Below are positions 1-40,852 of a stretch of 40,852 bases of DNA, one piece after another; position 1 is the first letter of the stretch; every line of letters starts with the position of its first letter. Position numbers and translations under genes: made by a program. The notes below the pieces were generated by a model. The model searched no databases. It was not told the origin of the DNA and worked only from the letters and a program-made list of their open reading frames with translations. The stretch comes from Candidatus Dormiibacterota bacterium (GTDB lineage: Bacteria; Chloroflexota; Dormibacteria; Aeolococcales; Aeolococcaceae). The stretch is taken from positions 1 through 40,852 of the forward strand of contig DASXNK010000113.1 of the NCBI GenBank assembly GCA_036495095.1. The letters run 5' to 3'.

Positions 1-1
1 C

Positions 2-775
2 GGGGTCGTCCCCGGGCGGGGCGGCGGCACCCACCTCGGGGCGCCCGTGTTCGACACCGTGGCCGAGGCGGTGGCCGCGACCGGCGCCGACTGCGCCTTC
101 ATCATCGTGCCGCCCCCCTTCGCCGCCGACGCGATCATGGAGGCGGCCGCGGCGGCGGTGCCGCTGGCGGTCTGCGTGACCGAGGGCGTGCCCGTCCACG
201 ACATGATCCGCGCCCGGGCGGTGATCGACGCCTCGAGCACCCGGCTGATCGGTCCGAACTGCCCGGGCCTCCTCACCGCCGGCGAGTGCAAGGTGGGCTT
301 CATCCCCAACCACGTCGCCCGCCCCGGCAGCGTCGGCGTCGTCGCCCGCTCGGGGACGCTCACCTACGAGGTCATCCAGGGCCTGAGCCAGGCCGGGCAC
401 GGCCAGACCACCGCGGTCGGCATCGGCGGGGACCCGGTGCTGGGGATGAGCTTCACCGACGTGCTCGAACTCTTCCGCGACGACGACGCCACCCGGGCGG
501 TGGTGATGGTGGGGGAGATCGGAGGCTCCGACGAGGAGGCCGCCGCCGAGCTCATCGGCGCCGGGTACCCCAAGCCGGTGGTCGCCTTCATCAGCGGCCG
601 CACCGCCCCGCCGGGCAAGCGGATGGGCCACGCCGGCGCGATCATCAGCGGGAACACGGGCACCGCGCAGAGCAAGATCGACGCTCTCACCGGCGCCGGC
701 GCGGTGATCGGCGACACCATCGAGGACGTGGTGCGCCTCGTCGGCGAGCGGGTCGGCGCCCCCTCCGGGCGGTAG
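2..775 (+). CDS. sucD: Succinate--CoA ligase subunit alpha, 5' truncated
   Basis: The gene enters from the left edge of the window, and the frame is open from base 2 with GVVPGRGG, the usual SucD segment just after the CoA-binding region. The alpha subunit carries the phosphohistidine that shuttles phosphate between nucleotide and succinate in the TCA cycle, working with SucC. The phosphorylated histidine lies in [11 protein letters not shown] (bases about 616-648), and the GPNCPG and GIGGDP motifs of the family are present. Roughly the first 50 residues and the start codon lie outside the window. sucC, normally just upstream, is probably outside as well. The following thiolase has its own promoter-like box, so the two need not be co-transcribed. 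Identity is clear. Confidence 0.95.
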
Positions 776-794
776 GCGGCGGGGGCGTCCTCCG

Positions 795-800
795 TACAAT
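795..800 (+). promoter_or_regulatory. -10 box (TACAAT) of a probable leaderless promoter
   Basis: TACAAT ends 7 bases before the thiolase ATG at 808. Transcription normally starts about 6-8 bases after a -10 box, so the mRNA would begin at or next to the start codon. There is no Shine-Dalgarno sequence before 808 and no clear -35. Four other genes in this window share the arrangement (12126, 13825 on the minus strand, 39173, 40791). Confidence 0.55.
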
Positions 801-807
801 TGCCCGG

Positions 808-1980
808 ATGCGCGAGGTGTGGATCGTCGCCGCCGCCCGCACCCCCTTCGGCCGCTTCGGGGGAGGGCTGGCACGCCTCTCCGCGACCGACCTCGGCGCC
901 GTCGCCATCCGCGAGGTGCTCCGCCGCGCCGAGGTGCCGCCGGCCGGGGTCGACCACCTGATCATGGGCACGGTGCTCGCCGCCGGCCAGGGGCAGGTGC
1001 CCTCGCGCCAGGCCGGGCTCAAGGCCGGGCTGCCCGCCTCGGTGCCCTCCTTCACCGTGAACAAGGTCTGCGCCAGCGCCCTGAAGGCGGTGAACCTCGG
1101 GGCGCTGCTGATCCGTGGCGGCGAGGCCGACGTGGTCGTCGCCGGGGGGATGGAGTCGATGTCGAACGCGCCCTACCTGCTCGAGGAGCAGCGCTTCGGC
1201 AGCCGCATGGGCGACCGCACCGCGGTCGACAGCATGATCCGTGACGGGCTCTGCTGCCCCGTCGACGGGGTGCACATGGGCGTCCACGGCAGCCAGGTCG
1301 CCGCCGAGATGGGGGTGGGCCGCGAGGAGCAGGACGCCTGGGCGCTGCGCTCCCAGCGTCGCTACGCCCAGGCGCTCGGCGAGGGCTTCTTCGGCGACGA
1401 GCTGGTGCCCGTCGCCGTGGCCGGCGCTGCCGAGGTGGCCGCCGACGAGCAGCCGCGGCCGGAGACCACCCCGGAGCGGCTGGCCTCGCTGCGGCCGGCC
1501 TTCGATCCCGGGGGCTCGATCACCGCGGGCAACGCTCCGGGGGTGAACGACGGCGGCAGCGCGGTGCTGCTGATGGAGGCGTCACGGGCCCGCGCCGCCG
1601 GTCTCGAGCCGCTGGCGCGGTGGGTGTCCGGCGCCGACTCGGCCGCCGAGCACCCCTACCTCGCCACCGTGCCCGCCACCGCGGTGCAGGCGGCGCTGGC
1701 CCGCAGCCCGGAGCGGCTGGGGGTCGACCAGCTCGCCCGGCTGGAGATCAACGAGGCCTTCGCCGCGGTGGCGATCACCAGCACCCGGATGCTCGAGGTC
1801 GACCCCGAGCGGGTCAACGTCAACGGCGGGGCGATCGCCATCGGCCACCCCATCGGAGCCAGCGGGGCCCGGATCCTCATGACCCTGGTCTACGAGCTGC
1901 GCCGCAGCGGCGGCGGCTACGGCGCCGCCGGGATCTGCAGCGGCGTCGCCCAGGGCGAGGCGACGCTTGTCCACGTGTAG
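808..1980 (+). CDS. Acetyl-CoA C-acyltransferase (thiolase)
   Basis: A 390-residue thiolase, the normal length for the family. It condenses two acetyl-CoA units or cleaves 3-ketoacyl-CoA, and the sequence does not tell biosynthetic from degradative use. Cys88 in NKVCASALK is the acyl-accepting nucleophile, NEAFA is the oxyanion motif, His347 lies in [10 protein letters not shown], and Cys377 in CSGVAQGE is the acid/base cysteine. The ATG at 808 is chosen because [15 protein letters not shown] is the canonical thiolase N-terminus; the open frame runs further upstream only as a shadow over sucD. Two acyl-CoA dehydrogenases follow on the same strand, which suggests a fatty-acid or branched-acyl-CoA degradation cluster. 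Confidence 0.93.
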
Positions 1981-2022
1981 GCCGGGGGGCCTCCCCCGAT
2001 GCGCGGCCCGCATCGCTGCGCG

Positions 2023-3204
2023 ATGACGGCCGCGCCCCCCTCGGCTGACCCGGCTCCGGCGCCGGCGCCTCTGGCCGAGAGGATCGCGGCCTTCGCCGCC
2101 GAGGTGGTGCGGCCGCTGGCGCCGGAGATGGCCCGCGGCGGGGTGCGCCACGCCCGGGAGCTGATCGCCGAGGCCGGCCGCCGGGGGCTCGCCGGCCTGC
2201 TCACCCCGGTCGCGCTCGGCGGCCAGGACGCCGGCCACCTCGCCTTCGCCGAGGCGGTCGAGGCGGTGGCCCGGGAGTGCGCCAGCAGCGCGGTGATCTT
2301 CGACGTCCACGTCAGCGTGGCCAGCGAGCCCTTCGCCCTGTTCGGCGACGCCGAGCAGCAGCGCCGCTACCTGCCCCGGCTGGCCGCGGGGGAGTGGCTC
2401 GGCGCCTTCGCGCTCAGCGAGCCGGGCAGCGGCAGCGACGCCGCCTCGCTGGTCACCCGGGCGGTGCGGGACGGCGACGAGTACGTCCTCGACGGCACCA
2501 AGATGTGGATCACCAACGCCGGCGAGGCCGACCTCTACCTGGTCATGGCCCGCACCGGCGAGCGCGGCGCCCGGGGGATCAGCGCCTTCCTGGTCGAGGC
2601 GTCGTCCCCGGGGCTGCGCGCCTCCCGCCCGCTGCGCAAGCTGGGGCTGCGCGGGTCGTCGACCGCGGAGCTGGTGCTGGAGTCGGTGCGGGTGCCCGCC
2701 GCCAACCGGCTGGGGCCGGAGGGCACCGGCTTCCGGGTGGCGATGGCCGCCCTCGACAGCGGCCGGATCGGCATCAGCGCCCAGGCCACGGGCATCGCCC
2801 AGGGCGCCCTCGACGCCGCCGCCGCGCACCTGCGCCGCCTCGGCCTCAGCCTGCCCGATGCCGCCCTGATCGACGAGGCCGCCGCCGCCGCGGCGCCGTC
2901 GGCGGCGTCGCGGCTGGCGGGGATGGCCGCCCAGGTCGCCGCCGCCCGGGCGGTGACCCGCCACGCCGCCCGGCTCTGCGACCGCGGCGTGCCCTTCACC
3001 CGCGAGGCCGCGGTCGCCAAGCTGGTGAGCACCGACGCCGGCGTCGCCGTCGCCCACGCCGCCGTCGAGCTCTGCGCGCCCGACAGCGGCGACGACGCCC
3101 ACCCCGCGGCGGTGCGCCTGCGCGACGCCAAGGCCTGCCAGATCTACGAGGGCACCAACCAGATCCAGCGCCTGGTGATCGCGCGCGAGCTGCTGCGAGG
3201 CTAG
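2023..3204 (+). CDS. Acyl-CoA dehydrogenase family protein, divergent
   Basis: A 393-residue flavoprotein of the acyl-CoA dehydrogenase (ACAD) family, which oxidises acyl-CoA to trans-2-enoyl-CoA and passes electrons to an electron-transfer flavoprotein. The middle part is standard: ALSEPGSGSDAASLVTRA, KMWITNAGEAD and LGLRGSSTAEL. The catalytic glutamate motif IYEGTNQIQR is near the C-terminus. The C-terminal helical domain is abnormal. The R-Q-F-G motif that contacts FAD across the dimer is replaced by an alanine-rich stretch (bases about 2818-2925), and the usual GGYGY segment is replaced by CAPDSGDDAH. The downstream paralogue keeps both. The ATG at 2023 is chosen over 1999, but neither has a convincing ribosome site. 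The gene lies 42 bases after the thiolase, so probably the same transcript. Confidence 0.85.
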   Translation: MTAAPPSADPAPAPAPLAERIAAFAAEVVRPLAPEMARGGVRHARELIAEAGRRGLAGLLTPVALGGQDAGHLAFAEAVEAVARECASSAVIFDVHVSVASEPFALFGDAEQQRRYLPRLAAGEWLGAFALSEPGSGSDAASLVTRAVRDGDEYVLDGTKMWITNAGEADLYLVMARTGERGARGISAFLVEASSPGLRASRPLRKLGLRGSSTAELVLESVRVPAANRLGPEGTGFRVAMAALDSGRIGISAQATGIAQGALDAAAAHLRRLGLSLPDAALIDEAAAAAAPSAASRLAGMAAQVAAARAVTRHAARLCDRGVPFTREAAVAKLVSTDAGVAVAHAAVELCAPDSGDDAHPAAVRLRDAKACQIYEGTNQIQRLVIARELLRG

Positions 3205-3233
3205 CCGCGGTTCACGCGGGAGCGGCTCGCGCG
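3182..3233. terminator. Nested inverted repeat over the end of the first dehydrogenase gene
   Basis: A 9-base perfect inverted repeat (3182-3190 with 3225-3233) encloses a second one, CCGCG (3205-3209) with CGCGG (3215-3219), and spans the TAG stop at 3202-3204. No T-tract follows, so termination is inferred only from the structure and from the promoter-like box just after it. Confidence 0.4.
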
Positions 3234-3244
3234 ACCGCCATCGT

Positions 3245-3250
3245 CATAAT
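3245..3250 (+). promoter_or_regulatory. Possible -10 box (CATAAT) for second acyl-CoA dehydrogenase
   Basis: CATAAT lies in an AT-richer pocket of a very GC-rich spacer, 36 bases before the GTG start at 3287, and a GAGGGA ribosome site follows at about 3275-3280. No good -35 is seen at the standard distance, so the call is tentative. Confidence 0.35.
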
Positions 3251-3286
3251 CGAAAGCGCGAGAGACAGCGCACAGAGGGACCGACC

Positions 3287-4435
3287 GTGGACATCCGGCT
3301 CAACGAGGAGCAGCTGATGGTGCAGGGGTCGGTCCGCGAGCTCGTGCGGGCCCGGATCGCCCCCCGGGCCGCCGAGATCGACGAGACCGAGGAGTTCCCC
3401 TGGGACGTCGTCGACATGTTCCGGCAGCAGGACCTCTTCTCGCTCCCGTTCCCGCCCGAGTACGGCGGCCTCTCCGGCAGCGCCCTCACCCTCAACGTCG
3501 CCATCGAGGAGATCGCCAAGGCCTGCGCCACCAGCGCCCTCATCCTCGCCGTCCAGGCCCTCGGCGGCTACCCGATCATGCTCGCCGGCAGCGACGAGCA
3601 GAAGCAGAGGTGGCTCCCCGACCTCGCCTCCGGGCGCCGGCTCGCCGCCTACGCGCTCAGCGAGCCCGGCGCGGGCAGCGACCCCGGCGGGATGGTGACA
3701 CGCGCCATCCGGCGTGGCGAGGACTACGTCCTGCGCGGCTCCAAGATCTGGATCACCGACGGCGGGGTGGCCGACACCATCACCGTCTTCGCGTCGACCG
3801 GGCCCGGCTCGCGCGCCAGGGGCATCAGCGCCTTCGTCGTGGACGACGCGAGGAACACCCCGGGTCTCACCGCAACCACCATCCACGGCAAGCTCGGCAT
3901 CCGCGGCAGCAACACCGCCGAGCTGCACTTCGACGACGTGGTGGTGCCCGCCGCGAACCGTCTCGGCGAGGAGGGCGAGGGCTTCCGCATCGCGATGCGG
4001 GTGCTCGACCGCTCCCGTCCGGGGGTGGCCGCGCAGGCGCTGGGGATCGCCCAGGGCGCGCTCGACTACGCGGTCGGCTACGCCCGCGAGCGCCAGCAGT
4101 TCGGCAGGGCGATCGCCGAGTTCCAGGGCCTCCAGTTCATGCTCGCCGACATGGAGGCGCAGACCGCCGCCGCCCGGGCGCTCGTCTACCACGCCTCCTC
4201 GCTGATCGACATGAAGAGCCCGGACGTGGGCCACGCCGCGGCGATCTGCAAGCTCTTCGCCGCCGACACGGCGATGAAGGTGACCACCGACGCGGTGCAG
4301 GTCCTCGGCGGCTACGGCTACGTCCGCGAGTACCCGGTGGAGCGGATGATGCGCGACGCCAAGATCACCCAGATCTACGAGGGCACCAACCAGATCCAGC
4401 GCGTCGTCATCGCGCGGGACCTGCTCCAGGGCTAG
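3287..4435 (+). CDS. Acyl-CoA dehydrogenase
   Basis: A 382-residue ACAD with every family signature: ALSEPGAGSDPGGMVTRA (FAD/substrate loop), KIWITDGGVAD, LGIRGSNTAEL, ARERQQFGRAIAEFQ (FAD contact across the dimer), VLGGYGYVREYPVER, and IYEGTNQIQR carrying the catalytic glutamate. It is expected to desaturate a short- or branched-chain acyl-CoA; the substrate cannot be read from the sequence. The start is GTG with the ribosome site GAGGGA seven bases upstream. It is paralogous to the preceding gene and supplies the motifs that one lacks, so the pair could act together or on different substrates. A strong hairpin follows the stop codon. Confidence 0.93.
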   Translation: MDIRLNEEQLMVQGSVRELVRARIAPRAAEIDETEEFPWDVVDMFRQQDLFSLPFPPEYGGLSGSALTLNVAIEEIAKACATSALILAVQALGGYPIMLAGSDEQKQRWLPDLASGRRLAAYALSEPGAGSDPGGMVTRAIRRGEDYVLRGSKIWITDGGVADTITVFASTGPGSRARGISAFVVDDARNTPGLTATTIHGKLGIRGSNTAELHFDDVVVPAANRLGEEGEGFRIAMRVLDRSRPGVAAQALGIAQGALDYAVGYARERQQFGRAIAEFQGLQFMLADMEAQTAAARALVYHASSLIDMKSPDVGHAAAICKLFAADTAMKVTTDAVQVLGGYGYVREYPVERMMRDAKITQIYEGTNQIQRVVIARDLLQG

Positions 4436-4448
4436 TCGGGGCCGATGT

Positions 4449-4471
4449 GACGGCGCTGTGACAGCGCCGTC
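4449..4471 (+). terminator. Terminator-like hairpin after acyl-CoA dehydrogenase
   Basis: Perfect 10-base stem GACGGCGCTG / CAGCGCCGTC (4449-4458 with 4462-4471) and a 3-base TGA loop, beginning 13 bases after the stop codon. No run of T follows, which is common in very GC-rich genomes. Position and stability support a transcription end. Confidence 0.6.
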
Positions 4472-4519
4472 AGGATGCCCGTGCGAGTGCGCTACCCTGG
4501 GATCGAGCCGGGGGTGAAA

Positions 4520-4543
4520 CAAACGGGCGGCCTCCGGCGTTTG
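4520..4543 (+). other. Structured leader element upstream of LCP gene
   Basis: CAAACG (4520-4525) pairs with CGTTTG (4538-4543), with an inner CGG/CCG stem (4528-4530 with 4534-4536). The element sits within a 163-base non-coding leader (4472-4634) that also contains GGGTGAAAC, GGGAACCGG and several GC-rich arms. It lies between the upstream terminator and the LCP start, so it would be 5' leader RNA. I cannot assign it to a known riboswitch class. Confidence 0.35.
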
Positions 4544-4634
4544 GCAGAGAGTACGGCGTGCCGGCGGGAACCGGTGCGACCCACCGCCCGCGTGGCCGTC
4601 ACGGCCCCAGCCGCACCTCCCAGACGTCCCTCTC

Positions 4635-6392
4635 ATGGCAAGTACCACGCGCCGGCGACGGCGCTCGAGCTATGACCTCGTCCCCACCTGGGTCACCCGT
4701 GGCCGGGTGCTGCTCGCCTGCGTCGTGCTGGTGATCGGCCTGGTGGGGGGCTACGGGGCGCGCCTGGTGTTCTCGCTCGCCCATCTCTTCGGCGAGAGCC
4801 CGATCTCGGTGATCACCGACATCCTCCACCACGGCTCGGGCGGCTCCGGCGTCGTGGCCAACAGGTTCGCGAACGGCCAGCGGGTGAACATCGCCCTCTA
4901 CGGCTACGGCGGCAACGGCCACGACGGCGCCTACCTCTCCGACTCGATCATGGTGGTCTCGATCCAGCCGCGCGGCCAGGGGAACACGCCGCAGATCGCG
5001 GAGATCAGCATCCCCCGCGACCTGTTCGTGCCGATCCCCGTCGGCGGATCCCAGAAGACCTACTACGCGCGGGTCAACGAGGCCTACTCGATCGGGCAGG
5101 CCGGGCTGCCGGTCTCGTCCGCCGACTTCAGCGGCGACCACGGTGGCGGGAGCCTCGCCAACGCCACCCTCTCGAAGATCCTGGGGATCCCGATCGACCA
5201 CTTCGTGGGCCTCGACTTCACCGCCTTCAAGTCGGCGGTCGACTCGGTGGGGGGCGTCGACATCAACGTCGAGCACACCTTCACCGACACCAACTACCCC
5301 CGCGGCGAGTGCGACGACCCAAAGCATCCCGACTGCGCGGTCGAGACCGTGCACTTCAACGCCGGCCCTCAGCACATGGACGGCGCAACCGCGCTGATCT
5401 TCGCCCGTTCCCGCGAGTCCGCCGATCCGCTCGAGGGCACCAACTTCGCCCGCAACAAGAGGCAGCAGCTGGTCCTCGCCGCCCTCAAGCAGCGGGTGCT
5501 GAGCGCCGGCGGGCTGGGCAACCTCCCCGACCTGCTCAACAGCCTCGGCGACCACGTCAAGACCGACCTGCCCCTCGGTGACGCGCTCGCCCTCTACGAC
5601 CTGGTCAAGGGCGTCGACACCACCAGGTTCGAGCACGTGAGCGTCGACGCCGGCAACTTCATCTACGACTGCGGGCCGCCCTACGGCACCGCCTCCTGCC
5701 CGGCGGCATACGAGTACCCGTACGACCGCAGCTTCGGCACCCTGCAGCACTTCGCCCAGAACATCTTCCCGCCCACCGGGGCGATCGCCGAGCACGCGCC
5801 GGTGTCCGTGGTCGACGGCAGCGGTCGCGGCTCGGGCGCGTCGAAGCGGTGGGCGTCGCTGTTCTCGAGCGCCGGCCTCGCCGCCACCGACGGCGGGGCG
5901 GCGAAGGTCAGCCCCACCACCCACGTGATCGACTCCAGCGGGGGCAGGGACACGGGGACCGCGCTCTGGCTTGCCCGCTTCTTCGGTGTCCAGGTGGAGA
6001 CGCCCGCGCCGGCCAGCGCCGCGGCCTCCGCCACCGGCGCGACCGGCGCCGCCGCCCCCGGCGGGGTGACCCTCGTGCTCGGCCAGGAGGAGGAGCGGGC
6101 GTTCTACGGGTCGGGCAGCTCGCCCAGCGCCTACGCGGGCCAGTACAGCGGCGCCTCCGCGCCGGGCACCGGCACCGGCGTCACCGCCCCGCGCCGGGCC
6201 ACCGCGCCGCCGGCCACGGCCAGGCCGGTCACGCCGCCCCCGGCGACCTCCGCGGCAACCCCGGGCGACAGCTCGGGTGGCCTCCTGCCGCCGCTCGTCT
6301 CCAGCACCGACGCCCCGTCCCCGCGGCCCTCGCCGCGCCCCACCCCCACCCCCAGGGGCCACCCCAGGCCCAGCCCGTCGCCGACTCCCTGA
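4635..6392 (+). CDS. LytR-CpsA-Psr (LCP) family protein, probable cell-wall glycopolymer ligase
   Basis: A 585-residue membrane-anchored protein. A basic N-terminus (residues 6-10 are all Arg) precedes one transmembrane helix (about 25-46), giving an N-in topology with the catalytic part outside. The LCP domain (about 95-290) shows DSIMVVSI, ISIPRDLFVPIP, the NEAYSIG segment, VGLDFTAFKSAVDSVGG, MDGATALIFARSRES and RNKRQQLVLAALKQR, which include the arginines and aspartates that bind the polyprenyl pyrophosphate head group. A LytR_C-like segment (about 395-460) and a long Pro/Ser/Thr-rich tail follow. LCP proteins transfer glycopolymers from lipid carriers to peptidoglycan. The start is the ATG at 4635. 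It ends 8 bases before a convergent gene, with no room for a separate terminator. Confidence 0.88.
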   Translation: MASTTRRRRRSSYDLVPTWVTRGRVLLACVVLVIGLVGGYGARLVFSLAHLFGESPISVITDILHHGSGGSGVVANRFANGQRVNIALYGYGGNGHDGAYLSDSIMVVSIQPRGQGNTPQIAEISIPRDLFVPIPVGGSQKTYYARVNEAYSIGQAGLPVSSADFSGDHGGGSLANATLSKILGIPIDHFVGLDFTAFKSAVDSVGGVDINVEHTFTDTNYPRGECDDPKHPDCAVETVHFNAGPQHMDGATALIFARSRESADPLEGTNFARNKRQQLVLAALKQRVLSAGGLGNLPDLLNSLGDHVKTDLPLGDALALYDLVKGVDTTRFEHVSVDAGNFIYDCGPPYGTASCPAAYEYPYDRSFGTLQHFAQNIFPPTGAIAEHAPVSVVDGSGRGSGASKRWASLFSSAGLAATDGGAAKVSPTTHVIDSSGGRDTGTALWLARFFGVQVETPAPASAAASATGATGAAAPGGVTLVLGQEEERAFYGSGSSPSAYAGQYSGASAPGTGTGVTAPRRATAPPATARPVTPPPATSAATPGDSSGGLLPPLVSSTDAPSPRPSPRPTPTPRGHPRPSPSPTP

Positions 6393-6400
6393 GGGAGGCG

Positions 6401-8065
6401 TCAGCCGGCTGAGAGCGAGGCCAGGGAGGGCGCGGGCGCGCCTCCGGCCGCCGGCCGGCCCATCCGGAACAGCAGCCGGTCTGCGAGCCGCGCCGGGGCG
6501 AAGAGCAGGGGCTCGCTGAGCGGCCAGACCCCGCACCGCGACTCGGTGGACCCCGACGCCTCGAGGATGCCGTTGACGGCGCGGCGGGCCGCCTCGTTGG
6601 CCGCCTCCATCGTGGCCAGGTCGGTGTGGGTGCGCACGTAGTCGGAGGCCAGGAAGAGGTTGTCGATGGCGGTGACGGCGCGGGGCCGGTGCGCCCAGGA
6701 GCCGCTCGTGTTCACCAGCAGCGGCTCGGCGTTCACCCCCGCCTGGGGCGGATTGGGGAAGGTGATGTCGGTGTCCACGAAGGCGGTGACCAGGTTGCCG
6801 TCGTCGAGGCCCTGCACCCCCCGTGCCCGCAGCTGATGGCGCACCTCGGCGACGAGCTCCTCGCGGCTGCACGACTTCGCGTGCTTGCCGGTCAGCTCGC
6901 CCGCCGCCTCCCACTCCGAGACGTCGACGGACAGGATGCCCGACACGGTGCCGTCGCCCCTGGCGCGGAGGTCGTGATCGGGCCAGAACTGCTGCTGTGA
7001 GATCGAGGTCAGCGCCCAGGGCGAGTCGATGTAGATGCTGTGCCCGCGCACCATCGGCGGGTCCTCACGCAGGTAGAACATCACCCCGTTCATCCAGCGT
7101 GTCTGCAGCCGTCGCAGCCCGCCGAGCAGCGGGTCGGCGCGGCGCAGCGCCGGCCCCACCAGCTGCTCCATCACCTCCTTGGGCACGGCGGCGACGTAGT
7201 GGTCGGCGGTGCGGGTGGTGGTGGAGCGCCCCTCGCGGACGGTGATCCCGGTGACCCGTCCCCGCCGGCAGCCGATCGCGGTCACCTCCGCACCCATCCG
7301 GTACTCGACCCCGAGCGCGCGCAGGTGGCCCAGCCAGGGGTCGATCCAGACCTCGTTGGTGGGGCCGTTGAGGAGCCGGTCGGTGCGCCCCCCCGGCCGC
7401 ATCAGGTCGAGCAGCAGCTGCACCAGGATGTAGCCGCCGGCACGGGCGCTGAGGCGGCGCGCCTGGGCTGCGACCAGGGTGCGGCTGAGCCCGTCGGCGA
7501 GGTAGAGCTGGTACTTGGCGGAGCGCTGCGCAGCGCCGGAGAAGGTCCACCAGTCGAGGTTCTCGTACTCGATGTAGCGGCGCGCCTCGCAGCTGCGAAG
7601 CATCGTCAGCAGCCGCTCGGTGAAGTGGGCGAGGTCGAGCGGGGGGATCCCGGGATCGCCGAGCAGGTTGCCGATCACCGCCCCCAGCCCCAGCCGCAGC
7701 TCCTCGAGCGAGGTGGGGAAGCGGGCGGGGATGACCACGTTGGCCAGCCCCACCTGGGCCATCTCCAGGCGGGTGGCGGGCACCAGGTTGTCGAAGACCC
7801 CGTTGGGCCGGCCCGGCACCGGGATCCGCCGCATCGTGTCCGGCAGGTGACGGTAGAACCCGGGGAAGAAGCGGAAGCCGTGCTCGGCGGGGAGGTCCGG
7901 CCGCCCGGCGGTTCCGCTGCCGGGCACCGGCATGCTCCGCGCCTTGCCGCCGGGGATGGTCCTGCGCTCCAGCACGGTGACGCGGAAGCCACGCTCCGCG
8001 AGCTCGTGGGCGGCGCTCATCCCGGCGACGCCCCCGCCCATCACCAGGACGGTTGGCTCCCTCAT
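6401..8065 (-). CDS. FAD-dependent oxidoreductase, phytoene desaturase / hydroxysqualene dehydroxylase-like
   Basis: A 554-residue flavoprotein of the amine oxidase/phytoene desaturase superfamily. The N-terminus has the dinucleotide fold VLVMGGGVAGMSAAHEL (residues about 6-22), then VTVLERR and GGKARS, typical of carotenoid desaturases and HpnE-like dehydroxylases. HGFRFFPGFYRHLPDTM is a segment I associate with plant-type phytoene/zeta-carotene desaturase relatives. The C-terminal FLASDYVRTHTDLATMEAANEAAR motif is the FAD-closing region. The exact substrate (carotenoid, squalene or other isoprenoid) is not readable, and no carotenoid or hopanoid synthesis gene is in the window. Start ATG at 8065 has a weak GAGGG site upstream. 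The kelch gene lies 25 bases upstream on the same strand, so co-transcription is likely. Confidence 0.85.
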   Translation of the reverse strand: MREPTVLVMGGGVAGMSAAHELAERGFRVTVLERRTIPGGKARSMPVPGSGTAGRPDLPAEHGFRFFPGFYRHLPDTMRRIPVPGRPNGVFDNLVPATRLEMAQVGLANVVIPARFPTSLEELRLGLGAVIGNLLGDPGIPPLDLAHFTERLLTMLRSCEARRYIEYENLDWWTFSGAAQRSAKYQLYLADGLSRTLVAAQARRLSARAGGYILVQLLLDLMRPGGRTDRLLNGPTNEVWIDPWLGHLRALGVEYRMGAEVTAIGCRRGRVTGITVREGRSTTTRTADHYVAAVPKEVMEQLVGPALRRADPLLGGLRRLQTRWMNGVMFYLREDPPMVRGHSIYIDSPWALTSISQQQFWPDHDLRARGDGTVSGILSVDVSEWEAAGELTGKHAKSCSREELVAEVRHQLRARGVQGLDDGNLVTAFVDTDITFPNPPQAGVNAEPLLVNTSGSWAHRPRAVTAIDNLFLASDYVRTHTDLATMEAANEAARRAVNGILEASGSTESRCGVWPLSEPLLFAPARLADRLLFRMGRPAAGGAPAPSLASLSAG

Positions 8066-8090
8066 GGGCAGACCCTCGGTGCCGGTCCGG

Positions 8091-9188
8091 TCAGCCCGGG
8101 CCCTCGACCGAGAACAGCTCCGACGAGGCCAGGGCGCACCGCCTCTCGCCCCACCGGGTCAGGCCGCCGGCGAGGAGGACGCTGCCGTCGGCGAGGCGGG
8201 TGGCGGTGTGGGCCGCCCGTGGGGCGGTGCTGCCCGCCGGCGCCCACGCGTCGCTGCACGGATCGTAGACCTGGGCGGTGTCCAGCGCGCACCCGGCGCC
8301 GTTCCAGCCGCCGGCGACGAGCACCCACCCGGTGTCGAGCAGGGTGGCGGTGTGGGAGCGGCGGCGGTGCGGCATCTCCGCCTGGGAGAGGAAGGTGCGC
8401 CGCCCCGGCCAGAAGCGCCGGACCGTGGCCACCGCACCGCTGGAGCCACCCCCGGCGACCAGCACGCTGCCGTCGCTGAGACGGGTGGCGCTGTGGCGGG
8501 CGGGGGCGGCGTTGGCGCCCAGGGTCTGCCGCCAGCCGTCCACCCCGACCGCATAGATCTCCGCGGCCTGGAGCAGCTCGCCGTCGCCCTCACCGCCGGT
8601 GACCAGCACCGCCTCGCCCTCGAGCAGGGTGGCGGAGTGGGCGGCGCGCCCCCCGGTCATGGTGGCGGCACGGCTCCAGAGGTCGAGCGCGGGGTCATAG
8701 ATCTCCACCGAGGCGAGGCGCACCGGCGGCACCCCGCGGAGGTCGGCGCCCCCGGTGCACACCACCGCGCCGCCGGCCAGCCGGACCGCGGCGTGGTGCG
8801 CCCGGGGGGTGGCCATCGAGGGAGGCTCGCTCCACCGGTCGCGCTCCGGGTCGTAGAGCTCCACCGAGGCCAGGCTGCCGCCGTCGGCGGCGCCCCCGGC
8901 GACCAGCACGGTGCCGTCCTCGAGCAGGGTGGCGGTGTGCCCGGTGCGGCTCCGCCGCAGCCACGCCGCCGGCGACCACGATCGCTCCCGCGGGTCGAAG
9001 ACCTCCGCCGACCGGAGGAAGCCGTCCGCCTCCGCGAACCCCCCGGCCACCAGCACCCTGCCGTCGTGGAGCAGGGTCGCGGTGTGACCCTCACGTGCCT
9101 GGTGCATGAGCTCTGCGGCGCGCCACCTCCACCTCCCGCCTGACCGGGAACCGGCGTCCGGACGCCGCGGAAAGGGCAGCGCGACCAT
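8091..9188 (-). CDS. Kelch-repeat beta-propeller protein
   Basis: A 365-residue protein made almost wholly of kelch repeats of about 48-50 residues. The recurring core is H-(S/T)-A-T-x-L-x-D-G-x-V-L-V-A-G-G followed by a V-E-x-Y-D-P strand, and about seven copies can be counted, enough for one closed beta-propeller. Such domains usually bind proteins or carbohydrates, and some are galactose-oxidase-like, but no enzymatic residues are evident. I see no signal peptide. The ATG at 9188 is preferred over 9218 because GAGGAGG lies about 8 bases upstream. It sits between a LAL regulator and a flavoprotein on the same strand, which suggests a shared operon. The role is unknown. Confidence 0.85.
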   Translation of the reverse strand: MVALPFPRRPDAGSRSGGRWRWRAAELMHQAREGHTATLLHDGRVLVAGGFAEADGFLRSAEVFDPRERSWSPAAWLRRSRTGHTATLLEDGTVLVAGGAADGGSLASVELYDPERDRWSEPPSMATPRAHHAAVRLAGGAVVCTGGADLRGVPPVRLASVEIYDPALDLWSRAATMTGGRAAHSATLLEGEAVLVTGGEGDGELLQAAEIYAVGVDGWRQTLGANAAPARHSATRLSDGSVLVAGGGSSGAVATVRRFWPGRRTFLSQAEMPHRRRSHTATLLDTGWVLVAGGWNGAGCALDTAQVYDPCSDAWAPAGSTAPRAAHTATRLADGSVLLAGGLTRWGERRCALASSELFSVEGPG

Positions 9189-9263
9189 CGCAGCGTCCTC
9201 CTCGCGACCGCCGTCCACCTTCGGCGGTGACTCGAGTCTGGCCCCGCCCGGGGGGACCGAGCG

Positions 9264-12050
9264 TCACGGATCGCCGTGATCTTTTGGCGTGCCGGCGTGC
9301 CGGCCCACCAGCTCCAGGCGGGAGCGGATCCCGAGCTTCGCGTAGACGTGCTTGAGGTGGGTCTCGACCGTGTTCACCGAGACCGAGAGGTGCTGCGCGA
9401 TCTGCTGGTTGGAGCGCCCGGAACAGACCAGGTCGGCCACCCGGCGCTCCTGGGCGGTCAGCCGCTCGGGCTCGTCGAGCCGGCGGTGGCGCCTGCCGCG
9501 CGCCACCGAGAGCTCGGCCCGGGCCTGCTCGGCGAGCCAGGCGGCGCCGGCGGCCTCGGCGGCGTGCAGCGCCGAGGCCAGCGGGGTGCGGGCCGCGGCG
9601 GGCCGGCCGCTGCGCCGCAGCAGCGCCCCGTGCTCGATCAGGGTCTGGACCCGCTCCAGGGGCAGGTCGACCTGGTCGTGGAGCTCGAGAGCGGCCTCGA
9701 GGTGACGCTCGGCGGCGGCGGTGTCGCCCTCGGACTCGGCGAGGTGGGCGCTGCCGCAGGCGAGGGCGATCCGCGGCCAGCGGCAGGGCAGACGGACGGC
9801 GCACGCCGCCAGCCAGTCGAGCACCCGCCGGGCGTCGTCCGCCCGCCCGGCGCCGACGTGGGCGGCGACGGCGTGGCGCGCCCAGGGCACCACGCACGGC
9901 TCGCCGATGCCGGCGCGCCGGGTGAGGTCCTCGGCCCGCGCGAACCAGTCGCTGGCGGCCTGGGCCCGCCCCTCGGCGAGGCTGCGGCGGCCGCGCACGT
10001 GGTGGACCCAGAGCAGGGCGATGGCCGGGGGCTGGGGGAGGGCCTCCACCAGCCCGCACCAGCGGTCGCTCTCCTCGAGGCGCCCCATCAGCTGGGCGAG
10101 GATCGCGTTCCCGGCCGCCCCGAAGGGGGCCATGAACGGCACCAGCTCGCCGATCGCCGTGCCCCGCTCGGCGAGGGCGAGCGCCTCGTCGAGCCGGCCG
10201 GCGCGGATCAGGGTGTCGCCGAGGCTCAGCGCCACCGCGGCGATCGCCTCCACCGCACCCATCCGCTCGGCCGCGCCCAGGGCCACCTCGAGCACCCGCC
10301 GCGCCTCGGTCAGGCGCTCGGCGTACTTGCCGACGTGGCCGTGGGTCATCAGCGCCCCCCAGCTCGAGGTCAGCTCGGAGAGGTGGGCCCCGAGGTCGCG
10401 CTCGACGTCGGCGGCGGCCGCCGCGGTGGCGTCGAGCCCGGCGGGGTCGCCGGAGAGGAAGCTGATGAACCCCCAGGCCGAGCCGACCCGGGCGCGCAGC
10501 GCCTCGTCGACGTCCTCGGACAGCCGGCGGGCCCGGACCACCGCCCGCAGCGAGTCGCCGGGACCGAGCGTCAGCCACGAGGTCTGGGCCTGGTCGAGGA
10601 GCACCTCGACGGCGGCGGGGATCAGCCCGGCCCGCTCGGCGAGCATGGCGGCCTCGTCGAGGTGGAGGGCGGCGCGGTCGCTGGCGCCGGAGGCCCAGTG
10701 CGCGTGGCCGAGCAGGCGCAGCACCCCGACCCGGTCGGCGTCGGGCAGGCCGGGCTCCTCGAGCAACCGCTCGTGAACCTCGATCGCCGCGGCCGGCCGG
10801 CCGCCGCGGAGGAGCGCCTCCCCGAGCATGCCGAGCAGCTCCGGGCTGGGGTGCTCGCCGGAGAACTCGAGCGCGGCCTGGAGGTGGTGCACGGCGGTCT
10901 GCAGCGCCCCGCTGCGCAGTGCCGTCCGACCCGCGCTCTCCAGCACCTCGATCGCCGCCGGGTCGCCGACCAGGTCGGCGCGGATGGCGTGCTGCGCGGC
11001 CTCGGTGTCCATGCCCTGGCCGGCGAGCACGACGACCGCGCGGGCGTGGAGCCGGGCCCGCACCGGCGCCGCCATGTCCTCGTAGAGGGCCTGGCAGAAG
11101 AGCGGGTGCACGAACTCGAGGGCGCCGCCGCCGGAGCCGCGCATCAGGCCGCTCCGCGAGAGCGCCTCGACGGCGGCGTCGACCTCGGCCTCGGCCATCC
11201 GCGCCACCTCCGCCACCGGGCGGGTGCGGAAGTGGATCCCGAAGGCGCTGGCGGTCCGGGCGAAGCGGAGCGCCGGCTCGGGGAGGGTGGCGAACCGCGC
11301 CAGCAGCAGCTCGTCGGAGATCCACGGGCGCGAGGTGTCGGTGGGCTCGGGCAGGTCGTCCCCCTGGCGCAGGCTCCGGGCCACCTGCTCGAGCAGCAGG
11401 CAGTTGCCGTTGCAGAGCCGGAGCGCCTGGGCGACCACGGCCTCCCCCGGGCGGTCGCCGGCCTGGGCGGCGATGAGGGCGCGGGCGGCGGCCTCGCTGA
11501 GCGGACGCAGCTGCTCCATCCGGGCGTGGCCGCCGCCGACCAGCGCCGCCGAGACCTCGCGGGCGCGCGGCGGCCACGGCCGCAGGGTGCCGAGCACGGC
11601 GACGCTCCGCCCGGCGATGCGCCGGCAGAGGAAGGAGAGCACGGCCAGGGAGTCGTTGTCGGCCCAGTGCAGGTCGTCGAGGGCGAGCAGCAGCGGCCGG
11701 GAGCCCTGCTCCTCGATCCAGCGCTGCGCCTGGTAGAAGGCGGCGCCGGGAGAGGTCCCCGCGGGGCCGCCGCCGGCGAGCAGGTCGGGCCCGCCCGCGG
11801 CGGCGAGTGCCTGGGTGACCAGGCCGAAGGGGAGCTCCGACTCCATCGGGTCGCCGCGGCCGGTGCCGACGCGGACGTCGTCGCCGGCCAGCCGGAGGGC
11901 GTGCTCGAGCACCGACGTCTTCCCGAGGCCGGCCTCGCCGACCACCAGCAGGGTCCCGCCCCGCCCGGTGCGGGCGGAGTCGAGGAGTCGCCCGGTCGCG
12001 TCGAGCGCCGCCTCCCTTTCCAACATGCCGGGTCGAGCGTATCCGAGCAT
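9264..12050 (-). CDS. LAL-type LuxR family transcriptional regulator (AAA ATPase + TPR-like + HTH)
   Basis: A 928-residue protein of the large ATP-binding LuxR (LAL/MalT-like) class. The N-terminal ATPase module has Walker A VVGEAGLGKTS (residues about 37-46) and Walker B LLLALDDLHWAD. A long Ala/Leu-rich helical region of TPR-like repeats follows, probably for ligand or partner sensing. The C-terminal LuxR DNA-binding domain (about 864-915) contains LTAQERRVADLVCSGRSNQQIA and VSVNTVETHLKHVYAKLGI. Such proteins activate nearby operons in response to a small molecule. The likely targets here are the kelch and flavoprotein genes immediately downstream (75 bases). The start is either ATG 12050 or ATG 12026; the latter gives the more usual MLERE beginning. 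A short inverted repeat (9264-9279) overlaps the stop codon. Confidence 0.9.
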   Translation of the reverse strand: MLGYARPGMLEREAALDATGRLLDSARTGRGGTLLVVGEAGLGKTSVLEHALRLAGDDVRVGTGRGDPMESELPFGLVTQALAAAGGPDLLAGGGPAGTSPGAAFYQAQRWIEEQGSRPLLLALDDLHWADNDSLAVLSFLCRRIAGRSVAVLGTLRPWPPRAREVSAALVGGGHARMEQLRPLSEAAARALIAAQAGDRPGEAVVAQALRLCNGNCLLLEQVARSLRQGDDLPEPTDTSRPWISDELLLARFATLPEPALRFARTASAFGIHFRTRPVAEVARMAEAEVDAAVEALSRSGLMRGSGGGALEFVHPLFCQALYEDMAAPVRARLHARAVVVLAGQGMDTEAAQHAIRADLVGDPAAIEVLESAGRTALRSGALQTAVHHLQAALEFSGEHPSPELLGMLGEALLRGGRPAAAIEVHERLLEEPGLPDADRVGVLRLLGHAHWASGASDRAALHLDEAAMLAERAGLIPAAVEVLLDQAQTSWLTLGPGDSLRAVVRARRLSEDVDEALRARVGSAWGFISFLSGDPAGLDATAAAAADVERDLGAHLSELTSSWGALMTHGHVGKYAERLTEARRVLEVALGAAERMGAVEAIAAVALSLGDTLIRAGRLDEALALAERGTAIGELVPFMAPFGAAGNAILAQLMGRLEESDRWCGLVEALPQPPAIALLWVHHVRGRRSLAEGRAQAASDWFARAEDLTRRAGIGEPCVVPWARHAVAAHVGAGRADDARRVLDWLAACAVRLPCRWPRIALACGSAHLAESEGDTAAAERHLEAALELHDQVDLPLERVQTLIEHGALLRRSGRPAAARTPLASALHAAEAAGAAWLAEQARAELSVARGRRHRRLDEPERLTAQERRVADLVCSGRSNQQIAQHLSVSVNTVETHLKHVYAKLGIRSRLELVGRHAGTPKDHGDP

Positions 12051-12125
12051 CGATGCGTACGCCTAGAGACGTGACACCGATAGCCAGCGGCTCCCGCCGC
12101 CGTCGCTGAGGGCCTTCCCCGTGAC

Positions 12126-12131
12126 TAGAGT
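12126..12131 (+). promoter_or_regulatory. -10 box (TAGAGT) of a probable leaderless promoter
   Basis: TAGAGT ends 8 bases before the meaB ATG at 12140, with no ribosome site between. The spacing matches the other leaderless candidates in this window. This member has a weaker hexamer than TACAAT or TAGAAT. Confidence 0.4.
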
Positions 12132-12139
12132 CCCTCCCC

Positions 12140-13078
12140 ATGGAGCTGGCGGAGCGGTTGCTGGACGGGGACGTGCGCGCCCTGGCGCGGGCGATCAGCA
12201 TGGTCGAGGACCGCTCCGAGGCCCTTCCCGAGCTGCTCAGCGCGGTCCGCGGCCGCGCCGGGCAGGCCCACGTGGTCGGCCTCACCGGGCCCCCGGGCAG
12301 CGGCAAGAGCACCCTCGGCGACGGCATCGTCGAGCGCTGGCGGGGCCTCGACCGCGAGGTCGGCGTCCTCGCCGTCGACCCCAGCAGCCCGTTCAGCGGC
12401 GGCGCCATCCTCGGCGACCGGGTGCGGATGCAGCGCCACGCCCTCGACCGCGGGGTCTACATCCGCAGCATGGCGGCGCGCGGCCACCTCGGCGGCCTCG
12501 CCAGCGCCGCCCGCGAGGCGATCCGGCTGATCGACGCCAGCGGCCGCCGCCACTGCCTGCTCGAGACCGTCGGCGTCGGCCAGTCCGAGCTCGAGGTGAT
12601 GCTCACCGCCGACACCGTGGTGGTGGTGACCACGCCCGTGGCCGGGGACGGGGTGCAGCTGATCAAGGCGGGGATCATGGAGATCGCCGACATCTTCGTG
12701 GTGAACAAGGCCGACCTCCCCGGCACCGACCGGGTGGTGCGCGAGCTCCGCCGCATGGTCCACGAGAGCAACCGGGACATGCGCGGCTGGGAGCCGCCGG
12801 TCCTCACCACCACCGCCACCAGCGCGGAGGGCGTGACCGAGCTGGTCGCGGAGGTCGACCGCCACCTGGAGTGGGCCACCGGCGACGGCGAGCTGCAGCG
12901 GCGGCGCAGCCGGCGGCTGCTCGCCGAGGTCGAGGCGATCGTGGCCGAGCGCGCCGTCGAGCGGGCCCGCAGCGCGCTCCGCGAGAGCATCGACACCGAC
13001 GACCTCGGCGACCTCGCCGGGGTCGACCCCTACGCGCTGGCCGACCGCATCCTCGACAACGGCCGCCGCTCCGGCTGA
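12140..13078 (+). CDS. meaB: Methylmalonyl-CoA mutase-associated GTPase MeaB (ArgK family)
   Basis: A 312-residue P-loop GTPase. MeaB protects and reloads adenosylcobalamin in methylmalonyl-CoA mutase, a step of propionate and branched-chain amino acid breakdown. Walker A is GPPGSGKST (residues 50-58). The family-specific DPSSPFSGGAILGDRVRM and ETVGVGQSE (switch region) are intact, and NKAD is the guanine-specificity motif. Length is normal. No mutase gene is in the window, but the thiolase and acyl-CoA dehydrogenases at the left end would fit the same propionyl-CoA-producing metabolism. Its 3' end overlaps the 3' end of the convergent membrane-protein gene by 49 bases. It probably has a leaderless promoter. 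Confidence 0.93.
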   Translation: MELAERLLDGDVRALARAISMVEDRSEALPELLSAVRGRAGQAHVVGLTGPPGSGKSTLGDGIVERWRGLDREVGVLAVDPSSPFSGGAILGDRVRMQRHALDRGVYIRSMAARGHLGGLASAAREAIRLIDASGRRHCLLETVGVGQSELEVMLTADTVVVVTTPVAGDGVQLIKAGIMEIADIFVVNKADLPGTDRVVRELRRMVHESNRDMRGWEPPVLTTTATSAEGVTELVAEVDRHLEWATGDGELQRRRSRRLLAEVEAIVAERAVERARSALRESIDTDDLGDLAGVDPYALADRILDNGRRSG

Positions 13079-13818
13079 GCCGTGCCCCGCCGGGCGCCGA
13101 GCTCGTCGAGCAGGGCGGCGACCAGGGGGACGAGCTCCAGCAGGTTGTAGAGGAAGTGCAGGTAGGGCCGCTGCAGCGGCCCGCCGGCCAGGCCGCCGGT
13201 GGCGAGGATGCCGTTCACCCCGCCGTGCAGCTCGATCGCGGGCTGCAGCGAGACCAGGTAGAGGTAGACGTGCTCGACGTCGTGGAGGCCGGCCACCGCG
13301 AAGGCGACCCACAGCCAGCGGTTGTGGCGGAAGCGGAGGAGCAGCACCGCGCACCCCAGCCACACGCTCGAGGTCCAGACCAGGTGGACCAGCTCCTGGT
13401 TGAGCCGGGTCACCACCCCCTGGGCGAGGTCGGCGTTGCCGCCGGTGGCGAGCAGCTGGAGCACCTGGACGAGGTGCTCGCCCTGGTGCAGGCCCTGCAG
13501 GGTCACCAGCGCCACCAGCGCGCCCAGCGCCATGCCGCCCGGCAGCGCCAGCCGCCGGCCCCGCCCGCCGGTGGCGAGGACGACGACGGCGACGTCCACC
13601 GCGGCGACGACCAGCACCGCTCCGAGCACGATCAGCGGCGCCCGGCGGTCGGCGGGCCAGAGGCCGCGGAGCGCGGCCAGCCGTGCCCCCAGCGGCGAGC
13701 CGGGATGGGGCACGCGGTGGTGCGCCATCCAGAGCATCGCCGCGGTCGCGGTCACCAGCACGGCGGCGACCCAGGCCAGCCGTCGCGTTCCGAAGCGCCC
13801 GGTCGCGGTCACTGCCAC
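13030..13818 (-). CDS. Histidine-rich multi-pass membrane protein of unknown function
   Basis: A 262-residue protein I do not recognise. About six hydrophobic helices are visible (approximately residues 13-33, 61-83, 91-118, 144-163, 168-190 and 218-240). Two helix segments carry the same pattern L-H-x2-E-H: LHQGEH (110-115) and LHDVEH (178-183). Further intramembrane or edge histidines are at 145, 198 and 221. A duplicated H-x2-E-H pair in membrane helices suggests metal or haem binding, but that is inference. The start is GTG 13818, six bases after a TACAAT box, so probably leaderless. Its last 16 codons overlap the end of meaB on the other strand. Periodic third-position GC and a promoter support a real gene. 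Confidence 0.75.
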   Translation of the reverse strand: MAVTATGRFGTRRLAWVAAVLVTATAAMLWMAHHRVPHPGSPLGARLAALRGLWPADRRAPLIVLGAVLVVAAVDVAVVVLATGGRGRRLALPGGMALGALVALVTLQGLHQGEHLVQVLQLLATGGNADLAQGVVTRLNQELVHLVWTSSVWLGCAVLLLRFRHNRWLWVAFAVAGLHDVEHVYLYLVSLQPAIELHGGVNGILATGGLAGGPLQRPYLHFLYNLLELVPLVAALLDELGARRGTAQPERRPLSRMRSASA

Positions 13819-13824
13819 TCCGTC

Positions 13825-13830
13825 ATTGTA
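13825..13830 (-). promoter_or_regulatory. -10 box (TACAAT, minus strand) of a probable leaderless promoter
   Basis: Read on the minus strand, TACAAT ends 6 bases before the GTG start at 13818. An ATG begins inside the box but reaches a stop after five codons, which leaves GTG as the start. The spacing matches the leaderless pattern elsewhere in the window. Confidence 0.5.
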
Positions 13831-13910
13831 GGGGACGGCGCGCCGGCGATCGCGTCACCCGCTTCAGGCATCCCGTTTCGCGCCGGGCCGGCGCGAGGTA
13901 CGCAGCAGCG

Positions 13911-14840
13911 ATGGAGTACACCGACTACTACGCGGTGCTGGGCGTTCCCAAGAACGCCGACCAGGCCGCGGTCAAGGCCGCCTACCGCTCGCTGGCGCGC
14001 ACCCTCCATCCCGACGTCAACAGGGACCCGGCGGCGGGTGAGCGCTTCAAGAAGGTCAACGAGGCCAACGCCGTGCTCGGCGATCCGGACAAGCGTGCCA
14101 AGTACGACCGCCTCGGCGCCGACTGGGAGGAGCTGGAGCGGCGGCAGGAGTTCACCCGTCGCAGTGGGTCCGCGGCCACCCGGCCCCCCCAGGCCGGCGG
14201 CGACTTCTTCGAGACCTTCTTCGGCGACGGCGGGCTCGACCTCGACGAGCTGCTCCGGGGGGCCGGTGGTCGCACCGGCGGCTTCCGCACCCGCGCCGCC
14301 GTCCCCCGCCGCGGCGCCGACCTCGAGGAGACCGTGGACGTCACCCTCGAGGAGGCGATCGCGGGGGGCCGGCGGCTGCTGACCCTCGGCGAGCGCCAGG
14401 TCGAGGTGCGCATCCCCGCCGGGGTCGCCGAGGGCTCGCGGGTGCGGGTCGCCGGTGAGGGCCGGCCCGGCCGCGACGGAGGTCTCCCCGGCGACATCTA
14501 CCTGCGGGTGCACCTGCTCCCGCATCCCCGGTACACGGTGCGCGGCCGCGACCTGGTCGCCGACCTCGAGGTGCGCGACCACCAGGCGGTGCTGGGCGCG
14601 GCGATCCGCCTCGCCGGCCCCGCCGGCCCGCTCACCGTGACCGTCCCCCCGGGCACCCAGGCGGGCCGGGCGCTGCGGCTGCGCGGCAAGGGCATCCCCG
14701 GCCTCGGCCGCGCCGCCCACGGCGACCTGCTCCTCACCGTGCGGATCACCGTGCCACCGGCCCCGTCCGACGAGGAGCGCGGGCTGTACGAGCGGCTCGC
14801 GGAGCTGGCCCGGGGGGAGGCCACGCCTCCCCCCGGCTGA
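13911..14840 (+). CDS. DnaJ/CbpA-type co-chaperone without zinc-finger domain
   Basis: A 309-residue J-domain protein. The J domain (residues 3-68) has YYAVLGVPKNAD, the HPD triad at 33-35 that stimulates the DnaK ATPase, and KYDRLG. A Gly-rich linker with GGDFFETFFGDGG follows, then two DnaJ C-terminal beta-sandwich domains (about 140-300) with DLEETVDVTLEEA, VRIPAGVAEGSRVRV, PGDIYLRVHLLPH and GKGIPGL. The CxxCxGxG zinc repeats of true DnaJ are absent, so this is the type II/CbpA form. The ATG at 13911 is set by the start of the J domain, with GAGG about 12 bases upstream. It stands alone; no dnaK or grpE is in the window. Confidence 0.92.
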   Translation: MEYTDYYAVLGVPKNADQAAVKAAYRSLARTLHPDVNRDPAAGERFKKVNEANAVLGDPDKRAKYDRLGADWEELERRQEFTRRSGSAATRPPQAGGDFFETFFGDGGLDLDELLRGAGGRTGGFRTRAAVPRRGADLEETVDVTLEEAIAGGRRLLTLGERQVEVRIPAGVAEGSRVRVAGEGRPGRDGGLPGDIYLRVHLLPHPRYTVRGRDLVADLEVRDHQAVLGAAIRLAGPAGPLTVTVPPGTQAGRALRLRGKGIPGLGRAAHGDLLLTVRITVPPAPSDEERGLYERLAELARGEATPPPG

Positions 14841-14935
14841 CGCCTCAGCTGCAGGGGCAGGTCCGTCTCACGACTCTGATTGCGGTCGTGAGCCTGCCGG
14901 ACAAACGCTCGTCTCTGTAGACTTCACCGGCGACC

Positions 14936-14976
14936 GATCCACTTCAAGCTGGTCCGGAGAGGCCGGCAAGGGGATC
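14936..14976 (+). promoter_or_regulatory. PyrR-binding RNA hairpin in pyr operon leader
   Basis: The leader of the pyr operon contains GGTCCGGAGAGGCC at 14951-14964. This fits the PyrR binding-loop consensus as I remember it (A-R-U-C-C-N-G-N-G-A-G-G-Y-U) at 12 of 14 positions; the two exceptions are the outermost pair, where A-U is replaced by G-C, so pairing is kept. GATCC (14936-14940) pairs with GGATC (14972-14976) and CTT with AAG to close the lower stem. With UMP bound, PyrR would grip this loop and lower pyr expression. The operon itself encodes PyrR as its second gene. Confidence 0.72.
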
Positions 14977-15022
14977 GTGGCGCCGCCGCCGGCGATCCGG
15001 CCACGCTGCGCCGCGCGCCTCT

Positions 15023-15055
15023 CTGCCGTCCCGCCTCGCCGGCGGAGGAGGGCAG
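15023..15055 (+). promoter_or_regulatory. Hairpin sequestering the pyrB ribosome-binding site
   Basis: CTGCC (15023-15027) pairs with GGCAG (15051-15055) and CCGCC (15031-15035) with GGCGG (15041-15045), so the strong GGAGGAGGG Shine-Dalgarno before the ATG at 15059 lies in the 3' arm. Another hairpin, CGTGGC (14976-14981) with GCCACG (15000-15005), lies between this and the PyrR loop. The layout suggests translational control or attenuation by alternative folding. Confidence 0.5.
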
Positions 15056-15058
15056 ACG

Positions 15059-16000
15059 ATGGTGACCACGGCCCAGCCCCGCCTCCTCGACCACGTCGTC
15101 AGCGCGCACCAGTTCGACCGCGACCTCCTCGAGCAGGTGGTCGAGCGCGCCGCCGCCCTGGACGGGGTGCGGGACCGCCGGCTCGAGGGCCGCATCATGG
15201 CCACGCTCTTCTACGAGCCCAGCACCCGCACCCGGCTCTCCTTCGAGTCGGCGATGGTGCGGATGGGCGGCTCGGTGATCGGCACCGAGGCGGCGCGAGA
15301 GTTCTCCAGCGCCATCAAGGGCGAGACCCTCGAGGACACGGTGCGCATGGTGGAGGCCTACGCCGACGTCATCGTCCTCCGTCACGACGAAGCCGGGGCG
15401 GCGGCCCGCGCCGCCGCGGTGGCGAGCGTGCCCATCGTCAACGCCGGCGACGGCCCCGGGGAGCACCCCACCCAGGCGCTCCTCGACCTGGTCACCATCC
15501 ACCGCGAGCTGGGCCGGGTGGACGGCCTCCACGTGATCCTCTGCGGCGACCTCCGCCACGGCCGCACCGCGCGGTCGCTGGCGCTGCTGCTCACCCTGTA
15601 CCAGGGGGTGCGGATCACCATGGTGGCGCCGCAGGTGGTGCAGATGGAGCCCGACATCCTCGGGCTGCTGCACTCCCGCGGGGTGCCGTACAGGATCACC
15701 GACAACCTCATCGAGGCGGTCGCCGACGCCGACGTGGTCTACCAGACGCGCATCCAGAAGGAGCGCTTCGCCGATCCCGCCGACTTCGGCCGGGCCCGCG
15801 GCGACACCCGCATCGACGCCCGGGTGATGGCGCGGCTGCCCGCGGCGGCGATCGTCATGCACCCGCTGCCGCGGGTCGACGAGATCCACCCCGAGGTCGA
15901 CGCCGACCCCCGCGCCGCCTACTTCCGGCAGGCGCGCAACGGGGTGGCGGTGCGGATGGCGCTGCTGGAGATGCTGCTCGGGGAGAACCTGCCCGGATGA
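15059..16000 (+). CDS. pyrB: Aspartate carbamoyltransferase catalytic subunit
   Basis: A 313-residue enzyme that makes N-carbamoyl-L-aspartate from carbamoyl phosphate and aspartate, the committed step of pyrimidine synthesis. The carbamoyl-phosphate loop is EPSTRTRLSFE (residues 53-63, S-T-R-T-R at 55-59). GEHPTQALLDL and the aspartate-binding HPLPRVDEI motif are present. Length is normal for the catalytic chain; no pyrI regulatory chain is seen, as in other PyrR-controlled operons. GGAGGAGGG lies just before the ATG. It is the first gene of the operon, ahead of pyrR, and its stop overlaps the pyrR start (ATGA). Confidence 0.97.
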   Translation: MVTTAQPRLLDHVVSAHQFDRDLLEQVVERAAALDGVRDRRLEGRIMATLFYEPSTRTRLSFESAMVRMGGSVIGTEAAREFSSAIKGETLEDTVRMVEAYADVIVLRHDEAGAAARAAAVASVPIVNAGDGPGEHPTQALLDLVTIHRELGRVDGLHVILCGDLRHGRTARSLALLLTLYQGVRITMVAPQVVQMEPDILGLLHSRGVPYRITDNLIEAVADADVVYQTRIQKERFADPADFGRARGDTRIDARVMARLPAAAIVMHPLPRVDEIHPEVDADPRAAYFRQARNGVAVRMALLEMLLGENLPG

Positions 16001-16608
16001 CCGGGTCGCCGCCGGGGGCGTCGTCCCGCCTGCTCGACTCGGCCGAGCTCAGCCGCGCGGTGCGCCGCCTCGCCCACGAGGTGCGCGAGCGCCATCCCGG
16101 GCTGGCCGGGGTGGTGCTCGCCGCGGTCTGCGACGGCGGCATGCCCCTCGCCCGCCGGCTGCGCGACCAGCTCGCCGAGCTCGGCGAGCCGGAACCGCCG
16201 CTCCTCGCCCTCGACGTCCGCGACTACCGAGACGACCGGCCCCGCCCCGCCCGGCCGGTCGCCGGGGCGCTCCGCCGGGTGCCCCCGGCGGGCGGCGGCG
16301 GTGGCGCGCTCGAGCCGGCGCGGGTCGAGGCGGCCACGGTGGTCCTGGTCGACGACGTCATCCACACCGGGCGCACCCTGCGGGCGGCGCTCGATCTGCT
16401 CGCCGACCACGGCCGGCCGGCCGCGGTGGAGCCCCTGGTGCTGATCGACCGCGGCCACCGCGAGCTGCCGGTGCGCGCCACCTACGTGGGCCGCAACCTG
16501 CCCGTGGCCGCCGGCTCCTGGGTGGAGGTGGTCTGGGACCCGGCGGGGGCGGGGGCCTGGCTGGTGGAGCCGCAGCCGGCCACCCCGGGTGGGGGGCCGC
16601 CGGCGTGA
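15997..16608 (+). CDS. pyrR: Bifunctional pyr operon regulator / uracil phosphoribosyltransferase PyrR
   Basis: A 203-residue PRTase-fold protein that senses UMP and binds pyr leader RNA; many members also have weak uracil phosphoribosyltransferase activity. The PRPP loop is VVLVDDVIHTGRT, and the family signature LIDRGHRELPVRATYVGRNLP keeps the His, Arg and Arg that bind RNA in B. subtilis PyrR (H140, R141, R146 as I recall them); AHE keeps H22. Two positions differ: the K-T-R-G motif around T41 reads C-D-G-G, and T18 is Arg. An inserted Pro/Gly-rich segment precedes the PRPP loop and the C-terminus is Pro/Gly-rich, making it longer than the usual 180 residues. The ATG overlaps the pyrB stop, and a GTGA junction leads to pyrC. 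Confidence 0.92.
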   Translation: MTGSPPGASSRLLDSAELSRAVRRLAHEVRERHPGLAGVVLAAVCDGGMPLARRLRDQLAELGEPEPPLLALDVRDYRDDRPRPARPVAGALRRVPPAGGGGGALEPARVEAATVVLVDDVIHTGRTLRAALDLLADHGRPAAVEPLVLIDRGHRELPVRATYVGRNLPVAAGSWVEVVWDPAGAGAWLVEPQPATPGGGPPA

Positions 16609-17957
16609 CCGTGCTCAACGTCGTCCTCCGCGGCATCCGGGTCATCGACCCGCTCGCCGGACGAGACCAGGTGGACATGGACGTCTGGCTGCGCGGCGGG
16701 CGGATCGAGGCGATCGAGCGCCGGATCCGCACCGACCAGGTGCCCACCCTCGACCTCGCCCGCGCCCCCGGCCTTCCCGAGGTGGTGCTCTGCCCCGGCT
16801 TCATCGACCTCCACACCCACCTGCGCGAGCCCGGCGGCGAGGACGCCGAGACGGTGAGCAGCGGCGCCGAAGCGGCCGCGGTGGGGGGCTTCACCCAGCT
16901 GGTGGCGATGGCCAACACCCGCCCCCCGGTCGACAGCCCGGAGCGCCTCGCGGACGCCCGCCGGCGCGCCCGCCAGGCCCCGGTGCGGGTGCTGAGCGCC
17001 GCCGCGGTCACCACCGGCCTGCGCGGCCGCGAGCTGGTCGACACCGCCGCCTGCGCGGCGGCCGGCGCCGCCGCCTTCACCGACGACGGCCGCAACGCGG
17101 CGCCGACCCGGCTGCTCGCCGAGGCGCTTCGCGCCGCCGCCGAGGTCGACCGGGTGGTGCTGGTCCACCCCGAGGACGAGTCGATGGTGGCCGCCGCCAA
17201 CCCCGACGTGCCCTCGGTGATCCGCTGCCCCCACCGCCCCGCCGAGTGCGAGGTGGTGGCGGTCGAGCAGGCGCTGCGTGCTCTCACCCAGGCGGGTCGC
17301 GGCCGGCTCCACCTCCAGCACCTGTCCTGCGCCGGCTCGCTGAACCTGCTCCGCACCGCCCGCGAGCTCGACTTCCCGGTGACCGCGGAGGTGACCCCGC
17401 ACCACCTGGCGATGTGGCTGCCCTTCGAGCGCGAGCCCGACCCCCCGGCGCTCCGCAAGGTGAACCCGCCGCTGCGCACCGAGCAGGACCGCCGCGCCCT
17501 GGTGGAGGCGCTCCGCGAGGGCGTCCTCGACGCCGTCGCCACCGACCACGCCCCCCATCCCGCCGAGGACAAGGTGGGCGACTACGCCGACACCGCCCCG
17601 GGGATGATCGGGCTGGAGACGGCGCTCGCCACCTGCCTCACCCTGGGCGGGATGGGCGGCTCCTGGCTGCCGGTGCTGGTCGAGCGGCTCACCGCCGGCC
17701 CCTGGCGGGTGCTCGGCGCCGCCGCCGGGCTGCGCGAGCCGCGGCTGCGCCTGGCCCAGCCCTGCAGCTTCACGGTCTTCGACCCCGACCAGGAGTGGGT
17801 GGTCGGGTCCGAGCCGCTGCGCTCGCGGAGCGGCAACACCCCGCTGCTCGGCGTGCCGCTGCGCGGACGGGTGCTGCTCACCGTCTCCGAGGGAGCCATC
17901 GTCCACCTCTCCCCGTCACTGGAGCTGCCGGGGCTCACCGCGGTGCCGGGTGGCTGA
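16605..17957 (+). CDS. pyrC: Dihydroorotase
   Basis: A 450-residue class I dihydroorotase that closes carbamoyl aspartate to dihydroorotate. The zinc ligands are visible: DLHTHLREPG (His70, His72), AAFTDDG (the bridging Asp of the type with no carbamylated lysine), HPEDE, LQHLS and the catalytic TDHAPH. The MANTRPPVD substrate segment is typical. The start is GTG 16605 overlapping the pyrR stop; a second GTG six bases on is possible. It overlaps the next frame by 8 bases. Class I dihydroorotases often form complexes with PyrB, and adjacency in one operon fits that. Confidence 0.95.
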   Translation: MTVLNVVLRGIRVIDPLAGRDQVDMDVWLRGGRIEAIERRIRTDQVPTLDLARAPGLPEVVLCPGFIDLHTHLREPGGEDAETVSSGAEAAAVGGFTQLVAMANTRPPVDSPERLADARRRARQAPVRVLSAAAVTTGLRGRELVDTAACAAAGAAAFTDDGRNAAPTRLLAEALRAAAEVDRVVLVHPEDESMVAAANPDVPSVIRCPHRPAECEVVAVEQALRALTQAGRGRLHLQHLSCAGSLNLLRTARELDFPVTAEVTPHHLAMWLPFEREPDPPALRKVNPPLRTEQDRRALVEALREGVLDAVATDHAPHPAEDKVGDYADTAPGMIGLETALATCLTLGGMGGSWLPVLVERLTAGPWRVLGAAAGLREPRLRLAQPCSFTVFDPDQEWVVGSEPLRSRSGNTPLLGVPLRGRVLLTVSEGAIVHLSPSLELPGLTAVPGG

Positions 17958-20900
17958 GCGGGGCCGGCTGGCCCTGGAGACGGGGCGCTGCTTCGAGGGC
18001 GTCCTGTTCGGTGCCGAGGTGTCCGAGGCGAGCGGGGAGGTGGTCTTCAACACCTGCATGACCGGCTACCAGGAGGTCGCGACCGACCCCTCCTACGCCG
18101 GCCAGGTGGTGGTGATGACCCATCCGCTGATCGGCAACTACGGCTGCCGTGACGAGGACGCGGAGTCGGCGCGGGTGTGGGCGCGCGCGATGGTGGTGCG
18201 CGAGCTCTCCCCGCAGATCGGCCACCCGCTCGGCGAGCGCAGCCTCGACGAGGAGCTGCGCCGCAACGGCGTCCCCGGCCTGCGCGGGGTCGACACCCGC
18301 GCCCTGACCCGCCACCTGCGCGACCACGGCACGGTGCGGGCGGTGCTCGCCCCGGCGGCGGTGATGAGCCCCGAGGAGCAGGTGGCGCGGGCCCGCACCG
18401 CGCCCCACGTCGGCGACCAGGACCTGGTCGCCGAGTGCACGCTCCGCGAGCCGTGGATGCTCTGGGAGGAGCCGCTGCACCCCACCCTGGAGCGCGCGCT
18501 CCGCGCCGCCGGCGGGGTCGGCGCCTTCGCCGGGGTGCGGATCGTCGCCGTCGACCTCGGGGTGAAGCGCAACAGCCTGCGGGCCCTGCGCAGCCGTGGC
18601 GCCGAGGTGGTGCTGGTGCCCTGCGACGCCACCCTCGACGACGTGCTCCGCCACCGGCCCGCAGGGGTGATGCTCTCCAACGGCCCCGGCGACCCGGCGG
18701 TGCTCCCCGGGGCGGTGCGCCTCTGCGCCGCCCTGCTGGAGCGGCGCGTCCCCCTGCTGGGCATCTGCCTCGGCCACCAGGTGCTCGGCCGGGCGGTGGG
18801 CGCCACCACGTCGAAGCTCAAGTTCGGCCACCACGGCGGCAACCACCCCGTCCACGACCTCGCCGGCGGCGGCGTCTTCGTCACCTCGCAGAACCACGAG
18901 TTCCAGGTCGACGGCGGCTCGATCCCCGAGGGATCGGGCTGGTACGTGAGCGAGCGCAACCTCAACGACGGCAGCGTCGAGGGGTTGCGCCACACCAGCC
19001 AGCCCGCCTTCTCGGTGCAGTACCACCCCGAGGGCGCCCCCGGCCCTCAGGACCGCGCCGCCGTGTTCGACGAGTTCCTGTCGATGGCGGCAGGAACGAG
19101 CGGGCCGGCGGTGGTGGTGCGGACGGCACCGGAGCCCGGGCCCGCCACCGACCCGCCGCGCTGCGTGCTGGTGGTGGGCAGCGGCCCGATCGTCATCGGC
19201 CAGGCGGCCGAGTTCGACTACGCCGGCACCCAGGCCTGCCGCGCCCTCCGCGAGGAGGGCATCCGGGTCGTGCTGGTGAACAGCAACCCGGCGACGATCA
19301 TGACCGACGACGACAGCGCCGACGCCGTCTACGTCGAGCCGCTCACCGTGCCCGTGATCGAGCGGATCATCGAGCGGGAGCGGCCCGACGGCCTGCTCGC
19401 CACCCTCGGCGGCCAGACCGGGCTCAACCTCGCCATCGCCCTCGACGACGCCGGCGTGCTCGAGCGCCACGGGGTGCGACTCCTGGGGACGCCGCTCCGC
19501 GCCATCCGCGCCGCCGAGGACCGTGAGCTCTTCAAGCGGCTGCTCGTCGAGATCGGCGAGCCGGTGCCGGCGTCGGCGACGGTGTCCTCCCCGGCGGAGG
19601 GGCGGGCGGTGCGCGAGCAGCTGGGGCTGCCCCTGGTGGTCCGCCCCGCCTTCACCCTCGGCGGCACCGGCGGCGGGATCTGCGAGAGCGAGGCCCAGTA
19701 CACCGAGACGGTGGCCTCCGGGCTCGCCGCCTCGCCGATCGGCCAGGTGCTGGTGGAGCGCTCGCTGCTGGGCTGGCGCGAGCTCGAGTACGAGGTGATG
19801 CGCGACGCCTCGGGCACCTGCATCACCGTCTGCAACATGGAGAACCTCGACCCGATGGGGGTGCACACCGGCGACTCCATCGTGGTCGCGCCCTCCCAGA
19901 CGCTCACCGACCGCGAGCACCAGCAGCTGCGCAGCGCAGCGCTGCGGATCATCAACGCGCTGGAGATCGCCGGCGGCTGCAACGTGCAGTTCGCCCTCGC
20001 CCCCGACTCCCACGAGTACTTCGTCATCGAGGTGAACCCGCGGGTGTCGCGGTCCTCGGCCCTCGCCTCCAAGGCGACCGGGTATCCGATCGCGCGCGCC
20101 GCCGCGAAGATCGCCGCCGGCCGGCGGCTCGCCGAGATCACCAACCCGGTCACCGGGCAGAGCTGCGCCGCCTTCGAGCCCGCCCTCGACTACTGCGTGG
20201 TGAAGATCCCGCGCTGGCCCTTCGACAAGTTCCCCGAGGGCGACCGGCGGCTCACCACCCAGATGAAGTCGACCGGCGAGGTGATGGCGATCGAGCGCTC
20301 CTTCGAGGCGGCGATGGTGAAGGCGATCCGCTCGCTCGAGCAGGGCCGGCCGGATGCCGCCCAGCTGGGCTCGGCGGTGCTGATCGACGCCCCCAACGAC
20401 CGCCGCCTCTTCGCCATCCTCGAGGCGCTGCGCCGCGGCGTCCCCGTCGCCGAGCTTGCGGCGCGCAGCGGCTACATGCCCTGGTTCGTGGAGCGGCTCG
20501 CCACCATCGTCGTCGCCGAGGAGCGGCTGCGGACCGAGGGCCTGGAGGCGAGCGCGCTCACCGCCGCGAAGCGGCTGGGCATCGCCGACGCCCGCATCGC
20601 CGAGCTCTGCTCGGTGCGGGCGGCGGCGGTGCGCGGCGCCCGCGAGGCCGCCGGGCTGGTGCCCGTCTACCGCTGCGTCGACACCTGTGCCGGCGAGTTC
20701 GAGGCCTCGACGCCGTACTACTACTCGACCTTCGACGAGGAGGACGAGGGGCCCGCCGGCACGGTCCGCGAGAGCGGCGACGCCGGCCCGGTGGTGGTGC
20801 TCGGCTCGGGGCCGATCCGGATCGGCCAGGGCATCGAGTTCGACTACTGCAGCGTCCAGGCGGCGCTGGCGCTGCGCCGCCGCGGGGCCGAGGCGGTGAT

Positions 20901-22416
20901 GGTGAACAGCAACCCGGAGACGGTGTCCACCGACTTCGACTGCAGCACCCGGCTCTACTTCGAGCCCCTCGACGAGGAGGCGGTGGCCGGTGTCATCGCC
21001 GCCGAGCGTCCCCGGGGCGTGGTGGTGCAGTTCGGCGGCCAGACCGCCATCAACCTCGCCGCCCCGCTGACCGCGCGCGGGGTGACCCTGCTGGGGAGCG
21101 GGGTCGACGCCATCGACGCCGCCGAGGACCGCCACCGCTTCGAGGCGCTGCTCCGCACCCTCGACATCCCCCAGCCCCCCGGGGCGGCGACCGTCGATCC
21201 GGTGGAGGCGCTGGCGATCGCCGACCGGATCGGCTTCCCGGTGCTGGTGCGGCCCTCGTACGTGCTCGGCGGACGGGCGATGGAGGTGGTCCACGGCCGG
21301 GACGCGCTGGAGCGCTACCTGGTCGCCGCGATGGCCGCGGTCCCCGACCAGGACAACGGGCGCCGCGGCACCGTGCTCGTCGACAAGTACCTGCTCGGCA
21401 CCGAGGTGGAGGTCGACGCCATCTGCGACGGCGAGGCGGTGGTGATCCCCGGGATCATGGAGCACGTCGAGCGCGCCGGCGTGCACAGCGGCGACTCGAT
21501 GGCGGTGTACCCCGCCGCCCTCGACCCGGAGGTGCGCGCGCAGGTCGTCGACGCCACCACCCGGATGGCGCTGGCGCTCGGGGTCCGCGGCCTCTGCAAC
21601 GTCCAGTACGTGGTCCATCGCGGCCGGGTGCACGTCATCGAGGTGAACCCCCGGGCGTCGCGCACGGTGCCCTTCCTCAGCAAGGTCACCGGGGTGCCGA
21701 TGGTCGAGCTCGCGGTCCGGGTGATGCTCGGCGAGACCCTCGCCGGCTGCGGCTGGGAGGGGGGCGTGGTGGCGGAGCGGCCGCTGGTGGCGGTGAAGGC
21801 GCCGGTGTTCTCGATGGTCAAGCTCACCGCCGTCGACAGCGTGCTCAGCCCGGAGATGAAGTCGACCGGCGAGGTGATGGGGGTGGACGTCGACCTCGGC
21901 GCCGCCCTCGAGAAGGCCTTCCTCGCCACCCTCGGGTCACTGCCGAGCAGCGGCGGCGCGCTCTGCAGCATCGCCGACGCCGACAAGCCGGAGGCGCTGC
22001 CGGTGCTCGCCCAGCTCAGCGGCCTCGGCTTCACCCTCTACGCCACCGAGGGCACCGCCGCCACCCTCCGCGACGCCGGCATCAGCGCCGTCACCGTCGG
22101 CAAGCTCGGCAACGGGCGCCCCAACGTCATCGACGTCATCGAGGACGGCCGGGTGTCGCTGGTGATCAACACGCCGTCGGGCGTCCAGACCGACGAGCTC
22201 CGATTCGACGCCAGCTTCGACGGCTCGGCGCCGCGGAGCGTGAAGGACGGGTTCCTCATCCGCCTCGCCGCGGCGCGGCGGCGCATCCCCTGCTGCACCT
22301 GGCTCGACACCGCCGCGGCGCTGGTCAACGTGATGAGCCGCCACCACGCCGGCGAGCAGATCGCCGTCGCCACGGTGCGCGGCTACCGCGACGGCACCGT
22401 CGCCGCCCGCCGGTGA
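17950..22416 (+). CDS. carAB: Fused carbamoyl-phosphate synthase, CarA (glutaminase) + CarB (synthetase) in one polypeptide
   Basis: One uninterrupted 1488-codon frame. Residues about 1-381 are a complete CarA: the N-terminal small-chain domain (FNTCMTGYQEV, HPLIGNYG), then a class I glutaminase with nucleophile Cys273 (GICLGHQ), His359 and Glu361 (YHPEG). A Gly/Pro-rich linker of about 22 residues (382-403) follows. From Arg404 there is a full CarB of 1085 residues: VLVVGSGPIVIGQAAEFDYAG, first ATP-grasp domain (LGGTGGG, EVNPRVSRSSALASKATGYP), oligomerisation domain, second ATP-grasp (VVVLGSGPIRIGQG, EVNPRASRTVPFLSKVTG) and the MGS-like allosteric domain. Ammonia from glutamine would be channelled to make carbamoyl phosphate for PyrB. 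Bacterial carA and carB are normally separate; fusions are the eukaryotic arrangement. The linker has in-frame ATG and GTG codons without a good ribosome site, so internal initiation is unlikely but not excluded. GTG start. Confidence 0.95.
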   Translation: MAERGRLALETGRCFEGVLFGAEVSEASGEVVFNTCMTGYQEVATDPSYAGQVVVMTHPLIGNYGCRDEDAESARVWARAMVVRELSPQIGHPLGERSLDEELRRNGVPGLRGVDTRALTRHLRDHGTVRAVLAPAAVMSPEEQVARARTAPHVGDQDLVAECTLREPWMLWEEPLHPTLERALRAAGGVGAFAGVRIVAVDLGVKRNSLRALRSRGAEVVLVPCDATLDDVLRHRPAGVMLSNGPGDPAVLPGAVRLCAALLERRVPLLGICLGHQVLGRAVGATTSKLKFGHHGGNHPVHDLAGGGVFVTSQNHEFQVDGGSIPEGSGWYVSERNLNDGSVEGLRHTSQPAFSVQYHPEGAPGPQDRAAVFDEFLSMAAGTSGPAVVVRTAPEPGPATDPPRCVLVVGSGPIVIGQAAEFDYAGTQACRALREEGIRVVLVNSNPATIMTDDDSADAVYVEPLTVPVIERIIERERPDGLLATLGGQTGLNLAIALDDAGVLERHGVRLLGTPLRAIRAAEDRELFKRLLVEIGEPVPASATVSSPAEGRAVREQLGLPLVVRPAFTLGGTGGGICESEAQYTETVASGLAASPIGQVLVERSLLGWRELEYEVMRDASGTCITVCNMENLDPMGVHTGDSIVVAPSQTLTDREHQQLRSAALRIINALEIAGGCNVQFALAPDSHEYFVIEVNPRVSRSSALASKATGYPIARAAAKIAAGRRLAEITNPVTGQSCAAFEPALDYCVVKIPRWPFDKFPEGDRRLTTQMKSTGEVMAIERSFEAAMVKAIRSLEQGRPDAAQLGSAVLIDAPNDRRLFAILEALRRGVPVAELAARSGYMPWFVERLATIVVAEERLRTEGLEASALTAAKRLGIADARIAELCSVRAAAVRGAREAAGLVPVYRCVDTCAGEFEASTPYYYSTFDEEDEGPAGTVRESGDAGPVVVLGSGPIRIGQGIEFDYCSVQAALALRRRGAEAVMVNSNPETVSTDFDCSTRLYFEPLDEEAVAGVIAAERPRGVVVQFGGQTAINLAAPLTARGVTLLGSGVDAIDAAEDRHRFEALLRTLDIPQPPGAATVDPVEALAIADRIGFPVLVRPSYVLGGRAMEVVHGRDALERYLVAAMAAVPDQDNGRRGTVLVDKYLLGTEVEVDAICDGEAVVIPGIMEHVERAGVHSGDSMAVYPAALDPEVRAQVVDATTRMALALGVRGLCNVQYVVHRGRVHVIEVNPRASRTVPFLSKVTGVPMVELAVRVMLGETLAGCGWEGGVVAERPLVAVKAPVFSMVKLTAVDSVLSPEMKSTGEVMGVDVDLGAALEKAFLATLGSLPSSGGALCSIADADKPEALPVLAQLSGLGFTLYATEGTAATLRDAGISAVTVGKLGNGRPNVIDVIEDGRVSLVINTPSGVQTDELRFDASFDGSAPRSVKDGFLIRLAAARRRIPCCTWLDTAAALVNVMSRHHAGEQIAVATVRGYRDGTVAARR

Positions 22417-23279
22417 CCGCGGCGGCGGCGGCCCGGCTCTCCGACCTCGGCCGCGCCGCCGACGAGGGCGGCGAGGTGGTGGGGGTCGAGCACCTCGGCG
22501 GCGGCCTCGTCGAGCTGTCGGTGCGCCTCCCGCACCTCGCCGCGGCCGCCCGGCCGGGCGAGTTCGCCCAGCTGCGCTGCGGGCCGCCGCCGCTGCCGCT
22601 GCTCCGCCGCCCCTTCAGCGTCGCCTGGGTGGACGGCGAGGTCTGCGCCTTCGTGTTCGAGCCGGTGGGGGAGGGTACCCGGCGGCTGGCCGCGCTCCGC
22701 GCCGGCGACCCCCTCCAGTCGCTGGGGCCGCTCGGCACCGGCTTCACCCTGCCCGCTCGCGGCCGGGTGGTGTGCGTCGCCGGCGGCCTCGGCTGCGCCC
22801 CCTTCCCGCTGGCGGCGCGACGGGCCCGGCAGGCGGGCGCCGCGGAGGTGGTGGTGCTCAATGGCGCCGCCTCGGCGGAGCGGCTGTACCCCGCGGAGCG
22901 GCTCTCCCGCGGTGACCCGGGGATCCGGGTGGTCGAGGCCACCGACGACGGCAGCCGCGGCCACCGCGGCCACGTCACCGACCTGGTGACCGGCGAGCTG
23001 GGCGGCGCCGCCGTGCTCTGGGCCTGCGGGCCCAACCCGATGCTGGTCGCGCTCGCCGCGGTGCTCGGCGGGGCCGGCGTCGCCCTCCCGCCGGTCGTCG
23101 AGGCCTCGCTCGAGGCGCCGATGGGCTGCGGCTTCGGCACCTGCCTCGGCTGCGCCCTGCCGGTGCGCGACGGCGCCGGCGGCCGCTTCGCGCTCTGCTG
23201 CCGCGAGGGCCCGGTGATGCCGGTCGACGCCGTGGACTGGGAGGCGCTGGCGGCGCTGCCGCCGGCGCACGTCGCATGA
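22413..23279 (+). CDS. pyrK: Dihydroorotate dehydrogenase electron transfer subunit
   Basis: A 288-residue ferredoxin-reductase-like protein that passes electrons from PyrD to NAD+ through FAD and a [2Fe-2S] cluster. The FAD-binding motif is RRPFSVAW, followed by LGPLGTGF, the nucleotide-binding VAGGLGCAPFPLAAR and CGPNPML. The cluster cysteines are C239-x4-C244-x2-C247 and C262 (or C263) in GCGFGTCLGCALP and ALCCREGP. It is somewhat longer than many PyrK proteins because of an Ala-rich N-terminus. The start is GTG, overlapping the carAB stop as GTGA, and an ATGA overlap leads to pyrD, so the two subunits are translationally coupled. Confidence 0.95.
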   Translation: MTAAAAARLSDLGRAADEGGEVVGVEHLGGGLVELSVRLPHLAAAARPGEFAQLRCGPPPLPLLRRPFSVAWVDGEVCAFVFEPVGEGTRRLAALRAGDPLQSLGPLGTGFTLPARGRVVCVAGGLGCAPFPLAARRARQAGAAEVVVLNGAASAERLYPAERLSRGDPGIRVVEATDDGSRGHRGHVTDLVTGELGGAAVLWACGPNPMLVALAAVLGGAGVALPPVVEASLEAPMGCGFGTCLGCALPVRDGAGGRFALCCREGPVMPVDAVDWEALAALPPAHVA

Positions 23280-24235
23280 CCCGGCTCGACCTCGGCGTCG
23301 ACCTCGGCCGGGGGCTGGTGCTGCCCAACCCGATCGGCGTCGCCAGCGGCACCTTCGGCTACGGCTTCGAGTTCGAGCAGCTGGTCGACATCCAGCGGCT
23401 GGGGGCGATCTGGACCAAGGGCACCACCCTGCTGCCCCGGGCGGGGAACCCGCCGCCGCGGGTGGCCGAGACCACCGGGGGCATGCTGAACAGCATCGGC
23501 CTCCACAACCCCGGCGTCGAGCACGTGGCCACCGTCTACGCGCCCCGCTTCGCCGGCTGGCGGGTGCCCGTGGTCGTCAACGTCGCCGGCGGCGGCCTCG
23601 AGGAGTACGTGGCGGTGGTGCGCCGCCTCGAAGGCGTCCCCGGCGTCGCCGGCATCGAGCTGAACATCTCCTGCCCGAACATCGCCCACGGCCTCGACTT
23701 CGGCCGCGACCCCGCCGCCGCCGCCCGGGTGGTCGAGGCGGTGCGGGCGGTCACCCGGCTCTGCCTGGTGGTGAAGCTGAGCCCGAACGTCACCGCCATC
23801 GCCGAGGTCGCCCGGGCGGTGGAGGCCGCCGGCGCCGACGCGATCAGCGCCGTGAACACGTTCGTGGGCATGAAGGTTCACCTCGGGGTGCGCCGGCCGG
23901 TGCTGCCCCGCGGCGGCACCGGCGGCCTCAGCGGGCCGGCGATCAAGCCGCTGGCGCTCGCCGCGGTGGCGGCGGTGCGGGCGGCGGTGCGGGTGCCGGT
24001 GGTGGGCGTCGGGGGGATCTCCGCCGCCGCCGACGCGCTGGAGTTCTTCGTGGCCGGCGCCGACGCCGTCCAGGTGGGCACCGCGAGCTTCGCCGACTGC
24101 GGCGCGGCGCTCGAGGTGCTCGAGGGCTGCGTCGCCTACGCCGCCCGCCACCGCCTCGGGCGGCTCACCGAGCTGCGCTGGACGCCTCCCTCCGATCGCG
24201 TCGAATCACCCCCGACGCCGACGTCGGTACGATGA
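23276..24235 (+). CDS. pyrD: Dihydroorotate dehydrogenase class 1B, catalytic subunit
   Basis: A 319-residue FMN TIM-barrel enzyme oxidising dihydroorotate to orotate, working with PyrK in the cytosol. NPIGVASGTFGYG is the N-terminal signature, and NSIGLHNPG binds substrate. Cys133 in ELNISCPN is the active-site base of class 1 enzymes. VKLSPNV, AVNTFVGMK, GGLSGPAIKPLAL and VGVGGI (FMN phosphate) are intact. It is the last pyr gene here; pyrF and pyrE, which often follow in such operons, are absent. The short C-terminal tail after LTELRW is unlike the family and may be non-structural. Confidence 0.96.
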   Translation: MTRLDLGVDLGRGLVLPNPIGVASGTFGYGFEFEQLVDIQRLGAIWTKGTTLLPRAGNPPPRVAETTGGMLNSIGLHNPGVEHVATVYAPRFAGWRVPVVVNVAGGGLEEYVAVVRRLEGVPGVAGIELNISCPNIAHGLDFGRDPAAAARVVEAVRAVTRLCLVVKLSPNVTAIAEVARAVEAAGADAISAVNTFVGMKVHLGVRRPVLPRGGTGGLSGPAIKPLALAAVAAVRAAVRVPVVGVGGISAAADALEFFVAGADAVQVGTASFADCGAALEVLEGCVAYAARHRLGRLTELRWTPPSDRVESPPTPTSVR

Positions 24236-24241
24236 CCGTGT

Positions 24242-24272
24242 CCTCCGTGTACCACCGGGGGGCGGACGGAGG
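24242..24272 (+). promoter_or_regulatory. Hairpin covering the ribosome-binding site of the binding-protein gene
   Basis: CCTCCGT (24242-24248) pairs perfectly with ACGGAGG (24266-24272). The right arm is the Shine-Dalgarno (GGAGGG) of the gene starting at 24279. A TACGAT box at 24228-24233 could be its -10. The hairpin could restrict translation or end the pyr transcript. Which one cannot be told from sequence. Confidence 0.45.
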
Positions 24273-24278
24273 GAAGCG

Positions 24279-25700
24279 ATGCAGGTGCGCGAGCGGGTCG
24301 CGGTGGTGCTGATCACCCTGAGCGTGGTGGCCACCCTGGTCCTCGGCGGCGCCGCCGCCTACGAGCTGGGGCGGAGCAACGCGGAGCCGGTCAGCGTCGT
24401 CCAGAGCCTGCCCGGCACCAGCACCGGTGCCGCCACGGGCGGGGCCCAGGACTCCGCCGGCCTCCCCGCCAGCGGCCAGGGGACCGCCGCCTCGGGCGGT
24501 GCGGTGGGCGGCGGAGCCGCCGGCGGCGGCGCGGCCACCTCGACGGGCCCGGTCGCCGCGGCACCGCGCGCGGCGGCGCCCGGCGCGGCGGCGGGGCGTC
24601 CCGCCTCGGCCCCGGCGGGCGTCGCCAACGGGGTGATCACCGTCGGCGGGATCTTCGACGAGACCGGGCCGCTCGACACCACCACCCACCGCGACACCGT
24701 CCGCGCCTACTTCAACATGGTCAACGCCGCCGGCGGCGTCAACGGCTACAAGCTGCAGCTGATCGACTGCGACTCGGCGTTCGACCCCACCCGCGCCCAC
24801 CAGTGCTCCGACCGGCTGATGAACCAGGGCATCCTCGCCATGGTGGGCTCGCTGTCGGTGAGCGGCGAGCAGGCGGAGGTGCCCTACATCACCTCCAAGG
24901 GCGTCCCCGTGATCGGGGGCCTGGGCCTCCCCGCCGAGTTCCAGTCGCCGCTGTCGTACCCGGTGAGCATGAACATCCTCAGCGAGGGCGCCAACGCGAT
25001 GGCCTCCCACGCCAGGGACATCGGCATCCAGCATCCCGCGATCCTGGTGGTGAACTCGCCGGCGTCGGCGCCGGGTGAGCAGGCGCTGATCGAGGCCCTG
25101 CACCGCAACGGCATCCAGGAGAAGAGCGCCGACCTGGTCGAGGCGACCAAGCCCGACTACACCGACATCGCCGTGAAGCTGCGCCTCGAGGGCGCCGACT
25201 CGGTGGTCGGCGTGCTCGACCCCTTCTCCTACGCTCGGATGTACCAGGCCTTCGACCGCCAGGGCTACCACCCCAAGGTCCTCGCCCCCGGCCTCGACAA
25301 GCCGGCGGCGGCGAAGCAGTACGGACCGGCCGTCTACGGTGCGGAATCGCTGACCTGGTACCTCGAGCCCGACGAGCACCTGAACTCGCCGGCGATCAGC
25401 GAGTACCTCAACACCGTGCAGCACTACTTCCCCAACCAGGTGGCCGGTCTCGACGTCTACACCGAGGGGGGCTGGATCGCCGCCAAGCTGTTCGTCGAAG
25501 CGCTGCGCCGGATCGGTCCGCAGCCGGTGACCGCGCTGTCGCTGGTGACCGCGCTGAACGGCATCAAGAACTTCGACACCGGGCTGACGGTTCCGCTCAG
25601 CTACTCGGCGGGCCCCTCCCACGACCCGAACCACTGCGTGCAGTGGATCCGCAACCAGCAGGGCACCTGGCACACCTACTCCAACTGGACCTGCTTCTGA
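24279..25700 (+). CDS. Branched-chain amino acid-type ABC transporter substrate-binding protein, membrane-anchored
   Basis: A 473-residue protein. Residues 8-28 form a single hydrophobic helix with no lipobox cysteine, so it is either a signal anchor or a cleaved signal peptide. Residues 35-112 are a low-complexity Gly/Ala/Ser/Thr spacer. From about 113 there is a periplasmic-binding fold of the LivJ/Peripla_BP_6 type: GVITVGGIFDETGPLD, AYFNMVNAAGGVNGYKLQLI, VPVIGGLG and DYTDIAVKLRLEGADSVVG. The ligand is unknown; amino acids, amides and aromatic acids are all used by this family. No permease or ATPase gene is adjacent, so it may be an orphan receptor, possibly for the kinase downstream. The SD is GGAGGG inside a hairpin. 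Several Cys near the C-terminus could form disulphides. Confidence 0.85.
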   Translation: MQVRERVAVVLITLSVVATLVLGGAAAYELGRSNAEPVSVVQSLPGTSTGAATGGAQDSAGLPASGQGTAASGGAVGGGAAGGGAATSTGPVAAAPRAAAPGAAAGRPASAPAGVANGVITVGGIFDETGPLDTTTHRDTVRAYFNMVNAAGGVNGYKLQLIDCDSAFDPTRAHQCSDRLMNQGILAMVGSLSVSGEQAEVPYITSKGVPVIGGLGLPAEFQSPLSYPVSMNILSEGANAMASHARDIGIQHPAILVVNSPASAPGEQALIEALHRNGIQEKSADLVEATKPDYTDIAVKLRLEGADSVVGVLDPFSYARMYQAFDRQGYHPKVLAPGLDKPAAAKQYGPAVYGAESLTWYLEPDEHLNSPAISEYLNTVQHYFPNQVAGLDVYTEGGWIAAKLFVEALRRIGPQPVTALSLVTALNGIKNFDTGLTVPLSYSAGPSHDPNHCVQWIRNQQGTWHTYSNWTCF

Positions 25701-25886
25701 GCCAGGCCCGGAGAGTTCGCGAAGTCGCTGATCGGGTCGTGCAAGCGGGCCGGGCGGTGGAGGGAGAGTTGCCGAACCCCCGAGGTTTGCTGCCAGGACC
25801 CATTTCCGAAAAACCATGAAATCGCACGCCGGGCGGCGTACCATCCCCGCCAGCGCCATGGCAGCAGCGGCGGAGCGAGGTTCGGC

Positions 25887-27482
25887 GTGAAACCGGTCGA
25901 GGCCACCTTCCGGGGTCTCCTGGAGGCGGCTCCCGACGCGATCCTGGCCGTCGACTCCGACGGGCTGGTCGTGTTCATGAATGCCCAGGCCGAACGGCTG
26001 CTCGGGTACGGCCGAGAGGAGCTCGTCGGCCGGCCGGTGGAGTTGCTGGTGCCGGAGGGCGCGCGCCGGGTCCATCCGTCGCATCGCAGCCGCTACGTCG
26101 GAGACCCCCGGCCGCGGCCGATGGGCGCGGGCACGGAGCTGGCGGCGCGGCGTCGCGACGGCACCCGGTTCCCCGCGGAGATCAGCCTCAACGCCCTGGA
26201 GAGCCCGGACGGGCCGCTGGTCGCCGTCGCCATCCGCGACGTGACCGAGCGGCTGCGGGTCCAGGCCGACGGCGAGCGGCTGCGGGCCGAGGCGGAGCGC
26301 CAGCGGTTCGAGAGCAAGCTGCACCAGTCGCAGCGTCTCGAGAGCCTCGGTCAGCTCGCCGGCGGCGTCGCGCATGACTTCAACAACATCCTCGCGGTCA
26401 TCCTCATCTACACGGCGATGGTCGCCGAGGAGGTGAGCAGGGCCACCGCGCTGCCCGGGGGCGACCGCTGGGAGCCGGTTCGGGCCGACATCGCCCAGAT
26501 CCAGAAGGCGGCGGAGCGCGCCACCGCGCTCACCCACCAGCTGCTCGCCTTCGGACGCCGCGAGGTGGTGCGCCCGCGGGTGATGAGCCTCAACCAGGTC
26601 GTCGCCGGGGTCGAGGAGATGCTCCGCCGGACCCTCGGCGAGCACGTCGAGCTGGAGGTGGTGCTCGCCCCCGACCTGGCGCGGATCATGGCCGACCCCG
26701 GACAGATCGAGCAGGTGCTCGTCAACGTCGCGCTCAATGCCCGTGACGCCATGGCCGGGGGCGGCCGGCTCACCATCGACACCGCCAATGTCAGCGTCCG
26801 TATGGGGGACCACATGGCGCCGCTCCAGGAGCCGGGCGACTACGCCCGGCTGCGCGTCAGCGACACCGGGGCAGGGATGACCGCCGACGTCCTCGAGCAC
26901 GCCTTCGAGCCCTTCTACACCACCAAGCCGAAGGGGGAGGGCTCGGGCCTCGGCCTGGCGACCGTGTACGGCATCGTCACCCAGGCCGAGGGAACCGTGC
27001 GCATCTACTCGGAGCCGGGGATCGGCACCACCTTCTCCGCGATGTTCCCCGCCACCGAGGCGATCGCGGCGTCCCCGGAGCTCGCGTCCGCGGCACCGGC
27101 GCAGACCGCCGGCGGAGAGACCGTCCTGGTGGTGGAGGACGAGGAGGCGATGCGCGAGGTGACCCGGCGGATCCTGGCGCGCAACGGCTATCAGGTGATC
27201 ACCGCCCGTGGTGGTGAGGACGCGCTCGCCATCGTGCGCGCGCACGATGGGCGCATCGACCTACTGCTCACCGACGTGGTGATGCCGCAGATGCTCGGCA
27301 AGGAGGTGGCGGAGCGGGTGGCCGCTCTGCTCCCGGGGCTGCGCGTCCTCTACATGTCCGGGTACGCCCACCCGGTGCTGACCTCGCAGGGAACCCTGGC
27401 GGAGGGGGTCACGCTTCTCGAGAAGCCCTTCTCCGCGCCGGTGCTCCTCGCCAAGGTCAGGGAGGCCCTGGACGCCGGGTGA
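25887..27482 (+). CDS. Hybrid PAS sensor histidine kinase with C-terminal receiver domain
   Basis: A 531-residue cytosolic hybrid kinase with no transmembrane segment. An N-terminal PAS domain (about 5-125; AVDSDGLVVFMNAQAERLLGY, then RRRDGTRFPAEISLN) precedes a short coiled linker. The dimerisation/phosphoacceptor domain has His163 in GGVAHDFNNIL, and the HATPase domain has NVALNARDAM (N box), DTGAGM and EGSGLGLATVYGIV. A receiver domain (about 412-528) carries Asp463 in LLTDVVMP. This is the PAS-HisKA-HATPase-REC type common in soil bacteria; the PAS ligand is not evident. The GTG start at 25887 has GAGCGAGG upstream. Its stop overlaps the start of a NarL-type regulator (GTGA), so the two are a cognate pair. 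Confidence 0.93.
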   Translation: MKPVEATFRGLLEAAPDAILAVDSDGLVVFMNAQAERLLGYGREELVGRPVELLVPEGARRVHPSHRSRYVGDPRPRPMGAGTELAARRRDGTRFPAEISLNALESPDGPLVAVAIRDVTERLRVQADGERLRAEAERQRFESKLHQSQRLESLGQLAGGVAHDFNNILAVILIYTAMVAEEVSRATALPGGDRWEPVRADIAQIQKAAERATALTHQLLAFGRREVVRPRVMSLNQVVAGVEEMLRRTLGEHVELEVVLAPDLARIMADPGQIEQVLVNVALNARDAMAGGGRLTIDTANVSVRMGDHMAPLQEPGDYARLRVSDTGAGMTADVLEHAFEPFYTTKPKGEGSGLGLATVYGIVTQAEGTVRIYSEPGIGTTFSAMFPATEAIAASPELASAAPAQTAGGETVLVVEDEEAMREVTRRILARNGYQVITARGGEDALAIVRAHDGRIDLLLTDVVMPQMLGKEVAERVAALLPGLRVLYMSGYAHPVLTSQGTLAEGVTLLEKPFSAPVLLAKVREALDAG

Positions 27483-28123
27483 CCGACACGCGGATCCGGG
27501 TCCTCCTCGTCGACGACCATGCCATGGTCGCCGAGGGCTTCCGCCGGCTGCTCGACGCCACCGAGGACATCGAGGTGGTGGGGGTGGCGGGCACCGCCGC
27601 CGCGGCGGCCGACGCGGCCACCGAGCATCGTCCCGACGTCGTGCTGATGGACTACCGGCTGCCGGACGGCCCCGGGACGGCGGCCGCGGCACGGATCCGG
27701 GCCGAGGTGCCCGGAGCCCGGGTGATCATGCTCACCGGCAGCGACGAGCCAGAGGCCCTCCGCGCCGCGCTCGCCGCGGGGTGCGTGGGCTACCTCGAGA
27801 AGACGGGCCCGCTCGACCGGCTGCCGGCCGCGATCCGGGCGGCGGCGGCGGGCGAGACGGTGATCTCGCCGCACCACCTCGCCCAGCTCTCCCGCGGGCC
27901 CGGCGCCGCAGCGCTGCGCCAGCACACCCTGACCCGGCGCGAGCTGGAGATCCTGCGCCTGGTCGCCGAGGGGATGTCCAACCAGATGATCGCCGACGCC
28001 GCCGTCGTCAGCATCCACACCGTCCGGACGCACATCCAGGCGATCCTCGAGAAGGTGGGCGCGCACTCGAAGCTCGAGGCGGTCACGATCGCCCGCCGGC
28101 AGGGGCTGCTCGGCCCCGACTGA
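27479..28123 (+). CDS. NarL/LuxR-type response regulator
   Basis: A 214-residue regulator: receiver domain (residues 5-120) with acidic pocket VDDH, phosphoacceptor Asp58 in LMDYRLPDG, the Thr of MLTGSDE, and a Lys in YLEKTGP. A C-terminal LuxR helix-turn-helix (about 147-210) has LTRRELEILRLVAEGMSNQMIA and HTVRTHIQAILEKVGAHSKLEA. It should bind DNA when phosphorylated. The translationally coupled hybrid kinase upstream is the obvious phosphodonor, possibly by a branched path because that kinase has its own receiver. Confidence 0.93.
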   Translation: MTDTRIRVLLVDDHAMVAEGFRRLLDATEDIEVVGVAGTAAAAADAATEHRPDVVLMDYRLPDGPGTAAAARIRAEVPGARVIMLTGSDEPEALRAALAAGCVGYLEKTGPLDRLPAAIRAAAAGETVISPHHLAQLSRGPGAAALRQHTLTRRELEILRLVAEGMSNQMIADAAVVSIHTVRTHIQAILEKVGAHSKLEAVTIARRQGLLGPD

Positions 28124-28207
28124 GCACGGGCTACTGCATGCGCACTAGCCGAATCTCGTACGAAGGGGCGTTGTGAGCACGGCGAGGCGGCCCCAGTCTT
28201 CCTCACC

Positions 28208-28921
28208 ATGAGAACCGCAGCCGCCACGGTCCTGATCGTCGAGGACGATCCCGCCAACCGAGCCGTCCTGCGGATGGCCTGCCAGGGTGCCGGCCTCGAG
28301 GTCGTCGAGGCCGCCACCGGGACCGCCGCGGTGGAGATGGCGCGCGATGCCGAGCCGGACATCGTGCTCGTCGACCTGAGCCTCCCCGACATCTCCGGGC
28401 TGGACGTCTGCCGCCGCCTTCGCGCCGCGGCGATCACCGCGCCGCTCGTGGTGGTGAGCGGCTCCACCGACCTGGTCGACGTCGTCGTCGCCCTCGAGAT
28501 CGGCGCCGACGACTACGTGCGCAAGCCGTACCCCATCAGCGAGCTGCTCGCCCGGCTCGCCGCCCATCTGCGCCGGTCGCGCAACGCGACCCGCCCGAAC
28601 CCCGTCCGCGGCGTGCTCGAGTATCAGGGTCTGAGCATCGACCTCGGACGGCGGCGCGTCCACCGTGACGGCACCGAGGTCCGCCTCAGCGGGGTGCAGT
28701 ACCAGCTGCTCACCCTCCTCGCGGCGCGCCCGGGCACCGTGGTTCCGCGCAACGAGTTGCTCGAGGTGCTGCGCCCCGGAACCGACCGTCGCACCGTGGA
28801 CGTCCACATCCACCGCCTGCGCCAGCGCCTCGCGGACCGCCCCGAGACCACCGGGTACATCACCGCGATCACCGGCGTCGGCTACCGCTTCGACGCCGCC
28901 GCCGGCGCGGCTGCCGCCTGA
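28208..28921 (+). CDS. OmpR/PhoB-type response regulator
   Basis: A 237-residue regulator. The receiver domain (residues 6-120) has VEDD, Asp56 in LVDLSLPDISG, Ser in VSGS and the conserved Lys in YVRKPY. A winged-helix DNA-binding domain (about 138-228) has VRLSGVQYQLLTLLA, RTVDVHIHRLRQRL and ITGVGYRF. It lies 84 bases after the NarL-type regulator and 8 bases before the GGDEF/EAL gene. No cognate kinase of the usual type is adjacent other than the hybrid kinase two genes up. Control of, or phosphorelay with, the following c-di-GMP gene is possible. Confidence 0.93.
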   Translation: MRTAAATVLIVEDDPANRAVLRMACQGAGLEVVEAATGTAAVEMARDAEPDIVLVDLSLPDISGLDVCRRLRAAAITAPLVVVSGSTDLVDVVVALEIGADDYVRKPYPISELLARLAAHLRRSRNATRPNPVRGVLEYQGLSIDLGRRRVHRDGTEVRLSGVQYQLLTLLAARPGTVVPRNELLEVLRPGTDRRTVDVHIHRLRQRLADRPETTGYITAITGVGYRFDAAAGAAAA

Positions 28922-28929
28922 CCGCAGAC

Positions 28930-31222
28930 GTGTTCATGACCACCGCCGTCATCGCACCGCTGCGCCGCGCGGCGGCGGCGCTTCCCGAGGGCCGGGGGCT
29001 GGAACCCGAGGCGTGGAGGAGGCGCCACCGCGTCATTCTCGGCGTCCTCTGGCTCCACGTCGTGGCGCTGCCGCTGTTCGGCATCGCGCGCGGATACTCG
29101 ACCGGCCACGGCCTCACCGACACCGCCCCGGTGGCGCTGCTGGCGCTGGCGGCGCTGCAGCCGCGCGGTGGTCAGGTGCTCCGCTCGGTGCTCGCCGCAC
29201 TGGGGCTGATGGCCTGCTCCGCGGTGCTGGTCCACCTCTCCGACGGCGCCATCGAGGCGCACTTCCACTTCTTCGTCATGATCGGGCTGCTCTCGGCGTA
29301 TCGGGACTGGGTCCCGTTCCTCTTCGCGCTCGCCTTCGTGATCCTCGAGCACGGGCTGATGGGGGTGATCGACGCCCGCTCGGTGTACGACGGGATCGAC
29401 GAGGTGCTGCATCCCTGGCGCTGGGCACTCATCCATGGTGGCTTCGTGCTCGCCGCGGCCGCGGCCAACGTCTATGCGTGGACCACGAGCGAGGAGGACC
29501 ACCGGCGCGCCGTCGCCGAGTCGCGGCGCAGCGAGGAGGCCTTCCGGGCGCTCTTCGAGTGCAGCCCGCAGCCGATGTGGGTCTACGACGTGCGGACGCT
29601 GGGCTTCCTCGCCGTCAACGATGCGGCGATCACGCACTACGGGTACTCGCGCGACGAGTTCCTCGCCATGAGCATCCTCGACATCCGGCCGGCCGAGGAT
29701 GCGGGCCGGGTGCGCGAGCGGGTGCGCCTCGCCAGCTCGGGCGCCGCCGGGGTCTGGGAGCACCGCCTGCGCGACGGCCGGAGCATCCAGGTCGAGATCT
29801 CCTCGGAGCAGCTCGCCTTCTATGGTCGCGACGCCAAGCTGATCGTCGCCCACGACATCACCGACCGCCTGGCGCTGGAGGGCGAGCTGCACCATCGCGC
29901 CTTCCACGACACCCTCTGCGGACTGGCCAATCGCGAGCTGTTCCACGACCGGCTGGGTCACGCGCTGGCGCGGCTGTCGCGACAGGGCCGGCCGCTCGCG
30001 GTGCTCACCCTCGACCTCGACGACTTCAAGGGGATCAACGACAGCCGCGGTCACGACGCCGGCGATCAGGTCCTCCGTGAGGTGGCGCGCCGTCTCAAGG
30101 ACGCGGTGCGGCCGGGCGACACCGTCGCGCGCATGGGCGGGGACGAGTTCACGGTTCTGCTCGAGGAGGTCGACGTGGTTGCGGCGGAGGCGATCGCCGC
30201 CAGGATCGCCGCCGCGTTGCAGGAGCCCATCCTGGTGCAGGGTCAGGAGATCTGGGTCACGACCAGTGGTGGTCTATCGGTCTCCTCGGGGTGGAGTTGC
30301 GCCGAGCACGAGCTGCTGCGCGATGCCGACGTCGCCCTGTACGCAGCCAAGTCGGCCGGCAAGGGGGTGATCGAGACCTTCACGCCGGCGATGCGGGACA
30401 GCGGCGAACTGCACGACATCGAGCTTGCCGCCCGGCTGCGTCAGGCGTTGGTGCGCGGCGAGCTCTTCCTCGAGTACCAGCCGGTGGTCCGGCTCAGCAC
30501 CGGCGGCGTCCGTGGCGTCGAGGCGCTGGTGCGCTGGCGCGACCCCGAGCGTGGCGTGGTCAGTCCCGCCGACTTCATCCCCATCGCCGAACACCGGGCT
30601 CATCGTCCCCCTCGGCGAGTGGGTGCTCGCCGAGGCCTGCCGTCAGGTGCGCACATGGGAGGCGGACGTGGTGGGCGGCGGCGAGCGGCTCGCGCTCTCG
30701 GTGAACATCTCGCCGCGCCAGTTGCGCGAGCCGGACTTCGTCGATCTGGTGACCCGGGTGCTCGACACCACCGGGTTCGACCCAGCGCAGCTCGTCCTCG
30801 AGCTGACCGAGAGCGCGGTGCTCGACGGGTTCGCCCGCTGCGTGGAGAGCCTCGAGCAGCTGCGTGCGCTCGGCATCCGTATCGCCATCGACGACTTCGG
30901 CTCGGGCTACTCGTCGCTCGGCTACCTGCGCGACCTTCCCCTCGACACCGTGAAGATCGACCGCCGCTTCATCACCGGCATCGGCGAGGACGCCGCGAGC
31001 CGCGAGCTGACCCTCGCCATCGTCCGGCTCGTCGACACCCTCGGGCTGCCCACCATCGCGGAGGGGATGGAGACCGCCGGCGAGCTCGACTACGTCCGCG
31101 CACTCGGCATCGACTTCGCCCAGGGCTACTTCCTCTCCCGGCCGCTCCCGGCGGCCGCGATGGCGCAGTTCCTCGCCGGCAGCCGGGTGGCGGAGCTGAT
31201 GGAGCACGCCGCCGCCTCCTGA
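28930..31222 (+). pseudogene. Membrane PAS-GGDEF-EAL protein (c-di-GMP turnover), frameshifted in EAL domain
   Basis: Five or six N-terminal hydrophobic helices (about residues 38-183) contain HFHFFVMIGLLSAYRDWVPF, a membrane module I have met in other GGDEF proteins. A PAS domain (about 200-315) follows, then a GGDEF domain with intact GGDEF (403-407) and an RPGD inhibitory site five residues ahead. The EAL domain starts with Glu-Ala-Leu at 531-533. After IPIAE (base 30591) one extra base, C30592, shifts the frame. The remaining EAL domain (TGLIVPLGEWVL, NISPRQL, LELTES, IDDFGSGYSSLGYL, VKIDRRF, QGYFLSRPL) continues in another frame from 30593 to the stop at 31220-31222. Read alone, the first frame runs to 31266 with nonsense sequence. 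Cyclase function could survive and phosphodiesterase function would be lost. A sequencing or assembly error is equally possible. Confidence 0.85.
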
Positions 31223-31280
31223 CCTGGAACCGACGCCCGCCGTGTTACAACGGCAGAGGCAGGTGACAGGAGGGGTCCCC

Positions 31281-31448
31281 GTGCAGAAGCCACGTCTCGA
31301 ATCGGTTCACCGACACCGTCGACGCGCTGTGGCGGGTGATCCGCGAGCACGGCATCACCCAGGAGGAGTGCGGCTGGCCGTGGGTTGGCTCACCGAGGCG
31401 GGGACGCAGCCCAACGAGGTCCCGCTGCTGCTCGACATCCTTCGTTCT
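31281..31448 (+). pseudogene. Decayed fragment resembling intradiol ring-cleavage dioxygenase N-terminus
   Basis: A strong ribosome site (CAGGAGGGG) precedes GTG 31281, but the frame is broken. One frame gives NRFTDTVDALWRVIREHGIT (from about 31309), and another continues as RLAVGWLTEAGTQPNEVPLL (from about 31371). Joined, these resemble the helical N-terminal domain of catechol/hydroxyquinol 1,2-dioxygenases, where a V-R-x-H-x-x-T-x-x-E segment is followed by a W/F-L-T-x-x-G and P-L-L-L-D-x-L pattern. At least two frame changes are needed, and everything beyond LLLDIL is missing where the tRNA gene begins. A short intact ORF (31281-31490) runs into the tRNA and is not credible. The family call rests on my memory of the pattern. 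Confidence 0.5.
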
Positions 31449-31469
31449 TGCCAGAATCCCGGGCCCTAC

Positions 31470-31540
31470 GCCCCCTTAGCTCATCGGTAGAGCAGCCGGC
31501 TTTTAACCGGTTGAGGGAGGTTCGATTCCTCCAGGGGGCA
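31470..31540 (+). tRNA. tRNA-Lys (anticodon UUU)
   Basis: A full cloverleaf can be folded. The acceptor stem is GCCCCCT (31470-31476) with AGGGGGC (31533-31539) and discriminator A. The D arm is GCTC-ATCGGTA-GAGC, the anticodon stem is GCCGG/CCGGT with loop CTTTTAA giving anticodon TTT, and the T arm is GGAGG-TTCGATT-CCTCC. CCA is not encoded. The lysine UUU tRNA is isolated, next to a decayed gene on one side and a toxin-antitoxin pair on the other. Confidence 0.97.
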
Positions 31541-31547
31541 GCATCGA

Positions 31548-31575
31548 ACGTGCCACAAGGCAAGTGTACGTGCCA
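31548..31575 (+). promoter_or_regulatory. Direct repeats ACGTGCCA, candidate antitoxin operator
   Basis: ACGTGCCA occurs at 31548-31555 and 31568-31575, exactly 20 bases apart (about two helix turns), 15 bases before the antitoxin start. Between them GGCA and TGCC also form a loose inverted pattern. AbrB-fold antitoxins usually autoregulate through such sites, so this is the likely operator. Confidence 0.4.
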
Positions 31576-31589
31576 TGCTTTGAGATGTC

Positions 31590-31883
31590 ATGCCAGAGCC
31601 GATCCGCGTGGGACCACAGGGACGCCTCGTCATCCCGGCGTCGCTCCGCCGCCTGATGGGTATCCACACCGGCGATGAGCTCATCCCGCTCGTCGAGGAG
31701 GGTCGGCTGATCCTGGCCACCCGCGAAGCCCTCCTCGCCGACCTCCAGGCGGAGTTCGCCGCCAGGGTGCCACCGCAGGTCAGCCTGTCCCAGGAGCTCC
31801 TCGCCGAGCGCCGCGAGGAGGCACGGCGGGAGGAGGAGCAGGCGCGCCCAGAGGAGGCGACCGGGACCCAGGGCTCGCCGTGA
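31590..31883 (+). CDS. AbrB/SpoVT-type antitoxin (VapB-like)
   Basis: A 97-residue protein. Residues 3-47 form a SpoVT-AbrB swapped-hairpin DNA-binding domain: IRVGPQGRLVIPASLRRLMGI then GDELIPLVEEGRLIL. The C-terminal half is a charged, Glu/Arg-rich helix that would wrap the toxin. The antitoxin should bind its own promoter and neutralise the PIN toxin encoded next. The start and stop overlap (GTGA) gives the usual coupled production. Atypically the tail is long and very acidic. Confidence 0.85.
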   Translation: MPEPIRVGPQGRLVIPASLRRLMGIHTGDELIPLVEEGRLILATREALLADLQAEFAARVPPQVSLSQELLAERREEARREEEQARPEEATGTQGSP

Positions 31884-32275
31884 CGGTCCCGGCCAGCGTC
31901 CTCGACGCCTCGGCCCTCCTCGCCTACCTCCAGCGTGAACCCGGTGCCGCCGACGTCGAGCCACTGATCGAGCGCGCGCGGATCTCGGCGGTCAACTGGT
32001 CCGAGCTCGTCCAGAAGTCTCTCGTGCGCGGCGTCGCCGTGGATCGCGTGGAGCGCCGCCTGCTGGCGCTGGGGCTCCTCATCGAGCCCTTCACGGCCGC
32101 CGATGCCGCTCTCGCCGCCGAGTTGTGGTCCATCACCCGCGCCGCCGGCCTCTCACTTGCGGACCGAGCCTGCCTGGCCCTCGCGCGGCGCCTGGGAGTG
32201 ACGGCGATGACCACCGACGGAGCCTGGGCCCTGATCGCCGGCACCGCCGGGGTCACGGTCGGCGTCATCCGCTGA
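31880..32275 (+). CDS. vapC: PIN-domain ribonuclease toxin (VapC family)
   Basis: A 131-residue PIN domain. The acidic metal-binding residues are Asp9 (VLDASALLAYL), Glu42 (NWSELVQK), Asp95 (LSLADRACLALA) and Asp113 (MTTDGAW), the complete VapC set. VapC toxins cleave tRNA or rRNA under stress when the antitoxin is degraded. GTG start overlaps the antitoxin stop. The pair sits directly beside tRNA-Lys, a frequent insertion point for mobile DNA, though no integrase or att repeat is seen. Confidence 0.88.
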   Translation: MTVPASVLDASALLAYLQREPGAADVEPLIERARISAVNWSELVQKSLVRGVAVDRVERRLLALGLLIEPFTAADAALAAELWSITRAAGLSLADRACLALARRLGVTAMTTDGAWALIAGTAGVTVGVIR

Positions 32276-32378
32276 TCGACCGCCACTGCCGCGGGAGAGC
32301 GAACGACGACGCTCACCGCGCACGTGCTCGACCAGGAGAGCTCCGTCCCAAACCGCTGCGACGGCGCCAAGCGCTGAC

Positions 32379-32411
32379 AGAGCGCCGGAGGTCGCGGTGC
32401 TCCGGCGCTCT
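32379..32411. terminator. Bidirectional terminator-like hairpin
   Basis: A perfect 12-base inverted repeat, AGAGCGCCGGAG (32379-32390) with CTCCGGCGCTCT (32400-32411), and a 9-base loop. It lies between vapC (plus, ends 32275) and the convergent small gene ending at 32411, and touches that gene's stop codon. It is likely to end transcripts from both sides. Confidence 0.6.
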
Positions 32412-32614
32412 CAGTCGCCGCGCCGTGGCGGGCGCCGCCGGCGGGGAGGGCCGTGGCCATTGCCGTTGCCGGCGTTGCCGGAGGTGTCCTCGGGGCGGTA
32501 CTCCTCGTGCTGGTACCTGCTGCCCTCGTCCTGGTTGCGGAGATACACGAGGAGCACGGCGCCGGCGACGGCGAAGAGCACGGCGGGCAGCAGGCCCAGG
32601 ATGATGGCGTCCAT
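32411..32614 (-). CDS. Small single-pass membrane protein, hypothetical
   Basis: A 67-residue protein with a hydrophobic N-terminal helix (residues 3-24, IILGLLPAVLFAVAGAVLLVYL). A polar acidic stretch and a very basic Arg/Pro-rich tail follow (RRRRPPRR). I do not recognise a family. The clean helix followed by a charged tail, ATG start and a terminator hairpin at its stop support a real gene. The start has no strong ribosome site. It may be co-transcribed with nothing, since the upstream minus-strand gene ends 49 bases before it. Confidence 0.5.
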   Translation of the reverse strand: MDAIILGLLPAVLFAVAGAVLLVYLRNQDEGSRYQHEEYRPEDTSGNAGNGNGHGPPRRRRPPRRGD

Positions 32615-32662
32615 GTCGAGCAGAGGCTACAGCGATCGGCCGGAAACGCCGCTCGGAGATCG

Positions 32663-33007
32663 TCAGCGCGGGCTGGCGGCCGGGGAGGGGTCCGGGGTGA
32701 TCCCGGCGAGGCGGCACTGCGGCTGCACCAGCTGGGCGAGCCGGTCGCTGGCGGCGTACTCGGTGCGGCACCAGGTTCGGGCCTCGTCGCCGCAGCGGTG
32801 GAGCACGCCGCCGCCCATGGTGCTCGGCGCCAGCACGTTGACACAGCCGTTGGCCGACTCCCCGTAGCCGCCCCTGTGGGTCTCGGCCCAGGCGATCGTG
32901 CCCGCCGCCGACACCACCACGATCGCGGCGACCCCGCCGGCCACGCGCCGCTGGCGGCGCGTCCAGGGCGCCACTTCCCGGTAGGGGAGGCTGGGCATGG
33001 GCGCCAT
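32663..33007 (-). CDS. Hypothetical membrane-anchored protein with four conserved-looking cysteines
   Basis: A 114-residue protein: basic N-terminus, one transmembrane helix (about 22-40), then an exported domain with Cys55, Cys72, Cys80 and Cys98 (NGCVNVLAPST, RCGDEARTWC, PQCRLAG). Four cysteines in about 45 residues outside the membrane suggest two disulphides. A short Pro/Ser tail ends it. I cannot name the family. ATG 33007 is used; ATG 32998 is equally possible. It is followed on the minus strand by another small membrane protein. Confidence 0.6.
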   Translation of the reverse strand: MAPMPSLPYREVAPWTRRQRRVAGGVAAIVVVSAAGTIAWAETHRGGYGESANGCVNVLAPSTMGGGVLHRCGDEARTWCRTEYAASDRLAQLVQPQCRLAGITPDPSPAASPR

Positions 33008-33163
33008 GATGCAGCATCGAGCTGGAGGACGGGACCCACGAGGCGCTGGACGGAGCCGTGACCCACGCCGAGGCGCATGGCTCTTCGGGGCGGTCCCCAG
33101 CCCGCATACTCCGGCTGGTCAGGCGGCATCCGGACGAGGGAGCGAGCAGGGTTGAGGGAGCGG

Positions 33164-33364
33164 ATGGACCCGGCGGTCGAGGAGCGGATCCGCGCCCGGG
33201 CCTACGAGATCTGGGAGGAGGAGGGGCGCCCCGCCGGCCGGGACGTGGAGCACTGGATCCGGGCGGTGCTCGAGCTCGCCCGGGACGGCAACATCCGGCT
33301 GATGCCGGACGGCGTGCTCCAGACCGACGGCGTCCGCGACGACCCGCGGCGCGGCGGCAGCTGA
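33164..33364 (+). CDS. DUF2934-like small protein
   Basis: A 66-residue protein whose core RIRARAYEIWEEEGRPAGRD-x-EHWIRA (residues about 7-32) matches the short helical domain I know as DUF2934, of unknown function, widespread in proteobacteria and soil bacteria. The ATG at 33164 is chosen because GAGGGA lies a few bases upstream and the domain begins right after it; a longer frame from 33077 adds unlike sequence. A large hairpin follows the stop. Confidence 0.7.
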   Translation: MDPAVEERIRARAYEIWEEEGRPAGRDVEHWIRAVLELARDGNIRLMPDGVLQTDGVRDDPRRGGS

Positions 33365-33383
33365 GGCCGGGCCCGCCCGGATC

Positions 33384-33420
33384 GCCACGCGCGCACCCCC
33401 GAGCGGGGGACGCGCGTGGC
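33384..33420. terminator. Bidirectional terminator-like hairpin
   Basis: GCCACGCGCG (33384-33393) pairs perfectly with CGCGCGTGGC (33411-33420), with an inner CCCCC/GGGGG stem and a GAGC loop. It lies between the convergent DUF2934 gene (ends 33364) and the sigma factor gene (ends 33440). No T-tract is present on either side. Confidence 0.6.
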
Positions 33421-33439
33421 GTCGGTGGACCGGCGCTGG

Positions 33440-34408
33440 TCAGCTGGCCAGCCGGTCGGGCACCTGCGGGTCGAGGGTGGCGGCGTAGCGCAGCCTGCAG
33501 CGCGCGCAGACGCCGAGGTGGGTGGTGACCCGGCGCAGCTGATGCGGGCGCATCGCCGCTGGGTCCTCCAGCAGGTGTGCGGTGGTCCGGCAGGCGGCGA
33601 TTCCCGGCTGCGCACCCTCGAGGCGGAGGAATTCCGCCTTGAAGCGCTCCCGGGCGCGGTGGAGCAGGGTCTCGACCGCGCTGGTGCTGGTGCCCAGCCG
33701 GTCGGCGATCACGTGGTAGGGCATGCCGTGCAGCTCGCGGAGCGCGAGCACGGTGCGCTGCCGCGGCGGCAGCGTCGCGGCCACGTCCCAGACCAGGTTG
33801 CGGGTGCGCTGCAGCTCCTGGGCGGTCTCGGGCTGGCGGGTGCGGTCGCCGTCCGCCACCGACATCATCGCCAGCTCGGTCACGTCGCTGGCGGGCTCGA
33901 AGAGGCGCTTGCGCCGCCCCCTGCGGCGGAGCTCGTCATGGCAGAGGTTGACCGCGATCCGCTGGATCCACGACGAGACCCGGTAGCTCTCGTCGATCCG
34001 GTCGATGGTGCGCACGAACTGGAGGAAGGTGTCCTGGACGGTGTCCTCGGCCGCCTCCTCGGGCAGGTAGCGCAGGCACAGGTTGCGGATGCGGTCCCGG
34101 TACCGGCTGAAGAAGACCTCGAAGGCGCGCACGTCGCCGTTCCGGTAGGCGCGGATCAGGCTCATGTCGTCGTCGTCGGCCTGCGGCGCCGGTGGCACCG
34201 GCCGTGCCGGCGCGGCGCCCGGCGGCGGTGGCGGCAGCGTCACCACCCTCGGCACCGGTGTCCTGGTGGCGCGGGGCCGGCGTGCGACCGGCCGCGACAC
34301 GGTGTCCGCCGCCGGTTCCCCGGCGGCGCTCGCGGTGCGCCGGCGAGCCGGCGCGGGCGTGGTGAGGACGTGGATCACGCCACTCACCATCGGGCTCTCC
34401 CCGATCAT
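33440..34408 (-). CDS. ECF-like RNA polymerase sigma factor with C-terminal zinc-finger-like tail
   Basis: A 322-residue protein. Residues 1-80 are a disordered Pro/Ala/Arg-rich extension ending in an Asp run. Sigma region 2 (about 82-160) has FEVFFSRYRDRIRNLCLRYL, EDTVQDTFLQF and the -10-recognising SSWIQRIAVNLCHDELRRR. Region 4 (about 205-258) has LPPRQRTVLALRELHGMPY and STSAVETLLHRARERFK. The tail carries Cys273 and then His297-x3-Cys301-x2-Cys304, the zinc-ligand spacing of ZAS anti-sigma factors. The start is ATG 34408, supported by the strong site CAGGGAGGGGAGAG directly upstream; the longer open frame to 34603 is ignored. No separate anti-sigma gene is adjacent, so the tail may regulate in cis. 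Confidence 0.88.
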   Translation of the reverse strand: MIGESPMVSGVIHVLTTPAPARRRTASAAGEPAADTVSRPVARRPRATRTPVPRVVTLPPPPPGAAPARPVPPAPQADDDDMSLIRAYRNGDVRAFEVFFSRYRDRIRNLCLRYLPEEAAEDTVQDTFLQFVRTIDRIDESYRVSSWIQRIAVNLCHDELRRRGRRKRLFEPASDVTELAMMSVADGDRTRQPETAQELQRTRNLVWDVAATLPPRQRTVLALRELHGMPYHVIADRLGTSTSAVETLLHRARERFKAEFLRLEGAQPGIAACRTTAHLLEDPAAMRPHQLRRVTTHLGVCARCRLRYAATLDPQVPDRLAS

Positions 34409-34471
34409 CTCTCTCCCCTCCCTGTTGCTCCGCGTCCCCGGCAGTACCTCGCCGTGACGCGCGCATAGAGA

Positions 34472-34500
34472 AGAGTACGACGACGCGTTCGACCTGTCTA
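34472..34500 (-). promoter_or_regulatory. Candidate sigma-70 type promoter of the sigma factor gene
   Basis: On the minus strand TAGACA (34500-34495), a 17-base spacer and TACTCT (34477-34472). The -35 matches TTGACA at 5 of 6 positions and the -10 keeps the key T, A and final T. It would leave a leader of about 60 bases with the strong ribosome site before ATG 34408. Confidence 0.45.
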
Positions 34501-34653
34501 CTGGGTTGTGCCGTTTCGGTGCAATCTTGGTCCTCGAGGCTCTCCGGCGAGGCTCGGCTCGGGCGGACCGCAAGCACCCGAGCGATTGACGCGTTTCCAG
34601 CACGTGGCCTGCCTCGACCGTCCGTTCACCACCTTCCCCCGGGGGCCGCGCTC

Positions 34654-35361
34654 GTGACCAGCCGCGGGTCCTCCGGCTTCGGCGACCGCCCGCTCTCGGA
34701 CGATCAGCTCCGCGAGGCCCTCGCCGCGTCGCTGGGCGTCGACGCCTCCGGACTTGCCCTGCTCAGCGGCCGCGAGGCGGCCACCGGGCTGGCCCGGCTG
34801 CGCGCCCTCCAGGACCGGGTGCGCGTCCTCGACGAGCAGGCCTCGACCGACGAGCTCACCGGGGTGCTCCGCCGCGGCGCCGGTATGGCCGCCCTCGAGC
34901 GCGAGATCGATCGGGCGCGCCGCTCCGAGGCCAGGCTGGTGGTCGCCTTCCTCGACGTCGACGGGCTGAAGCTGGTCAACGACCAGCACGGCCACGCCGC
35001 CGGCGACCGGCTGCTCTGCGACGTCGCCCTGGTGCTCCGCAGCCGGCTGCGCTCCTACGACCTGGTGATGCGCTGGGGCGGCGACGAGTTCGTCTGCGCC
35101 CTCTTCGGGGCCCAGACCCAGGGCGCCGAGCACCGCCTCGAGGCGGTGGCCGCGGGGATCGAGGCGGCCACCGGGGGACGGACGGTGAGCTGGGGGCTGG
35201 TGGCCCTCGAGGCCGCCGACACCGCCGCCACGATCGTCGGCCGCGCCGACGTCGCCCTCTACGAGCGGCGCCGCGCCGTGCTCCCGATGCCGGCCGCGGA
35301 CGAGCCCGGGGTGGTGGAGGCGAACGGGGCTGCGGACCGCGACGTGGCTGGGGCACCATGA
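34654..35361 (+). CDS. GGDEF-domain diguanylate cyclase
   Basis: A 235-residue protein from GTG 34654 (a longer frame opens at 34519 but the added part looks non-coding). A helical N-terminal stretch leads into a GGDEF domain (about 65-215): DELTGVLRR, FLDVDGLKLVNDQHGH, and active-site GGDEF at 142-146. RSYD five residues before it is a product-inhibition site. All active-site residues are present, so it should make c-di-GMP from GTP. It has no membrane segment or known sensor domain. It is divergent from the sigma factor gene and followed after 4 bases by the nitrobindin-like gene, with a PlsC gene beyond, forming a tight three-gene unit. Confidence 0.88.
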   Translation: MTSRGSSGFGDRPLSDDQLREALAASLGVDASGLALLSGREAATGLARLRALQDRVRVLDEQASTDELTGVLRRGAGMAALEREIDRARRSEARLVVAFLDVDGLKLVNDQHGHAAGDRLLCDVALVLRSRLRSYDLVMRWGGDEFVCALFGAQTQGAEHRLEAVAAGIEAATGGRTVSWGLVALEAADTAATIVGRADVALYERRRAVLPMPAADEPGVVEANGAADRDVAGAP

Positions 35362-35365
35362 CGGT

Positions 35366-35860
35366 GTGACCGCCCCGGCCCTCCACCCCGACCTCGCCCC
35401 GCTGGCGATGCTCCTCGGCGAGTGGCGGGGAGAGGGGAGGGGACAGTGGGGCCAGGGAGCACCCTTCGCGTACCGGGAGGAGGTGGTCTTCCGGCACAGC
35501 GGCAAGCCGGTCCTCGCCTACACCCAGCGCACCGTGGCGCTCGACGACGGCCGCCCCCTCCACGCCGAGATGGGCTACTGGCGTCCCGCCCCGGGCGGGG
35601 CGGTGGAGGTGACCATGGCCCACCCCACCGGCTTCGCCGAGATCGAGCTCGGCACCGTCGAGGGCGGACGGCTGCGGCTGGCCACCGCCTCCGTCGAGCG
35701 CACCCCCACCGCCAGGACGGTCACCCGGCTGGAGCGCGACCTCGAGGTCGACGGCGACTCCCTCCACTACGTGGTGCGGATGGCCACCGACGGCGGCGGC
35801 GCCGTCTGGCACCTGGAGGCGACGCTGCACCGTGCCCCCGCCACCGGCGAGGGCCGGTGA
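35366..35860 (+). CDS. Nitrobindin-like heme-binding beta-barrel protein
   Basis: A 164-residue protein, the usual size for nitrobindin (THAP4-like/FABP-like family), which binds ferric haem and can isomerise peroxynitrite to nitrate. The N-terminal LAPLAMLLGEWRGEGRG is the G-x-W-x-G-x-G-x-G family motif. EVVFRHSGKPVLAYTQRT, HAEMGYWRP, VEVTMAHPTGFAE and ERTPTARTVT match the order of conserved strands. A C-terminal WHLEATLHR holds His149 and His155, one of which should be the axial haem ligand. The start is GTG 35366, four bases after the diguanylate cyclase stop, and a GTGA overlap leads to the acyltransferase, so all three genes are likely coupled. Confidence 0.85.
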   Translation: MTAPALHPDLAPLAMLLGEWRGEGRGQWGQGAPFAYREEVVFRHSGKPVLAYTQRTVALDDGRPLHAEMGYWRPAPGGAVEVTMAHPTGFAEIELGTVEGGRLRLATASVERTPTARTVTRLERDLEVDGDSLHYVVRMATDGGGAVWHLEATLHRAPATGEGR

Positions 35861-36636
35861 CCACCGCCGCCGGCGGCCCCGAGGCGCCCCCCGCGGAGCG
35901 TGAGGCGCGGCGCGCGCAGCCCGTCCCGGCGGGCTTCCCGAGCCACTTCCCGGTGCGCGACGACGGCCGGCGGGCCTTCCGCTACACGGTCGTGGCCAAC
36001 GCCGCCCGGCTCGGGGTGCGGCTCGCGCTCGGCCGCCACCTCCGCGTGCTCGGGCTCGAGAACCTCCCCGAGAAGGGCCCGCTGATCATCGCCAGCAATC
36101 ACCTCAGCGCCCTCGACACCCTGATCGTCGGGGGCAACACCCCGGGCGCCAACTACGCCATGGCCAAGCGCGAGCTCTTCGGCAGGCGCCCGATCGCCTG
36201 GATGTGGGGCGGCTGCAACGTCTTCCCCGTCGACCGCCACACCGCCGACCGCTGGGCGCTGCGCACCTCCATCGAGGCGCTCGAGCGCGGCGGCCGGCTG
36301 ATCCTCTGGGTGGAGGGAACCCGGGTCGAGGCTCCGGGGATGCAGCCCGCCGAGCCGGGGGTGGGATTCCTGCTCCGCCGGGTGCCGTGCGACGTGGTCC
36401 CGGTGGCGGTGTGGGGCAGCGAGAAGGCCCTGGTCAAGGGCCGCAAGCTGCCCCGCCGGGTGCCGGTCACCCTCCAGTACGGCAGGCCGTTCACCCCCGA
36501 CCTCTCCGGTCCCCGTCGCGACCACCAGGGCGTCGCCGACCAGGTCGGGGCGCACATCGCCGCGCTCCTCCCCCCCGAGTACCGGGGGGTGTACGCCGAG
36601 GCCGCGGCCGCCCTCCTCGACCCCCCCGAGGGCTGA
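35857..36636 (+). CDS. Lysophospholipid acyltransferase family protein (PlsC-like)
   Basis: A 259-residue member of the PlsC superfamily, which moves acyl groups onto glycerolipids at the membrane. The catalytic H-x4-D motif is NHLSALD, and the second block GGCNVFPVDR and third block VEGTR (glycerol-phosphate binding) are present, as is VPVAVWGSEK. No clear transmembrane helix is seen, as is common for peripheral PlsC proteins. The start is the GTG overlapping the nitrobindin stop; the frame upstream of it is a shadow. A TATGCT box and a near-perfect ribosome site after its stop start a new unit. Confidence 0.9.
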   Translation: MTTAAGGPEAPPAEREARRAQPVPAGFPSHFPVRDDGRRAFRYTVVANAARLGVRLALGRHLRVLGLENLPEKGPLIIASNHLSALDTLIVGGNTPGANYAMAKRELFGRRPIAWMWGGCNVFPVDRHTADRWALRTSIEALERGGRLILWVEGTRVEAPGMQPAEPGVGFLLRRVPCDVVPVAVWGSEKALVKGRKLPRRVPVTLQYGRPFTPDLSGPRRDHQGVADQVGAHIAALLPPEYRGVYAEAAAALLDPPEG

Positions 36637-36695
36637 GCCGCAGCCCGATGCCCTGCGGCGTATGCTGGGTGCCGGTCCGCCTCAGGAGGTGATCG

Positions 36696-38012
36696 ATGCC
36701 CCACCCTCCCCGCGACGAGGTGGTCTGCGTCGTCGGTGCCGGCTACGTCGGACTGGTCACCGGGGTCTGCCTCGCCGAGTCGGGGCGCACCGTCCACCTG
36801 GTCGAGATCGAGCCGCGCCGGCTGGAGCGGCTGAGCGCCGGCCGCTGCCCGATCCACGAGCCGGGGCTCGAGGAGATGCTCCAGCGGCTCCTCGCGGCGG
36901 GACGGCTCCACGTCACCGGGGACATCGCCGTCGGGGCGCGCGACGCCGGGGTGGTGATGATCGCGGTGGGCACGCCCCCGGCCGAGGACGGCGAGGCCGA
37001 CCTCTCCCAGGTGCACGAGGCCGTCGCCAGCGCCGCCGCCAACGCCGCCCGCGGCGCGGTGATCGCGGTGAAGTCGACGATCCCGCCGGGGACGACGGCG
37101 AGCATGGTCTCCTCCCGCCTCGCCCCGGGCTTCCCGCTGGTGTCGTGCCCCGAGTTCCTCCGCGAGGGCTCGGCGATCCATGACTTCAACCACCCCACCC
37201 GCATCGTCGTCGGCGGCGACGACCGTGCCGCCTGCGAGCGGGTCGCCGCCCTCTTCGGGCACCTCGAGGCTCCGGTGATCATCACCGACTCGACCAGCTC
37301 GGAGATGGTGAAGTACGGCACCAACACCTTCCTCGCGCTGAAGATCTCCTTCATCAACGAGATCGCCCACCTCTGCGAGCTGACCGGCGCCGAGGTCGGG
37401 GCGGTGGCCGACGGCATGGGCCTCGACCCCCGGGTGGGCCGTGCCTTCCTCGACGCCGGGCTGGGCTTCGGGGGCTCCTGCTTCCCCAAGGACGTCCGCG
37501 CCCTGGAGGCGGCCGCGGCCGAGCACGGCCACAGCTTCTGGATGCTGAAGTCGGCGATCGAGGTCAACCTGATGCAGCGCCGCCGCTTCGTCGCCAAGGT
37601 GCGCGAGGCGCTGGGCGGCAGCGTCGACGGCCGGCGCCTGGCGGTGCTCGGCCTCGCCTTCAAGCCGGGCACCGACGACCTCCGCCAGGCGCCCGCCCTC
37701 GACGTCATCCGCCATCTCGAGCGGATGGGGGCGGCGGTCACCGCCACCGACCCCGCCGCCCTCGAGGGCGCCGCCCCGCTGCTCCCCGACACCACCCTGG
37801 TGGCCGACGCCTACGACTGCGTGCGCGGCGCCGACGCGGTGGTGCTGGTCACCGAGTGGCCCAGCTTCCGCCAGCTCGACTGGCGGCGGGTGGCGGCCAG
37901 CGTCGCCGGGCGGGTCGTGGTCGACGGCCGCAACTGCCTCGACGCCCCCCTGCTCACCGGCCTCGGCTTCGCCTACCACAGCGTCGGCCGGCGGGCGCTC
38001 CTGCCCGACTAG
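36696..38012 (+). CDS. ugd: UDP-glucose 6-dehydrogenase (UDP-sugar dehydrogenase family)
   Basis: A 438-residue enzyme oxidising UDP-glucose to UDP-glucuronate with two NAD+, feeding capsule and cell-surface polymer synthesis. The N-terminal Rossmann motif is VVGAGYVGLVTGVCLAE (about 12-28), followed by VGTPP and STIPPGT. SCPEFLREG and the central KYGTNTFLALKISFINE precede the catalytic Cys262 in GFGGSCFPKD. LGLAFKPGTDDLRQAP begins the C-terminal UDP-binding domain. UDP-ManNAc dehydrogenase-type use cannot be ruled out by eye, but the KI-x-FINE pattern favours the glucose enzyme. AGGAGGTGATC just before the ATG is an almost complete anti-16S match, implying strong translation. TATGCT at 36661 could be its -10. 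Confidence 0.92.
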   Translation: MPHPPRDEVVCVVGAGYVGLVTGVCLAESGRTVHLVEIEPRRLERLSAGRCPIHEPGLEEMLQRLLAAGRLHVTGDIAVGARDAGVVMIAVGTPPAEDGEADLSQVHEAVASAAANAARGAVIAVKSTIPPGTTASMVSSRLAPGFPLVSCPEFLREGSAIHDFNHPTRIVVGGDDRAACERVAALFGHLEAPVIITDSTSSEMVKYGTNTFLALKISFINEIAHLCELTGAEVGAVADGMGLDPRVGRAFLDAGLGFGGSCFPKDVRALEAAAAEHGHSFWMLKSAIEVNLMQRRRFVAKVREALGGSVDGRRLAVLGLAFKPGTDDLRQAPALDVIRHLERMGAAVTATDPAALEGAAPLLPDTTLVADAYDCVRGADAVVLVTEWPSFRQLDWRRVAASVAGRVVVDGRNCLDAPLLTGLGFAYHSVGRRALLPD

Positions 38013-38018
38013 CGACGC

Positions 38019-38426
38019 CTACGCGAGGGTCCGACGCGCGGCCACCAGGGCGACCAGGGTCGGGGTCGCCGAGACGAGCACCACGGCGAGGCCGCGCCGG
38101 CTGAGGCCGCCGGAGCGGTACATCGCGGCGGTGAGGGCGAGGTCACCGGCCTGCATCACCGCGAGCAGGTCGAGCCAGCGCACGTCCACTTTCGGCTCGG
38201 CGGCCACCCGCAGCAGCCCGGCGCAGAGCACCAGGTCGCGGCAGCCGAAGAGCCGGGCCATGAACGCCACCCCGCGGCCCTCGGCCTCGAGCCCGACGGC
38301 GCTCAGGCCCAGCCGCGGGATCGCCATGCTGCCGGCGCCGACCACCATCCCGGCGGCTCCCACGAGGCGGACCACCGCGCGGGCCCGGCCGGGGTCGAGC
38401 CGTGGCAGCCGGGGCAGCCGTGGCAC
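38019..38426 (-). CDS. Small multi-pass membrane protein, hypothetical
   Basis: A 135-residue protein with three or four hydrophobic segments, including VVRLVGAAGMVVGAGSMAI, FMARLFGCRDLVLCAGLL and GLAVVLVSATPTLVALVA. The ARLFGCRDLVLCAGLL part recalls small integral membrane proteins of DUF4267 type, but I am not sure. GTG 38426 is chosen because AAGGAG lies about 11 bases upstream and it begins two bases after the stop of the preceding minus-strand gene; GTG 38459 is an alternative that would overlap that gene. It ends 6 bases from the end of ugd (convergent). Confidence 0.65.
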   Translation of the reverse strand: MPRLPRLPRLDPGRARAVVRLVGAAGMVVGAGSMAIPRLGLSAVGLEAEGRGVAFMARLFGCRDLVLCAGLLRVAAEPKVDVRWLDLLAVMQAGDLALTAAMYRSGGLSRRGLAVVLVSATPTLVALVAARRTLA

Positions 38427-38427
38427 C

Positions 38428-39039
38428 CTACGAGCTCTCCTTGCGGGTGGTGCGGTCACGCTCCTCGGCGGCCGCGGCCTCCTCCCGCTGCTTCTCCTTC
38501 TCCCGCGCCGCCCGCCCCGCCTTGGCCTCCTCGTCGGTGCTCTCGAGGCAGACGAAGGCGACCACCTCCTTGGTGTCGGAGGCGCGGTCGAAGCGGATGA
38601 TCGCGGTCTGGCTGAGCACCGTCTCCACCCGCCCCTCGGAGCCCACCGGGTAGTCGCCGATCGGCGTGCCGGTGCGCGGCCGGGTGTTCTGGATCAGCCG
38701 CACCCGCTCGCCGATGTTGAACGGCGGCTCCGGCTCCTCCTTGGCGCTGGGTGGCCGGCCCGGCGAGGGCCGGGCCGCGGGCCGCGCCGGCGCCGGCTTG
38801 GCGACCACGGCGACGACGTCGTCCTCGTCGATGTCCGCGGGAAGGTCGTCGTCGTCGGCGACGACGATCCCGACCTCGGCGTCGTCGGTGTCGTCATCGG
38901 CCGCGGCGACCTCGATGTCGGGGTCGTCGATCTCGGGCTCCGCCGCCTCGGCATCGTCCTCGGTCGCCTCGGCGCGAGGCGCCCGGGCGTCGTCGGGCTT
39001 GTCGGAAGTGCCCGTTGCGGGCTTGCGGCGTGTGGGCAT
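38428..39039 (-). CDS. Hypothetical protein with acidic N-terminus, small beta-barrel and coiled-coil tail
   Basis: A 203-residue protein I do not recognise. Residues 20-80 are extremely rich in Asp/Glu/Ala (several Asp runs), and 81-106 are Pro/Ala-rich. Residues 107-166 look like a compact SH3/KOW-like barrel (FNIGERVRLI, GDYPVGSEGRVETVL, QTAIIRFDRA). Residues 167-203 form a charged Glu/Arg/Lys helix (EAKAGRAAREKEKQREEAA). The layout (disordered acid arm, small RNA- or protein-binding barrel, basic helix) suggests an adaptor, but that is inference. It is followed directly by a small membrane protein and is divergent from a glycosyltransferase. Confidence 0.65.
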   Translation of the reverse strand: MPTRRKPATGTSDKPDDARAPRAEATEDDAEAAEPEIDDPDIEVAAADDDTDDAEVGIVVADDDDLPADIDEDDVVAVVAKPAPARPAARPSPGRPPSAKEEPEPPFNIGERVRLIQNTRPRTGTPIGDYPVGSEGRVETVLSQTAIIRFDRASDTKEVVAFVCLESTDEEAKAGRAAREKEKQREEAAAAEERDRTTRKESS

Positions 39040-39172
39040 GTGCAGGCTGTGGGGCTCGCGAGAATCAGTGGCGCCGATGCGGCAGGCTGGGGGAGGGGAC
39101 CCGAGTGCCGGAGCATACGGGATGGGGGGGCCAGCACGGCCGTCCGCGGCCGTCCCCCGGCGGCCACGCCCC

Positions 39173-39178
39173 TAGAAT
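39173..39178 (+). promoter_or_regulatory. -10 box (TAGAAT) of a probable leaderless promoter
   Basis: TAGAAT ends 7 bases before the glycosyltransferase ATG at 39186, with no ribosome site between. The spacing is identical to that at 795 and 40791. Confidence 0.5.
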
Positions 39179-39185
39179 CCCACCG

Positions 39186-40712
39186 ATGATCGCTCGCCGG
39201 TGGCCCGTGTCGCTCTCCCCGGGCGCGCAGCGCCGCCTCCTCGAGATCCTGCCCGGTGCGCTGACCTGGCTGGTGCTGCTGTCTCCGGTGGCGGTCGCCT
39301 TCGCGATCCGGCTCAACGACCCCACCAAGCTGTGGGTGCTCGGCGTCGGCGCCATCCTGCTCGACTGCTACTGGTTCGTGCGCACCACCCTCACGGTGCG
39401 GTCGGTGCGGCGCTCGCTGCGGCGCATCGAGGCGACCGAGGCCACCGACTGGTGGGCGCACTGCCTGGAGATGGAGGTCCCGGAGGGAGCGCCGCACCCC
39501 ACCGAGGTGGTGCAGTGCGCCCTCATCCCCACCTACACCGAGAGCTACTCGGTGCTGCGCGGCACCGTCGCCGCGCTGGCGGCGCAGAACTACCCCGACC
39601 GGCAGCGGGTGGTGGCGATCATCACCAGGGTCACCGACGTCGGCGGCTGGGAGAACGTCGCCCGGCTGCGCGAGGAGTTCGGCGACCGCTTCCTCGCGTT
39701 CCTCCACATCAAGGATCCGCTCCTCCCCGGCATCGTCGTCGGCAAGTCGGCGGCGATGGCCTACGGCGGCCCGGAGCTTCGCCGCGCCTGTGACGAGCTC
39801 GGGCTCGACCCGGCGAACACCCTGGTCACCGACCTCGACTCCGACTTCCGGCTCCATCCCCAGTACTGGGCGTACATCACCGCACAGTTCTGCGCCGCGC
39901 CCGACCGGCTCACCTCGATCTGGCAGCCGGTGCCGCTGTTCACCAACAACCTGTGGAAGGTGCCCGCGGCGGTGCGGGTGATGGCCACCGCCGCCACCCA
40001 GTGGCAGATGTTCCTCCACGACAACCCCCACCGGCTGGTGATGTTCTCGTCCTACACGATGCCGATGCGGCTGCTCACCGAGGTGGGCTACTGGGACAGC
40101 GACGTCATCCCCGAGGACTCGCGCTTCTTCTGGAAGTGCTTCTTCCGGTACGGCGAGCGGCTGCACGTGCGCCCCGCCTTCCTGACCGTGTGCGGCGACG
40201 CACCGAGGGCGCGTGACTACGCGAGCACCCACGTCTCCCAGTACAACCAGATCAAGCGCTGGGCCTGGGGGGTCACCGACATCGCCTACGTCACCACGCG
40301 CATGCTCGAGCACCGCGAGATCCCCTGGCGGCTGCGCGCCCGGCGCCTCGCCTACCTGGTGTTCAACCACCTGACCTGGACCACGCTGCCGGTGCTGCTC
40401 TTCTTCGGCGGCCTGCTCCCCGCCTTCATCGACCTCGACTACAGCCTCAGCACCGCGGCGCAGTGGATCAGCTACGCCACCGCCGGCATCCTCACCCTGA
40501 CCCTGCTCAACACCCTGGTGCTGATCCATACCGACCGCCAGATGTGCGTCAAGCCGGCGGAGTGGCGGTGGTGGCGCCGCTGGTACGCCGACCTGCAGCT
40601 CTTCCTCTACCCGCCGGTCGGTCTGGCGCTCAGCGTGATGCCCGCGCTCGAGGCCCAGACCCGGCTGATGTTCGGCGCCTACATCGAGTACGTGGTCGCC
40701 GAGAAGGGCTGA
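39186..40712 (+). CDS. Membrane-bound family 2 glycosyltransferase
   Basis: A 508-residue integral membrane GT2 enzyme of the processive-type layout. Two N-terminal helices (about 22-65) come first. The catalytic domain has PTYTESYSVLRGT, the nucleotide-metal DLDSD (216-220), the acceptor-base PEDSRFFWK, and QIKRWAWG (Q355-x2-R358-W359), the Q-x-x-R-W motif of processive GT2 enzymes. Three further helices end the protein (about 380-410, 425-450, 470-495). It would use a UDP- or GDP-sugar at the cytosolic face and extend or export a polymer. The neighbouring ugd gene is consistent with UDP-glucuronate as one donor. The ATG at 39186 is chosen by its leaderless promoter and the MIARRWP start. 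Confidence 0.9.
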   Translation: MIARRWPVSLSPGAQRRLLEILPGALTWLVLLSPVAVAFAIRLNDPTKLWVLGVGAILLDCYWFVRTTLTVRSVRRSLRRIEATEATDWWAHCLEMEVPEGAPHPTEVVQCALIPTYTESYSVLRGTVAALAAQNYPDRQRVVAIITRVTDVGGWENVARLREEFGDRFLAFLHIKDPLLPGIVVGKSAAMAYGGPELRRACDELGLDPANTLVTDLDSDFRLHPQYWAYITAQFCAAPDRLTSIWQPVPLFTNNLWKVPAAVRVMATAATQWQMFLHDNPHRLVMFSSYTMPMRLLTEVGYWDSDVIPEDSRFFWKCFFRYGERLHVRPAFLTVCGDAPRARDYASTHVSQYNQIKRWAWGVTDIAYVTTRMLEHREIPWRLRARRLAYLVFNHLTWTTLPVLLFFGGLLPAFIDLDYSLSTAAQWISYATAGILTLTLLNTLVLIHTDRQMCVKPAEWRWWRRWYADLQLFLYPPVGLALSVMPALEAQTRLMFGAYIEYVVAEKG

Positions 40713-40790
40713 CAGAACGCGTCGATCGGACGTAACAGCGCGGTGGTGAACCGTGATCGGGATGTGAAGGTCGCGGACGGAGGCCGCTGC

Positions 40791-40796
40791 TACAAC
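40791..40796 (+). promoter_or_regulatory. -10 box (TACAAC) of a probable leaderless promoter
   Basis: TACAAC ends 7 bases before an ATG at 40804 that opens a frame running off the window edge. It shows the same spacing as the other leaderless candidates. Confidence 0.4.
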
Positions 40797-40803
40797 ATCG
40801 GGG

Positions 40804-40852
40804 ATGACGCCCCGAGAGACCGCCGCGACCGCTCTGCGCCGGGTCCGCCGCC
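40804..40852 (+). CDS. Start of an unidentified gene, truncated by the window edge
   Basis: Only the first 16 codons (MTPRETAATALRRVRR) are inside the window. They form a basic amphipathic start with no recognisable motif. The ATG is supported only by the leaderless promoter-like box at 40791-40796, with no competing frame of any length. Confidence 0.4.
   Translation, partial: MTPRETAATALRRVRR

Follow-up and report, generated by a model that had tools for sequence, protein, structure and literature searches.

A predicted PyrR-type translational switch, laid out like an attenuator, in the pyr leader of a Dormibacteria genome

The leader of the pyrimidine operon in the window (the whole stretch of 40,852 nucleotides that was analysed) is predicted to control translation, and very probably does so; we lean towards the reading that it acts as a PyrR-controlled translational switch with the layout of the Bacillus pyr attenuators. 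The computed basis for this is a PyrR-type hairpin (H1), its conservation and its link to the PyrR protein, the lack of a terminator, a predicted hairpin that sequesters the ribosome site, and mutually exclusive pairings whose effect is above that in shuffled sequences. From these we infer binding of PyrR and UMP, the direction of control and the structure of the ON state in cells. PyrR control is known as transcription attenuation in Bacillus and as translational repression in mycobacteria, and the present arrangement joins the logic of the attenuator to a Shine-Dalgarno output. In the parts of the literature that were searched we found no description of such a relay from a PyrR hairpin to a Shine-Dalgarno sequence, which is no proof that none exists; one survey of 43 RNA families, PyrR included, covered 255 genomes, five of them Chloroflexi (PMC3766115).

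The window genome (4.4 Mb, 96.6% complete), from a soil bacterium, has its closest PyrB relatives, within the named genome collection, in two genomes that carry the label Chloroflexi bacterium (PyrB identities of 88 and 77%). The relatives ranked third to fifth are labelled Candidatus Dormiibacterota, and from these labels we take the class to be Dormibacteria; the labelled relatives are metagenome-assembled genomes throughout. The pyrimidine operon occupies positions 15059-24235 in the order pyrB-pyrR-pyrC-carAB-pyrK-pyrD, with pyrR as the second gene:

15059-16000 (stop included), + strand: pyrB, aspartate carbamoyltransferase catalytic subunit
15997-16608 (stop included), + strand: pyrR, uracil phosphoribosyltransferase / pyr mRNA-binding regulator (NF003549, 143.3 bits, cut-off 138)
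16605-17957, + strand: pyrC, dihydroorotase
17950-22416, + strand: carA-carB, fused carbamoyl-phosphate synthase
22413-23279, + strand: pyrK-like electron-transfer subunit (scores under the NCBIfam cut-offs)
23276-24235, + strand: pyrD, dihydroorotate dehydrogenase

All five gene junctions overlap by 4-8 nt, and translational coupling is therefore plausible. The PyrR protein (203 aa) matches solved PyrR structures, and alignments to these showed that the PRPP motif and the RGHRELP segment are retained. The carA and carB genes share one frame of 1488 aa (TIGR01368 at 7-379, TIGR01369 at 401-1461); a single open frame was also seen in at least 12 of 25 relatives, most of the remaining ones being interrupted by contig ends. 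A GTG-started open reading frame of 543 aa (14977-16608) runs from just 3' of H1 over pyrB in another frame and into pyrR, and is probably a by-product of the high GC content.

Folded alone, the leader RNA forms three hairpins, H1, H2 and H3. The elements of the leader, including the strands that are proposed to change partners, are:

14918-14923, + strand: TAGACT, a possible -10 element picked out by eye
14936-14976, + strand: H1, predicted PyrR-binding hairpin of the anti-antiterminator type (loop core GTCCGGAGAGGCC at 14952-14964, CAA bulge at 14945-14947)
14959-14973, + strand: R, the 3' half of H1 and proposed anti-sequestor strand (partner 15018-15037)
14977-15014, + strand: H2, spacer hairpin rich in GC, part of either proposed state
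15016-15037, + strand: M, strand common to both proposed states, its partner being the ribosome site in OFF and R in ON
15016-15064, + strand: H3, hairpin predicted to sequester the ribosome site and start codon of pyrB
15044-15052, + strand: GGAGGAGGG, Shine-Dalgarno sequence of pyrB

The upper stem of H1 (14948-14954 with 14961-14967) carries the loop CGGAGA, the CAA bulge faces one unpaired A, and the lower stem consists of 14942-14944 with 14969-14971 and 14936-14940 with 14972-14976. An earlier note on this DNA, made from the letters alone, had described two further hairpins after the binding loop, the last holding the pyrB Shine-Dalgarno sequence, and the predicted fold contains both, as H2 and H3. 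The Shine-Dalgarno sequence starts 68 nt past the end of H1 and 80 nt past the loop motif, in agreement with the note's distance of about 80 bases and with its view that coupling needs alternative pairing. Compared with shuffled sequences the leader fold is only mildly more stable (z -1.63; 12 of 200 shuffles were as good), and stability alone is therefore no evidence. A simple scan of the leader returned 0 terminator-like sites and a T-tract was also absent on inspection, as the note had said of the final hairpin; with the last hairpin covering the ribosome site and a terminator absent, its preference for translational control over attenuation stands. The consensus scan of the leader gave no sigma-70 promoter. 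The TAGACT word, if it is a -10 element, would put the transcript start near 14930, just 5' of H1, and TANNNT-like words were seen by eye 5' of H1 in many relatives.

The sequence GGTCCGGAGAGGCC was confirmed at 14951-14964, where the note had placed a PyrR-consensus loop closed by a lower stem. The window holds a single copy of the core motif GTCCNGNGAGGCC. Shuffling gives an expectation of 0.27 copies, and the motif turned up in 23 of 100 shuffled versions, so by itself it proves nothing; the evidence for a PyrR site is the place, structure and conservation of the motif. A PyrR consensus for loop and upper stem is given as ARUCCAGAGAGGYU in PMC7430163, and GGUCCGGAGAGGCC at 14951-14964 follows it with the outer A..U pair changed to G..C and one loop letter changed from A to G. 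That paper describes the internal bulge as important (PMC7430163), and H1 has a purine-rich internal bulge (CAA, 14945-14947) above a lower stem. An Rfam scan of the leader gave no match at the gathering score. The best match to RF00515 (PyrR), 23.0 bits at 14937-15024 against a cut-off of 54, was the only one with E <= 10 returned for the 4.4-Mb genome; the hairpin in the 5' half of the model aligns well, including loop, stems and bulge, and the downstream half fits poorly. The note had named the lack of an Rfam match combined with a lack of conservation as grounds for giving up the element. The first was indeed found at the cut-off, and the second was not, since conservation is strong.

Leaders of pyrB were collected from relatives, and the alignment comprised 45 of 57 H1 sequences, 12 near-identical ones being left out. 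Across these 45 leaders the loop positions are mostly invariant or nearly so, nine of 11 pairs have changed on both sides and 88.1% of cells pair. None of 500 shuffles attained any of five covariation measures, and alignments in which H1 was slid scored lower on every measure (nearest slide, +2: 18 vs 22 both-side-changed cells). A covariance model of H1 (R1) was built from the 45 sequences; its E-value on the window, 1.7e-10, is non-independent, as the window sequence is among the 45. Matches to R1 were found in 97 of 110 class genomes and the PyrR protein in 98 of 110; both were present in 96, neither in 11, and only 3 were discordant (Fisher p 2e-12). The discordant cases have technical causes: two genomes have PyrR without H1 because contigs break inside pyrB (G017, G039), and in a third (G350) H1 is present and PyrR is missing because the contig stops 37 nt past H1. 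The PyrR protein is encoded in the window genome and pyr genes lie downstream of H1. On these sequence grounds H1 is a genuine PyrR-type leader element, which would bind PyrR with UMP. The next-best R1 match in the window genome is insignificant (E 0.33), and the regulon is therefore probably this single pyr operon. Second R1 matches in two other genomes (G041, E 0.0063; G037, E 0.01) were considered as further PyrR sites and rejected, the loop being absent by eye, and a scan of the phylum with the bare pattern matched 301 of 301 genomes and was thus useless.

Some variants were seen among the relatives. One genus (g27; L184, L190, L199) has exchanged letters in the stem that closes the loop and reads GGCCnGnGAGCC in place of GGTCCnGnGAGGCC, possibly reflecting a co-evolved PyrR specificity. 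Four genomes of family f1 (G006, G009, G015, G019) have no PyrB match, PyrR or H1 and possibly have reduced pyrimidine synthesis; G009 is only 65% complete and G006 retains carAB. A further genome, G012, has only a distant carbamoyltransferase.

Coupling of H1 to the ribosome site was analyzed as opening cost, the free energy required to make the Shine-Dalgarno core accessible. It was computed for RNA in which H1 was forced and for RNA whose H1 5' arm was masked, leaving the 3' half free. In the window the cost was 11.0 kcal/mol with H1 forced and 2.5 kcal/mol with the 5' arm masked, a difference of 8.6 that none of 60 spacer shuffles reached; with other RNA ends and site widths the window difference stayed high, and shuffles reached it in 1/300, 1/150, 2/100 and 3/150 cases. 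When all of H1 was masked the cost was again high (17.5 vs 17.8 with H1 forced for a 9-nt site, 13.5 vs 16.0 for the longest RNA), so the opening is due mainly to the release of the 3' half. The freed strand 14959-14973 is predicted to pair with 15018-15037 around H2, which excludes the pairing of 15016-15035 with 15041-15064; since the same strand pairs either with R or with 15041-15064, the two pairings are mutually exclusive. The switch that the note had proposed, GCCGGC at 14962-14967 pairing with GCCGGC at 15038-15043, was not borne out. Both words are present and palindromic, but their pairing probability was 0.0 whether H1 was free or blocked, and the fold in which they were forced together reached -60.5 vs -75.6 kcal/mol; the alternative that is supported is 14959-14973 with 15018-15037.

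The window's order (families f1 and f2) includes 38 genomes with H1, of which 37 have long leaders, with the start codon 74-109 nt past the H1 loop motif, and one (G005) a short leader. The order-wide test covered 36 of the 37 long leaders in 14 genera, L014 being left out as part of its 5' arm is missing. Genus averages of the opening cost were 7.78 kcal/mol when H1 was kept, 4.60 when only its 5' arm was masked and 7.21 when H1 was masked entirely. The genus-averaged difference, 3.18 kcal/mol, compares with 0.66 +- 0.46 kcal/mol in 60 shuffle rounds (maximum 1.44), and the difference exceeded the shuffled mean in 32 of 36 leaders and in all 14 genera; the effect of H1 was absent in L018, L019, L024 and L025. 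Spacers were also exchanged between genera and duplex energies compared. The own spacer was better for pairing of the Shine-Dalgarno sequence with M in 10 of 14 genera (p 0.0012) and for pairing of R with M in 9 of 14 (p 0.018); it was not better in the other four and five genera, respectively, and for pairing of R with M g9 was clearly worse. Plain duplex energies against shuffles were weak (mean z -0.58 for R with M and -0.89 for the Shine-Dalgarno sequence with M in 37 leaders) and not unusual for the window alone (p 0.155 and 0.44, respectively), and the opening-energy test was used instead. In one genus, g19, the ribosome site seems by eye to be sequestered by a short local hairpin instead.

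The energies also show a bias towards the closed state. The free fold of the window RNA (-75.6 kcal/mol) keeps both H1 and the sequestering hairpin; among folds with an open ribosome site, computed with the H1 5' arm masked, the best has -57.3 kcal/mol. The probability of H1 in the free ensemble is 0.77 in the window and below 0.1 in 14 of 36 order leaders (e.g. L030, L122, L127; L014 left out). For three leaders of genus g15 (L030, L122, L126) the free fold is itself predicted to have the anti-sequestor pairing. When only the upper-stem strand was masked, the open state of the window lay 13.4 kcal/mol above the free ensemble; this is close to the means of 12.7 in 23 terminator-bearing leaders of the phylum, themselves predictions, and 11.5 in the order, which only shows that the window is not special. 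The bias towards OFF may reflect the limits of the energy model, but the folding energies as modelled speak against the window as a simple equilibrium switch. A reading in which PyrR binds H1 without any switch, altering RNA stability or ribosome standby while the sequestering hairpin is constitutive, would agree with this retention of both hairpins in protein-free folding and with the four uncoupled leaders of the order. We nevertheless regard it as improbable, as in every genus the opening cost depends on H1 more than it does in shuffles, and the pairing of R with M is, on the whole, genus-specific.

The switch that we favour instead would work as follows. At high UMP, PyrR, encoded by the gene after pyrB, would bind and lock H1, so that its 3' half is occupied, M (15016-15037) pairs with the Shine-Dalgarno region and pyrB is left untranslated; the genes after pyrB would also be turned off, through possible translational coupling at the overlapping junctions. 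At low UMP, PyrR would be released and 14959-14973 would pair with 15018-15037 around the spacer hairpin, thereby freeing the ribosome site. In this scheme the sequestering hairpin, with no U-tract, would stand in for the terminator of the classical attenuator.

Outside the class, 40 leaders were taken from the better-scoring rows among 127 hit-bearing genomes. A terminator hairpin with a T-tract follows H1 in 23 of these 40, 56-115 nt past the loop motif, and the cost of opening its 3' arm depends on H1 (12.8 vs 9.0; shuffled 6.1 and 5.6). GAGG lies within the 12 nt that precede the T-tract in 19 of the 23, and about 18 have an ATG or GTG no more than some 10 nt beyond it (by eye, irrespective of frame). 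The other 17 leaders fail the automatic terminator rule; by eye they include about seven direct-occlusion types and several with missed T-tracts. The layout in the window's order looks like an attenuator of the other classes, in its proportions, minus the T-tract. This shared succession of H1, spacer and hairpin is also what a transcriptional reading can draw on, namely an attenuator in which Rho or pausing replaces the missing U-tract, and C-rich leaders suit Rho. Such control is unlikely here: the window has no terminator-like site, in 35 of the 37 long leaders the U-runs close to the start reach no more than 1-2 nt, and the 3' arm of the last hairpin is the ribosome site itself.

A different layout was found in families f3 and f4, where 60 of 60 R1 sites have AAGGAG, a Shine-Dalgarno sequence, at the 3' foot of H1 and the start codon a few nucleotides further on. 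With the Shine-Dalgarno sequence inside H1, bound PyrR would therefore cover the ribosome site directly. Fields and Switzer (2007) reportedly found PyrR-dependent translational repression in Mycobacterium smegmatis, in which PyrR is said to occlude the first ribosome site. The window resembles that case in having a PyrR site in a pyr leader with no terminator and, as we predict, translation as the controlled step. However, its Shine-Dalgarno sequence (15044) lies outside H1 (which ends at 14976) and alternative pairing would be needed to reach it; it is f3 and f4 that show direct occlusion of the M. smegmatis type. In f4 genomes (e.g. L188, L197, L207) about six T in a row come within a few nt of the PyrR hairpin and lead to the start codon (AAGGAGGTTTTTTCATG), and the hairpin could combine PyrR site, ribosome block and terminator in one.

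Could the window use direct occlusion as well, with the 3' arm of H1 (AAGGGG) serving as the ribosome site of a start further upstream or of a short open reading frame in the leader? The precedent of f3 and f4 and the presence in the order of one short leader and of three leaders with an in-frame start soon after H1 (L003, L018, L023) would be in its favour. We consider it quite unlikely, since within 120 nt the only in-frame pyrB starts in the window are 15059 and 15062, the GTG at 14977 opens a frame other than that of pyrB, and a start right after H1 is missing, by eye, in most of the 37 long leaders; an upstream start or leader frame was rejected for the window, as the in-frame starts of the three leaders show no conservation. 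In the short leader (L136, 553-596, genome G005, the window's family), the only one of its kind in the order, pyrB starts almost directly after H1; spacer and sequestering hairpin look deleted or never gained. Finally, a chance lookalike of the motif in a GC-rich leader, for which the Rfam score under the cut-off, the core motif that is not rare and the modest fold z-score might be quoted, is barely credible, given the covariation, the co-occurrence with PyrR and the position before pyrB, and is already contradicted by the conservation.

The PyrR-controlled translational switch remains our preferred reading, and B. subtilis offers one of its nearest models. The pyr attenuators of B. subtilis (PMC7430163, PMC4347634) share with the window a PyrR-type hairpin with the loop UCCNGNGAGG and a bulge, and a PyrR gene in the operon. 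In them the 3' half of this hairpin has a second possible partner, the 5' arm of a hairpin further downstream, and the hairpins exclude each other; for the window the same exchange is predicted, but its ON form is disfavoured by the folding energies. The B. subtilis scheme has an antiterminator helix B-C (PMC7430163), and the predicted pairing of 14959-14973 with 15018-15037 would be its counterpart in the window. The window departs from B. subtilis in its downstream hairpin, which lacks a U-tract and includes the Shine-Dalgarno sequence; the output would accordingly be translation.

For the phylum as a whole we tentatively suggest, with somewhat less than even confidence, that one order of the Dormibacteria made the PyrR attenuator into a translation switch by loss of the U-tract, that two other families fused the PyrR and ribosome sites, and that the phylum thereby presents a series from terminator through relay to direct occlusion; the PyrR of f4, where many hairpins end in AAGGAGGTTTTTT, might both stabilise a terminator and block the ribosome. 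In riboswitch platforms one sensor domain is found with either a terminator or a Shine-Dalgarno-sequestering hairpin; in the window the sensor would be the protein PyrR and not the RNA itself. If true, the series would be the protein-borne counterpart of riboswitch platform exchange.

Three-helix attenuation logic with a ribosome site at the place of the terminator would join both modes of PyrR control. It would also show that RNA switches worked by a protein can swap their output stage as riboswitches do. For the organism itself, the leader offers a testable site of pyrimidine control in a group whose labelled relatives are all metagenome-assembled genomes.
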